This document shows positions 1 through 64,000 of a stretch of 64,000 bases of DNA, piece after piece. The DNA is from a virus. Under the pieces are notes generated by a model that did not search any database, had not been told where the DNA came from, and worked only from the letters and a program-made list of their open reading frames with translations. The DNA is taken from positions 23,388 to 87,387 of IMG/VR virus record IMGVR_UViG_3300043409_002272. One strand, 5' to 3'. A program made the translations under genes and the position numbers. Numbering within the stretch: position 1 is the stretch's first letter; the number at the start of each line of letters is the position of its first letter.

Positions 1-1
1 A

Positions 2-3000
2 AGAAATTTGGACATTGCAAATATTGAAAACTCTATAACTAGAGCAGCAATGAAAACTGTTTTAGGTATTAAAGAAATAAATGAAAATGCACCAGAAGAA
101 AATAAAAATGTGGTTAAAGGAGAACCCAATGAATTTCAAGCTGCAATTATAAAAGAGCGAGATGAGCAAAAGGAATTTGCAGTTAGGAATGCTAAAAACC
201 CTAAAGCAACTAGAGAACAAACATTAGGTGATGGGCAATACGGAGAAAATAGCGTTGCAAGTCGTACAAGAAGAGGCGAAATAACTGCACAACAAGGTGG
301 GGTGCAATTAGTTGATCAAATAAACGATAGGAATCAAGCTGCTGAAATTGCAGCACTTCAACCAGGAGATAATGAAGGTCAAATTAGAATTAGGAAAAAG
401 TATCAGAGGATGCAAGATGCTAGATATTCCGCTACTGGTGGAATGGTAAACTATCTTTCATCTGGTGGTGTTCCTAGTCATAGTCCTAATCCTGATCCTT
501 CGTTCTTTAAGCCTAAAGGTACAGATACAGTACCCGCTATGCTCACGCCAGGTGAGTTTGTAATAAACGCCTCTGCTACTGCCAAACATGGTGATTTATT
601 AAGTGCGATAAATAGCGGTAAAGATGTTGGATATTCATCTGCTGGCGGGATGGTTTATTTAGAAAATGGCGGAGAAGCAAGAAAAAAAGCATTTTATGAA
701 AAAATGAATAGACAAAAAAAGTTCGAAGAAGAATCAAGATATTTAGTTGATGATAAAAATAAAGATAAAAATACTTACACGCAAGACAGAAAAGATGATT
801 TAGAATCTACTGCTAATAGGGCAACTCAAAATTTCTCTCGTAGACAGAACCAATTTATACAAGATGAAGATAATAGCAATAATGCTGCAACAGAAATGGT
901 TTTTAATGCTATGGGTATGACTGGACTTGCAAAAGCAGGGATATCTGCGATTTCAAAATTTGCAATGAAGCCATCATTTAAGACTGCTTTAAGTGGAGCA
1001 AAACATGTTGGAAAAGACTATCTTAAAGAAAAAGCAGAGAATAAAGGCGTAGATATTATTAAGTCAAATACAGAAAAATTACTTGGATATGCAAGCGGTG
1101 GATTAGTAAGTTATTTATATAGTGGTGGATACTCACAAAGAAGAGCAAAATTAGGTGCTTATAGTGGTAGCGATGAAAACACCCAAATGACTTTTGATAA
1201 AGAAGGATATGCTGAAAATATTGGAAAGGTTACCACTTCAAACATAACTGATAGAATAGCACTAAAGAATCAAGGTGAAAATAATGCCCTTCAAATGTTT
1301 ACTAACACTAGATTTAGAGGTGGTAGAGGAAGTCTTGCAGATAATATAAAAGCTGGATTTTCTACTGGGTCTGGTGGCGTTTCTGCTCAACAAGCACTAT
1401 CTTTTCAAGATCCAACTAAGCCTGGTGGCGAAGGCGTAACATCAGCAGCAATGGGTATGCTTGGAGATGTTCAATCGAGAATGAAGGGCAACAATAATCC
1501 ACTTGGAAATATTTCTGCTACTGGTGCAGAAGTAAATGAATTAAAACAGGCAAAATTAAATGAGCCAGAAATACAAAAGGGTGCTGATGAATTTAAAAGA
1601 TTAATGGAAGAAGAAAAAAAAAGAAGGGAAGAAGAAAATAAAGCACAAGAAGAAAGCACATATGCAAGTTTGGGTGGTTTGATTTATGCTCAAAATGGAT
1701 ATGACCCATATTATGATTACATGAATCAAAATTATGATTACATGAATCAAATTTCTGATGGTGGAGTTCAACAAGTACAAAATACGATTTATGGAAACAC
1801 AATAAGAAATCAAAGGGAAAAACAAAAAAGTCCTCGTTACCTACAAGCAGAACAATATCAACAACAACAATTTCAACTTAGAAATCAAGCATATCAATCA
1901 CAACAACGAAAATCGCAAAATCCTAAACGGCAGCAACAACCAGAACAATGGCAAATAAATTGGCAACAACAGCAACAAGCAAATCCATATGCAGCATTGC
2001 GATCAAAACCAATGTTTCCAGAACAGAGACAACAACAATCAGAAAATTTTCAAAACCAAAGGGCATATCAAGCAAAGCAAGAAATGTATGGCGGTCCTAG
2101 TGCCCAACCAGCATTTCAAGCAAGTAATTATGCAGGAAGTTTCTTTAATCAAGTTCCACAGCAACAACAAGTAGCACAAGACCCAAAACGAAAACAATTA
2201 AGTTTGTTTGGAATGAATCTAGGGTCATATAGTTCTGGTGGTAATGTAGATACTATTCCAGCCATGTTAACTCCTGGCGAGTTTGTGGTAAATAAACAAG
2301 CCTCATCTAAGAACTCTTCTTTATTACATGCAATAAATAATGGTCAAGAAGTGACTGGATTTAAAAATGGTGGTAGCGTTGGAAATATTCGTGGAAGAAA
2401 AGTAGATCCAATAGAATCTGGAATAAGCTCATTAGCTGGCAAATTATCTGGAGTTGGAAATAAATTTGTTCAGAGTGGCGATTCATTTAAGAGTGGGGCC
2501 AGCCTTAATAAAGAAGGATCACAAAACATATTAAATTCTTCATCGAAGTTTAATGATGGAGTTGGAAATTTTGCTGATTCTGCCACTAAAATATCAAAAA
2601 GAAAGGGCTATAATTCTGGCGGTATGGTAAATTATTTTGCAGATGGTGGATTTACACCAAGAGGTTCAGACACTGTTCCTGCCATGCTGACACCAGGAGA
2701 GTTTGTGGTAAATAGAGAATCAACATCTAAAAATTTAAATTTATTAAAAAATATAAATGGAAATGCTAGTTATATGTCTAATGGTGGAGTTATGTATGCT
2801 AGAAGGGGAAGACCTGTTGGAAATCCACAACAAGACTCATCTCCAGCAATAGATATGACTTCAGTTACAGAATTAGCCAATGCAATAAGTACATTAGGAA
2901 CTACATTTCTCAAGCCTTTTGGTGAACAAGTAGATGCATTTAAAAATTATGCTGAAGCTTTACAAACACAAATCAATAAAATACCAACAGTAGTAAGAAT

Positions 3001-3148
3001 AGAAGTCATGGGTAGTTTAAATGCTGCTTTAAATATTGACTTTAATCCAGATGGCGTATATACAGCGGTAACACAAGCAACCCAAGAATTACAAGGGTTT
3101 ATAATTGCAGAAATAAATAAACAACTTGGAAATGATATGAGAGCATAA
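2..3148 (+). CDS. Tape-measure-like tail protein, 5' end cut by window edge
   Basis: The reading frame is open to the window edge. The first usable codon is a TTG at 8 with no ribosome site, so the gene very likely begins upstream. The motif DTVPAMLTPGEFV occurs three times (D at about residues 173, 748 and 888 counted from position 8). Short GGMVxY/GGLVxY glycine motifs recur every 50-200 residues. Motifs of this kind are common in phage tail tape-measure proteins. Residues about 610-725 are strongly Gln/Asn-rich, and a charged helical stretch lies at about 230-360. The last 100 residues look helical, like a tape-measure C-terminus. It is followed directly by other virion genes on the same strand. 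The role as tail length ruler or tail-tube chaperone partner is inferred from motifs and position. Confidence 0.6.
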   Translation, partial: RNLDIANIENSITRAAMKTVLGIKEINENAPEENKNVVKGEPNEFQAAIIKERDEQKEFAVRNAKNPKATREQTLGDGQYGENSVASRTRRGEITAQQGGVQLVDQINDRNQAAEIAALQPGDNEGQIRIRKKYQRMQDARYSATGGMVNYLSSGGVPSHSPNPDPSFFKPKGTDTVPAMLTPGEFVINASATAKHGDLLSAINSGKDVGYSSAGGMVYLENGGEARKKAFYEKMNRQKKFEEESRYLVDDKNKDKNTYTQDRKDDLESTANRATQNFSRRQNQFIQDEDNSNNAATEMVFNAMGMTGLAKAGISAISKFAMKPSFKTALSGAKHVGKDYLKEKAENKGVDIIKSNTEKLLGYASGGLVSYLYSGGYSQRRAKLGAYSGSDENTQMTFDKEGYAENIGKVTTSNITDRIALKNQGENNALQMFTNTRFRGGRGSLADNIKAGFSTGSGGVSAQQALSFQDPTKPGGEGVTSAAMGMLGDVQSRMKGNNNPLGNISATGAEVNELKQAKLNEPEIQKGADEFKRLMEEEKKRREEENKAQEESTYASLGGLIYAQNGYDPYYDYMNQNYDYMNQISDGGVQQVQNTIYGNTIRNQREKQKSPRYLQAEQYQQQQFQLRNQAYQSQQRKSQNPKRQQQPEQWQINWQQQQQANPYAALRSKPMFPEQRQQQSENFQNQRAYQAKQEMYGGPSAQPAFQASNYAGSFFNQVPQQQQVAQDPKRKQLSLFGMNLGSYSSGGNVDTIPAMLTPGEFVVNKQASSKNSSLLHAINNGQEVTGFKNGGSVGNIRGRKVDPIESGISSLAGKLSGVGNKFVQSGDSFKSGASLNKEGSQNILNSSSKFNDGVGNFADSATKISKRKGYNSGGMVNYFADGGFTPRGSDTVPAMLTPGEFVVNRESTSKNLNLLKNINGNASYMSNGGVMYARRGRPVGNPQQDSSPAIDMTSVTELANAISTLGTTFLKPFGEQVDAFKNYAEALQTQINKIPTVVRIEVMGSLNAALNIDFNPDGVYTAVTQATQELQGFIIAEINKQLGNDMRA

Positions 3149-3160
3149 TAAGGTAAAATT

Positions 3161-4216
3161 ATGGCAAATTATATTGTATCTGGTGCTGGCAGTGGTGGAA
3201 ACTTTAATGGCATATTTATATTTGTCAGCGGTTCTTTATATGAAAACAGTGTAGATCCAAATTATGTACTAGTCTATGACTCAGGACTATCTCAGTGGAT
3301 TATTAGTCATTTTTCAAGCGTTTATTACTATAATACTGCAAGTGCAGGAAGTCCACCGCTAACAGGATGGCTAACATCGTTAGGTTCAGCACCAGCACCA
3401 ACAATAACAATTGTTCCACCACCAAAACTATTTGGCACAAGAAATTTGTTTTTAAAGTCTGCTGTTGAAAACAGTGTTTCTTTGTATATAAGGTCAGTTA
3501 TATTTGATGCCAATATATTACCATTACATTTAAAGGTAAATACTCAAGAACAAACAGACTTATATTTAAAAGCTTTTCCACAAAGTTCAATTAATTTATT
3601 CATAAAATATTGGTATGAACATCAAGACAACCAAGAACTTTACTTAAAAGCATTTTTAGAAGCATCAACCAATTTATTTATAAAAAACATATATTTATAT
3701 ACTGAGACATATAATTCTATTGATTTTAATATTCAATCATCAACAACAAATCAAAAAATAAATAGCGTAGAACTTTATATAAAGTCTTTTTTTGAAAATA
3801 ATTTAGAATTGTTTTTGATGGTAGATTATAAAGCATTAACAACAAACTTTATTTCTACATACATATCTGGACAAATAGTAAATCAAGCTCATTTTGAAAG
3901 TTTAAATCTTTATTTGGGCAATAACTACACATTTATTAATAACTCGTTAAATATTACTATAATAGGTCTTGGAACTACATTTAATGCAATACCACATGGT
4001 TCGTCTATGCAGATGTTTATACAAAGAAATGTCGAAGCAACTTGGAATCATATGCCTTTAATAGCTTATGGTGCTTCCTCTACAATAACTAGCAGTATTG
4101 ACTTTAATATATATCCAAATGACATTTGTTTTTATTCAGTTAGGTTGGTAATCCCAAAAATAAATCAACCATTTAATGGAAATATGCAATTATATACACA
4201 TGGTTTTGAGGATTAA
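3161..4216 (+). CDS. Virion protein with beta-strand repeats
   Basis: The 351-residue protein starts at ATG 3161 behind an AGG ribosome site, 12 bases after the tape-measure-like gene. The first 90 residues are Gly/Ser/Tyr-rich. Residues about 92-210 hold degenerate repeats built on LYLKAF / NLFIK / LYIKSF cores, each 20-40 residues apart, with alternating hydrophobic positions as in beta strands. Similar LYIKG-type repeats occur in phage tail or fibre proteins. I do not recognise a named family. Position between tape-measure and baseplate-like genes supports a tail component. Confidence 0.6.
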   Translation: MANYIVSGAGSGGNFNGIFIFVSGSLYENSVDPNYVLVYDSGLSQWIISHFSSVYYYNTASAGSPPLTGWLTSLGSAPAPTITIVPPPKLFGTRNLFLKSAVENSVSLYIRSVIFDANILPLHLKVNTQEQTDLYLKAFPQSSINLFIKYWYEHQDNQELYLKAFLEASTNLFIKNIYLYTETYNSIDFNIQSSTTNQKINSVELYIKSFFENNLELFLMVDYKALTTNFISTYISGQIVNQAHFESLNLYLGNNYTFINNSLNITIIGLGTTFNAIPHGSSMQMFIQRNVEATWNHMPLIAYGASSTITSSIDFNIYPNDICFYSVRLVIPKINQPFNGNMQLYTHGFED

Positions 4217-4218
4217 AC

Positions 4219-5574
4219 ATGGCTGGAACATTATCAGACCCAATTCAAACATTTTCATTGCAAGAAAGTGTGCAGTTTTACGATAATGGAAAAGCAAAAA
4301 CATATCTTTTCAATATATCTGTATCTGCAAAAATTGTTGCAAATCAATCCTTATCTATGGATGCAAAACATTCTGCTATTATTGCAAGACAGGCAGCTAT
4401 AAAAACACAAATCAATGCATTTAAAGGCCAAACATATTTTGAAGTTCAATCAAGAGATGGTAATACTCCACCAATTAAGTTTATACCTAGAATTAAAAGT
4501 CTAACTTTTAAAGAAGATATTTGGGTTGATTTCTGTGATTATACAATTGAAATGGAAGCAGATTCAGTAACTATTGGATTAATAACAGTACCTGATAAAA
4601 TTAATTCTTCAGAAATAGATGAGTCATGGTCAGTTGATTATAGCGATGAGGATTTGAGATTTACAAAAGTAAATCATAAAATTTCTTGTAAGTCTAAAGA
4701 TGTTGATGGTAAAAATGGTTGGGAAACATCAAGAACAGAAGTTTTTAAAAAAATAAACGATCTTATTCCAACAGATATAAAAGACGAAGCTGGAAATACT
4801 TATTTAAAAGCTTCACCTTCAAATAAATTAATTAATTATAGCGTAAACATACTTGGCGGTGAATTTTCTGCCGAAATAAATTTGACTTATCATAATAATC
4901 TATTAAAAAATTCAATTCTTCCTCAATTAGCACAAGCACACCATGAACAAACAGTTACAGACAAACAATCTAATGAAACATTAAGAGACACCCTTTCTAT
5001 AGAAGGAACCATAACTGGTCTATCTTCGTCTTCTACATCAACCCCAAGCAATAGATACACAGAAGCAGAAGCATTATGGACAACAGTAAGGTCTGCTTTA
5101 AATACTAAATATGTCGCACTAATAATAACTTCATTTTCAGAAACACATGATAAAGTAAAAGGGATAATTACTTATAACTATGAAATTGAAAATATAAAAA
5201 GACCAACAACAACTGGCATAAAAAACGAAACAATAACTGTAAGTTATTTTGGGCCTTTAGCTGATCCTCTTAATACTTATGTTGTGCATAATACTATCTA
5301 TGGCGATAAGGGGCCAGTTTTTCAAAACATTAATATGAATAAAGCCAAAACTATGTCTATTACAATAGAAAGAGTTGGAACTGAGGAAGCTCCAATTACA
5401 ACTCTATATAAACCACCAGGAAGTACAATTGAATCTGACACTATTAATTTTACTGCACAAAATAAAAAAATATCAAGAACTACAGTATTTATATGGGCAG
5501 ATGGATCAACGCCAGCTTTGCCACCCATTACTAGTTTTGACTTGACAAACACACAAATACCTAGACCATATTAG
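4219..5574 (+). CDS. Tail/baseplate structural protein, paralogue 1
   Basis: The 451-residue protein starts at ATG 4219 with a GAGG site and follows the previous stop by two bases. Its first half matches the next gene product: a Q-x-F-x-D-x-GK-x-KT stretch near residue 20, a CDYTIEME segment near 110, and a DESWSVDYSDE..RFTKVN segment near 130, which is DETWSLDPADE..RFVKIN in the next gene. The C-terminal part is beta-rich. The pair probably arose by tandem duplication, and they may form neighbouring rings or arms of the baseplate. Function is inferred from position. Confidence 0.55.
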   Translation: MAGTLSDPIQTFSLQESVQFYDNGKAKTYLFNISVSAKIVANQSLSMDAKHSAIIARQAAIKTQINAFKGQTYFEVQSRDGNTPPIKFIPRIKSLTFKEDIWVDFCDYTIEMEADSVTIGLITVPDKINSSEIDESWSVDYSDEDLRFTKVNHKISCKSKDVDGKNGWETSRTEVFKKINDLIPTDIKDEAGNTYLKASPSNKLINYSVNILGGEFSAEINLTYHNNLLKNSILPQLAQAHHEQTVTDKQSNETLRDTLSIEGTITGLSSSSTSTPSNRYTEAEALWTTVRSALNTKYVALIITSFSETHDKVKGIITYNYEIENIKRPTTTGIKNETITVSYFGPLADPLNTYVVHNTIYGDKGPVFQNINMNKAKTMSITIERVGTEEAPITTLYKPPGSTIESDTINFTAQNKKISRTTVFIWADGSTPALPPITSFDLTNTQIPRPY

Positions 5575-5583
5575 GAATAATTT

Positions 5584-6855
5584 ATGTCTATTACATTAGG
5601 TGGAACTGAAATAAGACCAACACCATTAATAAGTATTAGTCAACAATCAGAATTTAGGGATAGCGGTAAATTAAAAACGACCACAATAACAGTAGATTTA
5701 AAAGGAAAAATTTTAGCTGTTGATCCAATAGCGGGTGAGTCAGAACCAACTGGAACTGCTGAACAAATAGATAAAGCCAAATTAGGTTTAATTATAGGGA
5801 AAATGGCAACCTTAGAAGATTTGGTAATCCACAAGATAGATGATATTAATATAAGCACATCAATAGGTGGTCCAAATTTATCTGGAAAATTTAAATTAAA
5901 ATCTAAAAGCTTTCAGCTTGAACAATCAAGTTTAATATGTGATTACACAATATCTTTAGAACAAATAGTATTCGACAATGAAGATCCAGATGAAACTTGG
6001 TCATTAGATCCAGCAGATGAATATGGGAGATTTGTAAAGATAAATAGAACTAGAAGCATACAAGTAAAAAGCACTAGTACTGGAACTCCACCTATAGAAA
6101 ATAACTATAAATTAGCTATGGATAAAATAGCTCCAACTACATCTATAGCTAATTCTGATGCTTCTACATACTTAACTTTGCCAACAGAAGATTCTTACAA
6201 TAAAACAACTAGTTATTCAGTTAACACATATAAGAATACTGTTGATTGCAATGAGTCTTGGATATTATCAAAAGACCCATTTGTAGTTGAAGAAACATAT
6301 ACAGAAAAAGATAGCTTTGATTCCGTATACAAATCTGCAAGTTTGCAAGGAAGTATAACTGGATATGAAGGTAATGGAAAAACAAAATATGATAATGCAT
6401 CAGACAAATTAAAAACAATTAAAGACACAAGCCCTTGGGAAATAGGCAAATCATATACTATTGGAACAATAACTGGTAAAGTAAGATCTATTTCTGAAGG
6501 AACCAACAAAATATCTGGAACAATAAATTACTCTGTAGAAATTTCTGAGGGCATAGAAGAAACCACTGAAAGATTTAAATCTGTAAGTTGGACAGATACG
6601 CCACCTATAGATGTAATTGTTGTAATACCAGCAGTTGGCAAAGAATTAGGCCCAATTATACAAAAACTTCCAGCTAAAAAAAATGGTGTTAAAACAGTCA
6701 ATATTGAAGTATTATATAATGATGGATCTAAAGGTCCACCAGATGTTTCTTCTTATGCACCAACAGCCACTGAAATATTTGTAGAAAAAGATGATATGAC
6801 ATTTGATTATAGGACTAAAAAAGTTACAAGATCAGTAGTTTGGAATTACAATTAG
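5584..6855 (+). CDS. Tail/baseplate structural protein, paralogue 2
   Basis: The 423-residue protein begins at ATG 5584 after TTAGGAATAATTT, which supplies an AGGA site. It is a diverged copy of the preceding gene product, sharing the Q-x-E-F-x-D-x-GK-x-KT motif near residue 20, CDYTISLE near 120 and DETWSLDPADE near 140. The remainder (residues 170-420) has diverged strongly. No enzymatic motif is seen. It reads straight into the hub-like gene, which starts nine bases after its stop. Confidence 0.55.
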   Translation: MSITLGGTEIRPTPLISISQQSEFRDSGKLKTTTITVDLKGKILAVDPIAGESEPTGTAEQIDKAKLGLIIGKMATLEDLVIHKIDDINISTSIGGPNLSGKFKLKSKSFQLEQSSLICDYTISLEQIVFDNEDPDETWSLDPADEYGRFVKINRTRSIQVKSTSTGTPPIENNYKLAMDKIAPTTSIANSDASTYLTLPTEDSYNKTTSYSVNTYKNTVDCNESWILSKDPFVVEETYTEKDSFDSVYKSASLQGSITGYEGNGKTKYDNASDKLKTIKDTSPWEIGKSYTIGTITGKVRSISEGTNKISGTINYSVEISEGIEETTERFKSVSWTDTPPIDVIVVIPAVGKELGPIIQKLPAKKNGVKTVNIEVLYNDGSKGPPDVSSYAPTATEIFVEKDDMTFDYRTKKVTRSVVWNYN

Positions 6856-6863
6856 GTGAAAAA

Positions 6864-9800
6864 ATGAGCTTTGAAAGATTAAAATTTTTAAATTTAACAA
6901 TAGTAGATTTTAATTCATCTATTGGATGGAATGATACAGAATCATCTGTAAATATAAAACTTGCTCCAGAAGATGGAGAAAGCATAGCACCATATGAGTT
7001 AGGAAAAAATTATGAGTTTTCTTTAACTGAAGATTGCCCCTTTAAATTTAATGGTTTTCTAGATAGAGTTATTGAAAAACATGATACTGGTGGAACTTTT
7101 TATGAAGTAAAATTAAATGATGGGAAAGAATTAATTAAAAATGTTGAAGTTATAACTACTAGTTTATATGGAACTAGTGACACAAAAGAAGATTCTCCAA
7201 TAATAAATATGTTTAATGTTTTTAGGTGGTGGGAGAGTAAGGGATTTGGCAAAAGTCAAGCTAATGAAGGGGGAATGCCATACTCAAAACTTGAAGAAGG
7301 AATAAATGAACTTTCTAAAAAATATGGAATTATTTCTGCTGGAGTACCATACTCAATAAAGTTAAATTTTGCAAGTAAAGTACCAAAATTTTATAGAATA
7401 GAAGGTCCATATATAAACTTAATGGATTTAATATCTAAAATTTGTGATGATTTAGGTTTATTGTTTAAAATTACTATCACTGGTACAGAATTTACAGTTC
7501 AAACAACAAGTTTAGGTGTAGATCCAGCCAATCAAAAAGTTCAAAATGTTATAAAAGATTTAGCAAAAGACAGGAATGTTATTTCTTGGGATGCTGGAGT
7601 TGAATCTTCCAATAATATTGAATCAAATTTTATGCTTTGGGGTGGATTAAAAGAACACAGCATTTGTTTTAACAACGATGTAGATTTAACTCAAATGAAT
7701 GTCATTATTGGAACACCAGTAAATTACGATCAATATTTTTATAGTAATGCTGTTGGTCCAAATTCAAGAATAAAGCAATTTTGGGGATATGATATTAATG
7801 GAACAGCATACTGGTCATCTGCTCAATACGATGTTGTAAAGTGTGCATGTCCATATTATAACTATAGATTTAATAGTTTAAGACCATCCGTAGCGAGTCA
7901 TCCTACTGTAAAGGCAAACGCTTGGGGCATACCTTTAGTTGGAATGGAATCAATATTTCCTGGTGCTACATATTATGAAATGACAATGGATGAGTTGTTG
8001 TTGATAACTGGTGGAAATCAAGACAATTGGTCGTTGTATTTAGAAATATGGGATGATGCATTTAATAATGATAATATATATACGAGAGTTTTTCTTAGAG
8101 CACCGAGAAGAAATATCTCTATGGTTGCTAATTTTATGGCTGGTGGTGGATCTACAGAATTTACACTAAACAGAGAGTTTTCAGAAAAAGATAACGATAT
8201 AGGAGTTATTCGTGGGGCACAACTTTTTACTTATTTAAAATCAATAATAGATTCATATTATGGGAAACAATTTTTAGTAGAAGTTAATTATAAAGGCGAC
8301 CTTAATTATAATACTGTTAATTATGGACAAAATAATCCAACATCTAAAAGCGATGGGCTTGTAATAAAACAAGTATTGGAAAATTATACAAGTTCAGATA
8401 ATTTAGATTTAAACATCACACAAAATCAACCTAAAAAAATATACAATATTTTACCAACTGATTCTGGATGGATAGATCCAGCAATTCTTGAAGCAAAGAC
8501 AAATACTTCTTTGCCTAGAGAAATGTTAAATGCTATGGCATTAAATCAAGACGGAAAAATGCAAAATTGGCTAATTTTTAATTTGCCAAATTCATGGGCA
8601 ACTCAATTTACATATGATAGTAGTTCTTCAGACACAATTTCTTATTCAGATAGTGGATCTCAATATTTATGGGTTAAAGCTTCAATAAACGAACAATATG
8701 TAACTATTCCAGTAGCAACAACTGGAATAATAAAAACAACAATACATTCTGAAGTAGTTGGTTTAGGAACTGTTGGAACATGGGTAAGTAATCAATATAT
8801 TGGTGTAGACAAAAAAGACTCAGAACATGTATTGGTTTCAATAGGCCAATCTGTTGCTGCGTTTAATCAATTAATACACAATCAATTTGGTGTTGATGCA
8901 CTTATAACATGTTACTTTGGATTGCAATATAGAAATCAAGTCCTTGGCCAATCTGAAAATTTCAAAACAGGACTCCCTGCACTATATCCATTTCAAGCAA
9001 TACTTAATTTTAAATCAACAAGAAATGATTTTTATGGCCCTTGGTATTTTGGAAATGCTAATGGTGGAAAAACAAAAATAGAGCAAAACAATGATTTAGT
9101 TCCTTGGCAGTTTAACGCTTCTGCAACATTAGAGGAAGCTGCTAAAAATAGATTAAAAGATATAAATCCAGTTCCTTATTTTGAAACTGGATCTTTAAAT
9201 AAAATTGGTTTACCAGAACATAATCTTGGTGATGAAATAGTAAAAAATGGGCCAATAGTAACATCAATAAATGCATCGTATGGACCATCTGGTGTAACCA
9301 CACAATATTCATTCAGAACATTTACTCCAAAATTTGGAATGGCATCAAGATATAACACAGAAAGACTTAAAAAATCTGCTATAAAAGCATATTCTGACAG
9401 AAAAAATATATTGTTTGTTTACATGGAATCAATTAAAAAATCTCAATCTTTACAAAGATCTTTTGCTGGAGCAAAAATACAAAACTTTGTACTAAATTAT
9501 CTTGGAAGAAGATACGATAGAAATACTCCACATCAAAATTTAATAATGGCACAAACAATCGATTTTATGGCAGACAAGGGTGAAACAATAAGAAAAAAAA
9601 CTATTGGTGGTTCTCTTAGCAATATAGAAAGTGGCGGTGCTATTGCAGTTCAATCTGGAACATATAATAAAGGTGGTGTTTCTTATGATGGTTTATTTGC
9701 CCCCTTTAATAATTTTGGTAGTAGATCTCAATTAAATACAAATACATCAATTCCATACAGTGCTTTTATAAATTCTCCAGAAGGACTTCCAACATCGTAC

Positions 9801-10976
9801 ACATATAATCCGTACAGATATACAGATCCAATAGTGGGAGATATGAAATTTGTTGCTGGTAGACCTCCAGCAATACATAGTTTTCAAGGTGATGGGGGTA
9901 CTGTTTATGATAATTATCATGCTGCCGATATGCTTGAAGCAAAAGCAGATGTTCTTAATAAGAATAAACAAGCATTATATGCATATTCAAGATTTGGACC
10001 AAGAAATGTGATTAAATGCCAACCAGTAGGTCTTCGTGGACCAATTATGGTTGTTGGATATGGCAATTCATATATGGATTTCAATTTAGCAACTGATGAT
10101 AAAGGAAATTTAATAAAAACAAAAAACAGGTACAATGAAGATGTTTATATTCCAATACCAAATGTAGTACCAAATAAAATTGCTTATGCAACAGGCGAAG
10201 GCTTGGCTGGCCCAGTTGATTTAATGTGGGATAAATACAGAGGCGTTTGGACTTCTCATGATATAGTAACTGGTTATGCTGTATCTAACATAAGACCATT
10301 TGATGATGGTTACATATATATAAATATGTCTCAAGCTACAACAAATCGAACATTACTTATTAGGAATTTTTCAGCAAAAAAAGTATATGCTGGTCAATCT
10401 ATAGTTGCTTATTATTCAGTTAATGATGCAAGATGGCTGATTAGGGGAGAACAATTAAAAATAAAATTTGATGGTCAAGCATCAGATTGTCCTGTTGCTG
10501 TAAATCCAAACACCCCAACAACAACAACAACTAAAGCAAACAGTTCGGACTTTATAGTACAACTTATGCAAGATGAGTGTGAATCAACAGAAGGAATGTT
10601 TTATGTTAACACAAATGGGGCTACTGGTACATATGCAGGACTTAAATTTAAAAATGGTCTTCTGAAAGACTCAGGCTCAACATTAACATCAACAACAGCA
10701 TGTACAGAATCCGTAGAAGTTGTTTCTGGTGTAACTTGTGGTTCAGATGGATCTATAACTGTTAGTAAAACCACTATTAGTTTGCCATGTGGTAGTACAA
10801 CAGCAACAACAACATCAACAACACCAAGTCCTTGGTATTTAAATCAAACTTCTCCCCCACTAAATTTTACTAAATGCTATGCGTGTAGTCAAACTATGGG
10901 TAATGTTTATTCAACTCATGTTAACCAAGCGAATTGTCTTTTTGCATTATCACTCATTCAAGACCCTAATTGTTAA
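6864..10976 (+). CDS. Large baseplate hub-like / adhesin protein with Thr-linker C-terminus
   Basis: A 1,370-residue protein. I chose ATG 6864, which sits behind AGGTGAAAAA, over an upstream TTG at 6840. The first 150 residues (beta-rich, with a LxxGKNYEFSL...FNGFLDRV pattern and a KELIKNVEV segment) resemble baseplate hub domains of contractile-tail phages, but I cannot assign a family firmly. The middle 900 residues look like repeated beta structure. The C-terminus from about residue 1215 has Thr-rich linkers (TTTTTK near 1217, TTATTTSTTP near 1311) separating Cys-containing modules, the same design as the next protein. This suggests a hub fused to surface-exposed modules. Confidence 0.5.
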   Translation: MSFERLKFLNLTIVDFNSSIGWNDTESSVNIKLAPEDGESIAPYELGKNYEFSLTEDCPFKFNGFLDRVIEKHDTGGTFYEVKLNDGKELIKNVEVITTSLYGTSDTKEDSPIINMFNVFRWWESKGFGKSQANEGGMPYSKLEEGINELSKKYGIISAGVPYSIKLNFASKVPKFYRIEGPYINLMDLISKICDDLGLLFKITITGTEFTVQTTSLGVDPANQKVQNVIKDLAKDRNVISWDAGVESSNNIESNFMLWGGLKEHSICFNNDVDLTQMNVIIGTPVNYDQYFYSNAVGPNSRIKQFWGYDINGTAYWSSAQYDVVKCACPYYNYRFNSLRPSVASHPTVKANAWGIPLVGMESIFPGATYYEMTMDELLLITGGNQDNWSLYLEIWDDAFNNDNIYTRVFLRAPRRNISMVANFMAGGGSTEFTLNREFSEKDNDIGVIRGAQLFTYLKSIIDSYYGKQFLVEVNYKGDLNYNTVNYGQNNPTSKSDGLVIKQVLENYTSSDNLDLNITQNQPKKIYNILPTDSGWIDPAILEAKTNTSLPREMLNAMALNQDGKMQNWLIFNLPNSWATQFTYDSSSSDTISYSDSGSQYLWVKASINEQYVTIPVATTGIIKTTIHSEVVGLGTVGTWVSNQYIGVDKKDSEHVLVSIGQSVAAFNQLIHNQFGVDALITCYFGLQYRNQVLGQSENFKTGLPALYPFQAILNFKSTRNDFYGPWYFGNANGGKTKIEQNNDLVPWQFNASATLEEAAKNRLKDINPVPYFETGSLNKIGLPEHNLGDEIVKNGPIVTSINASYGPSGVTTQYSFRTFTPKFGMASRYNTERLKKSAIKAYSDRKNILFVYMESIKKSQSLQRSFAGAKIQNFVLNYLGRRYDRNTPHQNLIMAQTIDFMADKGETIRKKTIGGSLSNIESGGAIAVQSGTYNKGGVSYDGLFAPFNNFGSRSQLNTNTSIPYSAFINSPEGLPTSYTYNPYRYTDPIVGDMKFVAGRPPAIHSFQGDGGTVYDNYHAADMLEAKADVLNKNKQALYAYSRFGPRNVIKCQPVGLRGPIMVVGYGNSYMDFNLATDDKGNLIKTKNRYNEDVYIPIPNVVPNKIAYATGEGLAGPVDLMWDKYRGVWTSHDIVTGYAVSNIRPFDDGYIYINMSQATTNRTLLIRNFSAKKVYAGQSIVAYYSVNDARWLIRGEQLKIKFDGQASDCPVAVNPNTPTTTTTKANSSDFIVQLMQDECESTEGMFYVNTNGATGTYAGLKFKNGLLKDSGSTLTSTTACTESVEVVSGVTCGSDGSITVSKTTISLPCGSTTATTTSTTPSPWYLNQTSPPLNFTKCYACSQTMGNVYSTHVNQANCLFALSLIQDPNC

Positions 10977-10999
10977 TGATTATTTTGGAGTAAGAATAA

Positions 11000-13045
11000 A
11001 TGGGTTGTTGTACTCAATATTTTTGTGCTCAAGATGGAACTGGAGTATTGACACCAATCAATGTGTTTTCTTCTCCTTCATGGTTAGATTGTGTTGGTGA
11101 GCCCGGCTATCCAGAAGGGCAGGGATTCAATTTTTGTTTTAATAATTGTGGAAGTGACTATAGATGCCCAGGTTCATTTCCTCGTAATTTTACTTCTGGC
11201 GATTGCTCAACAACATCAACCTCAACAACCTCAACAACCCCACTTTGCTATGATGCTGTAAGTGTGACAGTTAATTTAATCTGTGTAGATGGAAAATATG
11301 AATATCAATACCCTCCTTGTCCAGATAGCTCTTATTCAATTCGATCAACTGGAAATGAATTAGCTGGTGGAAATTGTGGGGCTTACGGAATAGTTGTTAA
11401 TCAAAATTATCTGTGTTGTCATAATGGTACAACTTCAACAACCTCAACAACTCCAACCCCATGTGATTGCTGTGGTGACTACTGTTATTTGATTAAATAT
11501 TGTGGAGATGCAACTGCAACTACATCAACGCCAACATCAACAACCGATCCTTATGGATGCTGTTTTATATATACACGCCTTGAAACTGGATATGCACAAA
11601 TTGGTTTTGGTAAACAACCATATTTTTTTGGTCGTTATCGATCTAATTATCCTTCTTACAATTCTTCCGGTGGTGATTATCAATGTGGTGATAGCTATCC
11701 TTATAGCTACCATTGCTTTCAGTATGGGGGAGATGTTTCTGAACCAGGTGGTTGGTGCGAGGATGGTCAAATATATCTTCTTTGGCTTGGTGGCCCATGT
11801 TCAGCATATTCAAATTATTTTGGTTATCCAAATGCCGACCCCACAACGACTACGGACCCTGCCACTTCAACTTCTACCACCACATGTCCAGAGTGCTATA
11901 AGTGCAGTAAAAATGCTGGACAGGGAGAAGAAATAGTAGAGACATTTAGGGGTATAGGTCCATGTGAATTATGTGCTGCTGATTTACCATCGTATAATGT
12001 AAATTGTTCAACTACTTCTACAACTACATCTGCACCTAGATGTCCTGATTCCACTGGTCATGAAACATCTTGGGTTGTTACTGATCCAGAAAGAGAAGTT
12101 TCTATAAATTATATATGCGAATTTAATTATTCTACAAATAAATATGAATGGAGAGGATTAAGTTTTGAGACTTTTTGTATCCTGCCATCTTTTCCAGTAC
12201 AAGTCGATGGAGAATCATTATCAGGATCTGATTGTAGTGTTGCAAACGAAATAAGAAGTGTACCAACTTATTGTGATTGTGTAACTACAAGTACAAGTAC
12301 AACATATGCACCTATAGGCTGTTGCAGAACTTATACTTGCGAATACGATTCTAATCATCCTCAAGAACAATATAAATTTGTATTAACTGGAGAAGTGTCA
12401 ACAAGCACAAATTGTTCAGCAGGAGATGCTATCTGTTGCACTTCCTATAATCTTCCTAGTCCATGCATTGGATCTACTTATTCAACATGGAGCTTATCGC
12501 CATGTACACCAACAACTACTACTTCTTGTCCATGTCATTTAGGTTTACCTAGAGCAGCAAATAATCTAGTGTGCAGAGATGGAATACTACAATATCTTAG
12601 TTACGCTTGTAACTATCCTTGTGTAGCATCACCTAGAGATGGCTGGCCTGGTCCTGGCGGTGCATGTACAGACCCATTATATTCTGAATCTACAGTTCAT
12701 GATTGTAACTGTCCACCTACGAGTACCACTACATCGACTTCGACATCTACCTCTACGAGTACCAGTACATCGACTACTACGACATCAACACCAACTACTA
12801 CAACATCAACACCAACTACTACAACATCAACACCAACTACTACAACATCAACACCAACTACTACGACATCAACACCAACTACTACAACATCAACACCAAC
12901 TACTACAACATCAACACCAACTACTACAACATCAACACCAACTACTACGACATCAACACCAACTACTACAACATCAACACCAACTACTACAACATCAACA
13001 CCAACTACTACAACATCAACACCAACCTTTACGAGTTCGCCATAA
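11000..13045 (+). CDS. Cysteine-rich modular protein with mucin-like Thr/Ser/Pro tail
   Basis: The 681-residue protein starts at ATG 11000 with a TTTTGGAG site. About eight Cys-rich modules are separated by linkers such as TTSTSTTSTTP (near residue 70), TTSTTSTTPTP, TTTTDPATSTSTTT and TTSTTTSAP. Residues 592-675 are twelve exact copies of TTTTSTP. Many paired cysteines imply disulphide or metal-stabilised small domains. Thr/Ser/Pro-rich spacers look like O-glycosylated stalks. No signal peptide is seen, so it is more likely a virion component than secreted. Its location after the hub-like gene and the shared linker style suggest a tail-tip or fibre adhesin. Glycosylation is inference. Confidence 0.55.
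   Translation: MGCCTQYFCAQDGTGVLTPINVFSSPSWLDCVGEPGYPEGQGFNFCFNNCGSDYRCPGSFPRNFTSGDCSTTSTSTTSTTPLCYDAVSVTVNLICVDGKYEYQYPPCPDSSYSIRSTGNELAGGNCGAYGIVVNQNYLCCHNGTTSTTSTTPTPCDCCGDYCYLIKYCGDATATTSTPTSTTDPYGCCFIYTRLETGYAQIGFGKQPYFFGRYRSNYPSYNSSGGDYQCGDSYPYSYHCFQYGGDVSEPGGWCEDGQIYLLWLGGPCSAYSNYFGYPNADPTTTTDPATSTSTTTCPECYKCSKNAGQGEEIVETFRGIGPCELCAADLPSYNVNCSTTSTTTSAPRCPDSTGHETSWVVTDPEREVSINYICEFNYSTNKYEWRGLSFETFCILPSFPVQVDGESLSGSDCSVANEIRSVPTYCDCVTTSTSTTYAPIGCCRTYTCEYDSNHPQEQYKFVLTGEVSTSTNCSAGDAICCTSYNLPSPCIGSTYSTWSLSPCTPTTTTSCPCHLGLPRAANNLVCRDGILQYLSYACNYPCVASPRDGWPGPGGACTDPLYSESTVHDCNCPPTSTTTSTSTSTSTSTSTSTTTTSTPTTTTSTPTTTTSTPTTTTSTPTTTTSTPTTTTSTPTTTTSTPTTTTSTPTTTTSTPTTTTSTPTTTTSTPTTTTSTPTFTSSP
12773..13024 (+). 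repeat. In-frame 21-bp tandem repeat (12 copies, 84-bp higher order)
   Basis: Twelve tandem 21-bp units encode TTTTSTP. The only variation I see is one A/G position: units 1, 5 and 9 read CTACGACATC and the other nine CTACAACATC. The array is therefore three copies of a four-unit (84-bp) block. It lies at the 3' end of the Cys-rich gene and keeps the frame whatever the copy number. An upstream Thr/Ser-coding stretch (12717-12772) is a degenerate version. Confidence 0.95.
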
Positions 13046-13112
13046 TATTAAAGCTTGTGCATAATATTTTGATTGTGCGGTGTAATATACTATATACAAT
13101 AGGAGAAAAATC
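13046..13112 (+). promoter_or_regulatory. Possible promoter region before the last structural gene
   Basis: This 67-bp AT-rich gap has two CATAATATT repeats (near 13041 and 13060) and a TAATATACTATATACAAT stretch that could hold a -10 element. The ribosome site is AGGAG just before ATG 13113. No clear -35 element is visible, so promoter status is tentative. Confidence 0.3.
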
Positions 13113-13727
13113 ATGGCTACATTTGCTTTTTTTTCGGCAGGAAACGCCATAGGTTCAAGTGGTGTGGGCTTTTTTGGAAGCTCTGGATTTGGTTCTTCCG
13201 TTTCCGTAGGAAACTATCAAGACTCTAGCTATATAACTAATAGTAATGGCACTATTGCTGGTGCTGCAATAAACAATGTAAAGTACTCTCATCCAAACTC
13301 TGGAATAGTTAATGGAATTGGATCTCCAAGCGGTCTAAATCTTCAAACAATAACTAATGCCCAAGCTAGTTTAAATGTGCGTTTTACCCATACTAGCCCA
13401 GTAGCCACACAGAATGTAAAGTTAAGGATTTACGATAGATCAAACATTAATAATGCAGCTAGTGGTGTTACTACTAAAGTTGCAGAACTTATTCATCCAA
13501 GCCTAACTAATGTTCTAGATGGTTCTGGATCTGCTGCTTGGCAAACGCCAGCAGGATCTGGAACAATTGTATCATTGGCTAATTCACCTGGAATGTCAGG
13601 TTTGAGTCCAAACGGAAGTGGAACAACAGCAGATAGGCATGATTGGTTTCTTGCTTTATCCGCATCTCCAGACTCAATAGGTTCAAAGACCCAGTATGCT
13701 ATGTGGGTTGAACTTGAATATCTCTAA
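13113..13727 (+). CDS. Small virion structural protein
   Basis: The 204-residue protein starts at ATG 13113 with the strong site AGGAGAAAAATC. The N-terminus is Gly/Ser/Phe-rich. From residue 80 it looks like a beta-sandwich: alternating hydrophobics with NVKLRIYDRS and a final YAMWVELEYL strand. No enzymatic motif is seen. It closes the + strand structural block, and its last 29 bases overlap the 3' end of the first - strand gene. A neck, tail-decoration or fibre-related role is inferred from position only. Confidence 0.5.
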   Translation: MATFAFFSAGNAIGSSGVGFFGSSGFGSSVSVGNYQDSSYITNSNGTIAGAAINNVKYSHPNSGIVNGIGSPSGLNLQTITNAQASLNVRFTHTSPVATQNVKLRIYDRSNINNAASGVTTKVAELIHPSLTNVLDGSGSAAWQTPAGSGTIVSLANSPGMSGLSPNGSGTTADRHDWFLALSASPDSIGSKTQYAMWVELEYL

Positions 13728-13857
13728 GCTTAAGCTCTTCTTTAATTAATTTAGAAATCTCCTTTGACCATTCGGTATCATATCCGTCTAGCCAAAGGAG
13801 TTCTTTTTTAAGCTCTTCAGTCTTGAAAGAGCTAACATCAATGCCAACATCACTCAT
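13699..13857 (-). CDS. Small hypothetical protein (52 aa)
   Basis: The ATG at 13857 overlaps the 3' end of the upstream zinc-finger gene by eight bases. The protein is a charged helix-rich chain (ELKKELLWLDGYDTEWSKE). A longer frame reaching 14031 exists but is a shadow of the upstream gene. The ribosome site is weak, so the two genes are probably translationally coupled. Function unknown. Confidence 0.5.
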   Translation of the reverse strand: MSDVGIDVSSFKTEELKKELLWLDGYDTEWSKEISKLIKEELKLRDIQVQPT

Positions 13858-14218
13858 CTTTGTTTTCGCCTCGGTATTTGCTCCAACCATTATGTGGTCC
13901 ATAAGAACCAGTTTCACGATCAGGCTTGCCATTAGTATCAAGCTTGCGTACTGGGAAAATCCCACCGCCATCTTGTCGCTGCCCATAAGACAACCTTGCC
14001 CTACATTTTGAATTAGTGCAACCCATCTCAAAATATTCGTAGACTTTCTTGTTCTTTTCTACGGATCGTGTTTTTGGCATAATTGCTGTATTGCCACACA
14101 ATCCACACTTTTCTTCATTAAAGATTTCAGAGATGCCTCCTACTTCTCTAAACACATCTTTTACCGAATCACAATCTATTTCAATTGTGCAAAACTTTGT
14201 TGGGATAATAGCCTTCAT
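13850..14218 (-). CDS. Zinc-finger hypothetical protein
   Basis: The 122-residue protein starts at ATG 14218 behind GGAGGAAG. Residues about 38-75 contain CGLCG and, about 30 residues on, MGCTNSKC: four cysteines in two C-x2-C / C-x4-C pairs, as in a phage zinc ribbon. It follows the annealing-protein candidate by two bases, so they are likely co-transcribed. A nucleic-acid-binding role is plausible; no family recognised. Confidence 0.55.
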   Translation of the reverse strand: MKAIIPTKFCTIEIDCDSVKDVFREVGGISEIFNEEKCGLCGNTAIMPKTRSVEKNKKVYEYFEMGCTNSKCRARLSYGQRQDGGGIFPVRKLDTNGKPDRETGSYGPHNGWSKYRGENKDE

Positions 14219-14220
14219 AA

Positions 14221-14886
14221 TTACTTCCTCCAGTTAGAGTTATAGCCTTTGAACTTAACATTAATAGACGCTTGATTTCTTTGCATTTCAGACAAATGTG
14301 ATATTACAGCAACTGCTGACTTATATGGAATTTCTTCAAGCTTTCCATTAAAGTTAAAATCCTTTGCTGCACCCAAATAAGCTGGTACATTGATATCATT
14401 TCTTTGGCAGAGAGTTTCTATGAAATTCATCTGCGTAGGAGTTATCTTACCATTAACCCCAGTTTCTTCAAGAGGAACTAGCCCTGCTTCTTCAGCAGCG
14501 ATTACTTTGCGTAATTTGAGCAATTTCCTCAATGCTCGACCTTCAGCCCTAGTTTCAGCTATTGCAGAAGAATAGACGGCAAATCGGTGGTCACAATTGC
14601 CAGGATAGCAATCAGCTACGCTTTGTTGCGATACCACTTCCTCTCCAATACGAACTGTAACTTCATATTCAACAACACATCTGTTGTCATTCTGAGGTGT
14701 TGGTGATTGTACAACTTTGGCATTCCCATCGATAATTGGCCCAAGAAGAAGTTCTGTAACTCTTCTTAAACCATCTACTGTTGGATTTCCATCGGCTAAT
14801 TCATCTGGACCAAAATGGGATAGTACATACTCATTCCAGTCTCTACTAGTCCTAAGAGGAATTTCATTCTCTTGTTCATCTAACAT
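14221..14886 (-). CDS. Putative ssDNA-annealing / recombination protein
   Basis: The 221-residue protein starts at ATG 14886 with a TGGAG site. The core has an SAIAETRAEGRALRKLLKL helix, like the helix of Rad52/ERF-type annealing proteins and of a widespread phage family often labelled a DNA-repair protein. A C-terminal ITPTQMNFIETLCQRN segment resembles the small domain found after ERF-type cores. It probably coats or anneals single-stranded DNA in recombination-dependent replication, working with SSB and RecA encoded elsewhere here. The family match is by eye, so the exact name is uncertain. Confidence 0.45.
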   Translation of the reverse strand: MLDEQENEIPLRTSRDWNEYVLSHFGPDELADGNPTVDGLRRVTELLLGPIIDGNAKVVQSPTPQNDNRCVVEYEVTVRIGEEVVSQQSVADCYPGNCDHRFAVYSSAIAETRAEGRALRKLLKLRKVIAAEEAGLVPLEETGVNGKITPTQMNFIETLCQRNDINVPAYLGAAKDFNFNGKLEEIPYKSAVAVISHLSEMQRNQASINVKFKGYNSNWRK

Positions 14887-14889
14887 TAA

Positions 14890-15654
14890 TTACTCCAGTT
14901 CAAAAAAACATTCCTTCGTACCATTCTTAACTAAGTCTATTGTATGCAAAAGTTTTTTCAAGATCGTTCTCATATAAAATCCAGAACTATTTCCATCTAT
15001 GTTTTTTACACGAATCATTTTCATTCCAGCATTTATTATAAATCCAGTCTTTTTACTATCACTAGCCACTTGTTTTTTATGTATATCTTCACCCCAAATA
15101 GACCTAAAATGACTTGGCCCATCTATTTCTATTGCCAAATTAAGATCAGATATAAATATATCTATGTGTTGTTTTCTGTCAATAGCCCAAAATTCTTTGT
15201 GGAAGTCTGCTTTAAAGCCTTCTTTTTTCAATCCAGTAATTAAGAACTTTTCTAGCTTAGATCCATATACTGCTGCTGCCCTAACTGATATTGCTGCTGC
15301 CTTTTGCATTTCCTCTACTTTTTGCACAGACTTAGCTTCCCATTGCTGCCTAGACATTTCAGCCCTTCTCTTTTTTTCATCCTCACCCATTTCCTGCCAT
15401 ACATTAGCAATAGAGTCACTTATCTTGTTCTTTGTTGCTTCTGATGTCTTCTTGCCTTTTGTTGGGTGTTTACACCTACCAGTTTCTATGGCTTTTTCTT
15501 GTGCTTGAGATTTATCCCTGAGTGGTATGCCAAATTCAACTAAAGCCCTTCTAACCTTATTAGGATATGTACCAAATTCTTCTGCTATTTGATATGTAGA
15601 TTTAACTTGCTGTACATAATGTTCTATTAGGTATTCATGCGTTAACTGGTTCAT
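14890..15654 (-). CDS. Putative homing endonuclease (HTH + PD-(D/E)XK fold)
   Basis: The 254-residue protein starts at ATG 15654 with an AGGAG site. Residues 5-50 form a helix-turn-helix (STYQIAEEFGTYPNKVRRAL), followed by a basic linker (HPTKGKKTSEATK) like DNA-binding regions of homing enzymes. Residues about 130-235 look like a Vsr/PD-(D/E)XK nuclease: a HIDIFISDLNLAIEIDGPSH strand pair supplying Asp and Glu, then GMKMIRVKN. Similar proteins occur free-standing in other large phages. It probably cuts a specific site in related phage genomes and spreads itself. It lies between the sugar cluster and the annealing-protein candidate. Confidence 0.65.
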   Translation of the reverse strand: MNQLTHEYLIEHYVQQVKSTYQIAEEFGTYPNKVRRALVEFGIPLRDKSQAQEKAIETGRCKHPTKGKKTSEATKNKISDSIANVWQEMGEDEKKRRAEMSRQQWEAKSVQKVEEMQKAAAISVRAAAVYGSKLEKFLITGLKKEGFKADFHKEFWAIDRKQHIDIFISDLNLAIEIDGPSHFRSIWGEDIHKKQVASDSKKTGFIINAGMKMIRVKNIDGNSSGFYMRTILKKLLHTIDLVKNGTKECFFELE

Positions 15655-16108
15655 TTTTATCGCTCCTAAATATTTCGCTTAATTTAAAGTCTTCAACCAC
15701 CAAACATTTTTTATTCCACGCCTGTTCAATAGCTAATGCATGTCTATCACTTCTAGCAATCAATTTGATTTTACTATTGCCATATATTTGCTGAATGTCT
15801 TCATAGTCAAAAGATTTCAATCTCATCCATTCTAAATCCCAAACATAAAAATAAAAACTTTTTACAGATGGGTTTTTTAAGATAAGTTTGCATGATTCTA
15901 TATCTGTGGCAACAATGTTCTTACCTTTATAATTCCAAAAATCATACATCATAAAGATTGAAAATCCGTTGTTTGCATTAATAGTATATTCATTTTGAGA
16001 AAATACAATTAAGTCATTGTCTTGTGACTGTTTAGTCAAAAGATATGAAAGTTGGCTAAACCTTATTTTATTTACAACAATTGCTACTTCCACTGAATAG
16101 TTCCTCAT
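15635..16108 (-). CDS. Hypothetical protein of the sugar cluster
   Basis: A 157-residue protein from ATG 16108. The start lies inside the 3' end of the preceding GHMP-type gene (41-base overlap) and the stop overlaps the nuclease gene by 20 bases. Alternating hydrophobic strands, a FYFYVWDLEWMR strand-helix and a KIKLIARSDRHALAIEQAW segment are compatible with one Rossmann-like half of a GT-B glycosyltransferase. No full catalytic domain is present. It may be a reduced glycosyltransferase or an accessory subunit. Confidence 0.45.
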   Translation of the reverse strand: MRNYSVEVAIVVNKIRFSQLSYLLTKQSQDNDLIVFSQNEYTINANNGFSIFMMYDFWNYKGKNIVATDIESCKLILKNPSVKSFYFYVWDLEWMRLKSFDYEDIQQIYGNSKIKLIARSDRHALAIEQAWNKKCLVVEDFKLSEIFRSDKNEPVNA

Positions 16109-16808
16109 GGATTATGCCAGTTAAATCTAAACTGTTATTTATTTGAACATGATCTTTCATTATTGATCTTATCGAGTCTTGATTTTTTGGATTTACAAAT
16201 AACAACATTAAAGAACCATCCATTTTACCACCTATTGCACCATTTAATCTACAGTCAGAATAAAGTTTTTCTATGTATGCATTTTTAGATGCTGGATCAA
16301 TATCTCTTTTTATTTTCCAGTAAGAATTTATTAATTGGCCTAAAAATACCCAGTTTTTTTCTTGATATGCATCATAAAAATCAGCAACCATCTTTTCAAG
16401 ATTGTCCATTTTATGAAATGATTTCGCTATAGACTTATCGTATTCAAAAAAATCTTTGTTTATTTCATAAAGCATAATGTGATCAAAAAATTCTTTTTCA
16501 TAATCAAGCTTTATTGAAAACCAAAGATGATCTGAAACTGTTAAATAGTTTAATCCACCAAATACAGCAGATTGGATTTTAGCAAAGTCATCATTAGGAT
16601 AAAGACCTTCTATGATTATGTTTTTCTCAAAAGTCCTATGTAAATTTAAATACTTTAATACTTTTAATGTTGAATCACATGGTTTTTCTTGCTCAATTAT
16701 AGTATTAAAGTTAATGCATGTACAAAAATTACATGATGCAAAGGTAATAGCCTTATTGGTATAATCGCCAATTACAGTTATTGGTTTTGGTATTTTAAAT
16801 GCTAACAT
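16068..16808 (-). CDS. GHMP-kinase-like protein (heptose-kinase relative), probably degenerate
   Basis: A 246-residue protein. ATG 16808 has a GTGGAGTGGCC site and is preferred over a GTG two codons upstream. Residues 80-88 read SAVFGGLNY, matching the AAFGGLNY motif of HddA-type sugar kinases. Residues 157-205 (INSYWKIKRDIDP..., NGAIGGKMDGSLMLLF) match their C-terminal region. The kinases are about 340 residues; here the N-terminal part is short and the ATP-binding GLGSSS-type loop is not visible. The C-terminal GAGGGG stretch is reduced to MDGS. It may have lost kinase activity. It sits with a nucleotidyltransferase in the sugar cluster. Confidence 0.55.
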   Translation of the reverse strand: MLAFKIPKPITVIGDYTNKAITFASCNFCTCINFNTIIEQEKPCDSTLKVLKYLNLHRTFEKNIIIEGLYPNDDFAKIQSAVFGGLNYLTVSDHLWFSIKLDYEKEFFDHIMLYEINKDFFEYDKSIAKSFHKMDNLEKMVADFYDAYQEKNWVFLGQLINSYWKIKRDIDPASKNAYIEKLYSDCRLNGAIGGKMDGSLMLLFVNPKNQDSIRSIMKDHVQINNSLDLTGIIHEELFSGSSNCCK

Positions 16809-17506
16809 GGCCACTCCACAACATTATTTTTGTCTATCGTAGATTCATTAAGTTCAACATCTATTTGTGGGCAAGCATCACTTGATTCCAGAAAAAAGCA
16901 ATTAAAATCTAAAAACCTGACTTCTTTGTTTTCTTCAGTATCATAGAAAGACTTAACTGTATAGTCAGCTATCTTTGGTGGATATTCTAAATTATATATT
17001 GGAAATTTAAAGCATTCTTTCATTAAAAAATTTGATAGATTAGAAGATGCATTCGTAAGTCCGATTTGAACATATGATGGCATTGAATAGCAGTTCATTG
17101 TATTTACAAAGTCATTATCTATTTGATCCGCAAATTCTTTGAAGCAATTATTGCCATAAATAATCTGAGGGCTTGCAACTATTTTTCTTTTTGTGCAAAA
17201 CCTATCGCATACTTTATGAGCTAGACTTTTTGATTGTTGATATGTTTTTAAATTATATGTTTCCATTAAATGTTCTGGTTTTGTTTTAATAACAGTCCAA
17301 GAACACCTTGCTGCGTAAGTTTTTAAAACATCAATTATATCATTAGATGTTTCGTTATCTTCTATAGCTATAATTACTTTTAAAGCAGAATTGGTAAAGT
17401 CTTTAGTTATCCACCACAAACACTTTCTAAGATGATCTGAAGATTTAACAAAACCTAAATTTACACTTAATACTTCTCTAGAATTTTCTTTAATTCCAAT
17501 AGACAT
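16802..17506 (-). CDS. Putative glycosyltransferase-like protein
   Basis: The 234-residue protein starts at ATG 17506 with an AGGAG site, overlapping the 3' end of the next upstream glycosyltransferase gene by 40 bases. The N-terminal strand-helix-strand (LSVNLGFVKSSDHLRKCLWW, then KVIIAIEDNE) resembles the start of a GT-A glycosyltransferase. No clear DXD motif is present. Cysteines are common but not in a zinc pattern. The function is inferred mostly from flanking sugar genes. Confidence 0.4.
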   Translation of the reverse strand: MSIGIKENSREVLSVNLGFVKSSDHLRKCLWWITKDFTNSALKVIIAIEDNETSNDIIDVLKTYAARCSWTVIKTKPEHLMETYNLKTYQQSKSLAHKVCDRFCTKRKIVASPQIIYGNNCFKEFADQIDNDFVNTMNCYSMPSYVQIGLTNASSNLSNFLMKECFKFPIYNLEYPPKIADYTVKSFYDTEENKEVRFLDFNCFFLESSDACPQIDVELNESTIDKNNVVEWPC

Positions 17507-18333
17507 TTATCTGACTCCTGTTCCATACTCAATAGATTAAAAAGTTTTGCTACTCTATTATGCGATGTATGATTATTCCTTACATCTTTATTTATTCTTT
17601 CTACTTCGTCATTTAAAGAATCTGGATTTTGAAGCAAGTCTATAATAGCTTTAAAAAACGATTCCTCATCTTCATAATTAAAATTATCTGCACTTATCAA
17701 ATTTTTCGTCTTAGCCGATCTATACAGTATACATGGTTTTCCAGATGCGAACACCTTTAAAGGCCAAATTTCACCAGAAAATAAATCAGAAGAAACAGAC
17801 AAGGAGCAAGACATTATAATATCTTTAACCAGATTTTCCTTTGCCTTTCCTAAATACTGTCTATATGGCCACTTCTTATCTCCCCATACCTTAACAATAA
17901 AACCATTTTCAGATAGGGTGTTTAAAATAACATTGTCATTATCATCTATGTATTCGCCAACATAATTAATGTCAGAAATTAAGTTTGTCTTTGATTTTCC
18001 TTTGAGCAAAGGATAGATATCTACGGATGGATCAAAATTATTAAAACAATAAACATTATCATGAAAGTTTTTATTTTCTAAAAAAGAAGCGTTTTTATAA
18101 AATATAACAACCTTGCATTTTGGATAAAGATTTATTGCTTTTTTTGTAGCTCTATCAAATGCTGATTCGCATGTAATAAATAAATCTGGTTTTTTTTCGT
18201 AAAACGCATCTAAAATTGATTTTTCTTTTTGCTTAAAGAATAGAAACTCATGTCCACAAGATATAAATGCTTTTCCCCAACCTGAGAACTCTTCTATGTT
18301 TAATTGTTCCCCATAAACACAAAGAATATTCAT
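17467..18333 (-). CDS. CgeB-like glycosyltransferase
   Basis: The 288-residue protein starts at ATG 18333 with an AGAGG site. The C-terminal half follows the CgeB / GT1-like pattern: NYVGEYIDDND...ILNTLSENGFIVKVWGDKKW, a short helix, then GEIWPLKVFASGKPCIL, where the nucleotide-sugar-binding Glu normally lies. The N-terminal half is a Rossmann-like domain with PDLFITCESAFDR. It probably transfers a sugar from a nucleotide donor to a glycan or protein in the host cytoplasm. It follows the nucleotidyltransferase gene by one base. Confidence 0.65.
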   Translation of the reverse strand: MNILCVYGEQLNIEEFSGWGKAFISCGHEFLFFKQKEKSILDAFYEKKPDLFITCESAFDRATKKAINLYPKCKVVIFYKNASFLENKNFHDNVYCFNNFDPSVDIYPLLKGKSKTNLISDINYVGEYIDDNDNVILNTLSENGFIVKVWGDKKWPYRQYLGKAKENLVKDIIMSCSLSVSSDLFSGEIWPLKVFASGKPCILYRSAKTKNLISADNFNYEDEESFFKAIIDLLQNPDSLNDEVERINKDVRNNHTSHNRVAKLFNLLSMEQESDKCLLELKKILEKY

Positions 18334-18334
18334 C

Positions 18335-19021
18335 TTAACCTCTTTTCACTAGTTTCTTTGCTCTATCTATATCTTTGGAAGTATCTATCTCAACCATTTT
18401 CCAGTTGTTATTCCTATGAGCTTTAAATATACCAGACTGATCTATTATTTCATTAAAAATTTCAAAGCAAAATTTCTTATGTGATCTTTCATTGTTTGTT
18501 ATTTTTTTATAGAGAAGCAATTCATTTCCAGTGAGCATAGCTATATGGCCCCACTTTGGACTTATACCATAAGAAAAATGAACAGCATTGTTATCAACTA
18601 CATTAACTCCAACCTCCATAGACCTTTGATTTTTTTCATTGTCTATAGCAACCCAAGAATTGTTTTTTGGTGTTTCTTTAAAAATCTCGTCTGTAAAAAC
18701 AAGATCTCCATAAATTATTAAAAGTTTTGAATAGTTATTCCTGCTTAAAGCTAAATTGACAGACATTGATGTGTTAGTAGATTCGTAACTTTTGTTTTCT
18801 ATATATGAAATTAAAGAAGGCATTTTTTCTAATACTTTATCTTTTTGAAATCCTACTATCACAGTTATTTCGTATTTTGGAAAACATGATTGAATTATAC
18901 TTATTTGTCTACCTATAACTGTTTGATCTGACGATATACCAATAGCCGATTTAGGACCATATGCCTTCATTCTTTTGCCAAGGCCAGCAGCTAATATAAC
19001 AACCCCAAGTTTATGAGCCAT
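18335..19021 (-). CDS. Sugar-phosphate nucleotidyltransferase
   Basis: The 228-residue protein starts at ATG 19021. Residues 6-22 carry the nucleotidyltransferase signature VVILAAGLGKRMKAYGPK. An ESTNTSMSVNLAL segment and LIIYGDLVF follow, as in LicC/HddC-like enzymes that join NTP and a phosphorylated sugar or choline. It would make an activated donor for neighbouring glycosyltransferases. The 11-base overlap with the GT2 gene indicates one transcript. The substrate cannot be read from the sequence; the nearby heptose-kinase relative makes a heptose donor one option. Confidence 0.7.
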   Translation of the reverse strand: MAHKLGVVILAAGLGKRMKAYGPKSAIGISSDQTVIGRQISIIQSCFPKYEITVIVGFQKDKVLEKMPSLISYIENKSYESTNTSMSVNLALSRNNYSKLLIIYGDLVFTDEIFKETPKNNSWVAIDNEKNQRSMEVGVNVVDNNAVHFSYGISPKWGHIAMLTGNELLLYKKITNNERSHKKFCFEIFNEIIDQSGIFKAHRNNNWKMVEIDTSKDIDRAKKLVKRG

Positions 19022-19781
19022 TACTTATTTTGTCTCTTATTCTTGCCCAATTTTTAATCCATACATTTTTTTCTACTGTATTGGAAGAATTGTACTTTCC
19101 TGTTCTCATGATTACATATTTTTCTGGTATATGATAACAAACGAATTTCTTAGCTATTCTTATCCACCAATCGTAATCTTCTGCTACACGCATTTCTTCG
19201 TCAAAAAAACCAGAGTCTTCAATTGCATACTTAGCAACCAAACTATGTGGTGGAATTATGCACTCTGAAAGCAATCTTTCTGAGCAGAATGGTTCTTTAT
19301 ATTGTTGATGAATCCTATTGTTGTCTACATATAAATTTTCATAGTCACAATACACAACGCCAACATAGTTTTGATGTTCAATCATTTTTTTAACTGTTTT
19401 TTTTATTTTTCCAGCAATGTGCATGTCATCTGAATCAATAAATGAAAAGAAATCTGTTTCATCAAAACAAGATTTTATTCCAATGTTTCTAGCTGCTGAT
19501 GGACCTTTAGATGCATTTGCAGCAATTAATTTTATTTTAAAATCATAATCTTTATATGTTCCAACTATTCCAGAGACTTCATTTTCTGAAAAGGGTTTTG
19601 GATTAGTTATTAAATTGTATATGTTTTGTGCTGAATTATCTGTAGATCCATCATCAATAACTACAATGCTTTTACTGTCATACGGATCATTAGCCACACT
19701 GTCTAGGCAGCTTTCTATCCAATGACCATAATTGTAATTTGGTACAACTACAGTTACCCTTGGCTTATTATGCATGGACAT
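19011..19781 (-). CDS. Family 2 glycosyltransferase
   Basis: The 256-residue protein starts at ATG 19781. It is a classic GT-A enzyme: VTVVVPNYNYGHWIESCLDS at the N-terminus, VVIDDGSTDNSAQ, ASKGPSAARNIGI, and the metal-binding FIDSDDM. The C-terminal EDYDWWIRIAKK motif provides the catalytic base region. All key motifs are intact, so it is likely an active inverting glycosyltransferase. It overlaps the next upstream gene by 28 bases. Confidence 0.88.
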   Translation of the reverse strand: MSMHNKPRVTVVVPNYNYGHWIESCLDSVANDPYDSKSIVVIDDGSTDNSAQNIYNLITNPKPFSENEVSGIVGTYKDYDFKIKLIAANASKGPSAARNIGIKSCFDETDFFSFIDSDDMHIAGKIKKTVKKMIEHQNYVGVVYCDYENLYVDNNRIHQQYKEPFCSERLLSECIIPPHSLVAKYAIEDSGFFDEEMRVAEDYDWWIRIAKKFVCYHIPEKYVIMRTGKYNSSNTVEKNVWIKNWARIRDKISNGS

Positions 19782-20572
19782 ATGTCTTCACACTTTTTAA
19801 TCATGGAAGTAAGGTTTTGCGTTGTTGCAATATATTTTATTTTTTCAACAATAGTGTTTGCTGGTTTTTCTGAATCATCATCAACAACAGCTTCTTCGTT
19901 TCCACGCAAGAAATTAAATATAAAAGATTGAAAAGTAAGACCATTGTTCTGAGAATCAATCGGTTCTAACAATAGGAATCTTTGCATGTTGTCATTCAAG
20001 GCAATATCAATTTCTTCTACAAATCTATTTGGTATAATAAAATCGGAGGTGAAAACAGACATGTATATGCAATTTGTTTTTTGCATTGCTACATTCATAG
20101 AAACATCACCAACATATTCACCATCAACTATATGCCTAATAGACCATTTAAATGTTACTTTTTTATCATTAAGAACTTTCATTATTTTTGATGGTTGAAC
20201 TTCTGGATTAGCACAAAAAATTACTTCGCTAAATTGTTTGGTTTGATTGCAAATACTATCTATAATTCTAATTAAATTTTCTTCGCTTTCTTTTATCATA
20301 ACTAAACAGCCGACTCTAACTGAACATCTTTCTCTAGCACTTTGCTTTGCTTCTTCAAATGTTTTTCCTTCTAAAAAAGATATTGGTCTATATGTCATGC
20401 AAGCATGATTATTAATTACAAAAAATTCCTTTTCTTCATCAAACGATTCATCTACAGCAACACCATTTTCTTTAAGCTTTTTTATTTTATCAAAAGAGCA
20501 ATCTGTTTGAGTTTTATCAGAATAAATGGCAAACGCACAATCTTTACATGATGTATGAACACTTCCTAGCAT
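19754..20572 (-). CDS. GT2-like protein with N-terminal cysteine motif
   Basis: A 272-residue protein. ATG 20572 overlaps the upstream stop as TAATG and has the strong site AAGGAGAAAATA; a frame nine codons longer exists but lacks this. The N-terminus has HTSCKDCAFA...TQTDC and a later NNHAC, four cysteines that may bind metal. The same Cys domain heads other phage GT2 proteins. From residue 85 the fold looks GT-A-like (VGCLVMIKESEENLIRIIDS), but the DXD position reads SVFTSDF, so activity is uncertain. Confidence 0.55.
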   Translation of the reverse strand: MLGSVHTSCKDCAFAIYSDKTQTDCSFDKIKKLKENGVAVDESFDEEKEFFVINNHACMTYRPISFLEGKTFEEAKQSARERCSVRVGCLVMIKESEENLIRIIDSICNQTKQFSEVIFCANPEVQPSKIMKVLNDKKVTFKWSIRHIVDGEYVGDVSMNVAMQKTNCIYMSVFTSDFIIPNRFVEEIDIALNDNMQRFLLLEPIDSQNNGLTFQSFIFNFLRGNEEAVVDDDSEKPANTIVEKIKYIATTQNLTSMIKKCEDICPCIISQG

Positions 20573-21051
20573 TATTTTCTCCTTGATTCTATATAGCAAT
20601 AAAATGAGTCAAGCTTGACATTCTCTATTATCATATCATTTTCTACAAGTATATTTTTTATAAAAGGTATTGTAAATCCAGATTTTTTAAAATTCCATCC
20701 TTCTTCTTGACCGCCATAAATATATTGTGAAATATCTTCTTCTTTAATAGTTCCAATTGTTACCAACCTACATAATTCAATAATATCTTCAAAAAATAGA
20801 AATAATTTTCCTTCATGCTTTAATTTTTTGCACCAATGCTTAATAGTGTCTTTTATTTCTAAATGACTTATAAAATTTAAAACTCTTTTGCAAGAGATAG
20901 CATCTAACTCACCATCATCTGCAATTTTACTTAAATCTTGATAATGACAATACAAAACACTATTAGACGATGTTGGAAATGGGCTTATATATGTAAACTC
21001 ACTATCTTCAACATCTTCTATAAAGAATGGTATTCCTATATTTATTTTCAT
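20572..21051 (-). CDS. SAM-methyltransferase-like protein, N-terminally reduced
   Basis: A 159-residue protein. The ATG at 21051 overlaps the upstream stop as ATGA, and a GTG three codons earlier is less likely. The segment GELDAISCKRVLNFISHLEIKD...KLKHEGKLFLFFED matches the post-motif II/III half of class I methyltransferases of the predicted SAM-dependent type. The glycine-rich motif I (E/DxGxGxG) is absent, so the protein may be inactive or a partner subunit. It lies within the sugar cluster. Confidence 0.5.
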   Translation of the reverse strand: MKINIGIPFFIEDVEDSEFTYISPFPTSSNSVLYCHYQDLSKIADDGELDAISCKRVLNFISHLEIKDTIKHWCKKLKHEGKLFLFFEDIIELCRLVTIGTIKEEDISQYIYGGQEEGWNFKKSGFTIPFIKNILVENDMIIENVKLDSFYCYIESRRK

Positions 21052-22043
21052 AGTTCCCACCAGTTTTTGGTTACTGCCTTCTGTAAAACTTCATTCCATC
21101 TATTCGTAAAAGATTTTAAAGAAAAATTTTCAACTATTGTTTTTCTTGCTTCTTCTCCCATTTTTCTGCACAAAGAAGGATCTTCCAAACAATTATTCAA
21201 AAACAATTTAAGTTCTTCTTCATCATTTGAAATAAATCCATTTACGCCATTTTTAATTATCTCTGGACACATACCATTTGCAGTAGTAACAACACAACAA
21301 CCACATGCCATAGCTTCTATTAAAGTAGTTGGTAGCGGACTAAATATTGATGTGTTTAAAAATATACTAGATCTATTATAGCCATTAACTAAATCATCGA
21401 TATTTTTAGCTGGTTCAGAAAGATCAGGATTATTGCCAATTACAACTACTGGCATATCCTTGGTTATTGTCTGCCACAATGTAAATCCACATTCATAATC
21501 TCTATTTTGCCAATCATTAACGACACTCAAAATGTTGTTTTCTCTTTTTATTTTTTTATTGTTAAAAACCTTAGTGTCAACCCCATGATTAATAACTTCA
21601 TGTTCTTCCTTAAAATCCCAAGACTTTACAGAATATTCAGAAATAAATATATTTGTATTGCCAAGTTTTTTCTTTAATGAGGTTCTTGTTTCTGTCATGC
21701 ATACATGTTCTAGGCATATTAATGGTATGTGTAAATGTTTAGATATAATCGATGCTATATTAAATTGCATAAATTTTTCATGGCTTAAAATAGCATCAAA
21801 AACTAGATAGTTTGGAATATCAGATATTTTATCTATATTATTTAATAGCTTATGGTTTTTTGGAACTTCTGCATATTGAGTATTCCAAGCTTTAATTTTT
21901 GGATTGTTTATGACCCAAAAATCAGCATTGATATCAGCCATATTAGACTGATATCTTTCATGCGTTGAAAATGTAAGTATCTTAAGTCTATCCCCACTTT
22001 TTCTAGTGGATGACCTTATTATATTACTTAATGCAGAATGCAT
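21048..22043 (-). CDS. Family 4 glycosyltransferase (GT-B)
   Basis: The 331-residue protein starts at ATG 22043 with an AGGGGA site. The C-terminal donor domain is well conserved: NHGVDTKVFN, ILSVVNDWQNRDYECG, and FLNTSIFSPLPTTLIEAMACG containing the E-x7-E-like region, then VVTTANGMCPEIIKNGVNG. The N-terminal acceptor domain is short. Likely a retaining glycosyltransferase acting on a glycan or protein. It starts one base after the PhoH gene ends. Confidence 0.82.
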   Translation of the reverse strand: MHSALSNIIRSSTRKSGDRLKILTFSTHERYQSNMADINADFWVINNPKIKAWNTQYAEVPKNHKLLNNIDKISDIPNYLVFDAILSHEKFMQFNIASIISKHLHIPLICLEHVCMTETRTSLKKKLGNTNIFISEYSVKSWDFKEEHEVINHGVDTKVFNNKKIKRENNILSVVNDWQNRDYECGFTLWQTITKDMPVVVIGNNPDLSEPAKNIDDLVNGYNRSSIFLNTSIFSPLPTTLIEAMACGCCVVTTANGMCPEIIKNGVNGFISNDEEELKLFLNNCLEDPSLCRKMGEEARKTIVENFSLKSFTNRWNEVLQKAVTKNWWEL

Positions 22044-22778
22044 TTATTCCCCTAACTGCTCAACGATATATTTAATAAGCCCATGCCTTTGTATATCATC
22101 ACCAGTCAGGAACACTTTAGCAATATCTTTATGATTAAGTTTTTCTAAAATCCACTCCATAGTATTTCCTTCGTAGTGAGGCAAGTCTGTTTGTGTATGA
22201 TCACCACAAACAACAACTTTTGAATTTTGACCAAACCTAGTTAAAAACATTTTTAATTGCCGTCTTGTGGCATTTTGTGCTTCATCTAAAATAATCATAG
22301 AGTCATTAAATGTTCTTCCTCTCATTAATTCAAGAGGACATATTTCTAATATCTGATCATTTCTGATTGCTTTCATTTTTGTTTTTGTTACAAAATTACC
22401 GATTGCCTCAAGCATGGCAACCATAAAAGGTTCAGTTTTTTCTTTTAAATCGCCTGGAAAAGCACCAATCTTTTGCCCGCATTCAATTAATGGTCTAGCT
22501 ATAATAATTTTTTCTATTTTTTTCTGCATCAACAATCCAGCAGCAACACCACAAGCTATAAATGTTTTCCCTGCACCAGCAGGACCAGAACATATTGTAA
22601 GTGTGTGTTTTTCAATTGCTTCTATATAAATATCTTGATTTTTTGTTTTTCCTTTTATTTGATTCGTCTTTTCTTCTTCAACTGACTTATCTCTTTCTTC
22701 CTTCCAAGAAAGTTCTGTTGGTTCTTCTTTATAGTTTGCAATGTCTACCCAAGTTTGTTTTTTCTTTTTTGGAGGCAT
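22044..22778 (-). CDS. phoH: PhoH-like ATPase
   Basis: The 244-residue protein starts at ATG 22778 with AAAGGTGAT. Walker A is GPAGAGKT (residues 65-72) and Walker B is MIILDEAQN (161-169). IARPLIECGQKIGAFPGDL and GDHTQTDLP are typical PhoH motifs. The first 50 residues are lysine/glutamate-rich. PhoH is very common in marine phages; the RNA-helicase or phosphate-stress role proposed for cellular homologues is not settled. The first 50 bases lie inside the preceding glycosyltransferase gene. Confidence 0.92.
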   Translation of the reverse strand: MPPKKKKQTWVDIANYKEEPTELSWKEERDKSVEEEKTNQIKGKTKNQDIYIEAIEKHTLTICSGPAGAGKTFIACGVAAGLLMQKKIEKIIIARPLIECGQKIGAFPGDLKEKTEPFMVAMLEAIGNFVTKTKMKAIRNDQILEICPLELMRGRTFNDSMIILDEAQNATRRQLKMFLTRFGQNSKVVVCGDHTQTDLPHYEGNTMEWILEKLNHKDIAKVFLTGDDIQRHGLIKYIVEQLGE

Positions 22779-23868
22779 GTTTGATCACCTTTAAAAATTT
22801 TAAACCCACTTTTTCGTGGGAGAATTCGTAGGCACGATCTAAAGCAGAAGTAGCCTTAGATTTTCTGATATCCTCCATCGAATAACAATCTCTCATCTTC
22901 CTTCTTAAGTCATGAATATCAATTGACCACCAATATTCAGAACCATCGTAAATGCCATTAAGAATCCTTTCTTGACCGAAAACAAATTCCTTATGGCAAT
23001 CAACCATCCATCCAACATTGTCATTCAAATAGTCTTTGTAACCAGAGCAATTAGTTACAATAGGTGTCTTTCCAAAACCCATTGCATCAAATGCTGGTAT
23101 ACTCCAAGCTTCACCATAAGATGCTTGTACAAAAGCATCGCATGAATTATGCAGTTTATATATAGCGTTATTTGATAATCTTTCTTTTATACAAAATACT
23201 CTAGGTGGTCTTTTGACATTAAGTCCAGAGGAAATAGAATTGCAGTATTTAACAAAGTCTTCTTTGTCATCGTGATTTGTTTTTACTATTAAGCAAACAT
23301 TTTCATCTCTTGAAAACTCTAAAAAATATGCTTTTAATAATGACGATAAATTCTTTCTTCTTTTCTGTTCTCCAATAGTATAAAAGATAAAATCATTTTT
23401 AAAAGTATTGTCTTCTATCTGTTTTAACTTTTCAAATTTTTCAGTATAAATAGAAAAATCTCTAGCATGAGGAACAACATATATTGGAACTTTTACTCCA
23501 CTATTTCTGCATGATTCAATCATTTCATTATTTATAACAACACAACAATCCATATTATTTAAATGGTTTTGCCAGCCAGCCATTCTAAATGAAGATGTTT
23601 CATGAGCAAAAAGTGCTATATTTAAATCAAAATTTGAATCATATTGCATATGAGTTGGAAGAGTGTGTTGAATAACAACATTGCAATTATCTATCGATTT
23701 TTTTTCTAACTCTTCTACTCTTTTGTGTGGCGTGTGATTTAATTCATTAAACTTCAATGGTCTACAAACAACATTTACGCCAACTGAATCTAAAGATAAT
23801 ATATAATCTTCAGCAGCTTGACCATATCCAGTTCCATCTCTGTAATTTCCAATGTAAAGAACTTTCAT
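22729..23868 (-). CDS. Family 4 glycosyltransferase (GT-B)
   Basis: The 379-residue protein starts at ATG 23868 with an AAGGA site. It begins MKVLYIGNYRDGTGYGQAA, the GxGY loop of GT-B enzymes. The donor domain has FIFYTIGEQKRRKNLSSLLKA and FVQASYGEAWSIPAFDAMGFGKTPIVTNCSG, with the E-x7-D variant of the usual E-x7-E. Likely active. It sits between another GT4 gene and phoH. Confidence 0.85.
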   Translation of the reverse strand: MKVLYIGNYRDGTGYGQAAEDYILSLDSVGVNVVCRPLKFNELNHTPHKRVEELEKKSIDNCNVVIQHTLPTHMQYDSNFDLNIALFAHETSSFRMAGWQNHLNNMDCCVVINNEMIESCRNSGVKVPIYVVPHARDFSIYTEKFEKLKQIEDNTFKNDFIFYTIGEQKRRKNLSSLLKAYFLEFSRDENVCLIVKTNHDDKEDFVKYCNSISSGLNVKRPPRVFCIKERLSNNAIYKLHNSCDAFVQASYGEAWSIPAFDAMGFGKTPIVTNCSGYKDYLNDNVGWMVDCHKEFVFGQERILNGIYDGSEYWWSIDIHDLRRKMRDCYSMEDIRKSKATSALDRAYEFSHEKVGLKFLKVIKHASKKEKTNLGRHCKL

Positions 23869-23869
23869 T

Positions 23870-25369
23870 TTAGTTCCTTATAGATTCATAATGGTTATAT
23901 TTAGATACTATTTTTTCTACTTCCTTGCATACATCTTCTTTAGAAGACATATTGTAATTCATTTTTTTTAAAAACTTTGAAAACAAAAGAGAAAAGTCAT
24001 CATTAAAACATTTTAGCAACTGTTTTAAAAAATCTGAATTATTTTCAAATAATATTTGTGAAGATATACTCATATACCTTTTTGGTTCATTCCATGTATT
24101 TGAGCTTGGTATAGATAAAAAGTGATTTTTTAACTTTTCTGAAACAGCATCATAACTATATTTTTCTTTTGCTAAATTTAATGTTTTATTAGACTTAAAC
24201 TTTCTTACTGATTCTGGCTGTTTAAAATATTTAATACAAATATCTACAAAATTTTGATTGTCTGGTAGTGCAAACTTTCTATGTGTTTCAACCTCATAAT
24301 GCATTCTCTGTACCTTTATTGGAAAACCATCAAGTTTTCTAACTATATCGTACATGGCACTATAATCTGTAGCACAAATAGGAACTCCACAAGAAGCTGC
24401 TTCAACTAATGGCATTCCAAACCCTTCTGCACAAGAATACTGAACATATAGATCCATTAGATTATACACCATTGCCATAGAGTCTCTTTTTGCACCAGAA
24501 CTTGTATTAGGAAACAAAGAAGATGTTTTTTTGCAATGATTGCATTGTATAATTGCACCATTAAAATTTGATATTGATATGTTAAAACAAACTCTACAAC
24601 TATATGTAAAGAATAATTTTTTTGATATTTTTGGTCTTTCTGCTATTAGTTTTGGTATATCCCAACCAACATCTGGATAAGTAGTGTGCATATATAGAAT
24701 TAATTTTGAAGATATCTCTTTTGGTGCTTGGTCCAACAACATTTCAAATGCATCAAAAAGATCTGGAATAAGTTTTCTTTTTTGATTTCTCATAACAGAA
24801 CCGATTATTAAACAGTCTGGATCTAAGCCATGAGACTTTTTAAATTCTTTCTTGTCTTTAATCATTGTAAATACTTCGTCTGCTGCTGGAGATGCAGAAG
24901 AAATTAAATTTAAATTTGGGTAATTTTCTTTAAGTATATCTAATGCCCAATCTGAATATGTAAATATGGAATCTGCCTTAGTTAATGTATATATCCATTC
25001 TGGATCTAGTGGAATAGAATCAATGGTTGGCATATAAGCCCAATGAAAATGTCTCTTGTAAGGCGAATCTCCAATAAAATCATCAATCCAAGGATCTCTA
25101 AAAGACCATACTACATCTGGTTTAAATTCCAGAAGAACATCTTCAAAAATAGAAGATCCGAATCTTCCAGCCCCATTATCTTCCTTTGGATAGTATATTT
25201 TCCAAGGTGGTTTTGGAACTGATGAATGATCTTTACCAAAACACCCTATTTCTGCCAATTCAAATTCTCCTGTTTGATAAAGCCTATTCATAATCTGGCA
25301 ACCATAGTTGGCATATCCAGAGTTTATAAATGTAGCTTCACCGCACAGGAGTATTCGTTTTTTTGACAT
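23870..25369 (-). CDS. Family 4 glycosyltransferase with inserted zinc ribbon
   Basis: The 499-residue protein starts at ATG 25369 with a TAGGA site. The N-terminal GT-B half is ILLCGEATFINSGYANYG; the donor half has IIGSVMRNQKRKLIPDL and YVQYSCAEGFGMPLVEAASCG. Between these, residues 258-279 carry C-x2-C-x14-C-x2-C, a zinc-ribbon-like knuckle inserted just before the substrate-binding Glu helix. About 150 residues follow the catalytic domain. Comparable insertions occur in some phage glycosyltransferases. The knuckle may bind an acceptor or stabilise the domain. Confidence 0.82.
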   Translation of the reverse strand: MSKKRILLCGEATFINSGYANYGCQIMNRLYQTGEFELAEIGCFGKDHSSVPKPPWKIYYPKEDNGAGRFGSSIFEDVLLEFKPDVVWSFRDPWIDDFIGDSPYKRHFHWAYMPTIDSIPLDPEWIYTLTKADSIFTYSDWALDILKENYPNLNLISSASPAADEVFTMIKDKKEFKKSHGLDPDCLIIGSVMRNQKRKLIPDLFDAFEMLLDQAPKEISSKLILYMHTTYPDVGWDIPKLIAERPKISKKLFFTYSCRVCFNISISNFNGAIIQCNHCKKTSSLFPNTSSGAKRDSMAMVYNLMDLYVQYSCAEGFGMPLVEAASCGVPICATDYSAMYDIVRKLDGFPIKVQRMHYEVETHRKFALPDNQNFVDICIKYFKQPESVRKFKSNKTLNLAKEKYSYDAVSEKLKNHFLSIPSSNTWNEPKRYMSISSQILFENNSDFLKQLLKCFNDDFSLLFSKFLKKMNYNMSSKEDVCKEVEKIVSKYNHYESIRN

Positions 25370-25377
25370 TTTAATTC

Positions 25378-25761
25378 CTATAGTATTTGATTGCCAAAAT
25401 CTTCTTCTTCTGCAAATACTTCCGTTTGTTCTTCTTCATCGTTTGATTTCTGATCTACATACCAAAATTTTTGAACTATAAATTTAATTTTATGCCTGTT
25501 TTTGCCATTTTCTTTATCTACCCAACTTTCTGTTTTAGCAGAAGTATGCACCAAAATTCTAGAACCTTTTTTAAAATACTTACCAATCAAATCAGCAGTT
25601 TTTTCCCAAGCAACACAATCAATAAAAGTCATTTCTGGTTTTTCTTGATTTTTAGATGGGTTTCTAACCGAAATACAAAAGTTAACAACAGATTTTCCGT
25701 TGTTTAATTTTATAAGTTCTGGTTCTCTAGTTAGCTTGCCAAGGAAAGAACAAATATTCAT
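25378..25761 (-). CDS. ssb: Single-stranded DNA-binding protein
   Basis: The 127-residue protein starts at ATG 25761 with a GGAGATAGAA site. One OB fold is evident: NICSFLGKLTREPELIKLNNGKSVVNFCI, FIDCVAWEKTADLIGKYFKKGSRILV. An acidic tail (DEEEQTEVFAEEEDFGNQIL) replaces the DDDIPF-type tip of cellular SSB but would serve the same partner-binding role. It is in the replication block next to the polymerase C-terminal subunit. Confidence 0.9.
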   Translation of the reverse strand: MNICSFLGKLTREPELIKLNNGKSVVNFCISVRNPSKNQEKPEMTFIDCVAWEKTADLIGKYFKKGSRILVHTSAKTESWVDKENGKNRHKIKFIVQKFWYVDQKSNDEEEQTEVFAEEEDFGNQIL

Positions 25762-25770
25762 TTCTATCTC

Positions 25771-27396
25771 CTAAATTTGAACAACAGTTTTAACTAAAAG
25801 AGAGTCACTTTTTTTGTCTCGTTCACCTTGAATCAAGACTGTATTACCCTCTTTTAACAAAGAAGCAAAATCTTTGTACGAGTTTGGAAAACAGATAACA
25901 TCATCTATTTTTCCAGTAGCATCAGATATTGATAAAAATGCCATTCTAGATCCCGGTGTTTTTCCAGCTTTTGTAAGTACTTCTTTAGACCTTCTTACTT
26001 CAACACCAAAAACCATATAACCATTCTTTCCATCTAAGTATTCTTTGCATGTAGTGTTAGAACTACTTGTATCGCAGGAATCTGTAGCATTATATGTTAA
26101 AGAAATCCCTAAAGAGTCCTTTTCAATCCAACAAACCCAACTTGGAATATCTATTAATGGAGAAGGGGGATTTTTAATCATAGAGGCAATGCTTTTTAAA
26201 ACCTCAACTCTTTTGACTGAGGAACAACAACCACCTTCTTTTTTTGTGTTTGCTGAGTTTAAAATCATATCTGATATGTTAGTGATTTCAGCATTGGCTT
26301 TTATCCATTCTCTTTCTTTATCTGTTAATTCACACCAAGCATTAAATTCTGCAAGAAGAACCTTCCTTTTGCTTCCAAATTTTCTTAGTCCATTAACAGC
26401 AATTAATTTTTCAATACTTGATTTTGGCATTTCATCAGAACATTTAACAACAAATTCTTCCCAAGAATCTATGCTTTTGCCATAATTATTTATAGCAAGC
26501 TTAATTTTTTCAAATTGAGATTGGCCAATTCCTTTTACATCAGTAATACCAAACCAAATTGATATTCCATCAGTATAGAAATTGCTATTTAGCATCATTA
26601 AATCTGGAGGCTCAACAATTATGTTAAATTTTTTTGCATCTTCAATTAGATCTGATATTTCAAGTTGGCTATCTGCCTTGTCTTTAGCAAAATAAAGCCA
26701 GCTAGTAAAAAATTGAACTGGAAAGTGACTCTTTAAATAAGCAGTATCATATCCAATTAAACCATAACAACAACTGTGACTGCGATTAAAGGAATATTTT
26801 TGACTCTGTTCAATCCATCCAAATATTTCTTCAGCTTGATCTTCTGAGACTACTTCTATCTTTTTAGCACCCTCAATAAACATCTTCTTACATTTTGCCA
26901 TTTCACTAGATGATTTCTTTCCCATTGCTTTACGAAGCATATCTGCCTCTTGCAAAGTGAATCCAGCGATAACCCTAGAAAGTTCCATTGCCTGTTCTTG
27001 AAAAACAAGCGATCCGTATGTTGATTTAAGTGCTTCATCAACAATAGGATGATACGATGAAATCTGTTCCTCGCCATTTACAATACGACAATAATGTGCG
27101 GTCATACTAACGCCCTTATCGTCAACAGAACGCAAAGCTCCTGGCCTTATCAGTGCTCCAAGAGCAGTTAAATGTTCAACAGTCTTTGGTCTTAATTTCT
27201 TAGACCACTGTTTTCCAAGATCTGACTCTAATTGAAAAATTCCTTTTGTATCGCCTCTAGAAAATATATCCCAAGCAATATCGCAAGAAGGTAGATTGGT
27301 TGGGTCTACTTCCATTAGAGGCAAAGAATTTTTGGTTAAAGGATCTCCAATTATTGGAAAACTACAACCGCATGAAAACTTGTATGTTTTTGTCAT
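25771..27396 (-). CDS. dnaE: DNA polymerase III alpha subunit, C-terminal half (split DnaE)
   Basis: The 541-residue protein starts at ATG 27396. From residue 40 it continues cellular DnaE exactly where the 28303-30219 product stops: TKGIFQLESDLGKQW, a LGALIRPGALRS finger segment, FQEQAMELSRVIAGFT, LRKAMGKKS, FNRSHSCCYG, then a helix-hairpin-helix-like region and a C-terminal OB fold (MAFLSISDATGKIDDVICFP). It supplies fingers, clamp-binding and OB domains but none of the three catalytic aspartates. The first 35 residues (FSCGCSFPI) are not DnaE-like and may help assembly. It must pair with the N-terminal half to work. Confidence 0.88.
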   Translation of the reverse strand: MTKTYKFSCGCSFPIIGDPLTKNSLPLMEVDPTNLPSCDIAWDIFSRGDTKGIFQLESDLGKQWSKKLRPKTVEHLTALGALIRPGALRSVDDKGVSMTAHYCRIVNGEEQISSYHPIVDEALKSTYGSLVFQEQAMELSRVIAGFTLQEADMLRKAMGKKSSSEMAKCKKMFIEGAKKIEVVSEDQAEEIFGWIEQSQKYSFNRSHSCCYGLIGYDTAYLKSHFPVQFFTSWLYFAKDKADSQLEISDLIEDAKKFNIIVEPPDLMMLNSNFYTDGISIWFGITDVKGIGQSQFEKIKLAINNYGKSIDSWEEFVVKCSDEMPKSSIEKLIAVNGLRKFGSKRKVLLAEFNAWCELTDKEREWIKANAEITNISDMILNSANTKKEGGCCSSVKRVEVLKSIASMIKNPPSPLIDIPSWVCWIEKDSLGISLTYNATDSCDTSSSNTTCKEYLDGKNGYMVFGVEVRRSKEVLTKAGKTPGSRMAFLSISDATGKIDDVICFPNSYKDFASLLKEGNTVLIQGERDKKSDSLLVKTVVQI

Positions 27397-27400
27397 ATTA

Positions 27401-28039
27401 TTATTTCTTAAATGAGTCTTTAAATTTAACTTTTGGGTATATTGATCTATGTAGTTTTAAGAAGTATGTGATTAAGTCTGCTGTTTGCTCAACATCAACT
27501 AGTGCATCATGAGCATTGGCCTTTGACATTCCAAAATGATCTCTAATGGTATCCATTTTCATATTAGGCATATCATCTGAATTTTCAAACCAAAGCAGCA
27601 TCATTTCATCTAGATCAAACATGCTTCTTTTATTAAAGAAAGATTGTGTAGCATTTGGCTGAACATATCCTAATTCAATACAGACTCTTTGAAAAATCGG
27701 CATATCAAAAAATCTAATGTTTTTTCCTGCTGGAACAGGGGCTAATATATTACTTTTACCAACTGCAAAAGTAGATATAAAATCAATAAACCTACTCCAA
27801 ACAACATCAAGATTAGGTGCAAGCTGAAGTTCTTCTCTTGTCTTTTTGTTTACTGCTAGTGCTGCTTCTTGTAAGTTATTAAAGTCTCTAGGTTTTACAA
27901 GACTATTAAATACCGCACCTTCTATTGGTTGAAGAGTTTTCCTATTTATTGCCTTTGCAGCAATTTGAATAACTTCACAAGTATTTGTATCTAAAGATCC
28001 TGTTTCAAAATCAAAAACAATAATCGTATTACTCTTCAT
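27401..28039 (-). CDS. DnaQ-like 3'-5' exonuclease (proofreading subunit)
   Basis: The 212-residue protein starts at ATG 28039 with an AGGAG site, overlapping the preceding small gene by 11 bases. DEDDh motifs: ExoI FDFETG (D10, E12), an ExoII-like segment NIRFFDMPIF, and ExoIII HDALVD (H177, D182). Its place between the two halves of DnaE strongly suggests it is the epsilon-like proofreader of this polymerase. Confidence 0.85.
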   Translation of the reverse strand: MKSNTIIVFDFETGSLDTNTCEVIQIAAKAINRKTLQPIEGAVFNSLVKPRDFNNLQEAALAVNKKTREELQLAPNLDVVWSRFIDFISTFAVGKSNILAPVPAGKNIRFFDMPIFQRVCIELGYVQPNATQSFFNKRSMFDLDEMMLLWFENSDDMPNMKMDTIRDHFGMSKANAHDALVDVEQTADLITYFLKLHRSIYPKVKFKDSFKK

Positions 28040-28310
28040 CGTCTTCTTCTCCTTTAATAGTTAGTTCTATTGATCCATCATCATTTTGCTGTATTTTAAG
28101 TTCAACTTCCGCATCTTCTGCTGAATCTAAAAAATCCTTATCTATAAATAATATTCCTCCATTTTGAATTGTTATCGCTTTTAATAGTTTATTAGCCTGT
28201 TTAACAAGGTCTTTCTTTAAAGAAGAACAATCAGATAAAGCATCCAACAAGGCTGTTTGCTGAACTACTAATTTGCTTATTATAGATATTTCAAGAGAGT
28301 TGTCATTCAT
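28029..28310 (-). CDS. Small acidic hypothetical protein in the polymerase operon
   Basis: The 93-residue protein starts at ATG 28310 with AAAGGGGA, overlapping the end of the N-terminal dnaE gene by eight bases. The N-terminal half is helical. The C-terminus is beta-like and acidic (KIQQNDDGSIELTIKGEEDDEE). No family recognised. Position between split polymerase genes suggests a small accessory role. Confidence 0.6.
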   Translation of the reverse strand: MNDNSLEISIISKLVVQQTALLDALSDCSSLKKDLVKQANKLLKAITIQNGGILFIDKDFLDSAEDAEVELKIQQNDDGSIELTIKGEEDDEE

Positions 28311-30219
28311 TTGGTTTCCCCTTTAAAATATTTATACAACCCATTATCTTATCTAAAACTGCAACTCCAAGTATGTCAAACTTAACCATACCAATTGATT
28401 CTAAATCTGACATTTCCAGACCAGCTATCATTTGTTTTGTTTTTTTATCAAATGTCATTGGGCATACTTCTGATAATGGAATATTGCTAATAACTATACC
28501 AGCAGCATGTTTACCTTGACTCCTTTTTGTTCCTTCTAATCTTATTGCTTGTGCAAATTCCTTTGCTAATCTTCCAGAGTAAGTTCCATCCTTTTCAATC
28601 TTGCAATACTCAGATAATCTATCAGGAATATTCTCTAATGCCCACCTTATTATTGAAGAATCTCCATCTTCATCTTTCATATCTTGTAGCTGTTCAGATA
28701 TCTCTGATTCATCTGGAATATATTTTGTTACATTGTTGCTTTCCTCAAAAGAAAAGCCGTGAACTCTAAGAACATCTTTGAGTGATCCACGACCCTGCAT
28801 ACGACTAAATGTTATCATTTGACAAACATTGCTACTTCCATACTTTTGCTTTATATATTCTATTACCTTATCACGCTTTGTAATTGGAAAGTCACAGTCA
28901 ATATCTGGCAAACTTATACGACCAGCAGAGTTTCTTCCTGCATTATAAAATCTTTCAAATATAAGAGAATGTTTAATTGGATCTACTTCTGTTATTCCTA
29001 AAAGGTAGGATATCATGCATCCAGCACCAGAACCCCTACCTCTACCCATAATCCACCCCTTAGACTTTGCCCAATTGCAATAGTCCTGCACAATTAAAAA
29101 GTATCCAGCTAAACCCGAAGTATCTATAACTTCAAGCTCATGCTTTATTCTCTCTGTATATTCCTTGTATTCATCTGTTTTTGGCTTTATTTCAGAAAAA
29201 CGCCTATTCCACCCATCTCTGCATAACTTCCTCAAATAAAGGATCTGAGAAAGCCCATCTGGACAAGCAAAGTTTGGTATGGCTGGTTGTTTTATAAGTG
29301 AATAACTTTCACATAAACTATCAATTAAACAGCAATTACTTATTTCATCTTCTTCATGAAAGCTAGATATCTCTTCAATTGTTGGAAGATAGTATCTATT
29401 TGATTTAAAGAATACGGAAAGTCCAAATTCTTCGTTATTTTCTAATTTGCTATTTACATTTTTTAAAGTTGTTTCCATTGAAGAACACAACAAAACCCTT
29501 TGATCAGGAGCATCTTCTGGCATAACATAATGAACATCTGGAGTTGCTATTTTTTTAATTCCAGTTTTAGCACAAAGTTCTCTCAAGCATTCCGCAATAA
29601 CTTTTGATGCAACTAAATTAGAACTATCAAACAATTGTATTTCTACAAAAAAATTGTCTGCCCCAAATATGTCTGTATACTCCGAACAAATGTTTCCAGC
29701 TTCATTCAACCAATTAGGCTTAAGCATTTCTTTTATTTCATCATAATCGGTTCTTTTGTATGCTTCTTTATAATCCTCAAATAAGCAGTTTGCCAAATCG
29801 GTTCCTGGGTGACCAGAGAAAGCAATTAGATCACCGCAAACTCCTTTAAAGTCATTTAAGTTTAATCTTGGTTTATAATAAAAATAATCTAAAGAATTGG
29901 CTAAAGAAGATAGATTAATTAAGTTTTTCCATCCATTTAAATTCTTAGCAATAACGCATAGATGAGTCAAACTTGAGTTTTCTTTATTTTGTTCTATTGC
30001 TGGTTTTTTACAAATATAAAATTCACAACCAATAATTGGCTTTATACCTTGTGAAATACAAGCTTTAGAAAAAGAAATAGCACCAGATATAGTTCCATGA
30101 TCAGTTATAGCACATGAAGTATATCCAAGCTCTTTGCATCTTTTTGCTAAAAGATCTGGCTTACTTAATCCATCCAACAAACTATAATGTGTATGACAAT
30201 GCAATGGTATCCAATTCAT
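28303..30219 (-). CDS. dnaE: DNA polymerase III alpha subunit, N-terminal half (PHP + palm)
   Basis: A 638-residue protein. ATG 30219 has an AAGGA site; a TTG two codons earlier is too close to it. The PHP domain is at the N-terminus: HCHTHYSLLDG (H7, H9, H11), ITDHGT, PIIGCEFYI, PDVHYV. The palm has PDIDCDF with D441 and D443, and VKFDILG with D615, so all three catalytic aspartates are here. It ends 20 residues after VKFDILG. There are no intein splice motifs at the break, so the halves probably associate non-covalently. PHP ligands look largely intact. Confidence 0.9.
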   Translation of the reverse strand: MNWIPLHCHTHYSLLDGLSKPDLLAKRCKELGYTSCAITDHGTISGAISFSKACISQGIKPIIGCEFYICKKPAIEQNKENSSLTHLCVIAKNLNGWKNLINLSSLANSLDYFYYKPRLNLNDFKGVCGDLIAFSGHPGTDLANCLFEDYKEAYKRTDYDEIKEMLKPNWLNEAGNICSEYTDIFGADNFFVEIQLFDSSNLVASKVIAECLRELCAKTGIKKIATPDVHYVMPEDAPDQRVLLCSSMETTLKNVNSKLENNEEFGLSVFFKSNRYYLPTIEEISSFHEEDEISNCCLIDSLCESYSLIKQPAIPNFACPDGLSQILYLRKLCRDGWNRRFSEIKPKTDEYKEYTERIKHELEVIDTSGLAGYFLIVQDYCNWAKSKGWIMGRGRGSGAGCMISYLLGITEVDPIKHSLIFERFYNAGRNSAGRISLPDIDCDFPITKRDKVIEYIKQKYGSSNVCQMITFSRMQGRGSLKDVLRVHGFSFEESNNVTKYIPDESEISEQLQDMKDEDGDSSIIRWALENIPDRLSEYCKIEKDGTYSGRLAKEFAQAIRLEGTKRSQGKHAAGIVISNIPLSEVCPMTFDKKTKQMIAGLEMSDLESIGMVKFDILGVAVLDKIMGCINILKGKPNE

Positions 30220-30247
30220 GTTCAATCCTTAAATTTTTTTCAATTAA

Positions 30248-31012
30248 TTAATTTCTTAAGTAGTTCCTAATTACATGCACTGACCAATCTTCCCAGTTTA
30301 TATCTGATATTACTGTTGTTTTTGTGTGTCTAAATTCGCCATTTGCAAGAGCTTTATCAATTGGATTAAGCGAAGTTCCATCTTTTAAATGAACATGAAA
30401 AACAACACCAAAATGAACAGCATTAACTGTAGACGAATCGTCATTTATAACACCAACCAATCTTACAGAATGAGGGTCTGAAAACTGAACTTCTTCTTCT
30501 ATTTCTCTTTTGCAAGCATTGCCTATTGTTTCAATGTTGTTCCCATCGCAAGGATTAACATGACCACCAACGCCAACAGACCATAGATCATGAAGCCTAT
30601 TTTCAGAACCATGCTTTGATCTTTGATACATAAACAATTGATCATTTTTTGTAAAAATACAATAAGGAATTACTTGTTTATAATTCTGGTCATTTTCTGC
30701 AATATCTCTGTCTATATAAAATAAATTTTCTGGAGCAAGGATCTTATTTTTAATGCTAGAAGCTTTTTCTCCAGTTAGCATTCCTTGAAACGATAAGTCT
30801 TCAGTTAACAATTCTTTTCTAAAGACCAAAACTTTCTCACCATTGTACTTTGGAAGATACTCTGGTTCTTTTGAAACAATTAATTCCCCTTCCTCATTAT
30901 AATTTGGGTAATCTTGGTCTGTAGGAGAATTTTCTGGACTAAATGTTGTAGAAGTCGTTGTCTGTTTTGATTTTTCAAAAATAGCTTCTATCCACTTTTT
31001 ACTTTTTGACAT
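30248..31012 (-). CDS. Nudix hydrolase family protein
   Basis: A 254-residue protein. Two adjacent ATGs (31015, 31012) follow GGGAGAAT; the second has better spacing. The Nudix-box region GGHVNPCDGNNIETIGNACKREIEEEV carries the G, REIEEEV and metal-binding glutamates, though with a slightly long first loop. The preceding VIPYCIFTKNDQLFMYQRSK matches Nudix strand A. The N-terminal 100 residues are extra. It may hydrolyse nucleotide or nucleotide-sugar diphosphates; the substrate is unknown. It overlaps the upstream nuclease gene by 14 bases. Confidence 0.82.
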   Translation of the reverse strand: MSKSKKWIEAIFEKSKQTTTSTTFSPENSPTDQDYPNYNEEGELIVSKEPEYLPKYNGEKVLVFRKELLTEDLSFQGMLTGEKASSIKNKILAPENLFYIDRDIAENDQNYKQVIPYCIFTKNDQLFMYQRSKHGSENRLHDLWSVGVGGHVNPCDGNNIETIGNACKREIEEEVQFSDPHSVRLVGVINDDSSTVNAVHFGVVFHVHLKDGTSLNPIDKALANGEFRHTKTTVISDINWEDWSVHVIRNYLRN

Positions 31013-32030
31013 CATTATTCTCCCTGTTAGATTGACCACCACCATCGCCATAAGAAACAACTGTTTTTTTATTGGCATATTTAGTATACGCAACATTCAT
31101 GCCCAATTGTATAAGTTCTTTATTCATAAAGTCACAGACAGAAATATCTGTATCTTCATATTTTTCTTTATGAAACCTACAAAGCTTCTCACATTTCCAT
31201 CTATCTTTACCATAATCTATAATTCTCGATGGAAAATGACAAGACTTTATTTTTTCAAATTCATACCTAATCATTTCAATTGTTGTTTTTATATCTTCTT
31301 TATGAAAACACAATGTAAAAGGACCACCAGCTTTATTGAAAAAAATAGTAATAATTATATTTTCTTCATCTGGATAAAGTTTGTTTAATGCGTAATGATA
31401 AAGTCTTAATTGAAAGTCTTTATAAAAGTCATCATAGTTTTTTTCCTTTCCAGTTGCCCAGTTTTTTCTTTCTCCTGTTTTCCAGTCTATGTACTCTATT
31501 GTTTTTTTGTCTACTCTAGTTATTAAGTCCATTGTTCCTTTAATTCTAAGATTTCCAGACATAACAGTACCATCATCTAAATAGTATTCGTATTTAGCCC
31601 AAGGTTCTTCAATCTCTATATCAAAATACTGCTCTGGTTGCTCAATCTTTCTAGATAAAGGTGAAAACATGCCATTGTTAAACAATAGGGTATCCCAAGT
31701 CCATTTAGAGCATTCCTTTAGATCCTTATCATCCCACTCATGAATGCTTTTGTTTTTATAATGATTAAAAGCAGACAGTATGGCACTTTCTGGAGAAATA
31801 TCTATTGTGGAAAAAGTTTCTTTTAATTCACTATCTGTAAATGTAGATGTTTCGTTTTGTAGGCAAAGCTTTTTATTTGCCAACAATTCTAATGCTTTAT
31901 GAACAACATTTCCCTTTTCCGCTTTTTTATTGGAATCATCTTGAAAGCCTAAGTTGTAAGTTAGCCAGTACTTATGTTGACACCATGCGTAAGAACTTAC
32001 AGAACTAGACCTTAGATAAGTTATGATCAT
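30999..32030 (-). CDS. RecB/Cas4-like PD-(D/E)XK nuclease
   Basis: The 343-residue protein starts at ATG 32030, overlapping the kinase gene by 26 bases. Motifs: SSSVSSYAWCQHKYWL (start of the family, C17), GNVVHKALE (motif with His), GTMDLI...IEYIDWKTGE (catalytic D and D-x-K) and FQLRLYHYAL (QhxxY). A C-terminal cluster WKCEKLCRF...SVCDF together with C17 could bind an Fe-S cluster as in AddB/Cas4. A likely role is processing DNA ends for recombination with the phage RecA. Confidence 0.82.
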   Translation of the reverse strand: MIITYLRSSSVSSYAWCQHKYWLTYNLGFQDDSNKKAEKGNVVHKALELLANKKLCLQNETSTFTDSELKETFSTIDISPESAILSAFNHYKNKSIHEWDDKDLKECSKWTWDTLLFNNGMFSPLSRKIEQPEQYFDIEIEEPWAKYEYYLDDGTVMSGNLRIKGTMDLITRVDKKTIEYIDWKTGERKNWATGKEKNYDDFYKDFQLRLYHYALNKLYPDEENIIITIFFNKAGGPFTLCFHKEDIKTTIEMIRYEFEKIKSCHFPSRIIDYGKDRWKCEKLCRFHKEKYEDTDISVCDFMNKELIQLGMNVAYTKYANKKTVVSYGDGGGQSNRENNDVKK

Positions 32031-32658
32031 TTTTAATCCAGTTTATTTGTTTTAGTTTTCTGATAAGTTCAAATTGCTGTTCTTCTTTAGACATATTTTC
32101 ATTATTTAAAATAATGTCAAATTTGCTTGCACATTTATCTATTTCGTTTTCACTTATGTGGCTATCATTATCTGTGCTTCTTGTTAGTCTAATAACTATG
32201 CCACCAGCATCTTTAATGCTATCAATTTCATTTTCAAACCTTGCATCAGTAATAAAATTTAATGGGCAGTTTTCTTTGCTTATCATATTAAAACAAGCGT
32301 TAATATGTATTGATTTATTCATTTTTCTGGCTATTCCAGTTCCAAACTCTTGTAGAAATTCTCTAGCTGTCATTTGTCCTATTGGTGGATTTAAACGACT
32401 AGATTTTATTTCACTATAATGAGGCAAGTCTTCCCATAAATAACTTGTAAGTGAGTTTTTGTCTTCTAAAGATCCAAAGACCTGTTTGTGCTTTAATCCA
32501 AAAAAGTTAGTTGCTAATGATTTCATTGTTTGAGCAAAAGAAAATATGCATGAATTACAACCAAAAAGATCAACGGAATTAAATGAAAGAAATCCAGCCA
32601 AGGTGTCCTTACCAGAACCTTTTCTTCCAGAAAAACCTATTAATCTTTGAATTGTCAT
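32005..32658 (-). CDS. Deoxynucleoside monophosphate kinase
   Basis: The 217-residue protein starts at ATG 32658, sharing one base with the primase stop. Walker A is GFSGRKGSGKDT (residues 8-19). TAREFLQEFGTGIAR and FITDARFENEIDSIKDAGGIVIRL are hallmark segments of the T4 gene 1-like dNMP kinase family. It converts dNMPs to dNDPs, working with ThyX and the ribonucleotide reductase encoded here. Confidence 0.88.
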   Translation of the reverse strand: MTIQRLIGFSGRKGSGKDTLAGFLSFNSVDLFGCNSCIFSFAQTMKSLATNFFGLKHKQVFGSLEDKNSLTSYLWEDLPHYSEIKSSRLNPPIGQMTAREFLQEFGTGIARKMNKSIHINACFNMISKENCPLNFITDARFENEIDSIKDAGGIVIRLTRSTDNDSHISENEIDKCASKFDIILNNENMSKEEQQFELIRKLKQINWIKNDHNLSKV

Positions 32659-33785
32659 TAATACAAGTTCTTTTCAATCAAGGGTTTAATTATCATATTT
32701 ATTTGCTCACTGCTAAGATCGCCTGGGTCTTTAATCCCATTTGGCAAAGATGGAATTATTATTTTAAACATTCTGGAAAGAGATGAATTTAATTTATTAG
32801 AAGCATTATTGCCAGCTTTATCTGAGTCAAAAAGCAATATTAATGTAGTAGCACCAGAGGATTCAAGTAAAACTTGTTGTGTGTCTGTAAGCGAAGATCC
32901 AAAAACAGCAACAACATTATGTATTCCATTCTCAACAAATTTCCACACATCTGCTGGACCTTCGACCAATATAACTATTCCAGTTTTTTTAATCTCATCT
33001 TTAGCATTGCCAAAATTATAAAGGTAGTTCTTTTTTGAGAATCCTTTATTGTGAATCCATTTGCTAATAATATTTTGTGGATCACAGCTTTCATTTTCAT
33101 GATAGTTATTGCATTTGCTGCACTTATCAAGTATTGTTCTTCCAGTAAAACCTACAATTGTTTTATTGTCTGAATCATATACTGGAACTACTGCCCTTTT
33201 TCTAAAAAACCTATTGTCTGATTTTGATTCCCCAATGTCATACATATCTAATATATGTGCAGAATAGCCTCTAGATACAAAGTATTTTGATGGTATATCA
33301 AGTCTTTCTCTTACAACTTTTTTAGTGTATAAGAATTCTTTCCCTTTTTTAGAAGGAGTAAATAAATGTGCGTGTTTATCAAAAGCATGAGAACTAACAG
33401 CATCTTTTATATCAGAAAGATCCAATTTTAATAACCCACAAAGAGAAGCAATTGTATCTGAAAAACTAACTGTTTTATCTCCAATTTTTGACCAACCATA
33501 TTTTTTATTACTCATTACTCCACGGAAAAAACCTATAGATGTATTTATAAATGTGTTTTCGCAATGATGTGTATAACAAACCCAATTACCAACTCTTGTG
33601 TGTCCAGACATAAAAAGATTTACTGCTGTTCTATTATCTCCACCATGAACTGGACAAGCACAAATTATTGAATCTGAAACTGTTTTATATTGAATATTAA
33701 AATAATCCATAAGAAATTCTATTCTTTCGCATATTACAGCATTTAAATATTCATTCTTATTTAGTTCAGTTGACTTCGATTTCAT
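32658..33785 (-). CDS. dnaG: DnaG-like DNA primase
   Basis: The 375-residue protein starts at ATG 33785 with an AAGGA site. The N-terminal zinc-binding domain has C44-x-C-P-x-H47 and, 23 residues on, C70-x4-C75. The TOPRIM core has VILVEGPADVWK and LILLFDSDKAG. An extra knuckle (CSKCNNYHENESC) is inserted in the middle. No C-terminal helicase-binding domain is evident. It makes RNA primers with the adjacent DnaB-like helicase. Confidence 0.9.
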   Translation of the reverse strand: MKSKSTELNKNEYLNAVICERIEFLMDYFNIQYKTVSDSIICACPVHGGDNRTAVNLFMSGHTRVGNWVCYTHHCENTFINTSIGFFRGVMSNKKYGWSKIGDKTVSFSDTIASLCGLLKLDLSDIKDAVSSHAFDKHAHLFTPSKKGKEFLYTKKVVRERLDIPSKYFVSRGYSAHILDMYDIGESKSDNRFFRKRAVVPVYDSDNKTIVGFTGRTILDKCSKCNNYHENESCDPQNIISKWIHNKGFSKKNYLYNFGNAKDEIKKTGIVILVEGPADVWKFVENGIHNVVAVFGSSLTDTQQVLLESSGATTLILLFDSDKAGNNASNKLNSSLSRMFKIIIPSLPNGIKDPGDLSSEQINMIIKPLIEKNLY

Positions 33786-35226
33786 CTGGTAATCCTTCCA
33801 CTACAAAACCACTGTTTTGCCTTGTAGACTGAGATTTAAAAATTTGACTTCTAGTTGGACCTTCTTCTATTTTTCCAAATTCATAATTGGCAATTATATT
33901 TATATAATCTCCCTGATCCATTCCTTTGCCATGTCTTGCAACAACAGGAACTAATTTCAAGTTATATCTAATCTTGTCTTGTGAAAATCCTTCATCTGCC
34001 ATTTCCTCTTCACTTTTTCTTTTGTAGATTGAAAAGTTTGAACAAAGCCAAAGTATTCTATCAGAACCAGATGCTACATCAGTATCTTCACGATTGATCC
34101 CATCCCTATTTAGCTGAGTAAACGCTAAACATGAAGCATTATATTGAACCATAAAGTTATGTAGGTTTGTCATTAAAAAGCCAAGAGCTTGATATTCTGC
34201 CATGTTTTTACCAATGCCAGAATCATCCATTAGCTTTATATAGTCATATATGATTAAACATGGGTTTGCTTTTCCAGAATCATCAAGACCAACATCTTTA
34301 ATTACCCATCTTCTAGCCATACTTATAACTTCATCAAAGCTTTTTCCTGCAATAGACTTGTATTGAAATGGCATATCTTTAATTTTTTCAATAGCCTTTT
34401 TAATACTATTTCTTTTTGAAACATCTTTTGAAAACAAACCGCTTTCAATTTCTTCTATTTTAACTCCAGACATACAAGCTAATATTCTATGCCAATGATC
34501 CTTCTCTGTCATTTCTGTATCAAGCATTAAGACTGGAATCTTGTTTGATGATACGCTAATGCCAACATTGTCAGCAAAAAAGCTTTTACCAGTTTTCATT
34601 CTAGCACCGATAAGATTCACTGTTCCTGGCCTAAATCCACCTCCAATAGCCATATCATATGCTTTGAATCCAGAAGAAATGCCCAATTGTGAAATTGGAT
34701 TTGACTCTAAATACTCAACATATTCTTCTATACCATCGCTCATTAGTTTTGGGTTAGGATCTTCAGAATTTGAAATCTTAAATGTTGCATCTAAAACACA
34801 TGATTCTGCAATAGAAATTATATGACTTATAGGCTCATCACCAGTAATATTTTCAAGTGTGTTTGCACCATTGATTAGATTTAAAGACAGGTTTTTTGCA
34901 ATGCTCAATTTCTTAAGTTTTGCTGCACTTTTTCTAGCATTAACTAACTCAACTGGAAAACTAGTTAGCGATCTTAAATACTTTGCTTGTTCTGATGTCT
35001 TAAAAAACTGTGACAGGTTTAAAGATTCGGCAGTAGAAATAACTGTTGGTATATCTACTCTTGAACTCTTATCAGTAATAATTTTTGAAAAACATTTAAA
35101 TATAGCAGCATTGTCATCACTAGAAAAACAGTTTTCATCGATAATATCTGCAACTTCAATAAAACAGTCATAGCCTTTCTGAAAAAGTCCAGCTAAGACT
35201 ACCCTTTCTGCACCAACATCTATCAT
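33766..35226 (-). CDS. dnaB: DnaB-like replicative helicase
   Basis: A 486-residue protein. ATG 35226 overlaps the upstream stop as ATGA and follows GGTGAGAAG; an upstream in-frame ATG at 35259 is less likely. An N-terminal helical domain (about 1-100), linker, then a RecA-fold ATPase: Walker A GARMKTGKS (207-215), VLMLDTEMTEKDHWHR, CLIIYDYIKLM (Walker B) and CLAFTQLNRDG. Probably a hexameric 5'-3' helicase. It overlaps the primase gene by 20 bases. Confidence 0.9.
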   Translation of the reverse strand: MIDVGAERVVLAGLFQKGYDCFIEVADIIDENCFSSDDNAAIFKCFSKIITDKSSRVDIPTVISTAESLNLSQFFKTSEQAKYLRSLTSFPVELVNARKSAAKLKKLSIAKNLSLNLINGANTLENITGDEPISHIISIAESCVLDATFKISNSEDPNPKLMSDGIEEYVEYLESNPISQLGISSGFKAYDMAIGGGFRPGTVNLIGARMKTGKSFFADNVGISVSSNKIPVLMLDTEMTEKDHWHRILACMSGVKIEEIESGLFSKDVSKRNSIKKAIEKIKDMPFQYKSIAGKSFDEVISMARRWVIKDVGLDDSGKANPCLIIYDYIKLMDDSGIGKNMAEYQALGFLMTNLHNFMVQYNASCLAFTQLNRDGINREDTDVASGSDRILWLCSNFSIYKRKSEEEMADEGFSQDKIRYNLKLVPVVARHGKGMDQGDYINIIANYEFGKIEEGPTRSQIFKSQSTRQNSGFVVEGLPDEIEVN

Positions 35227-35708
35227 CTTCTCACCGCTTTCTTCATGCAAGGAACACATATAAATCCAGAGGATTCACTATCTCTAGATTTAAAAGCATA
35301 TTCCTCTGAAGTTATTTCCATAGAATTGGAACATTTTGTACAATTAACGCTTTGAAATCCAGAAGATTCATCTACTGGCCTTCTGTATTTCTTAGGTTGT
35401 AACTCTTTAGATTGCTCTTCAATAAAAGAACACTCTAAAGTTTGATCGTCTACAAATTTGTTTTGAAATACTGGCCTAGCAACTGATTCTTTTGTCTTTG
35501 CTGTAGTATTATTCGTATTCACCATGAATTTATTCAATTCAATATCGTCATTTTTAATTGTTTCAACAAGAACCTGTTTTTTTTCTTCAACTACTTTTTC
35601 TTTTTTATTGTTAAGTGCTACAACACCAGCCAAATCTTGCAATACTTCATCTACTAATACCCAATCGCTTTTTTGTATTGCTTCTTTTAATTTAGATATT
35701 ACGCTCAT
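35223..35708 (-). CDS. Hypothetical protein with C-terminal zinc knuckle
   Basis: The 161-residue protein starts at ATG 35708 with an AAAGGA site. Residues 1-60 are helical and charged, the middle looks disordered. The C-terminus has NCTKCSNSM...GFICVPCMKK: two C-x2-C pairs about 30 residues apart, a zinc ribbon. It precedes the helicase, so it may load or regulate replisome parts. No family recognised. Confidence 0.55.
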   Translation of the reverse strand: MSVISKLKEAIQKSDWVLVDEVLQDLAGVVALNNKKEKVVEEKKQVLVETIKNDDIELNKFMVNTNNTTAKTKESVARPVFQNKFVDDQTLECSFIEEQSKELQPKKYRRPVDESSGFQSVNCTKCSNSMEITSEEYAFKSRDSESSGFICVPCMKKAVRR

Positions 35709-36204
35709 TATTTTTCCTTTTATTGTAAGAAAGATTAGAAAATGTATCAGAAACCTTCTCTACTCTTATAGGTAAATATTCTGTCCTGTCTATCCTTGCT
35801 TGTATCTTTACTGCAAGCATTTTTACTTTTTGTGCATAGTCATCATCTTTGACTGATAATGCCATTCTTTCATCTGGAGAAAAGTATCTATAGTCTGTAA
35901 GCTTAGAAGAAATAGCCTTTAGAATCTTCTCGTTGCACCATCTTAATTTTGCTTTTTCTCTGTTAAGCACTCTAGATAAGTGAAAAGAAAAACTATTTAA
36001 TAGAACACACGCTTCTGCACAATCTTCAGAAGACATTTTTTTTAATTCTTCTTGAGAAAGATATAAGTATTTTATACAAGTAAATTCTAAATCTTTAGGG
36101 ATTGAGGATAACCCTATTGAATTTTCATAGCTATCTAAAAGAGAATCAAATTTTTCCTCTTCACTAACCTTCAATTCTTTTTCGCCATTGTTGTTCTGAT
36201 TCAT
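35692..36204 (-). CDS. Hypothetical helical protein, possible recombination mediator
   Basis: The 170-residue protein starts at ATG 36204. It is predicted all-helical (AEACVLLNSFSFHLSRVLNREKAKLRWCNEKILKAI, read as two helices) with a conserved-looking KVKMLAVKIQARIDRTEYLPIRVEKVSDTFSNL C-terminal helix pair. Size, helicity and position near recA, ssb and dnaB would suit a UvsY-like loader, but sequence similarity to UvsY is not evident. The 5' end overlaps the nuclease gene by 41 bases. Confidence 0.5.
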   Translation of the reverse strand: MNQNNNGEKELKVSEEEKFDSLLDSYENSIGLSSIPKDLEFTCIKYLYLSQEELKKMSSEDCAEACVLLNSFSFHLSRVLNREKAKLRWCNEKILKAISSKLTDYRYFSPDERMALSVKDDDYAQKVKMLAVKIQARIDRTEYLPIRVEKVSDTFSNLSYNKRKNNERNI

Positions 36205-36562
36205 TGAATGGTAACTCTATAAGGTAAATGTTATTTTTTTCACACCACTCTATTTTATTCTTATCATTTTTTTTGGAATGATAAAAGTTTAACATCGTAT
36301 TATGAAAAAACGGTATAAATTTGTAGTGTTGTTCTCCATGAACTTCAATTATTGTTTTTCTCAATGGCAACCAAAAATCTGCTGCTAAACCTCCAGAACC
36401 TGGCAAAGTTGCTTCTTCTAAGATTCTGTCCATTGGATACATTGCTTTAAGTATAGATCTAGCTAATAAATGCAATGAAGATCTAGGTTTAGAATCATCA
36501 TGATCTGGAACATTACCAGAAGTCCAAGAGTAAGTTTTACCATCAAGTCCTATTACTTTCAC
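36164..36562 (-). CDS. Putative small PD-(D/E)XK / Vsr-like nuclease
   Basis: The 132-residue protein starts at GTG 36562, overlapping the recA stop as GTGA, so it is translationally coupled. The fold motif ADFWLPLRKTIIEVHGEQHY...KIEWCEKNNIYLIELP contains D, E-V-H-G-x-Q-H and a lysine strand, the pattern of Vsr/EDxHD-type nucleases. It could be a small repair or homing nuclease. It differs from the longer 14890-15654 nuclease in having no HTH region. Confidence 0.55.
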   Translation of the reverse strand: MKVIGLDGKTYSWTSGNVPDHDDSKPRSSLHLLARSILKAMYPMDRILEEATLPGSGGLAADFWLPLRKTIIEVHGEQHYKFIPFFHNTMLNFYHSKKNDKNKIEWCEKNNIYLIELPFNESEQQWRKRIEG

Positions 36563-38580
36563 GATATAATAGCCTTAATTTCTTTTTCTAATGCAGCAAT
36601 CCACTTAGGATTTTCCAACAATAATTTATACATTTTTTCTGCCCCTTGGGTTTTAACTAATTTTATAGTGGCATCATCCCAAGCTTCAGCCTTTAATAGC
36701 TTTAAATGTCTTTCCATAAAATCTAATGTCATCCAAGCACCAGCTTTGTTTATAAGTCCAAGCTGACAACCTAAGTTGATTGCCTCGTATGTATTATCTA
36801 TTCCAATACCATATCTTATATAACTATCTACTTCCATTCCTGGCGATCCCAAAGAACAAGATTCAATTAGCCAATGTACTTGCTGGCCAATCTGCTTGTC
36901 TTTTCCTTCCCCACCAACAGTCCAAGGCTTATCAGACTTTACTCTCATTTGAACATCTGCTTGGTATTGCAATGTTCTAGAACCCTTTTCTGTATAACCA
37001 CCATACATACCTTGAGATTGTGTTAAATGCATAATTGCCCAAACCATACAGTTTTGAACAGGCACTATATTTGCTGCTTGCCTACAAAATCCAGCAAAAA
37101 GCTTATTGCCAGCCCCTCTATTCTCATAGCCAATACCTTGATCCATCTCCTTCTCATCACATAGAGCAGAAACACTATCTATAATGATCAAACTTCCTGG
37201 GTGTGTATTGATAGCTTTAAAGGCCAGATTTAGGTAGTCCTTTGCTGTAAGAATCTTATCTTGAGTAGATCTATAGATTGTCATCTTATTCAAATCTAAG
37301 CCAGCTATGCCCCTTAGATTCATAGGCTTTAATCTACCCTCAATGTTTAGATAGTACACATGTCTAGAACCATTCTCTGGTTTTTGACATTGGGCAGCAA
37401 AAGATAGTGATGTAAGCGTATTATGAGTTACAACAAAATTGTCTGTTAAATACAAACCGCTTTTATCTCTAACTGAAATACAAACACTTTGTTCTCTTCT
37501 TGTTTTTACTACGGATATTATTTTTCTAGATATGTTATTTTTTACATCTTTCTTTTTAAATTTTTCCTTTTTAAATTCAAACAATTTCTTTTTGTTCTTG
37601 ATTATAATAGAACAATAATAAATAAAATTTTCTTCGTTATTTTTGTGCATAGATATTAAGCATATTCCACCTAGAGACTGAACTAATAGCCTAAAGTCTT
37701 CAGCAAATTGCTTTGATGATACTGTAAGAATTGGGGTTTCTGTTTTTGTTATATGTGCAAAGCTGAGTATTCCCTGCAATAAAGACATTCTGTTTTCTAT
37801 CGAATTATATAAATAGTTTGGAGGTATAAATTTTTGAGATGTTTTTCTTCCTAAAAGACCTAATTCTCTTAATTCACTATGCACATTTATTGTTAATTGA
37901 CTTTCTTCTTTTGTGTAAGATACTCCAGTTCCATTCATTAAATCGCAAATGCGATTAAGTAGATTTTCGTTTTCAATTAGTGCAGTAATTTTTTTGTTAA
38001 AAAATCCAACAGTAAGTAAAGCACCAAATACAAATGGATTTATTGGAACTTTAATTGAATTAAACTTTACTGGTGCTGTTATTGGTATTGAATATTTAGC
38101 TTTAGTGCTTTTTCCTATGTGTATTTTGCTCATGAAATCTTTTAACATTACAGTTTTATAAGATTTTTGTTCTCTAGTTTTTATATTCCACAGATGATTT
38201 TCGCCACATTCCGCTGTTGAACCATCTGAAAATGTTACTGTATAAACATCTTTTACTCCTTGTGGGTAAATACCACAAACCATAGATGTCGTTCCATTTG
38301 GACAACAAATTGTTTCTCCATATGTAATATCTCCAATTCTTCTTGGTCCATTAGCCGTATAAACTATGGCAGAGATGGGTTGTTCTTTACCGCTTTTTGG
38401 GTGTCCAGAGCATGTGATCCAAGAACCTTCTGGTATTCCACCATGCAAACCCAAGTTTAATGCTGGAGATAAGGGTATTACATGTTTTTCCTCGTCTAAT
38501 AAATCGTTAGCATTTATAGCAACACCTTTGCCATATTGTTTATCTACTTCTTTTAGAATTTTTTCAAGATTGTCACTCAT
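36559..38580 (-). CDS. recA: RecA-like recombinase interrupted by an intein
   Basis: The 673-residue precursor starts at ATG 38580 with a TAAAGGAAC site. Extein residues 1-65 end in SGHPKSGK, and residues 388-673 resume with TLTSLSFAAQ, so joined they restore a Walker A motif GHPKSGKT. The C-extein has SLIIIDSVSALCDEKEMDQ (Walker B) and a VWAIMHLTQSQG strand with the L2-type loop after it. The mature protein would be 351 residues, normal for RecA. Without splicing the P-loop is broken and the protein should be inactive, so splicing controls recombination activity. Confidence 0.9.
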   Translation of the reverse strand: MSDNLEKILKEVDKQYGKGVAINANDLLDEEKHVIPLSPALNLGLHGGIPEGSWITCSGHPKSGKEQPISAIVYTANGPRRIGDITYGETICCPNGTTSMVCGIYPQGVKDVYTVTFSDGSTAECGENHLWNIKTREQKSYKTVMLKDFMSKIHIGKSTKAKYSIPITAPVKFNSIKVPINPFVFGALLTVGFFNKKITALIENENLLNRICDLMNGTGVSYTKEESQLTINVHSELRELGLLGRKTSQKFIPPNYLYNSIENRMSLLQGILSFAHITKTETPILTVSSKQFAEDFRLLVQSLGGICLISMHKNNEENFIYYCSIIIKNKKKLFEFKKEKFKKKDVKNNISRKIISVVKTRREQSVCISVRDKSGLYLTDNFVVTHNTLTSLSFAAQCQKPENGSRHVYYLNIEGRLKPMNLRGIAGLDLNKMTIYRSTQDKILTAKDYLNLAFKAINTHPGSLIIIDSVSALCDEKEMDQGIGYENRGAGNKLFAGFCRQAANIVPVQNCMVWAIMHLTQSQGMYGGYTEKGSRTLQYQADVQMRVKSDKPWTVGGEGKDKQIGQQVHWLIESCSLGSPGMEVDSYIRYGIGIDNTYEAINLGCQLGLINKAGAWMTLDFMERHLKLLKAEAWDDATIKLVKTQGAEKMYKLLLENPKWIAALEKEIKAIIS
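37420..38385 (-). other. Class 3 intein (322 aa) inside the RecA P-loop
   Basis: The insert runs from E66 to N387 of the precursor. Block A-like start QPISAIVYTANGPRRIGDI, block B DVYTVTFSDGSTAEC..NHLW, block F VCISVRDKSGLYLTDNF, block G VVTHN followed by Thr. It lacks the N-terminal Cys/Ser of class 1 inteins and has the class 3 triad: W131 (block B), C367 (block F) and T385 (block G). The central region has two remnants of LAGLIDADG helices (GALLTVGFF at 186-194 and LLQGILSFAHIT at 267-278) that lack the catalytic acidic residues. Splicing should work but homing is probably lost. Confidence 0.88.
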
Positions 38581-39004
38581 TGTCTAGTTCCTTTATTCTT
38601 TTAATTAAAGATTTAGATTGCTGAAAGGTTTTTCTAATTGGAAGTTCTACAGCTTCTTTTGATTCAGTCAAGCTTGAAATTTCTTTAAAGTTTTTTTCTT
38701 CTAAAAGAATCAACTTCTTAAGCCAAGGAGCACCCAATGAAAATATTTTTTTACCTTCTTTTGATTTGAGTGCCTTAGACACAACTGCTGCATCATGATC
38801 TTTTAGTATTGTGTTGGCTAAATTTAATTGTTTGAAAAATTCCTTTTTCCATCTTGGTTTGTTCCAAAACTTAATAGGTAATTCTTCTAGGTTTTCTTTG
38901 GCTGTTCTTTCGCACATAACTTCAGCTAAGAATTGTGCTGGAGTAATCCAACCACCACCATGTCTGGATTCGTATTTGCTATCATCACTTCGTTGTTTTG
39001 CCAT
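38573..39004 (-). CDS. Hypothetical protein upstream of recA
   Basis: The 143-residue protein starts at ATG 39004; its stop overlaps the recA start by eight bases. Basic and helical, with GGGWITPAQFLAEVMCERTAKE near residue 17 and WKKEFFKQLNLANTILKDHD near 50. No metal or nucleotide motif. The tight coupling to recA suggests a recombination or replication role; family not recognised. Confidence 0.55.
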   Translation of the reverse strand: MAKQRSDDSKYESRHGGGWITPAQFLAEVMCERTAKENLEELPIKFWNKPRWKKEFFKQLNLANTILKDHDAAVVSKALKSKEGKKIFSLGAPWLKKLILLEEKNFKEISSLTESKEAVELPIRKTFQQSKSLIKRIKELDNE

Positions 39005-39006
39005 AA

Positions 39007-39423
39007 TTAATCATTCATTATTACTGGATCTATAGAAAGATTTTCTAAGATCCTATCTTCTTCATTTATTACAATTAACTCAGGAACTTTTATACTCTTT
39101 ATTCGTGCAATATTGCCAACTATTTCGCCAGAAACAAAAAGATTTATGGAATAGTCGGATGACAACTGTCCAATAACCCCATTTGAAAAATAATAACCTT
39201 GTGAGTTTTCTGGAAAAGGTTCAAAAAAATTAGATCTAAACTGAAAGTAAAGCTTTGTAATCTTTAATCCAGTAGTAATTATGTGTTTTTTTAATCTAAT
39301 CCAAGCAGAGTTTATTTCTAAATTTGGCCTATCATCATCTTGATAAACTTTTGTACCATCAGATAGTACAGCTATCCATCTAGGCTTTTCAAAAATAAAA
39401 TCGTCTTCTTTAGTGCAAATCAT
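39007..39423 (-). CDS. Hypothetical protein
   Basis: The 138-residue protein starts at ATG 39423, overlapping the preceding stop as ATGA. It looks beta-rich: WIAVLSDGTKVYQDDDRP, ITKLYFQFRSNFFEPFP, GYYFSNGVIGQL. No catalytic or metal motif seen. It is part of the chain of small genes leading into recA. Confidence 0.5.
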   Translation of the reverse strand: MICTKEDDFIFEKPRWIAVLSDGTKVYQDDDRPNLEINSAWIRLKKHIITTGLKITKLYFQFRSNFFEPFPENSQGYYFSNGVIGQLSSDYSINLFVSGEIVGNIARIKSIKVPELIVINEEDRILENLSIDPVIMND

Positions 39424-39707
39424 ATTTTATGCCTTGTATTCTTATATCTATCTAAGAATTCATGGTTAATATTATCTTTTTTAGCACTCATATCATCTGC
39501 AACGCCTTGTTTTTCAGTCATAGAAACTGTTCCACTATGAATTTGAAATGCATTCGATGCTTTAGTTTTTGAAGAATCATACAGTTCTTTAATATCTTCA
39601 ATCTTAGCACCAACCTTTTCTGCTATAGATTCAATTGTTTGTAAGTGTGAGTTTGATTTTATATAAAACTCTTTAACTTCGTCAATAACAAATTTCTTGT
39701 TTTTCAT
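39420..39707 (-). CDS. Small HTH-like hypothetical protein
   Basis: The 95-residue protein starts at ATG 39707 with a TAGGAGTGCC site. Residues 20-45 (QTIESIAEKVGAKIEDIKELYDSS) could form a helix-turn-helix. A disordered-looking, polar C-terminus follows. Possibly DNA binding; no family recognised. Confidence 0.5.
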   Translation of the reverse strand: MKNKKFVIDEVKEFYIKSNSHLQTIESIAEKVGAKIEDIKELYDSSKTKASNAFQIHSGTVSMTEKQGVADDMSAKKDNINHEFLDRYKNTRHKI

Positions 39708-40048
39708 GCTATGGCACTCCTATCTGCATTTCTGATGAAAGATGTTTTTTTTGTTGTAAGATATGAAATATAATGATTAAAACATTCTTCACTAACTTTT
39801 CTGTAATGATATTTGTTTTTACCAGTATAGTTGTCAAACCTTCTTAACTCTTCAACAAGGTCTGTTTCGGGATCAAATAATTTGCTTGGGCTAAAAGATG
39901 AAAGACACATCTTAACCCAATATGAATAGGTATTATTGATTATATCTAATGATTTTTTAGCCAAACAAAAAGATTCGTTAGGGTCTATATCGTTTGCATC
40001 TTTATCATATCCATATGATTTTATTTCTGGATCATCATAAATTTCCAT
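39704..40048 (-). CDS. Hypothetical protein
   Basis: The 114-residue protein starts at ATG 40048, overlapping the upstream stop as TAATG, with a TAGGAG site. Acidic N-terminus, helical middle (AKKSLDIINNTYSYWVKMCL), and a HYRKVSEECFNHYISYLTTKK helix. No motif recognised. It overlaps the next gene by four bases. Confidence 0.5.
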   Translation of the reverse strand: MEIYDDPEIKSYGYDKDANDIDPNESFCLAKKSLDIINNTYSYWVKMCLSSFSPSKLFDPETDLVEELRRFDNYTGKNKYHYRKVSEECFNHYISYLTTKKTSFIRNADRSAIA

Positions 40049-40398
40049 TATTTTCTCCTAGATGTTTTAAATAAAATATTATCTTCATCAATTACAATAT
40101 CATCTAAATTTGTAATTTCAGTATAAAGTTCTGAATTTTCTTTGTTTTCAACAATAAATCCAGCAGCACGAAATATTCCTTTTATTTCTGTAACAAAACT
40201 TTTGTCGTTACAATAACAACATTCTGCTACACACTTCCAAATAAATGGTGTTCCGTCACTTTTTTTTTCGTTTGGCTTTACGATCAAAACATCTACTAAT
40301 GGCTTATTGCAATTACTACACTTTATAATTACATGCCCCCCATCTATTAAACCTTCTTTTGGTTTTTCTTTTTCGTCTTCTTGTTTTAACTTGCTCAT
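40048..40398 (-). CDS. Zinc-binding hypothetical protein
   Basis: The 116-residue protein starts at ATG 40398 with AAGGAG. KCSNCNKPL and KCVAECCYCNDKS give two cysteine pairs about 30 residues apart, a zinc ribbon. An acidic C-terminal half follows. Likely nucleic-acid or protein binding; the family is unknown. It is one of several small zinc proteins in this stretch. Confidence 0.55.
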   Translation of the reverse strand: MSKLKQEDEKEKPKEGLIDGGHVIIKCSNCNKPLVDVLIVKPNEKKSDGTPFIWKCVAECCYCNDKSFVTEIKGIFRAAGFIVENKENSELYTEITNLDDIVIDEDNILFKTSRRK

Positions 40399-40760
40399 TT
40401 TTTTTCTCCTTTGTCTATATATTTCCTAATATTCTTGATCTTATCAACATTTAATATTTTGTCTTGCTTTTCAAGACCTTTTATTTTTCCAGATCTCCAC
40501 CAAGGAAGCTTATTGTCTGCTTCTTCTTTTTCCTTTGCAATCTTTTCTTTTATTTTTCCTCCTTCTCTTTTAAAATTTTGATCGCTTATTTGACCCAATG
40601 TTTCTCCACCTTTGACATAACTAATTATTCCACCAGAAAATACTTGAATTAATTTATTTTTTTTGCAAGTTGGACATTTTTCTAAATGCCCTTGTGCAAA
40701 AGTACGAAATTCTTCTGTTGAGTTGTTGCAATTTTCACATATGTATTCATAGGTTGGCAT
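40395..40760 (-). CDS. FmdB-like zinc-ribbon protein
   Basis: A 121-residue protein. I chose ATG 40760 (MPTYEYICENC), the usual FmdB start; a longer frame to 40811 overlaps the upstream gene. The ribbon is YICENCNN...FAQGHLEKCPTCKKN. The rest is a charged, probably helical tail (IKEKIAKEKEEADN). FmdB-like proteins are often proposed regulators. The ribosome site is weak, so coupling to the upstream gene is likely. Confidence 0.7.
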   Translation of the reverse strand: MPTYEYICENCNNSTEEFRTFAQGHLEKCPTCKKNKLIQVFSGGIISYVKGGETLGQISDQNFKREGGKIKEKIAKEKEEADNKLPWWRSGKIKGLEKQDKILNVDKIKNIRKYIDKGEKK

Positions 40761-40761
40761 A

Positions 40762-41004
40762 TCAAAAACCACTTTCTTCTTCGTCATCTTCATCTTCATG
40801 CAAATCAACACAATACTTCATTTTCCAAGAATCATGAGTAAACTCAAGTGCTTCTGGTGGAAAACCATCACGCATAACATTTGCATCTAAGTCAAAATAA
40901 GCAACTAAAATTTCACCAGTTTCTTTATTTGTATTAACAACAGTCATTGGCATACTTCCAGATTTTAAAGAAACAACATCACCATTTTGAAATGACTCAT
41001 TCAT
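40762..41004 (-). CDS. DUF2158 / YodC-like small protein
   Basis: An 80-residue protein. ATG 41004 follows AGGGGTAATC. The N-terminus FQNGDVVSLKSGSMPMTV fits the YodC-like DUF2158 pattern (GDVVxLKSGGPxMTV), followed by a beta barrel-like stretch and a very acidic tail (DLHEDEDDEEESGF). Function unknown. The 5' end overlaps the glycosyltransferase gene by eight bases. Confidence 0.65.
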   Translation of the reverse strand: MNESFQNGDVVSLKSGSMPMTVVNTNKETGEILVAYFDLDANVMRDGFPPEALEFTHDSWKMKYCVDLHEDEDDEEESGF

Positions 41005-41866
41005 GATTACCCCTATATATATTAGTGCATTGTTGATATAGATAGTCATCAGACATTGGCATTAATTTTATCTTTTCGAGATTATTATTTATTGCATCCA
41101 TTTTGCTATTATACAATTCCTCATTTAAAGTACCAACATCAAATCCTCCTTGGTATTGTATTATTCCCTTTTCATCAAAAAAACTTCCTATTTCTGAACT
41201 TCCTAAATATATTGGTACAGTTCCATATGCAAAACAATCGGTTAACAATTCAGCAAAAAAATAAGAATTAAAATTATTTTGTATTACTATAGAAAACATG
41301 TAGTCTTTTAATGCGTTTTCTTTTCTGTAAAAGTTATCGTATTTTTCTCCAGTATACGGAGAATTAAAAGCACCACCATAAATATCAACTTTATCTTTAT
41401 ATATTTCAGCAACAGCATGTCTATATAGATGTTCTTTGCAAGATTTTTTATTAGAACAAATCATTGAGCACTTTTTTGTTTTGGGGTAAATGCCCCAAAG
41501 TTCTCTTGGTGTCCAAGGTATGTTGCTGCAAGAATAAGCAAATTTAAACCTTGAATCTAATGATAAGAGATACTTATCAGATGTGAATATAAAGTCTAAG
41601 GAAGAGAATATATGTTTGTAATTGTATTTTATGTGTTCGTAGAGATTTCCATAAATAGTAGTAGATTCACATAACCAGCCAACTCTGAGTACAGATGGTT
41701 TTTTTGGAATAGAAAATGATTCTTGCATTATAGAATAGTCTATAAAGACTTCTATATCTGAATCTTCTTTTGTCCAATCAAATAATGTTGGCTTAATATT
41801 TGAGCAGCTTGAATACTCAGTATTGAATGGAGCACCAAATACCTTAAGCGTTCCTCTTTTTGGCAT
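40997..41866 (-). CDS. GT10 (fucosyltransferase)-like glycosyltransferase
   Basis: The 289-residue protein starts at ATG 41866 with an AAGGAAAA site. The C-terminal half fits GT10: KCSMICSNKKSCKEHLYRHAV, KVDIYGGAF, YMFSIVIQNNFNSYFFAELLTDCFAYGTVPIYLGSSEIGSFF (read as successive short segments), the donor-binding region of alpha-1,3-fucosyltransferases. The acceptor half is divergent. It probably adds fucose or a similar sugar to a glycan. It lies between ribonucleotide reductase and small zinc genes. Confidence 0.75.
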   Translation of the reverse strand: MPKRGTLKVFGAPFNTEYSSCSNIKPTLFDWTKEDSDIEVFIDYSIMQESFSIPKKPSVLRVGWLCESTTIYGNLYEHIKYNYKHIFSSLDFIFTSDKYLLSLDSRFKFAYSCSNIPWTPRELWGIYPKTKKCSMICSNKKSCKEHLYRHAVAEIYKDKVDIYGGAFNSPYTGEKYDNFYRKENALKDYMFSIVIQNNFNSYFFAELLTDCFAYGTVPIYLGSSEIGSFFDEKGIIQYQGGFDVGTLNEELYNSKMDAINNNLEKIKLMPMSDDYLYQQCTNIYRGNHE

Positions 41867-41938
41867 TTTTCCTTTTTTCCTTTTTCAATTTCTTAATCCT
41901 GCAAGAACACCTTTTTGATCTTTTCAAACTGGTTCTTA

Positions 41939-44230
41939 TCATACTAAACACGCACCGCCAGCACAAGCTAGTTCGCCTTGTATATTTATTGTAGATTTTT
42001 CTTCCAACACATTTAAATAATTTACTTCTGAATAACTATCTATAAGTTTATTCCATAAGTCTAAATTGTAAGCATCTTTAAGTGCATAAGTGGCATACTT
42101 TGTATTGGAACTAAAACACTGATCAGAATATGTTTTAATTAATTTTTTCCACTCTTCTTGTTTTTCGTCTTTTGGTTCAAAATAACCAAGAACACAAGAA
42201 CACGCATCCCATAAAGAGTTAAAGTTATACTCAGAAAATTTTGGATAAATTTTATAAGCAGTAGATGTAGCTTCAAAACCCCAATTTTTTATTTGTTCTT
42301 CAATTGAATAAACTGCTGTGAATGGAGCTTGATTATAATCTTTATCTCCAGTAGCAGCTATAAGTGATATTCCAGCAAGATCTGCACGATGATCATAAAT
42401 GTAGTCTTTTACTTTATCCCATTCATTATCTTGAACATGTATTGTATTAGATACATTATGATTTAGTTCTTTTCTAATGCAAAGCTCTGGATTTTTACCA
42501 GACACTACCCAATTCTTATAGGTAGATACAACATTATCTAACATAGATATAGCATCTATTTCTTCCTTAAGCACTGTTCCCTTTTGGGTTTGCACACAAA
42601 ACCTTATGCAGTCATCTGTTTTATTTGATGACCATACAGACTCTTCACAAGCTTGAGGATTAATGCTTTTAAAATACTGATAAGGAGATTCAAGCTGATT
42701 AGCTTGGACAATACGGAAGTACCTACCACTATGATCTGGATGAATACCTGATGTCGAACCTAATAGAGCAGCAGAATTGCCTTCTGGTTTGACACAAGTT
42801 GTTCTAGCAGCAGGGTTTATGTTTAAAACAGATGCATACTTTTTATTTGTATTCTTCACTATTTCAGCACCTTTCTGCTGAATTTCTGGATTTAATAGTA
42901 TTTTTGGGTGATGCTGCATACCATTAATTGAAACGCCCAATAATGCCTCTTTACGAGCGATAAGTTCTGTAACATGACCCAAGTATGGGAAATTGGTAAA
43001 AGATGCTTGCAATGTGCCAATAAAGGCAGCAGCAGCACATCTTTCATAGAAGTCTTCTTCTGATGTTATTGTTTTTCCATTAATGGTTGATAAATTGCAA
43101 AATCCCCAACCAGAAAGACCAACTTCGTCTTCTGGCATATCGTCTTTGCAGGACTCTTTTGTTGTTATTGGTCCTTCATATAATGACAAAGCTTCGGCCA
43201 GTTCTGGACTACCCTTTTTATAAAAGTGCCTAGTTATCCATGAAATCTCACAACATGGATTGCATAAGACATCATAATAATCAGCAAAGAAGAATCCAGG
43301 TTCGCCAAACTCTTTTGTTGCCTTGAAGAGATTTTCAAATACTTCTTTGGAGGTATCTTTCCTGTGGAGTAATGCAGAGATGTTTGCTCTAGCCCTTTGT
43401 GGATTAGTAAAGTACCAATCGCCAGTTTTTGCATTAATCATCAATTCATCATCAGCAGAGAATAGAGCTATGGTTGCAGACCTACGAACACCGCCAGAGA
43501 TAACAGCATCAGCAGCGTACATAACTATATCAAATGCATCTATTGTTCGTAATTCTGTCTGCCCATTTGCAGTACATCTATTTAGTAAATCCCTAGTGTT
43601 TTCTAAAGCTTTTTCTAGTGGTTCATAGCCTGGAGCATTACCTATACCACAACCCAAAGGAGAACCCTTTTCTCTTATGTCTACATAACTAAATCCAACT
43701 TCAATATCTTTGTATTTTTCAAATTCTTTTATTGGGGTTTCAAAGTATGAAGAAAGAAGAACGCCAAGAGCATCTGCCCAACCTTCAATCGAATCTTCAA
43801 CTCTATGAATAAGATGTTGATAGCAACATGTCTCTGGATCTAATCTAGTGGATGAAAACTTTGGTAATAACTCGACATGATGTTTTTGTACACTAAACCC
43901 AGTTCCAGACCCACACAGCAATAAGTAAAAACACTCTTGAAAAAACTTCAATCTATCGCAATAACTAGCAGAACAATTGAATATCCTTGCATTATGCTTA
44001 AGGATTGGCTTACCGCCAAACTGCAATGCTCTTTGTGAACCTAATATTTTTTGATTTTTAATCATCCCATAATATTTTTCAATATCTTTATGCAAGGAAG
44101 GATTAACTTCAATCATCATGTCTTTTATTCTATCTACGCTTTCATCCCAAGTTTCTCGTCTTTTTTCAGACTCTATCCATCTAGCGTACTTAGAAACAGC
44201 CGTATATTTTTGCAATTCTTTAATAGACAT
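41939..44230 (-). CDS. nrdJ: Adenosylcobalamin-dependent (class II) ribonucleotide reductase
   Basis: The 763-residue protein starts at ATG 44230. Its length and motifs fit monomeric class II reductases that reduce ribonucleoside triphosphates: RIFNCSASYC (C86), LCGSGTGFSVQ, GFCNLSTING (C378, near the thiyl site), EGNSAALLGSTSG, and a C-terminal C756-x4-C761 pair that would re-reduce the active site. No partner subunit or radical activase is needed. It requires adenosylcobalamin; a PduO-type adenosyltransferase is encoded at 57921-58433. A long structured leader precedes it. Confidence 0.93.
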   Translation of the reverse strand: MSIKELQKYTAVSKYARWIESEKRRETWDESVDRIKDMMIEVNPSLHKDIEKYYGMIKNQKILGSQRALQFGGKPILKHNARIFNCSASYCDRLKFFQECFYLLLCGSGTGFSVQKHHVELLPKFSSTRLDPETCCYQHLIHRVEDSIEGWADALGVLLSSYFETPIKEFEKYKDIEVGFSYVDIREKGSPLGCGIGNAPGYEPLEKALENTRDLLNRCTANGQTELRTIDAFDIVMYAADAVISGGVRRSATIALFSADDELMINAKTGDWYFTNPQRARANISALLHRKDTSKEVFENLFKATKEFGEPGFFFADYYDVLCNPCCEISWITRHFYKKGSPELAEALSLYEGPITTKESCKDDMPEDEVGLSGWGFCNLSTINGKTITSEEDFYERCAAAAFIGTLQASFTNFPYLGHVTELIARKEALLGVSINGMQHHPKILLNPEIQQKGAEIVKNTNKKYASVLNINPAARTTCVKPEGNSAALLGSTSGIHPDHSGRYFRIVQANQLESPYQYFKSINPQACEESVWSSNKTDDCIRFCVQTQKGTVLKEEIDAISMLDNVVSTYKNWVVSGKNPELCIRKELNHNVSNTIHVQDNEWDKVKDYIYDHRADLAGISLIAATGDKDYNQAPFTAVYSIEEQIKNWGFEATSTAYKIYPKFSEYNFNSLWDACSCVLGYFEPKDEKQEEWKKLIKTYSDQCFSSNTKYATYALKDAYNLDLWNKLIDSYSEVNYLNVLEEKSTINIQGELACAGGACLV

Positions 44231-44376
44231 AAAAACCCCATCTTCCCTGCTGATCGCAAGGATAAGCGGAACTCTAAAGGTATGTAATACTGGCGATTAC
44301 CAGCGGATATAAATACACCCACAACAATGATAAGACAGAAGAGATTCTTACTTATTTTTTTTGATATGGCAATAGT
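44231..44376 (-). promoter_or_regulatory. Structured leader of nrdJ
   Basis: This 146-base gap lies just before the nrdJ start. In the RNA sense, GCTG-GTA-ATCGC (44304-44293) can pair with GCGAT-CAGC (44257-44249) as a nine-pair stem with a three-base bulge. Mutually exclusive hairpins exist: CTGG/CCAG over the same bases, and GTAAT/ATTAC. The long stem ends about 12 bases before the GATGGGG site and ATG. Alternative pairings next to the start codon suggest control of translation. I see no B12-box (GCCACTG), so it is not a canonical cobalamin riboswitch. Confidence 0.45.
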
Positions 44377-45114
44377 CTATTTTTTATTTTTCAAACAAAT
44401 GTTTCTTGCTTCTAAATAATCATATTTCCAGTGCGGTTTAAGTATAATGTTACCAATTGGTTCTAAATTATTTAATATTTTTTGCTTTACTACTTCTTGT
44501 GTTTTTAAACTTATATTTTCTTTATAAAATGAACCATGATAACTTTTTATGGTTGACCATCTGTATATGTAAAATATTTCTTCATCGTTTATTTTTTTTG
44601 AGCTTTGCCCATATAAATTATTTATTTTTTTAAAAATATAGGTATCTACATCTGCTGCATCTGTTTCAGTATAGCCACCAGTATCTTTCCAACAATTTTT
44701 ATGCATACATAAATTTGAATGAAATAAATTTGCAGACAAAGACAGTTTTTTTATTTGTTCTTCAAAAAAACCTTGTCCAGTATGAAATATTTTATTTTGA
44801 TTTATGTTTTTAATTGAAAAAGATATTTTCCAAGGAAGGAATATATCGTCATCATCCCAAACAAAAATGTATTCTCCAGAACAATGTGAAATACATTCGT
44901 TAAATTTTTTGCCAAGAGGGGTTATTCTTTCTTTAGAGTTTATTATTTTTACTTCTGGATGATCAAAAAAAAGTGTTTGATCTTCAAGATCATTTAATAT
45001 AATTAATTCTTTCTCACCATCATAATCTTGATTTAAGAAACTATAGATAGCTTCTTCTAAAGAACTCGTTCTTCCGTAAGTTGGACAATAACAACTAACT
45101 TTTGGATTCGGCAT
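44377..45114 (-). CDS. Family 2 glycosyltransferase
   Basis: The 245-residue protein starts at ATG 45114. GT-A motifs: VSCYCPTYGRTSSLEEAIYS, LIILNDLEDQ, GKKFNECISHCSGEYIFVWDDDD with the metal-binding acidic cluster, and a later ADVDTYIFKK. Likely active inverting enzyme. It overlaps the upstream membrane-protein gene by 20 bases. It is the last gene before the nrdJ leader. Confidence 0.82.
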   Translation of the reverse strand: MPNPKVSCYCPTYGRTSSLEEAIYSFLNQDYDGEKELIILNDLEDQTLFFDHPEVKIINSKERITPLGKKFNECISHCSGEYIFVWDDDDIFLPWKISFSIKNINQNKIFHTGQGFFEEQIKKLSLSANLFHSNLCMHKNCWKDTGGYTETDAADVDTYIFKKINNLYGQSSKKINDEEIFYIYRWSTIKSYHGSFYKENISLKTQEVVKQKILNNLEPIGNIILKPHWKYDYLEARNICLKNKK

Positions 45115-45445
45115 AAACTAACTCTAAAAGATTTATTATTTCGCTTACAGATAAGGACTGTATAAGCTCAATTATTGTGTCAGAAATTATTCTAGCATCA
45201 TTCTCTGGAACATTTGCCTTGATTATTTTATTGTATAGATTTTTTCTAATAAACATTCTTACAATTGGCCCGCCCTTTTTTATTATTAATGCTGTCACCT
45301 TAGATGACTTACAATACTGTATTATTTTTATGCCCTCAAATATAAGACTAACGATCATAATTATTGTTAAAATACCAACAGCATCATACTTTTTAATGAC
45401 TTCTGATTTTTCTAGTATTTCTTGTATTTTTTTATGCGACCGCAT
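45095..45445 (-). CDS. Small membrane protein (one TM segment)
   Basis: A 116-residue protein. ATG 45445 has an ACGGAGAAGAAAAT site; a GTG nine codons upstream is less likely. A strong membrane segment VGILTIIMIVSLIFEGIKII is near residues 23-42, then a basic region and acidic helices. It may be an inner-membrane protein, possibly for lysis or secretion, but no holin motif is visible. It is downstream of another small hydrophobic-start gene. Confidence 0.55.
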   Translation of the reverse strand: MRSHKKIQEILEKSEVIKKYDAVGILTIIMIVSLIFEGIKIIQYCKSSKVTALIIKKGGPIVRMFIRKNLYNKIIKANVPENDARIISDTIIELIQSLSVSEIINLLELVYAESKS

Positions 45446-45459
45446 TATTTTCTTCTCCG

Positions 45460-45636
45460 TCAAGTAAAGCACTCTTCTCGGTTTGCATTTATGGTTACTG
45501 GTAATGCTATTTTTGATTTTGATTTTGATAATTGATCTATAAGCTTAGAAAATGAAATAGAATCTTTTTCTATTAAAACAAATTGCTCTTTGCTTATAGT
45601 CTGATCAAACAACAAAAAAAGAATTAGATTTAACAT
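45460..45636 (-). CDS. Small protein with hydrophobic N-terminus (58 aa)
   Basis: The ATG at 45636 overlaps the preceding stop as TAATG; the stop is TGA at 45460-45462. The N-terminus MLNLILFLLFDQTISKEQ resembles a short membrane anchor or signal peptide; the rest is polar. Its stop falls 14 bases before the next ATG, filling an otherwise empty gap. No family recognised. Confidence 0.5.
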   Translation of the reverse strand: MLNLILFLLFDQTISKEQFVLIEKDSISFSKLIDQLSKSKSKIALPVTINANREECFT

Positions 45637-46253
45637 TATTGCTTCTTCTTTTTTAAAATAGATTCACTTGTTCTCATTGCCCATTCAATACCAGATGTTC
45701 CACCCCACCCTAACCATGCAACCACTGCTGGAATACTCCAAGGTTTAGTTTTATATTCTGGTTTAGATTTTGCTTTTTCATAATTAGATCCATGTCTATT
45801 AAATTGAGACATTCTTTTAACTGTATCGGCAGACAGCATAGCATTTCCAGCCAAGTCTCTAGCTCTTGCCCAACCAACAGCAGTCATGCCTTTGCATTCT
45901 TTTCCGTATTTTTCTTTCCATTCTAAAACTTTTCTTGCATTATTTCTTGCTGACTGTGGGGCATCATAGCTTTCAGCAGATTTAGTAAAATACTTTTCAA
46001 TATCTAAAAAGGCTTTAGTTCTTTCTTTGTTTTTAACTATTATGTCTTTAATAGAATTTAAAAATTCAGAATATTCAATTTCTTCGTACAGATAAGATGC
46101 TGAAGATTTTTTTGTGCTTTTATTTGGTTTATTTGCAGAGTCTTTTGGGTTTTTTTTAGACCCCCTTTTTTTTTCTTCTGGTTTTGCTGGAGTTTTCCTT
46201 GGATCATCCTTGTCTGGTTTTCCATATTGTAAACCTTCAGATTTATCTGTCAT
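45636..46253 (-). CDS. Phage protein with lysine-rich N-terminus and conserved tryptophan domain
   Basis: The 205-residue protein starts at ATG 46253, overlapping the upstream stop as ATGA. Residues 1-50 are Lys/Pro/Ser-rich. Residues about 95-200 form a domain seen in many phage proteins: ARNNARKVLEWKEKYG, GMTAVGWARARDLAGN, DTVKRMSQFNRHG, then VVAWLGWGGTSGIEWA. This domain is often attached to or near head/protease genes. Its job is unknown; a structural or DNA-associated role is possible. Confidence 0.6.
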   Translation of the reverse strand: MTDKSEGLQYGKPDKDDPRKTPAKPEEKKRGSKKNPKDSANKPNKSTKKSSASYLYEEIEYSEFLNSIKDIIVKNKERTKAFLDIEKYFTKSAESYDAPQSARNNARKVLEWKEKYGKECKGMTAVGWARARDLAGNAMLSADTVKRMSQFNRHGSNYEKAKSKPEYKTKPWSIPAVVAWLGWGGTSGIEWAMRTSESILKKKKQ

Positions 46254-47023
46254 ATTGAATCCTCAATTGTTTTTTTACCTATAAAATAGTAACTATCAGA
46301 CAAGAAAAATATTGGAGTTAATGTAAAAGATACTTCTTTGTTCTTGAGTGCAAAATCATTAAAGTATTTAACATTATCCCCATTTGAATAATCTTTATGA
46401 AAACAAATTAAAAAAGCATCAAAGTTTTTTATTTTTTCTAGTGTTTCATTAATTAAATCTTTTGGACTTTCACTTAATGACCATGTAGCAATAAATAACT
46501 TTTTACCTTTAAAATTAAATTTATTTAAATCATCTCCAGAAAAATAATTACAATCAAAGTTTAATTTGTCTAAATAGTTTTTTTGAAGATCTAAAAATTC
46601 TGGTATGTCATATATGTAATAATCTTTATCGTAATTTAAATTTCTAAAAAGTCTACACATACTTCCATATCCACCACCAAATTCTAATACTGTATCAAAT
46701 TCGTTTATCTTTAATTTTGTGGAGTTTTCAAAAAAAGATAGATGATAAGCGTGATGCACTAAGTTTTCACTAGAAGTAGGATATAATTTACTTCTTTTGG
46801 GATTTCCAATTGGAGATTCTTGTATTGCAGATTCCCATCTTTGCCAGTCATTTGTTTTTTTTAAATGTTCTAACTCGATAGAATGAAAACTTGAATCACA
46901 AACAAACATTGTATCTCGTATTACTTGCCAATTTAAAAAGTTCTCGTAATTCAAATCAGATGACTTGCTTTGATTTAATCTATTTAAAAAATTAGACCAG
47001 TCAGGTGTAATTGTTTTAGACAT
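46250..47023 (-). CDS. Putative sugar O-methyltransferase
   Basis: The 257-residue protein starts at ATG 47023 with a TAGGA site. Motif I is VLEFGGGYGSMCRLF (near residue 112), followed by YYIYDIPEFLDLQKNYL and LFIATWSLSESP, matching the putative sugar O-methyltransferase family. It would methylate a sugar hydroxyl with SAM. Flanking glycosyltransferases support a glycan role. Confidence 0.72.
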   Translation of the reverse strand: MSKTITPDWSNFLNRLNQSKSSDLNYENFLNWQVIRDTMFVCDSSFHSIELEHLKKTNDWQRWESAIQESPIGNPKRSKLYPTSSENLVHHAYHLSFFENSTKLKINEFDTVLEFGGGYGSMCRLFRNLNYDKDYYIYDIPEFLDLQKNYLDKLNFDCNYFSGDDLNKFNFKGKKLFIATWSLSESPKDLINETLEKIKNFDAFLICFHKDYSNGDNVKYFNDFALKNKEVSFTLTPIFFLSDSYYFIGKKTIEDSI

Positions 47024-47032
47024 TTTTAAATC

Positions 47033-47956
47033 CTATATAAGCATAAACAACTTTTTATCTATCAACTGTTCTGGAAATCCGTCAAAATTACTATAGGCAA
47101 AGGTTTCGCCAGCCCTAAGATGCTTTTCTGCATCTTTTTTTCTAACTCTAAGAGTGCCAATAGGAAGGACTTCGCCAGTATCAAAGTCTTTAAGTTCTCC
47201 GTGAGCATCGGCCCAACTGTTAACAATAATAGCATATGGATCATCAGCCCTATCATCAACGCCTATAAAGCACATTTGGTGACCCCAATTATCTGTTTGA
47301 CGATGGAAACCATCGTTAGCTGGTGTCATCGTATAGCCAACATCACTAGCGGTTGTGCAAGGGTAACCATTTACAATAGCCTCTACTAATTGATCCCAAT
47401 TTTTAATTTGAGCAGCAGATTTTACTGGATGCTTAGTTCCTTCTTCAATAAATTTCTTGTCTGGACCAGGAGTATCACCCCATTTTTTAGCTACGCTTCC
47501 AGCATACTTAGGAAGACCATCAAAATTACTACGAAGAACCCCATACTTAATAACAGCATCTGCCATCCAGCTACCGAGAGAACCATCTTCACCATTAAGT
47601 TGTCCACGACCAATAAGAACTCTTCCTGTTCCATAAAGATACGGAGGAAATACAAATTCAAACTTTTCGTTATCTCCTTTCATAAGTTTTTCAGTAGCCA
47701 TTAAATATTCGACTGCATTTTTAGCACCAAAGGAAACACAATCACCAATTTCTTGTCCGTAATTAGGAGTATCTTTGCCAAGAACTTTACGAACAACTTC
47801 ATATAGCATCATTTTTTTGCCTTTAGTGTCTTGGCTTTTGCCATAAACATTAAAGTCTCTAAATGACCCACCATCTTTAATTAGATTAAATTCACTTTCA
47901 ACAAGCGAAGGATTATCTTTTCCTGCCCAACCACTAAGTTTTGATAATTCAGACAT
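47033..47956 (-). CDS. Papain-like (C1) cysteine peptidase
   Basis: The 307-residue protein starts at ATG 47956 with a TAGGTGAAAC site. Catalytic set: Q68 oxyanion-hole Gln and C73 in GQEIGDCVSFGAKN, H226 in WGHQMCFIGVDD, N246 in IIVNSWAD. No signal peptide or propeptide is obvious. Phages seldom need such a peptidase for lysis. It may process a virion protein or host target, or be carried in the virion. Its neighbour is a secreted protein. Confidence 0.75.
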   Translation of the reverse strand: MSELSKLSGWAGKDNPSLVESEFNLIKDGGSFRDFNVYGKSQDTKGKKMMLYEVVRKVLGKDTPNYGQEIGDCVSFGAKNAVEYLMATEKLMKGDNEKFEFVFPPYLYGTGRVLIGRGQLNGEDGSLGSWMADAVIKYGVLRSNFDGLPKYAGSVAKKWGDTPGPDKKFIEEGTKHPVKSAAQIKNWDQLVEAIVNGYPCTTASDVGYTMTPANDGFHRQTDNWGHQMCFIGVDDRADDPYAIIVNSWADAHGELKDFDTGEVLPIGTLRVRKKDAEKHLRAGETFAYSNFDGFPEQLIDKKLFMLI

Positions 47957-47963
47957 GTTTCAC

Positions 47964-48746
47964 CTATTTTATTAATTTAAGTCCAGAGGATATTTCTCTC
48001 CACGCAGCAGCAAAATCTTCTTTTGTTTGCATTTTACCAGTTTTATATAAATCAAAAAGCTTTTCTTGTATATCTGTAAACAAAGGTTCCCATTTTGCCC
48101 TATCTCCACCAGATTTGGTTAGTGCAAATTTATTTGATTCTGCTGTTTTCTTTAGTATTTCTTCAAGTGTTGTGATTGTTCCAGCAGCAATAGCGGAAGC
48201 AATACCATCAAAGGATGATGCAATAGCAGCACATTGCTTTGTCTTATCTGATTTTGACAGCTTAATATTATTCTTAACGCCATCATAAACAAATTTAGAA
48301 AGTTGATACTTTGATTCTCCAAATTCTGGTTCAGCTTCTGGTTCTACTGGAGTGCTAGGTTCTTCTTCGCCAATAAAAACATCTGTTGAAATAAAATTGG
48401 TTCTAATAGCTGCTTCTAAAAGCTTTTCGTTATCTTTGACTATGTACAGATGAGTTACCGAAACAATGACCTTGAGCTTCTTTGCTTGTATGCCAGAACC
48501 AAAGAAAACGCCATTCTCATAGTTGCGAATTCTTTTTTCTGTATATCCATCAAATACCTTCCATGCATATGTGGTTGAAACTAAAAACTTCGGTGCAGAT
48601 TGAATTGGGCTTATAGATAAATCTACAAGCTCACCCAAAGGAATAGGTAGTTCTGCTCCAACAATTTTTTGTTCTGGAACAATAAAGTTTTCTGCAAAAG
48701 TAAGATTGCAAAATACTAATAAGAAGAACATAGCTTTTTTAAACAT
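47964..48746 (-). CDS. Secreted protein with signal peptide
   Basis: The 260-residue protein starts at ATG 48746. A classic signal peptide MFKKAMFFLLVFCNLTFA with likely cleavage after FA is followed by beta-rich residues 20-125, an acidic Pro/Glu linker (EEEPSTPVEPEAEPE) and a helical C-terminal domain (130-260). It would be exported to the periplasm. With the adjacent peptidase and small membrane proteins it could form an envelope-acting set. No family recognised. Confidence 0.65.
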   Translation of the reverse strand: MFKKAMFFLLVFCNLTFAENFIVPEQKIVGAELPIPLGELVDLSISPIQSAPKFLVSTTYAWKVFDGYTEKRIRNYENGVFFGSGIQAKKLKVIVSVTHLYIVKDNEKLLEAAIRTNFISTDVFIGEEEPSTPVEPEAEPEFGESKYQLSKFVYDGVKNNIKLSKSDKTKQCAAIASSFDGIASAIAAGTITTLEEILKKTAESNKFALTKSGGDRAKWEPLFTDIQEKLFDLYKTGKMQTKEDFAAAWREISSGLKLIK

Positions 48747-48748
48747 GA

Positions 48749-49006
48749 TTAAGCCTCATTTTTTGCTACTTTTATAGCAAGGAGAAAATCTTCGGAAGTA
48801 ATTGGTTTTGTGTTGTCAAATTTATTAATCAGGAATGTAATCGCTGGAATAACCCAAGGTTCTTGTGCAAGTTTAGAAACAACATCAACAATTCTATCGT
48901 CTGTTTCGCCTGGGATGATTGTTGAAACAAATTTTAAAGTCGAAATAACAATAGACATTGTTTTTTGAACTTGTTCTGGACTAATTGCAGTTCTAACATC
49001 ACTCAT
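48749..49006 (-). CDS. Small hypothetical protein
   Basis: An 85-residue protein. ATG 49006 has an ACAGGAGATTAT site; a longer frame to 49075 overlaps the upstream gene. Helical: VQKTMSIVISTLKFVSTIIPG, then EPWVIPAITFLINKFDN. Amphipathic rather than membrane-spanning. It ends two bases before the secreted-protein gene begins. Function unknown. Confidence 0.55.
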   Translation of the reverse strand: MSDVRTAISPEQVQKTMSIVISTLKFVSTIIPGETDDRIVDVVSKLAQEPWVIPAITFLINKFDNTKPITSEDFLLAIKVAKNEA

Positions 49007-49043
49007 AATAATCTCCTGTTTGAAAAGTAAAAAGACCGATTGT

Positions 49044-49634
49044 TTAATTGTAGTCACTGTTCCAACTGGAAGCAAGTGTTATAGAGTCTTTATTTTGAAT
49101 TTCAATATTTAAAACATCGTCAAGTTGTTCGCTGCCAAATGTTTTTATTTCTCCATTTTTTAAAGAATATATAATCCAATTTTTGTATTTTTTATTTAAA
49201 ACTTTTGAGAGTGCATTGATTGAAACATTTTTTGATCTTTTTTTAGTTGGGCTTATTGCTTCCTCTATATTCTTTTGAATTTCAATATCATCAAAAAGAT
49301 TGCCAAAACCAATCCAAAATCTATATCTTGTCCATATACGCAATATTTCTACGCCTTCAACTTCCTCGATTATTTTCATAATGTTTCTAGTTATATCAAA
49401 ATTGCAATGTCCAACCCACATTTTGTAAAGCTTGCTAGTTATTGCGTTTTCGTTTATTGGTATTGTGCCATAAGGCCCAAGAATAACTCTCATGTGCCTG
49501 TCTGGTTCTTCGTCTTTATCTTTATCAAAGAAACTGTCTTTCTGTGATTGTATTTCGTTGTCATCAGCAGAATATGAATCTTGCTTGGGAAAAAATGGGT
49601 CTTCCCATTTAAGCCAAGATATTTTTTTGTTCAT
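49044..49634 (-). CDS. Conserved phage hypothetical protein
   Basis: A 196-residue protein. ATG 49634 is preferred to a TTG two codons upstream. After an acidic N-terminus it reads MRVILGPYGTIPINENAITS, KMWVGHCNFDITRNIMKIIE, GVEILRIWTRYRFWIGFGN. This pattern, a WVGHTNFxIT strand and a TRYRxRIGF strand, recurs in phages as an uncharacterised protein. It overlaps the ThyX gene by 26 bases. Confidence 0.6.
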   Translation of the reverse strand: MNKKISWLKWEDPFFPKQDSYSADDNEIQSQKDSFFDKDKDEEPDRHMRVILGPYGTIPINENAITSKLYKMWVGHCNFDITRNIMKIIEEVEGVEILRIWTRYRFWIGFGNLFDDIEIQKNIEEAISPTKKRSKNVSINALSKVLNKKYKNWIIYSLKNGEIKTFGSEQLDDVLNIEIQNKDSITLASSWNSDYN

Positions 49635-50424
49635 TTTCAAATGACTTCCTATACTGATGCCACCCCATAAAGTTTCCAGAGTATTCCCAAGGGTTTACAG
49701 ATGGTGAAGCACAATGTTCAAATGGACTCCAATGACCTTCTTTTGAAAGAATATCGTGAAGATCATAATCTTTTTGGTGATCTATTACTCCATCAAAATT
49801 TAAATAGCTGACCCTAGCACATCTTGCTACACAAATTTTAAGTTTTTGTTTAATAGAAAGTTTTTCGTCAATAAATCTATCGCCAAAAGGTATATGCCAA
49901 TCGCCAAAGTTTATAGCTTTTGGAGTTGATTCTTTTAAACAATCTTTCATTTTTAATGCAAGGTCTTGTATTTCTGGTTGTGCATCTTTATGCCCCCTTA
50001 ATTTAAAAAAATTATCAAATTCTGTAGCAGTGAGAATTACTGTAACATTAAACCAAGGCTCAAGAAGCCTGTTAACTATTTGTTTGTGAACACCTATAGA
50101 CATCATTTCTTTAGCACAATGTATCATTTTATCTCTAGCTTGAAGCCAAATTTCTTCAGCAACAGGAATGTCTGAAGGCGAAAGTTCAGACCAAGCTTGC
50201 ATTCCAGATTGTTCTTTGCCCCAATAAATTGGCATTGCTGGATAGTTATTTATTTGATCAATAAATTTTTTAGATGGTATAGCTCTAGAACTAGCAGCAT
50301 TTCTAGAGAAAACTCTATGAGTATTAAACTCAGCAAGTATGAATCTTGGGAAGGTACAAACAAAAGTAGTTATTCTTTTTTTTGACTCACTTATAGAATC
50401 GGCAATCACTCTGCATTCAATCAT
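49609..50424 (-). CDS. thyX: ThyX-like flavin-dependent thymidylate synthase
   Basis: The 271-residue protein starts at ATG 50424, overlapping the preceding stop by four bases. The ThyX signature appears as NTHRVFSRNAASSRAIP, where the classic RHRxxSxNxxSxR has Thr in place of the first Arg. RLLEPWFNVTVILTATEFDNFF and a C-terminal WSPFEHCASP are typical of phage ThyX proteins. It makes dTMP from dUMP using FAD and methylene-tetrahydrofolate, feeding the dNMP kinase and reductase pathway. Confidence 0.83.
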   Translation of the reverse strand: MIECRVIADSISESKKRITTFVCTFPRFILAEFNTHRVFSRNAASSRAIPSKKFIDQINNYPAMPIYWGKEQSGMQAWSELSPSDIPVAEEIWLQARDKMIHCAKEMMSIGVHKQIVNRLLEPWFNVTVILTATEFDNFFKLRGHKDAQPEIQDLALKMKDCLKESTPKAINFGDWHIPFGDRFIDEKLSIKQKLKICVARCARVSYLNFDGVIDHQKDYDLHDILSKEGHWSPFEHCASPSVNPWEYSGNFMGWHQYRKSFENEQKNILA

Positions 50425-50732
50425 TTTGTCTCTCTAAATAGAAAAGCTTCACTAGGGGAAACAAGGGGAATTTTTTCAGAATCGACAGAAAAACTTTCAA
50501 GTATTTTTCTAATTATTAATTCAGATAGTGCTTTTTGTTCTGTTAGTATGCCAGCCTCTACAACTGACTGAAATATAGATGGAAATAAATTTCCACTTTG
50601 TATCATCCCAATTAAATTTGAGAATCTATCTGCAAATATCATTTGCTCTTCAGCAGTAAGGTCTTCTGGAATTTGAATTATTGAATTTATTTCGTTGTCA
50701 ATTAATTCAAAATATATTTTTGCGTTTATCAT
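50421..50732 (-). CDS. Hypothetical protein
   Basis: A 103-residue protein. ATG 50732 overlaps the end region of the upstream gene; a frame to 50789 is longer but less likely. Sequence is helical (IPEDLTAEEQMIFADRFSNLIG, ILTEQKALSELIIRKILESF) with a beta start (MINAKIYFELIDN). No motif recognised. Coupled to ThyX by overlap. Confidence 0.45.
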   Translation of the reverse strand: MINAKIYFELIDNEINSIIQIPEDLTAEEQMIFADRFSNLIGMIQSGNLFPSIFQSVVEAGILTEQKALSELIIRKILESFSVDSEKIPLVSPSEAFLFRETK

Positions 50733-50733
50733 A

Positions 50734-51126
50734 TTATCTCGAAAAATAGTTAAAGCAAGATATGACTTCTTGAGTATACTTATCTTCAAATATTTTATTT
50801 TCTAAAACAGAAGAAATAGTTTTCCATTCAACATTTTCTTTTTCAAATGGCTCTTGTAAATAACAGGCATAAACTATAGATGAAGAATCTAAGTCAATCA
50901 TTGTTCCACAAATAAACAAGTTTACCCATCCTTCAATATTTTTAAATTTTGCGTCAAAAGAAGTTAATTCTTTAAATTTATCTTTAACAAATAAATCTAT
51001 ATTTGAATCTTCTCTATCAAAATTAAATGTTGGCAATTCATCATTAGCTTTATTTTTTTGTATTGCAATGACTGGCTCTTTATTTATTTCTCTTGCACAT
51101 ACAAGAAATGATACTTTTATTTTCAT
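50734..51126 (-). CDS. Hypothetical protein
   Basis: The 130-residue protein starts at ATG 51126, overlapping the glycosyltransferase stop as ATGA. Mixed alpha/beta order with SFLVCAREINKEPVIAIQKN and GWVNLFICGTMIDLDSSSIVYACYL; it resembles a Nudix-like strand order but has no Nudix box. No function assigned. Confidence 0.45.
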   Translation of the reverse strand: MKIKVSFLVCAREINKEPVIAIQKNKANDELPTFNFDREDSNIDLFVKDKFKELTSFDAKFKNIEGWVNLFICGTMIDLDSSSIVYACYLQEPFEKENVEWKTISSVLENKIFEDKYTQEVISCFNYFSR

Positions 51127-52193
51127 TGTGAAATTTCTCGAATTATTGTTTTACAAGCACTTTCCCATGTATTCTGTTTAAAAAATTCTATTCCTGCAAT
51201 ATTTTTTTTTAAGTTACCATTTTGTTTTTTAATGTGCAATTCTTTTAATTGATTGGAAAAATTATTTATGTAGTCTTCTTCTAGCTTTGCCCAAGATGCA
51301 CTACCATCAAACCACTTTGAATCATTCGCTGGTTCTATTCCATCTGGATTAACCAAATAACAACCAGACTCAACACCATATTCAGTTGGTCCTGAGTAAT
51401 TTGTGGCTATACAGTTTTTACCTATAGATAGCATTTCTGCCAATTCTAAATTCCAAGCTTCTGCACGATAAGGAAATATGCCTATATCGCTTTTTTTCAT
51501 AAGGTCATAAACTTCGCTTTGTGTTTTTAGTCTATTCTTTAAAACAATTATTTTGTCAAAGAACTTACTTTCTTCATAATATGAAATCCATTGATCTTGT
51601 TCCTCTTGCGAAAGAAATGGATTAGAACAGCACATTATCAACTTAAAATCATCATCAGCACTAAATGTTCTTTCTAATATTTCTAATATTAAATCATGCC
51701 CTTTTCTTATTTCCCATTTACCTATGCTCAATATTCTTGTTGTTTTAACATTGTCTGGTTCACATTGTTTAAAAATTGATTGATCAACACCAAGCCTGAC
51801 TACTTTTACTTTAGATTTATCTATTCCAGATTCAACAACTATTTGCTTTGCCCAATCAGAACATACAAAAATTTTATCTAAAAAATTTAAGTTGTGTATT
51901 TCGTTTTCTTTTATATTGTCCATTTCAAAAAATGTCATTCCATATTTCTTGCCACGACCAGCATTTAACCCCATATCCCATTGATGCCAAAGTCTAAAGC
52001 TTGGTGCATCATAATCAAACGATGCAGCATTCTTTAAATTAGATTTAACAAGTGGGATTATTTTTTCTTCACAATCAATTGGGCCAATTGGCCACAAAGA
52101 AACATTGTGTTTTTTTGAAAATTCAAGCAGCAGATTCGTGCCAACAACACCATAGCCAAGTTGGTTGATTGGTGCAGAAAAATTGATATTCAT
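51123..52193 (-). CDS. Family 4 glycosyltransferase (GT-B)
   Basis: The 356-residue protein starts at ATG 52193 with the strong site AAAGGAGG. N-terminal INQLGYGVVGTNL loop. FVCSDWAKQIVVESG, VKVVRLGVDQSIF and RILSIGKWEIRKGHDLILEIL are standard GT4 segments, and DIGIFPYRAEAWNLELAEMLSIG carries the donor-site acidic residues (E-x7-E-like). Likely active. Confidence 0.83.
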   Translation of the reverse strand: MNINFSAPINQLGYGVVGTNLLLEFSKKHNVSLWPIGPIDCEEKIIPLVKSNLKNAASFDYDAPSFRLWHQWDMGLNAGRGKKYGMTFFEMDNIKENEIHNLNFLDKIFVCSDWAKQIVVESGIDKSKVKVVRLGVDQSIFKQCEPDNVKTTRILSIGKWEIRKGHDLILEILERTFSADDDFKLIMCCSNPFLSQEEQDQWISYYEESKFFDKIIVLKNRLKTQSEVYDLMKKSDIGIFPYRAEAWNLELAEMLSIGKNCIATNYSGPTEYGVESGCYLVNPDGIEPANDSKWFDGSASWAKLEEDYINNFSNQLKELHIKKQNGNLKKNIAGIEFFKQNTWESACKTIIREISQ

Positions 52194-52221
52194 TGTATCC
52201 TCCTTTTGTTCCTAAGTCATA

Positions 52222-52416
52222 CTACAGAAAACGATTGTCTCTATCAATAATATTTGCTCTTGTTTTTTCATAAATTACAATTTTTGTATATTCATTTTCT
52301 TCTAAAAAAACAGCTTTTTTTTCTGCTCTTTGCCAATATTTTTCTTCATACTCAGCTAATTTAATCCTGTTCTTTCCTCCTGGAACCACTCCCCAAACCT
52401 CAAAGTAAGTTGTCAT
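52222..52416 (-). CDS. Small hypothetical protein
   Basis: The 64-residue protein starts at ATG 52416 with a TTTGGAGATTTCCC site. Alpha/beta pattern YFEVWGVVPGGKNRIKLAEYEEKYWQRAEKKAV reads as two strands and a helix, like small phage proteins of unknown role. It ends 28 bases before the GT4 gene. Confidence 0.5.
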   Translation of the reverse strand: MTTYFEVWGVVPGGKNRIKLAEYEEKYWQRAEKKAVFLEENEYTKIVIYEKTRANIIDRDNRFL

Positions 52417-52460
52417 GGGAAATCTCCAAAGAGAAATATTAACCCATACTTAAATACCCC

Positions 52461-52619
52461 TTAATCTATAGTATCAACACACTTACAACCCTCATTGTGC
52501 ATTAAATCTGCTAATATATAATGTAATATTAAATACATTATAAAAAACGAAAATATTATTACAATAATGTTTTTAAAACCTTTACTGTATAGAAATGTAT
52601 TTTGATAGTTTTGTTCCAT
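52461..52619 (-). CDS. Small membrane protein (52 aa)
   Basis: An open frame from ATG 52619 to TAA 52461-52463, overlapping the 3' end of the upstream gene by 38 bases. A strong membrane segment (NIIVIIFSFFIMYLILHYIL, about residues 18-37) is followed by a short tail MHNEGCKCVDTID with two cysteines. The ribosome site is weak. The hydrophobic segment and lack of any other gene here support it. Function unknown; could be a holin- or anchor-like protein. Confidence 0.45.
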   Translation of the reverse strand: MEQNYQNTFLYSKGFKNIIVIIFSFFIMYLILHYILADLMHNEGCKCVDTID

Positions 52620-52851
52620 ACAATTCTTTTATTTGTTTTTTTTGAACCATGTTTTTTAAACTGTCATTTATTTCTCTAGATGAATATTTATTGTGCGAAA
52701 ATTCTTTAAGTATATCTTTATGTATTTTTTCAAAAAGAATTTCTTCTGGTATTAAATAATCAGAAGGTATGTTTTGATATATTAAACTATCCAGTTCACT
52801 AGAAAATCTTTCGTTTCCAATTAGCTTGCTTTTTGTATAATGAGTTTGCAT
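52582..52851 (-). CDS. Hypothetical protein
   Basis: An 89-residue protein. ATG 52851 overlaps the deformylase end region and follows GGAGTGGAATTAAC. Helical charged protein with an FSHNKYSSREINDSLKNMVQKKQIKELYG segment resembling a winged-helix half (split here by reading as helix-turn-helix). No family recognised. Confidence 0.45.
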   Translation of the reverse strand: MQTHYTKSKLIGNERFSSELDSLIYQNIPSDYLIPEEILFEKIHKDILKEFSHNKYSSREINDSLKNMVQKKQIKELYGTKLSKYISIQ

Positions 52852-52852
52852 G

Positions 52853-53344
52853 TTAATTCCACTCCGCTGGTGTTGGTGCGTTGTTCCATTGAAAATCATG
52901 AAAAGTCAATCCATTTAAATGACATATTTCATGTTGAGCAACAGCACTTTCAAGATTTTTAATTGCGTCACTTTCGAGCGAAACATTTCCAAAAAAAACT
53001 GTTTCTTTGTGATTATCACAAGAAACTTCAATCCACATATGTCTGTATATATCTAATTCTACATCTGGATAACTTAAACATTGTTCTTTATTTCTAATTC
53101 TTACATCAGAAAAAGAAATTATTTTTGGATTTATTAAAACAAATGGCTTGTTGTTTTTTAATGCTATGCATACACATGCATCTATACCAACTTGATTTGC
53201 TGCCAAACCAACTATTTTGTTATTTGTTTTATTCTTTAATTTATTTAAAAACATGCCCATTCTTTTAGCAACTTTAAATCCTGTTTTTAAATCAACTTTT
53301 TTACACTTTTTTTTAAGCAGAGGGTTTTCTATTATTATGTTCAT
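52853..53344 (-). CDS. def: Peptide deformylase
   Basis: The 163-residue protein starts at ATG 53344, next to the HNH gene. Three deformylase motifs: GLAANQVG (46-53, canonical GxGxAAxQ), EQCLS (87-91, canonical EGCLS) and QHEICH (137-142, canonical QHExDH). The metal ligands C89, H138, H142 and catalytic E139 are present; the second motif-3 position is Cys rather than Asp. Removes N-formyl groups from new proteins. Phage deformylases are known in marine phages. Confidence 0.88.
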   Translation of the reverse strand: MNIIIENPLLKKKCKKVDLKTGFKVAKRMGMFLNKLKNKTNNKIVGLAANQVGIDACVCIALKNNKPFVLINPKIISFSDVRIRNKEQCLSYPDVELDIYRHMWIEVSCDNHKETVFFGNVSLESDAIKNLESAVAQHEICHLNGLTFHDFQWNNAPTPAEWN

Positions 53345-53734
53345 TTAAATATCCTTCTTTGAAAATCTCCTAGATATAAGCTTACAAAGTTTTATAAAAT
53401 ACTTTTCGTTTAAACTCATCTTCATATAGTTAACATCTTTATGAACCCACTGTATATTTCCTTTGGTGTAGTCAAGACTACTATTCTTCCTATCTAACGA
53501 TGCTGTTCCTAAAGAATAAATATCTTTATTGTTAATTCTTTTTAAATATTTTTTATGGGTTATTTTTAATCCAGTATAAAAACATCTTTTGTTCTGTTTT
53601 AAGAAAATTTGCCAAGCTTCTTCTATTGTTGCTTTTACTTGTATGTTTCTTTTTTTTGCATTTTTTTTCAATGAAGACCAATATTTTCCAGAAATTTCGC
53701 CAAAAGTTTTACTATTATGAGACTTCTTTTTCAT
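53345..53734 (-). CDS. HNH-like endonuclease (free-standing)
   Basis: A 129-residue protein. ATG 53734 follows TATGGGGGTAATC; a frame to 53776 is longer but lacks a site. The core RCFYTGLKI...TASLDRKNSSLDYTKGNIQWVHKDVNYMK matches phage HNH-family proteins with an SLDR-x-GN-x-Q-x-V-x-N signature. The basic N-terminus may contact DNA. Probably a homing-type enzyme. Its ribosome site lies in a hairpin (53741-53766). Confidence 0.65.
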   Translation of the reverse strand: MKKKSHNSKTFGEISGKYWSSLKKNAKKRNIQVKATIEEAWQIFLKQNKRCFYTGLKITHKKYLKRINNKDIYSLGTASLDRKNSSLDYTKGNIQWVHKDVNYMKMSLNEKYFIKLCKLISRRFSKKDI

Positions 53735-53740
53735 GATTAC

Positions 53741-53766
53741 CCCCATACTAATACACAGTATGAGGG
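53741..53766 (-). promoter_or_regulatory. Hairpin covering the ribosome site of the HNH gene
   Basis: In the RNA sense CCC-T-CATACT pairs with AGTATG-GGG across a seven-base loop, with one unpaired base. The 3' arm includes the GGGG ribosome site, ending about eight bases before ATG 53734. Free-standing and intronic homing nucleases of T4-like phages use such hairpins to block translation from long early transcripts. Whether that happens here is inferred. Confidence 0.6.
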
Positions 53767-53781
53767 CGAAAGACAAAAAGA

Positions 53782-54156
53782 TTATTTCATAGAGACATTT
53801 TGTGGTTTGTTGGTTTTGAATGCAGTAGACTCATTCTTCCAACCAAATTGTTCTAGTGCTGTATGATAACCACTAGTCCATGAACCATCTGTGTAAAGCT
53901 TTGCACAAGACTCCCAACCATCACGATATGCACCAGATCCAGTTGGTGAGCCAGCCCTTAAAATAGCATCCCTATAGCCATTTTCATAAGTTGGCTTGCC
54001 CCTCTCTGCATAAATTTCATCTTTTAGGATTCTATTTTCAGCAGCAAAAAGCTCTTTAATTGTTGTATTTTTGTTAGTTTCTACTACATACATATGACTA
54101 ACATAGATTGAATAACCGAAAAAAACCAAAGCAATAGAGCCAAAAAACTTGTTCAT
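53782..54156 (-). CDS. Membrane-anchored protein from an internal start (124 aa)
   Basis: Alternative product of the same frame from ATG 54156, preceded by GGAG at proper spacing. It starts with a single hydrophobic segment at residues 4-20, then a soluble domain (TYENGYRDAILRAGSPTGSG, WTSGYHTALEQFGW). Probably the original gene; the HNH domain joined upstream. Function unknown. Confidence 0.55.
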   Translation of the reverse strand: MNKFFGSIALVFFGYSIYVSHMYVVETNKNTTIKELFAAENRILKDEIYAERGKPTYENGYRDAILRAGSPTGSGAYRDGWESCAKLYTDGSWTSGYHTALEQFGWKNESTAFKTNKPQNVSMK

Positions 54157-54498
54157 AATGTTTCTCCAAAAAGAAATAGGTTTACTAAAACTCTTAACTG
54201 TAAATTGTTTTACTCTTTTGTGATGCTCTTGGCAATCCCTAATTACTTCTGGATTAAAATTTTTGTAATTGTGCAAGTGACCAAAAACAAAATGACAAGT
54301 AGTGCAAAGAGTAACCAAATTTTTAATGTCTAGTTCTAAATTTTTATTAGATGAAAATGGAATTATATGATGGCACTGTAATTCTTTTTTACTTCCACAA
54401 GCATAACAATATGGGTTTTCTTTAATCCACTTATTTCTAACTGTTTGCCATTTAGATGATCGTTCTGATGAAAATATATTTAAAAAAAAACTAATCAT
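53782..54498 (-). CDS. HNH endonuclease domain fused in frame to a membrane-anchored protein
   Basis: The 238-residue frame starts at ATG 54498. Residues 30-75 are an HNH nuclease: C31-x2-C34, H43-H44, N60, C65-x2-C68, H69, H74. From M115 the sequence is a separate protein type: a membrane anchor (NKFFGSIALVFFGYSIYV) then a soluble tail with SPTGSGAYRDGWESC. Codons 110-114 encode TTGGAGAAACATT, a strong ribosome site ending 7 bases before ATG 54156. Two products (238 and 124 residues) are therefore likely, or the HNH stop codon was lost. Confidence 0.75.
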   Translation of the reverse strand: MISFFLNIFSSERSSKWQTVRNKWIKENPYCYACGSKKELQCHHIIPFSSNKNLELDIKNLVTLCTTCHFVFGHLHNYKNFNPEVIRDCQEHHKRVKQFTVKSFSKPISFWRNIMNKFFGSIALVFFGYSIYVSHMYVVETNKNTTIKELFAAENRILKDEIYAERGKPTYENGYRDAILRAGSPTGSGAYRDGWESCAKLYTDGSWTSGYHTALEQFGWKNESTAFKTNKPQNVSMK

Positions 54499-54661
54499 TT
54501 CTTGTTTCTCTTGTTATTTTTGTTCCCCATTTTCCAAATTCATTAGTTATGCTTTTTATTTTTTCGCTGCATTTTTTGCACAATCTATTTGTTTTTGGAT
54601 CAACACTCATGAATTTTTTATTGCACCAACCTAAACATGTTACAGATACTTTATTTTTCAT
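54491..54661 (-). CDS. Small zinc-finger protein (56 aa)
   Basis: Frame from ATG 54661 to TAG 54491, overlapping the GNAT gene by 11 bases and the HNH start by eight. CLGWCNKKFMSVDPKTNRLCKKC gives C-x3-C...C-x2-C, the compact zinc-ribbon pattern seen in many phage and bacterial small proteins (C-x2/3-C-x-K-x-F-x-S then NR-x-C-x2-C). Probably nucleic-acid binding. Confidence 0.7.
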   Translation of the reverse strand: MKNKVSVTCLGWCNKKFMSVDPKTNRLCKKCSEKIKSITNEFGKWGTKITRETRND

Positions 54662-55142
54662 GGTCAATCTCCACAGTAAACTTTACAGCATCAATATCGT
54701 TGGGGAAATATTTCTTCTCTAATTTTGATTTAAATTTTTTGTTGCTGTAGAATTTAATGCTATCATTGTCATCTTCCCTACAGTACGCAGAAATTATTGG
54801 CTTGAATTTTTTTTGAATTAAAAAATCAATCATAGCAGTTCCATAGCCATATCTTCTTTTCATTGGGTGAACAACTAATTTTTCTATTGTTGTTTCATTA
54901 ACTCCATTTTCAATCAAAATAAATCCAACTATTTTAGAATTCTCATAAATAACATAAGAAAATGTATTCTTTTTTCTAACAAAACTTGTAAAAGAAGATG
55001 AGGACCAAGCAGAATCATTTTGGATTTTGCCAAAGTCTGGATCATTTGTGTAGCATGATGCCTTTTCTATTTCTACTACATCTAGGAGATTCCTTTTTAT
55101 TAATAACCTTACATTTATCTCTGGTTCATTTTTCTTTGCCAT
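54651..55142 (-). CDS. GNAT family N-acetyltransferase
   Basis: The 163-residue protein starts at ATG 55142. RimI-like GNAT order: VRLLIKRNLLDVVEIEKASC, YVIYENSKIVGFILIENG, IEKLVVHPMKRRYGYGTAMIDFLI with the acetyl-CoA-binding RRxGxG loop, then DDNDSIKFYSNKKF. It may acetylate a protein N-terminus or small molecule. First gene of the long - strand block; diverges from the + strand gene at 55168. Confidence 0.82.
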   Translation of the reverse strand: MAKKNEPEINVRLLIKRNLLDVVEIEKASCYTNDPDFGKIQNDSAWSSSSFTSFVRKKNTFSYVIYENSKIVGFILIENGVNETTIEKLVVHPMKRRYGYGTAMIDFLIQKKFKPIISAYCREDDNDSIKFYSNKKFKSKLEKKYFPNDIDAVKFTVEIDHEK

Positions 55143-55167
55143 AATTTTCTCGATATAAGAGGTCAGT

Positions 55168-55446
55168 ATGAAAAACAGAATAAAGGAAAGTCAACAAACA
55201 CTCAAGGCTTATTTTAAGGGCAAGATTGATTTTCTCAATTTAAACACCATAAATTTTACCAAAGAAGAATTTATTTTATTTAAAGAAATAATAAGAAAAG
55301 CTTATTCAACTGGCTATATATCTGAATCTGAATTTATGGAAATAACTCTAATAGTTGGAAAAGATGTTGGTCACTTAAACTCATTTGGCTTTATAGAAAA
55401 GAGCGTAGTCCAAATATTTTGTGACATAGCTAGTGAGGAACTATAG
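55168..55446 (+). CDS. Hypothetical protein
   Basis: The 92-residue protein starts at ATG 55168 with an AGAGGTCAGT site, 25 bases from the divergent GNAT gene, so a two-way promoter must lie here. Helical and charged (TKEEFILFKEIIRKAYSTGY). Its 3' end overlaps the cupin gene by 17 bases. No family recognised. Confidence 0.6.
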   Translation: MKNRIKESQQTLKAYFKGKIDFLNLNTINFTKEEFILFKEIIRKAYSTGYISESEFMEITLIVGKDVGHLNSFGFIEKSVVQIFCDIASEEL

Positions 55447-55783
55447 TTTTGTCAAATTGATCATCAAAGCTGGATGATTCAAGTAATACGCTTTGTTTCA
55501 TTGATGTTATCATATGTCTTTGGTTTGCTCCCACAAAAATACAATCACCTTGTTTTAAAAGCTCTATATGTGCCAAATTTAAGTCATCGGTGTCAGATAT
55601 GTGTATTGACACCTCTCCAGACAATATATAAAAATAAGACTCTTTTTCGGCATGGTAGTGCCAGCTTGTTTGTTTAAAAATATCCATCTTTAATATTTTC
55701 AAACATATCTCTCTAAAAGATTCGTTTACTACTGTTTCCTCACTGCCCCACTTTTTAAGTGTTATGTCAGCTTTAAACTTCAT
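55430..55783 (-). CDS. Cupin-domain protein
   Basis: A 117-residue protein. I chose ATG 55783, where conserved sequence starts (MKFKADITLKKWGSEETVVN), over an ATG 28 codons upstream. Cupin motif 1 is SWHYHAEKESYFYILSGEVSIHI with the metal-binding His/His/Glu; motif 2 is near GDCIFVGANQRHMIT. Similar to mannose-6-phosphate isomerase/RmlC-type cupins. It may be a sugar isomerase-like or binding protein of the glycan system. A long structured gap precedes it. Confidence 0.75.
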   Translation of the reverse strand: MKFKADITLKKWGSEETVVNESFREICLKILKMDIFKQTSWHYHAEKESYFYILSGEVSIHISDTDDLNLAHIELLKQGDCIFVGANQRHMITSMKQSVLLESSSFDDQFDKTIVPH

Positions 55784-55800
55784 TACAAATACCCCTTCTT

Positions 55801-56080
55801 TACCCTGATAGCATAGCATCAGAGTTCTTTTGTTTACTTTCAGTGTGCTATAAACTCTACCAAACAAGACATTAATTAAGAATTTTGTGCTTTGCTCTAT
55901 CAGGTCTAAGTGGAGAAGGGGTCACTCCGATCTTAGTGTTGATTCTTAATTAAACTTTTCGTGCCACCTGTTAAGAGTTTGGCTACTCTATGGCAGTCTT
56001 TGGGTACATACCCTGGTGTTATGATCGCTTCGGGGAAAGAACTGCGAAAGAACCGTTATTGAATTTGATAACGCAGTTAC
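55801..56080. ncRNA. Hairpin-rich gap, candidate structured RNA
   Basis: Positions 55784-56076 hold no convincing gene. I see, in order: ATAGCA/TGCTAT with AGAGTT/AACTCT inside (about 55808-55858); a 12-bp inverted repeat TTAATTAAGAAT (55872-55883) with ATTCTTAATTAA (55942-55953); inside it CTAAG-T-GGAG...CTCC-GAT-CTTAG (55906-55936); then TGCCA(AGAGT...ACTCT)TGGCA (55962-55995); GGGT-ACAT-ACCC (56002-56013); and AACTGC(GTTAT...ATAAC)GCAGTT (56040-56078). G+C is clearly higher than around it. The strand is unknown: it could be a separate RNA or the leader of the cupin gene. Confidence 0.5.
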
Positions 56081-56358
56081 TTATGATCACAATCTTGTAT
56101 ATAGCTGTCTACATTCTCAATACGCAATGCAAACATATAACTATGGTTGCTATTTTGCAATACGAAATCCTTAACTTTTTTGCTATTTTTAATCTTTCTT
56201 TTATCACCTATACAAACAACTTTTTCTAATAGTTCAATTGCTTTCTTATCAGATGATGCACAAAGAATTATTGATATGCACCCATCTTTTGTTATTTTAG
56301 CTTTATATTTATTTTTATTTTTAAGAATTGTTATTTTTACATGATATGTTTTGATCAT
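56077..56358 (-). CDS. Hypothetical protein
   Basis: A 93-residue protein from ATG 56358; an ATG 13 codons upstream is also possible. Mixed alpha/beta with TYHVKITILKNKNKYKAKITKDGCISIILCASSDKKAIELLEKV read as strands and helix. The ribosome site is weak. Opposite-strand frame at 55990-56229 is rejected. Function unknown. Confidence 0.4.
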   Translation of the reverse strand: MIKTYHVKITILKNKNKYKAKITKDGCISIILCASSDKKAIELLEKVVCIGDKRKIKNSKKVKDFVLQNSNHSYMFALRIENVDSYIQDCDHK

Positions 56359-56436
56359 TAAATACCACAATGTTTTCGGTGAGATTTTCAAATACACATA
56401 CGCTAATACAGTCTACATACTGGTGTATAAATAAAT

Positions 56437-56832
56437 ATGAGAAAAACATCAGAAGATATATATTTTTATTTGTGTAATGCAAATGTAGTGATTGTCGATA
56501 TAGATAACACTATTTTGCGTAATGGTATATACCCAATTAAAAAAATGGTTGATTATGTTAATGAATTGTCAAAAGAAAATAAGATTTATATCATAACTGG
56601 TAGGCCAGAATCTGATAGAGATGAGACTGTAAAGTCTTTAAAGAAAGCTGGAGTTAAATACAATAAACTTATGATGAATAATATGGGTGGTAGTCCTAAA
56701 GATCAAAACGAGTCTAAAAAAAGACATGCTGAAAGCATAAAAGAAAATGTGTTGTTTGCTATAGATGACAACCCTAAAATGCGTAGTGCATATAAGGAAG
56801 CTGGAATAAAAACAAAGTCACCTAAAAAATGA
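56437..56832 (+). CDS. HAD-family phosphatase (PseT phosphatase-like)
   Basis: The 131-residue protein starts at ATG 56437. HAD motif I is VDIDNTI (D21, D23), motif II IITGRPESDRDET, motif III/IV AIDDNPKMRSAYKEAG. The order and spacing match the phosphatase domain of T4 polynucleotide kinase/phosphatase. No kinase domain is attached. Could remove 3' phosphates or act on a small phosphoester. Its stop overlaps the next start as ATGA. Confidence 0.8.
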   Translation: MRKTSEDIYFYLCNANVVIVDIDNTILRNGIYPIKKMVDYVNELSKENKIYIITGRPESDRDETVKSLKKAGVKYNKLMMNNMGGSPKDQNESKKRHAESIKENVLFAIDDNPKMRSAYKEAGIKTKSPKK

Positions 56833-56999
56833 TAAAAGACATAGATTATTATATAGATGAAAACAAACAAGTTGTTTTGACTGAATATTTTTTAAAAAAA
56901 AGAGGCCGTTGTTGTAAAAAAGATTGTAAACATTGTCCTTACGGATTTCAAAAAGAACAATCAGGCGACAATACTTGCAATATCAAACCTTCTAATTAA
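56829..56999 (+). CDS. DUF5522-like small cysteine protein (56 aa)
   Basis: ATG 56829 overlaps the HAD stop as ATGA; stop TAA 56997-56999. YYIDENKQVVLTEYFLKKRG, then RCCKKDCKHCPYG, matches the DUF5522 pattern (YY..NG..VFTE.YHLKRGYCCG..CRHCPY). The cysteines probably bind metal. Function is unknown even in bacteria. Confidence 0.75.
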   Translation: MIKDIDYYIDENKQVVLTEYFLKKRGRCCKKDCKHCPYGFQKEQSGDNTCNIKPSN

Positions 57000-57149
57000 A
57001 CTATCTACGCCATACTTGCACATATAAATATCTCTTGTTTCCTCCATGTTGATTCTATTGAATTTCATTCCAATTTCTTTAGACATTCTTATTGCTGCAA
57101 GAATCATTATTCTTCTAGCTTTTTTTTGTCTGTTCTTTTTAATTTTCAT
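56961..57149 (-). CDS. Small basic hypothetical protein
   Basis: The 62-residue protein starts at ATG 57149 with a TTAAGGCACTT site. Very basic N-terminus (MKIKKNRQKKARRIMIL), then helical. Its 3' end overlaps the opposite-strand DUF5522 gene by 39 bases. Possibly RNA/DNA binding; family unknown. Confidence 0.45.
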   Translation of the reverse strand: MKIKKNRQKKARRIMILAAIRMSKEIGMKFNRINMEETRDIYMCKYGVDSLIRRFDIASIVA

Positions 57150-57156
57150 AAGTGCC

Positions 57157-57627
57157 TTAATTTATTATGTTATACCAATTTGGAACATTTCTTTTTTTCC
57201 ATTTGGCAATATGAGATTTAAATTTTATATAGTAATTCTTATACGATTCAACTGTATCATTTGACTTTACTTCTTCTGGCATAGCTTGAACAAATTCTGT
57301 CATTTCAATGTTTGGTATTTTACACGCAAAAGTTAAACATTCTATTATAATTTTTTTACATGCGTGTTCTTTTTCGTACCTATAAGAATACTCATCACAA
57401 AGATGTATACCTAATTCACATAACCAAATAAAATTACCCATGCTTTTTCCTGCCCATATTGTGCAAGGATGATTAACATGAGTTGATTTATATGGTGTCA
57501 TAACACCATGACCATTAAGAATAGTGCATAAAATTTGTGCTGTTTCTAAAGGCATTTTAACTATGTGTTTATCCACATGCCATTCAGCAGCTTGTTTTGG
57601 GTCTTTATCTAAAACAAATATGTTCAT
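57157..57627 (-). CDS. Conserved phage protein (MNIFxLDxDP...DKHxVKM family)
   Basis: The 156-residue protein starts at ATG 57627. It opens MNIFVLDKDPKQAAEWHVDKHIVKMPLETAQIL, which reads as two helices with a conserved DKHxVKM core. This family is common in large phages, sometimes labelled a pyrimidine-dimer glycosylase, but I cannot verify that activity. A C-terminal AKWKKRNVPNWY segment is typical. A DNA-repair role is possible. Confidence 0.6.
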   Translation of the reverse strand: MNIFVLDKDPKQAAEWHVDKHIVKMPLETAQILCTILNGHGVMTPYKSTHVNHPCTIWAGKSMGNFIWLCELGIHLCDEYSYRYEKEHACKKIIIECLTFACKIPNIEMTEFVQAMPEEVKSNDTVESYKNYYIKFKSHIAKWKKRNVPNWYNIIN

Positions 57628-57634
57628 GTTATTC

Positions 57635-57847
57635 CTATTCTACTCTTAAATTTATTTGTGTTTTATCAATAACTTCTAAATTTAAATCGTTGTTTGAAAT
57701 AAATTGTTTAGTTTTTTCTAGAACTAAATTTGCATGTTCATCATTATAACAATCAAAAACATATGCATCTTTCTTTAAATTTGTTAATCCAACTTCTGGT
57801 TGTTTGCAAAAAAATTCTCCAGACATGTTTCTAATTATTACTTTCAT
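57635..57847 (-). CDS. Small hypothetical protein
   Basis: The 70-residue protein starts at ATG 57847 with the excellent site AAGGAGGAATCAAT. Short alpha/beta chain (MKVIIRNMSGEFF...AYVFDCYNDEHANLVLEKTKQFI). No family recognised. It diverges from the adenosyltransferase gene. Confidence 0.55.
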   Translation of the reverse strand: MKVIIRNMSGEFFCKQPEVGLTNLKKDAYVFDCYNDEHANLVLEKTKQFISNNDLNLEVIDKTQINLRVE

Positions 57848-57920
57848 ATTGATTCCTCCTTATAGTTTAGTAATATATAATAGTATTCGTTTTAACAACC
57901 AAAATATTCAAGAATTTAAA
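57848..57920. promoter_or_regulatory. Divergent promoter region between 57847 (-) and 57921 (+)
   Basis: On the + strand a perfect TATAAT lies at 57876-57881, about 40 bases before the adenosyltransferase ATG; on the - strand the same AT stretch reads TATTATATATTA ahead of AAGGAGG. No good -35 element is evident on either strand. Confidence 0.4.
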
Positions 57921-58433
57921 ATGAAAATATATACAAAAACTGGTGATGACGGAACTACACTTTTGCCAAAAATAGGTAGAGTACCTAAAACTAATCCTAA
58001 TATACAACTTCTTGGTAGTATTGATGAGCTTAATGCTTGGATTGGATTTGTTAATCAAAAGTATATTTTAGAATTAAAAGTCCATGAAGTGTACGAATTT
58101 ATAATAGAAATACAAAATCTTCTTTTTGAAGTTGGTGCAGAAGTGGCTACTGGAAAAGAAAGGATAAAAGAAGAACACATTAAAAAAACAGAAGACATTA
58201 TTGATTTGATGACTAAAAGTTTAAAGCCATTAAAGAATTTTATAATCCCATTCAATCATTGTGAAATTCATTTGACTAGAGCAGTATGCAGAAGAGTTGA
58301 AATTGATTTAGTCAGACTTATGGAAGCACATCAAGATTTTAAAAACATTGTTGTATTTATAAATAGACTTAGCGATTTCCTATTTACTTTAGCAAGATTG
58401 CTTGGTCCAGAAGAAAAGATATGGCATGGTTAA
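57921..58433 (+). CDS. ATP:cob(I)alamin adenosyltransferase, PduO type
   Basis: A 170-residue protein. ATG 57921 is where conservation starts (MKIYTKTGDDGTT); a longer frame from 57804 runs through the divergent gene. All PduO signatures are visible: TKTGDDGTT, IDELNAWIG, TRAVCRRVEIDL and FINRLSDFLFTLAR. It attaches the 5'-deoxyadenosyl group to cobalamin, making coenzyme B12. The likely customer is the class II ribonucleotide reductase at 41939-44230. No clear ribosome site, so it may start near a leaderless transcript. The stop overlaps the opposite-strand gene by four bases. Confidence 0.88.
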   Translation: MKIYTKTGDDGTTLLPKIGRVPKTNPNIQLLGSIDELNAWIGFVNQKYILELKVHEVYEFIIEIQNLLFEVGAEVATGKERIKEEHIKKTEDIIDLMTKSLKPLKNFIIPFNHCEIHLTRAVCRRVEIDLVRLMEAHQDFKNIVVFINRLSDFLFTLARLLGPEEKIWHG

Positions 58434-59038
58434 GCTATTAGCTTACCCTTGCTTATAACATGTGTATATCCAAAAACAGGATTAAACATTTGATGATCAA
58501 ATTCATTTTTACCAAAACAAAAAATACTATTTTCCTTTATTTTTTCAGACCAATACATTTCGTGCTCACTGGCATTTTGTTTTTCATTTAGCGTTGATAT
58601 TAAAAACTCTTTATTGAATATAGCTATTGGTTGATGACTCATTAAATAATAACCATATTTTTGTGCGTACATATTTTCAACAGAAGTTTTTAGCAACGAA
58701 AAGGTTTTAAACGAACCTGTCTTAGTAATGTCTGAACCATAGTCATTGTGAAACTTATAAAGATCACAAAACAAATTTTCATTAAAACTATTTACTATAA
58801 AGTCTTCTTGAAGAATAACTACATTTTTTTCTTTTATTTTAAGTAAAGATTGATTTAATCTTAATGACCATACATTTTCATTTGTGTTTATGTTTTCAAA
58901 TTTTTTGCTTTTTATATTTGTGGATTCTGTTGAGAAATAACATGGTATGTTTAAATTAAAAATATCAAATGCTTTTAAAAATCTTTCAAAAACAAAAGAA
59001 TACTTGTCACACGCATGAACCAATAATGCTAAATCCAT
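58430..59038 (-). CDS. Putative glycosyltransferase
   Basis: A 202-residue protein. ATG 59038 overlaps the upstream stop as TAATG. LALLVHACDKYSFVFERFLKAF, IPCYFSTES, VWSLRLNQSLLKIKEKNVVILQEDF resemble a family of phage GT-A-like proteins in which QEDF takes the place of the DXD motif. Likely works on the same glycan as the next two proteins. Confidence 0.55.
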   Translation of the reverse strand: MDLALLVHACDKYSFVFERFLKAFDIFNLNIPCYFSTESTNIKSKKFENINTNENVWSLRLNQSLLKIKEKNVVILQEDFIVNSFNENLFCDLYKFHNDYGSDITKTGSFKTFSLLKTSVENMYAQKYGYYLMSHQPIAIFNKEFLISTLNEKQNASEHEMYWSEKIKENSIFCFGKNEFDHQMFNPVFGYTHVISKGKLIA

Positions 59039-59604
59039 TATATTTTCTCGTAAATCCAACACCCTTCACTTAATAAAAGCTTTTTATTTATAAAAAATTC
59101 ATCAACTGCTCTTACTACTTCTTTCCAGTTTTTAGTATAATCATGTCCAGCTATAACTCCACCAATCTTTACTTTTGGAAACCATGCAGATATATCTTCT
59201 TTAACACTATCATATTCATGATTAGCATCAATAAAAACAAAATCTATTGAATTATCTTTATACATTTTTGAAGCACTAATAGAATCCATTCTAATTGGAT
59301 TAATTACAGAAGACAAAGAATATGTGTTTTTAATAAATAGTTCATATAAAGTATTTGACTTTACATAAGAATCATTTGTATGTGCATCTTCATTACTGCC
59401 CATCCATGTGTCTACACAATCTAAACTTATATTCTTGTTGGAATTTATAATTTCTACAGCAAGATAGGCTGCACTTTTACCTTTCCATGATCCTACTTCC
59501 ACAAACTTACTTCCAGAAGAAAATTCTTCAACCATTGACTTGTATAGATTTGGATATGAAAACCAATTTTCTCCAAATTCTGGTAGATTATATATGTGTT
59601 TCAT
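59038..59604 (-). CDS. Class I SAM methyltransferase (Methyltransf_24-like)
   Basis: The 188-residue protein starts at ATG 59604, overlapping the preceding stop by four bases. Motif I FVEVGSWKGKSAAYLA, LDCVDTWMGS, and DFVFIDANHEYDSVKEDI then GGVIAGHDY. This pattern is typical of O-methyltransferases working on sugars (cephalosporin hydroxylase/CmcI-like group). Part of a three-gene glycan unit. Confidence 0.8.
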   Translation of the reverse strand: MKHIYNLPEFGENWFSYPNLYKSMVEEFSSGSKFVEVGSWKGKSAAYLAVEIINSNKNISLDCVDTWMGSNEDAHTNDSYVKSNTLYELFIKNTYSLSSVINPIRMDSISASKMYKDNSIDFVFIDANHEYDSVKEDISAWFPKVKIGGVIAGHDYTKNWKEVVRAVDEFFINKKLLLSEGCWIYEKI

Positions 59605-60851
59605 ATCACAACTTCTCCAGGAACTCTTATATTTGAATCCTTATCTGGAAGTCTTATTAAATCTGCTTTTACATAAAGAATGTTGTGTGTCTTGTGCCAT
59701 TCACTTGGATAAAAGTTCTTGATTCTATTTCCTTGAAATCTTACTGGCGTACCAATATATTTTGCCTGTTCTTGTTTTGTGTAGTACCAGAAACTGTTAC
59801 TGTTCCAAAATGCTATATGTGTTGGGTCTTGAAAAGCACCTCGACCATCTGTTGATGGGGTTTGTGTCAAAAACCAACCCATTGGACATAAGCACCTATA
59901 CGCTTCTTTCATCACATGAATTGGGTCTTTTAAATGTTCAAGAGCATCATGTGCCCTTATCAATCCCACTTCACCATCTTTAAAAGGCCAAGGATCGTTT
60001 AAATCATGTATAATTTCTGCGTTCTGCATGTCTATTGACTTATACCCCTCTGGAGAATTGAAACCCCCACAAAGGTCCATCTTAAGCAAACCATTAAGGT
60101 CACACCATTTCTCAACCAATGCGTAAATATACTTATCATGAATGTTTAATGTTTCTTCTTGAATGAAAGCATTCTTCTCGCCATAACAAGTATTATTTTT
60201 ATGTTTATAATAAATATACAAGCACTTATCTATATGCTTAACATGTCCTTGTATATATGTTTTACAAAGAATATCATGATCATCTAAAACTTCCATTGTT
60301 TCATCATGACCACCAATTTTTTCATAGAATGATTTTTTCCATGCACGAACATGATTTGGAGCAAACCAAATTTTAGAAAATGAAGCTGGAGTTGGATCAA
60401 ATGATATAAGCTCTAATAGATCTTTTCCTTGATATTTAAATGGTCTATTTCTCCAACCATATCTATTGTGATATACAAACGGCTTTCCATTTGGGTCTAT
60501 CTCTGCACAATTTGAATATGCAAAATCAATTGTTTGATCTGAATTAAATTCGTTATATAGTTCTTGCAAACAATCTTCAGTAAGTTCATCATCATGATCA
60601 ACTTCTACAACTACAATTCCATTGGATGCCATGCACCCTTCTTTTTTAAACAAACCAATTAATTTTGAGTCTGGCTTTTTTGATTCAACAATCCTTGGTT
60701 TAAAAGCCAATGATTCAATATCAATATTTGCATTTCCGTTTGGAACAATTACCCATTCAAAATCTTTAAATGTTTGCCTTGCTATAGAGCGAGAAAGTCT
60801 AGCAAGGAATTGGGTATTGTTTGTTGGTGTGACTATAGAAAAGTATGGCAT
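59601..60851 (-). CDS. Bifunctional GT2 glycosyltransferase-SAM methyltransferase
   Basis: The 416-residue protein starts at ATG 60851, overlapping the oxygenase stop as TAATG. Residues 1-235 are a GT2 domain: FSIVTPTNNTQFLARLSRSI, VEVDHDDELTED (DXD-like) and VLDDHDILCK. Residues 250-416 are a predicted SAM methyltransferase: MDLCGGFNSPEGYKSID, then IRAHDALEHLKDPIHVMKEAYRCL. The fusion suggests the transferred sugar or adjacent position is methylated, which could cap a glycan. Confidence 0.82.
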   Translation of the reverse strand: MPYFSIVTPTNNTQFLARLSRSIARQTFKDFEWVIVPNGNANIDIESLAFKPRIVESKKPDSKLIGLFKKEGCMASNGIVVVEVDHDDELTEDCLQELYNEFNSDQTIDFAYSNCAEIDPNGKPFVYHNRYGWRNRPFKYQGKDLLELISFDPTPASFSKIWFAPNHVRAWKKSFYEKIGGHDETMEVLDDHDILCKTYIQGHVKHIDKCLYIYYKHKNNTCYGEKNAFIQEETLNIHDKYIYALVEKWCDLNGLLKMDLCGGFNSPEGYKSIDMQNAEIIHDLNDPWPFKDGEVGLIRAHDALEHLKDPIHVMKEAYRCLCPMGWFLTQTPSTDGRGAFQDPTHIAFWNSNSFWYYTKQEQAKYIGTPVRFQGNRIKNFYPSEWHKTHNILYVKADLIRLPDKDSNIRVPGEVVI

Positions 60852-61447
60852 TATTTTTTCACATTAAAAAAGAATAGATGAACCAATCTAGGAAATTCGC
60901 CATACATAGTAGCAGAATGAATCATTTTACCATCCCAAAGAACTAGCCTGTTATATACAGATCCAACTCTATCTACCAACTCCCAACTATCTTCATTTAA
61001 TAGGCTATGCTGCGTGTATATTTCTGATTCTGTTATATCTGTTCTGTTTTCTAATGGGTGACTTGGCGGTCTTCTGCAACCATATTTTTTATCTTTCCAA
61101 AATGATGTTCCAGCATTAGTTGGTCCATCTTTCGTTAAGTATATTGCTGCTGCATAGTCTTGTGAGTCACTATGCCATACTAGTGGGTCATTTCCAGATG
61201 TTATTTGAAAAACGCCATTCATTGGTTGATTTAACCAATCTACTATCTCTACTTGCAATAACTTTTCAAATTCTTCTTTTACATAAGGCAATAAACATTG
61301 AGTTGTTCTTTTTCCTTTATAGAACTTGTTTTCCTCTTTAAATTTAAAGTCTGCTGTTTTTCCAACTATAGAATCTGGATCTTTGTAAAAGTTGTCAACA
61401 ACAAGCAAACTAGGTATTCTTTGATTAAACATAATTTCATTATCCAT
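60851..61447 (-). CDS. 2-oxoglutarate/Fe(II)-dependent oxygenase (DUF6445-like)
   Basis: A 198-residue protein. ATG 61447 follows AAGGACTTGGAAAA. Iron ligands in VWHSDSQDYAAAIYL (H92, D94) and KMIHSAT (H177), with R187 in FPRLVHLFFF for 2-oxoglutarate. Such enzymes hydroxylate amino acids, nucleobases or sugars. Followed by the glycosyltransferase fusion, which makes hydroxylation of an acceptor before glycosylation a reasonable idea. Confidence 0.78.
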   Translation of the reverse strand: MDNEIMFNQRIPSLLVVDNFYKDPDSIVGKTADFKFKEENKFYKGKRTTQCLLPYVKEEFEKLLQVEIVDWLNQPMNGVFQITSGNDPLVWHSDSQDYAAAIYLTKDGPTNAGTSFWKDKKYGCRRPPSHPLENRTDITESEIYTQHSLLNEDSWELVDRVGSVYNRLVLWDGKMIHSATMYGEFPRLVHLFFFNVKK

Positions 61448-62063
61448 TTTTCCAAGTCCTTTCATCTTCAATATTTTCGTTGTTTCTCAAATCAATTACT
61501 ACAGATTCAAATATAGCTGAATAAGGTATAAAGACAAGAAGTTTACTGTAATGTCTTGAATCTATACCTTCATCAACCTTAAACCATACTTCAATTCTAG
61601 ATTTATTTGAAGCTAATTTTTTTGTTTTATTCCTAGTAGATGCACATTCTTGCTCATATTGTTTTACTTGATCTAATGTTATTTCTAATTTCTGCATTTC
61701 TTTTTGAACTATTTTTTTAATTGCTTCTGTTTCTGCAACTATTATTTGTTTTTTATCTGCTGACAAACATATGTATAGGGTTGCTTCTGTTCTCACATCT
61801 CTACCATTTGCCTCTTCATAAAAACAACCGCTTGTAGAATAGAATCTTTTTGCTTCGTAAATGATGTCTGATTTGTTTTCACGACATTTCATTTGTGCAG
61901 TTTTATTGCTTTTGCTGCATTTATAATCAATCATCAACTTCTTATCTTCTTCAATAGAAGCTTTTTCAAATTTGTATTTAAATCTAAAGTTTAGATAATT
62001 GGCAACCTTATCTGCCAAACTATTCCCACTTTCAATACGCTTCATGATCTCATCTGTTTTCAT
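61440..62063 (-). CDS. Hypothetical protein, possible PD-(D/E)XK-like nuclease
   Basis: The 207-residue protein starts at ATG 62063. Residues 44-75 read MIDYKCSKSNKTAQMKCRENKSDIIYEAKRF in pieces: a D..QxK-like core followed by an acidic residue, suggestive of the PD-(D/E)XK fold but not conclusive. A basic helical middle (KQYEQECASTRNKTKK) follows. No nearby methyltransferase partner with a recognition domain. Confidence 0.45.
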   Translation of the reverse strand: MKTDEIMKRIESGNSLADKVANYLNFRFKYKFEKASIEEDKKLMIDYKCSKSNKTAQMKCRENKSDIIYEAKRFYSTSGCFYEEANGRDVRTEATLYICLSADKKQIIVAETEAIKKIVQKEMQKLEITLDQVKQYEQECASTRNKTKKLASNKSRIEVWFKVDEGIDSRHYSKLLVFIPYSAIFESVVIDLRNNENIEDERTWKNG

Positions 62064-62493
62064 GTTTTTTCCCTAACATTAATTTTTTATACTCTTTACA
62101 CTTTTCAGTTACAAAACTAAGGTTTTTTGAAATATTTACCTTGAGTCTTTTTGTTTCAGATATATAGTATTCTTCCATTGTTTTTTCTCCTTCACATACC
62201 ATTCTAGAAGTTTCTTTATCTTCTGCAACAGGAGATATGGTAACATGCTTACAATTAGTTCCATCTGTATTTAATGTATACAAACATTCTACAACTATGT
62301 TTTCCATCATGTCCATGTTAATTATGTCTCCATCAAAAGACCTTAACATTTGAAATAATTCAAAAACATCGTAGTTTTTACCAGTTAAATTTTCAAGCAA
62401 ATATTGAATTTGCTCTAATGATATTAATACTAATCCTCCAGATTGCAATTTTATTTCAGACAATTTATCTTTACGAATATAACCCTTATCCAT
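62050..62493 (-). CDS. Hypothetical protein
   Basis: The 147-residue protein starts at ATG 62493, overlapping the upstream gene by eight bases. N-terminal GLVLISLEQIQYLLENLTG is helix-rich, and the C-terminus is a long charged helix. A VVECLYTLNTDGTNC segment is beta-like. No motif recognised. Confidence 0.5.
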   Translation of the reverse strand: MDKGYIRKDKLSEIKLQSGGLVLISLEQIQYLLENLTGKNYDVFELFQMLRSFDGDIINMDMMENIVVECLYTLNTDGTNCKHVTISPVAEDKETSRMVCEGEKTMEEYYISETKRLKVNISKNLSFVTEKCKEYKKLMLGKKHENR

Positions 62494-62905
62494 CAGATTC
62501 CTCCAAACATTTAGAACAAAAAATTCTTTTAAACTTATTTAAATCATCTATGCTTTCATCCATTAAATATGAATGACCACATTCAAGTTTTGCGGACCAT
62601 TTACCAAAGGCCAATTTTTTCTTTGATATTATTTTTTGATTACAGTAAATCGAAAAAACTCTTTTATTTCCAAAAGAATGAGTAAAAACTAAAAACTTAA
62701 GATCATCTTGAAATAAAGACAAGTCTATTATGTGATTATTATTTGTATCTTCATTTACATCTTCTTGTTCTGGAAAAATAGAATCTTTTAAATGAGATAA
62801 CAATTGATCCCAATCCAGCCTTATTTTTTCTTTTTTTGAATTACACTCGTTGCTATAAAAAACATAGAAGATTTCATCATCAATCTTTATTTTAATGTTT
62901 TTCAT
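62486..62905 (-). CDS. Hypothetical protein with C-terminal cysteines
   Basis: A 139-residue protein. ATG 62905 follows GGGAAATAAA. The last 35 residues hold LECGHSYLM...FCSKCLEE, a possible zinc knuckle (C-x-H and C-x2-C). The rest is alpha/beta. Coupled by small overlaps to both neighbours. Function unknown. Confidence 0.5.
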   Translation of the reverse strand: MKNIKIKIDDEIFYVFYSNECNSKKEKIRLDWDQLLSHLKDSIFPEQEDVNEDTNNNHIIDLSLFQDDLKFLVFTHSFGNKRVFSIYCNQKIISKKKLAFGKWSAKLECGHSYLMDESIDDLNKFKRIFCSKCLEESDG

Positions 62906-63048
62906 TTTATTTCCCATTTACATATCTTTTCATCTATAGTGCTTACATACTTATTGTATTCTTTTGGTTTAGACTTTACTATTTTCTTAACATCTTTAAT
63001 TTTATACTTTTTATTATTTAAAAAAGTAATAATAAATTCATCTTCCAT
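62902..63048 (-). CDS. Very small hypothetical protein (48 aa)
   Basis: ATG 63048 follows AAGGCAGATTAA and overlaps the end region of the zinc protein gene. A charged, lysine-rich chain (MEDEFIITFLNNKKYKIKDVKKIVKSK split as strand-strand-helix). No family recognised. Confidence 0.45.
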   Translation of the reverse strand: MEDEFIITFLNNKKYKIKDVKKIVKSKPKEYNKYVSTIDEKICKWEIK

Positions 63049-63049
63049 T

Positions 63050-63298
63050 TTAATCTGCCTTTCTAAACTCAACAGCACATTCTTCGCACATTTCTTCCCA
63101 CCCTTCTCCAAGTATTCTATTAGCACGATCTACATTTGTCATGCCTATATTTTTATTACACACAGGACATAACATTAAAGATGATTTAATCGCACAATTC
63201 AAACATGTGTCAATTGTAACTCCATCCACATCTCTAAGCATCCACTCTGAAATTTGTATTCCGCATTCAGAACAATGATAATCTAATTCTTCTTCCAT
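63050..63298 (-). CDS. Small protein with four C-x2-C knuckles
   Basis: The 82-residue protein starts at ATG 63298. Eight cysteines as HCSECG, DTCLNC, LCPVCN and MCEECA, enough for two zinc sites in a treble-clef-like or LIM-like arrangement. A nucleic-acid or protein adaptor role is likely. It follows the methyltransferase gene by one base. Confidence 0.65.
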   Translation of the reverse strand: MEEELDYHCSECGIQISEWMLRDVDGVTIDTCLNCAIKSSLMLCPVCNKNIGMTNVDRANRILGEGWEEMCEECAVEFRKAD

Positions 63299-63299
63299 T

Positions 63300-63932
63300 T
63301 TAAAACTCCTTTAGCCAAATGTAAGCACGAAAATCACCATACGCCCATATTAACTCAAATCCTTCAAGTTCTTTTTCGCTCAGAGGGTATTGAACTCCAC
63401 TTAGCGAAAGTTCTTTATTAACTACCATTTTTACAGATTCGCCATTTTCAATCTTATTACGCCATGTAACTCTATTTAAGGCTGTTCCTAGATATCCACC
63501 CTTAGATTTCATTTTCTCTAGTATTACAAAAGCACCCCCAACCATACAATTATTTTTTAAAGAATCAATAAACATTTCTCTTTTTGATGGGTGGACAAAA
63601 CATAAAGATAAAACGCATGTGGCAAATGAAAACTCTTCCATGTATATATTTAGAAAGTCATCAACAACCACTTCGCTTTCCCCCTTATATCTTTCTGCCA
63701 TTTCTTTACATTTTTCCACAGGTATAAAGTCTATGTTCCTCGACTTAATCATACTTGATAAAGCCAATTCAACATTACCTGTTGATGCACCAAAATCATA
63801 CACATTTGTTTCTTCTGCCATAAATACAGATGCAATCTCAGGCAAGAAATGATTAACAAAATTGCTATGCCAATATAATTGTCCAGACAAGTGTTCGTCA
63901 AACTTTTCTGCTATTTTTGAGAACTCAAACAT
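63300..63932 (-). CDS. SAM-dependent methyltransferase (CmoA-like)
   Basis: A 210-residue protein. ATG 63932 has AAGGAGTATCACAA, while an ATG seven codons upstream has no site. Residues: FDEHLSGQLYWHSNFVNHF, NVYDFGASTGNVELAL (motif I), and FVHPSKREMFIDSLKNNCMVGGAFVILEKM match CmoA-type carboxy-SAM synthases and close methyltransferases. Without a CmoB partner here, an ordinary methyltransferase role is as likely. Confidence 0.72.
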   Translation of the reverse strand: MFEFSKIAEKFDEHLSGQLYWHSNFVNHFLPEIASVFMAEETNVYDFGASTGNVELALSSMIKSRNIDFIPVEKCKEMAERYKGESEVVVDDFLNIYMEEFSFATCVLSLCFVHPSKREMFIDSLKNNCMVGGAFVILEKMKSKGGYLGTALNRVTWRNKIENGESVKMVVNKELSLSGVQYPLSEKELEGFELIWAYGDFRAYIWLKEF

Positions 63933-64000
63933 TTGTGATACTCCTTTAAACATCTTGCTATGTACTGAACTGAAGGTACATGCATACCATTGTATTTATA
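63933..64000 (-). promoter_or_regulatory. Possible late-type promoter and hairpin leader
   Basis: On the - strand, TATAAATA (64000-63993), the T4 late -10 consensus, lies about 60 bases ahead of the methyltransferase ATG. A hairpin ATGTAC/GTACAT (63981-63960) lies between it and the ribosome site. The match may be chance in AT-rich DNA, and the region continues beyond the window. Confidence 0.35.

Follow-up and report, generated by a model that had tools for sequence, protein, structure and literature searches.

The window, the whole stretch of 64,000 nucleotides analysed here, forms part of a viral contig of 87,387 bases and carries genes of a tailed phage, including those for a tape-measure protein, a DnaB-type helicase, a primase, a DNA polymerase and a ribonucleotide reductase, the phage's polymerase being about 34% identical to the best matches listed from a phage collection. 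This polymerase is of bacterial type (phrog_405; 25771–30225, minus strand) and consists of two ORFs (28303–30225 and 25771–27396) separated by an exonuclease-subunit ORF (27401–28039, phrog_192). An unusual metabolic gene, encoding cobalamin adenosyltransferase, lies at 57804–58433 on the plus strand (Pfam PF01923, E 7e-45). Closer to the element described below, an adjacent ORF pair (53345–54498, minus strand) comprises a longer ORF that encodes an HNH endonuclease (53782–54498) and a shorter one that resembles it by eye (53345–53776). The T4-type late promoter word TATAAATA occurs at 23 sites in the window against 12 expected, a count reached by no shuffle, and one of these sites (56426–56433, plus strand) stands immediately ahead of the start of a HAD gene. 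The element itself occupies the gap between a cupin gene and the orphan ORF P0002, both on the minus strand (Table 1).

The chain of hairpins that an earlier note on this DNA had described in the gap is borne out, with the hairpins forming parts of a larger element. Its 12-bp inverted repeat is exact (TTAATTAAGAAT at 55872–55883 and ATTCTTAATTAA at 55942–55953) and encloses a second hairpin (55906–55936), G+C content peaks at about 0.45 against 0.23–0.33 in the flanks, and no credible gene crosses the gap, no reading frame being open throughout, or conserved across, the element in nine divergent members. The extent first proposed, 55801–56080, falls in the right region and is slightly short: the conserved, covarying element spans 55791–56105, about 315 nt, with ends that delimit the covarying and conserved block rather than mapped transcript ends. 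Similarity to relatives drops to about 50% at 55785, past 56105 it is reduced and irregular, and the conservation edges coincide with the terminal helices. The note had overlooked the strand, the pseudoknots and the way in which the element overlaps the upstream gene's 3′ end.

Protein- and pattern-based scans of viral contigs, verified by nhmmer and a covariance model, place the RNA in 30 further IMG/VR contigs, giving at least 31 related viral contigs, each of the nine records that were searched whole, the window's own included, holding a single copy. The RNA is 75–97% identical to that of the window, compared with 60–91% for the neighbouring genes; in the most divergent members (L024, L040, L042 and L043 types) it retains 75–89% identity, against 60–79% for the P0002, GNAT, MKNRI ORF and cupin genes at the same loci. 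In L009, the RNA is 97% identical to the window's and P0002 only 72%, or 59% at the protein level. Both in L009 and in L044, P0002 is only 59% identical to the nearest query protein, next to an RNA, cupin, MKNRI ORF and GNAT gene that match the window at 87–97%; this pattern suggests that P0002 alone was replaced locally or evolved rapidly. Among sequenced phages, no relative was returned by distant blastn searches from two members or by tblastn from P0002, the best DNA match being a 33-nt fragment, and two pattern scans of GTDB genomes yielded 0 matches and then three that the covariance model rejected. Two contigs taken up as candidates, L025 (a loop-pattern match) and L073 (from a later scan), proved unrelated. 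The RNA is most likely lineage-restricted, and the source metagenomes of several RNA-bearing contigs are presumably freshwater lakes, which is the basis for calling it aquatic.

Twelve helices are present in all members, comprising nested P1, Pa, Pb, P2, Pd, Pe1, Pe2, P3, Pf1 and Pf2 together with pseudoknots H1 and H2. Comparison of the members' sequences establishes a fold in which a long-range stack of P1, P2 and P3 holds three domains, Pa/Pb, Pd/Pe and Pf, and in which the 3′ tail folds back into two pseudoknots, pairing with the Pf loop to form H1 and, as established more weakly, with the Pf-adjacent strand to form H2. In the Infernal alignment A8, which covers the P2–P2′ domain over 158 positions, 98.0% of the 507 pair cells of the core are standard pairs, compared with 89.7% in shuffles and 35–48% with slid partners (45–48% for a one-base slide). 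Both sides change in 18 of the 39 core pairs, a figure matched in 0 of 500 shuffles. Across the whole RNA, a hand segmentation of 14 full-length members, in which no letters were altered, reveals covariation in 22 of the 75 listed pairs, H1, P1 and Pa included; L042 is left out of this count and enters the P2/H2 comparison and A8. The covariation of P2 and H2 is confined to L042, and Pe is invariant, so that covariation neither supports nor opposes it. Single-stranded stretches are also invariant, namely GGUUCUU, UGUC, CGAAA and AGCCAA.

Table 1. Structured RNA, its helices and the adjacent genes, in window positions.
Feature	Position	Strand	Pairing partner	Remarks
Whole structured RNA	55791–56105	−		P1 (5′ end, 56105) to H1 (3′ end, 55791)
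P1 5′ strand, GCUAUA	56100–56105	−	UAUAGC, 55847–55852	In last P0002 codons; two covarying pairs
Pa 5′ strand	56085–56092	−	56019–56026	Interior covariation at four pairs; outermost position frequently unpaired
Pb 5′ strand, AACUGCG	56072–56078	−	56040–56046	Overlaps P0002 stop codon (56077–56079); one covarying pair (C-G to G-C, L052)
P2 5′ strand, ACCA	56014–56017	−	UGGU, 55859–55862	Both end pairs co-change in L042 (GCCG/CGGC)
Pd hairpin, GGGU-AUGU-ACCC	56002–56013	−		4/4 pairs covary
Pe hairpin	55962–55995	−		UGCCA/UGGCA and AGAGU/ACUCU; loop AGCCAA
P3 5′ strand	55942–55953	−	55872–55883	The 12-bp repeat; 8/12 pairs change on both sides
Pf hairpin, within P3	55906–55936	−		Pf1 55932–55936/55906–55910, Pf2 55925–55928/55912–55915; four covarying pairs in total
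H1 5′ strand, ACCCCUU, Pf loop	55916–55922	−	AAGGGGU, 55791–55797 (RNA 3′ end)	Pseudoknot; one covarying pair (C-G to A-U)
H2 5′ strand, CCUGAUAG	55897–55904	−	CUAUCAGG, 55804–55811	Pseudoknot across P1, P2, P3; one covarying pair, in L042
P0002, 93-aa orphan protein	56077–56358	−		3′ end overlaps RNA; no family match
Cupin gene (Pfam Cupin_2)	55430–55783	−		Just downstream of RNA; missing from 14/31 contigs
92-aa orphan ORF (MKNRI...)	55168–55446	+		Where cupin absent: 0–6 nt from RNA 3′ end, opposite strand, 13 contigs

The 5′ strand of P1 corresponds to the Ser-Tyr codons that end P0002, and changes between the Ser codons AGC and AGU are compensated about 250 bases away in non-coding sequence, generating the variants GCUAUA/UAUAGC, GUUAUA/UAUAAC and GCUAUG/CAUAGC. 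In all 31 contigs, P0002 lies directly upstream of the RNA, on the same strand and overlapping it, and the RNA accompanies each of the P0002 relatives retrieved. The protein is small, basic and lysine-rich; nothing solid emerged from Pfam, PHROGs or PDB, the sole weak profile match, to ribosomal eL38 (E 0.3), marks a stretch that is a lead at most, and the AlphaFold model is poor (pLDDT 47). Around this constant gene, the cupin gene, the MKNRI ORF and the HAD gene beyond P0002 come, go or move among the 31 contigs: the HAD distance ranges from 322 to over 6,700 nt, and beside the RNA of L024 neither a cupin gene nor the MKNRI ORF was found. Genes therefore enter and leave around a fixed P0002–RNA unit. 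At the position directly upstream of P0002 (56359–56436 in the window; L009, L042, L043 and L059), glycosyltransferase, nucleotidyltransferase and methyltransferase-like genes occur that differ by phage, which suggests an insertion hot spot.

The absence of the cupin gene also bears on the suggestion of a large cupin leader, which loses its footing as the primary role: the RNA, together with its compensated 3′ pseudoknot arm, occurs in the 14 contigs without cupin and is therefore not a cupin leader. Where cupin is present, the 3′ arm of H1 (GAAGGGG) precedes the cupin ATG by about 9 nt, so the arm may secondarily control cupin.

The view of the element as a new non-coding RNA without a known family is strongly supported by the covariation and by the Rfam search that the earlier note had proposed alongside an alignment for compensatory changes; neither a lack of covariation among relatives nor a conserved coding frame, which it had named as grounds for giving up the idea, was encountered. 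Specifically, Rfam 15 gives no match at gathering score for the window, and at E up to 10 the window element, L024, L042 and L043 draw chance matches only, the sub-threshold matches being to miRNA, snoRNA, lncRNA and Alpha_RBS models. The GOLLD and ROOL covariance models do not match the RNA either, and ARAGORN detects no tRNA or tmRNA genes in the 64-kb window. A tmRNA identity was set aside, ARAGORN and Rfam having revealed no tRNA-like domain with a tag frame. Among the papers listed by searches of the open literature, none evidently describes the RNA, which is weak evidence. A new RNA family is well supported.

GOLLD and ROOL are ornate RNAs of phages and prophages, lineage-patchy, highly structured and of unknown function, with multiple pseudoknots in ROOL, a name partly drawn from lake sequences and many members exceeding 800 nt in GOLLD, and a frequent but not defining association of both with tRNA islands (PMC12286853). 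The present RNA is likewise phage-encoded, lineage-patchy and highly structured, with multiple pseudoknots as in ROOL, whereas at about 315 nt it has no tRNA genes nearby, matches neither model and is tied to one small protein gene. It is a new family inside a known broad kind, because it is GOLLD/ROOL-like in kind yet lacks a model match and neighbouring tRNA genes and is far smaller than GOLLD. Group I introns and HDV-like and glmS ribozymes possess compact cores of interlocked pseudoknots with invariant single strands, both of which recur here; the order of helices differs, however, with the 3′ tail pairing with a hairpin loop and with the strand beside it, no Rfam model matches, and the RNA is intergenic without an exon junction. 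TnpB reRNAs overlap the 3′ end of a co-oriented gene, an arrangement that the RNA shares with the omega/reRNAs of TnpB and IscB, but P0002, at 93 aa, shows no similarity to nucleases, and neither transposon ends nor a guide segment are seen. A resemblance to riboswitches and protein-binding leaders lies in the pseudoknot arm at the ribosome-binding site in cupin phages, although the RNA is conserved also in phages with no co-oriented downstream gene there.

The RNA is placed on the minus strand, with high probability, because of its interior wobble changes and its A-rich single strands. Seven interior changes (P3 pairs 2, 4, 5 and 8; Pa pairs 3 and 6; H2 pair 7) are G·U on the minus strand and A·C on the plus strand, and the unpaired minus-strand bases are 40% A and 24% U, compared with 28% each among paired bases; A-rich unpaired bases are typical of known structured RNAs. 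Additionally, in 13 of 14 members the consensus nested fold has at least as good an energy on the minus strand as on the plus strand. Placement on the plus strand, where the RNA would run antisense to the 3′ end of P0002 and, in cupin-less phages, come after the MKNRI ORF, would accommodate about four helix-end changes as G·U (H1-1, Pa-8, Pf1-5 and H2-8, with Pa-8 a poorly paired helix end among the 75 listed pairs) and gains from fold energy, the window reaching z = −3.9 on the plus strand (0 of 100 shuffles as good) against −1.2 on the minus strand (better than 88 of 100 shuffles), with a lower free, unconstrained MFE on the plus strand in most of the window's clade. Yet this advantage is gone in L043-type members, the plus-strand MFE fold omits P1, P2 and P3, the unpaired bases would be U-rich, and L024 carries the RNA without an MKNRI ORF; taken with the seven A·C events, these points make the plus strand improbable. 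The RNAalifold plus-strand fold, a long H1/H2 hairpin lacking P1–P3, was dropped and replaced because P1, P2 and P3 covary. The same strand-biased wobble and A-rich unpaired strand, together with compensatory changes in many helices including the pseudoknots, point to RNA rather than to a DNA element such as a replication origin, packaging or recombination site whose hairpins would act as single-stranded DNA. The single copy, the non-coding inverted repeats and the variable gene content beside P0002, as at an insertion hot spot, would suit such an element, but direct-repeat or iteron arrays are absent, and the origin or recombination site raised earlier, disfavoured on these grounds, is very improbable indeed.

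Among the roles open to a minus-strand RNA, a self-cleaving or otherwise catalytic ribozyme with a nested double pseudoknot is brought to mind by two pseudoknots closing on a hairpin and by long invariant single strands, which resemble a catalytic or ligand-binding core; the failure of any Rfam ribozyme or intron model to match the window or three divergent members at E up to 10, along with the lack of a visible consistent cleavage or splice junction, renders it a doubtful candidate. A cis-acting 3′ or intercistronic element of the P0002 operon, serving mRNA stability, feedback on P0002 or translational coupling to the next gene, would explain the overlap with the P0002 stop codon and the constant co-orientation: the fold would open when P0002 is translated to its stop codon, and in cupin phages the H1 3′ arm, at the ribosome-binding position, could hide the cupin Shine-Dalgarno sequence. 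This reading is rather unlikely, however, as conservation of the RNA, invariant loops included, exceeds that of P0002, an uncommon pattern for an autoregulatory site, and the H1 helix is maintained by a compensatory C-G to A-U change in members without cupin.

The reading we favour, at about an even chance, is a new phage-encoded family of structured RNA that derives from the 3′ part of the P0002 transcript on the minus strand and acts in trans as a scaffold or RNP. Family, fold and linkage are established here by comparative analysis, and we infer transcription and function from them. Neither a promoter nor a terminator of the RNA's own was found. The RNA would be transcribed as the 3′ part of the P0002 message, and translation of P0002 to its stop codon would keep P1, Pa and Pb open; because these helices overlap the last codons and the stop of P0002, folding would follow once the ribosomes leave. 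The RNA would then be trimmed or persist as a stable species, acting in trans during infection as a compact scaffold or as part of an RNP, for which the small, lysine-rich P0002 would be the most plausible partner. The co-occurrence of RNA and P0002 in 31 of 31 contigs agrees with such an RNP, and P0002 is a candidate partner by virtue of linkage, which could be passive, since the RNA overlaps the end of the P0002 gene. A more specific proposal, which we offer tentatively, is a two-part phage system in which an orphan basic protein, together with an RNA of several pseudoknots encoded at the tail end of that protein's gene, would constitute an RNP or protein-assisted ribozyme acting on the host during infection.

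Because phage genomes are compact, a stretch of about 300 bases under stricter conservation than protein genes points to an important role. To our knowledge, only a small number of phage RNAs reach this complexity, and GOLLD and ROOL, the best known of them, are still without an assigned function. With its smaller size, its pseudoknotted fold backed by covariation, its single-copy locus and its constant partner gene, the RNA described here makes structure and function directly testable.
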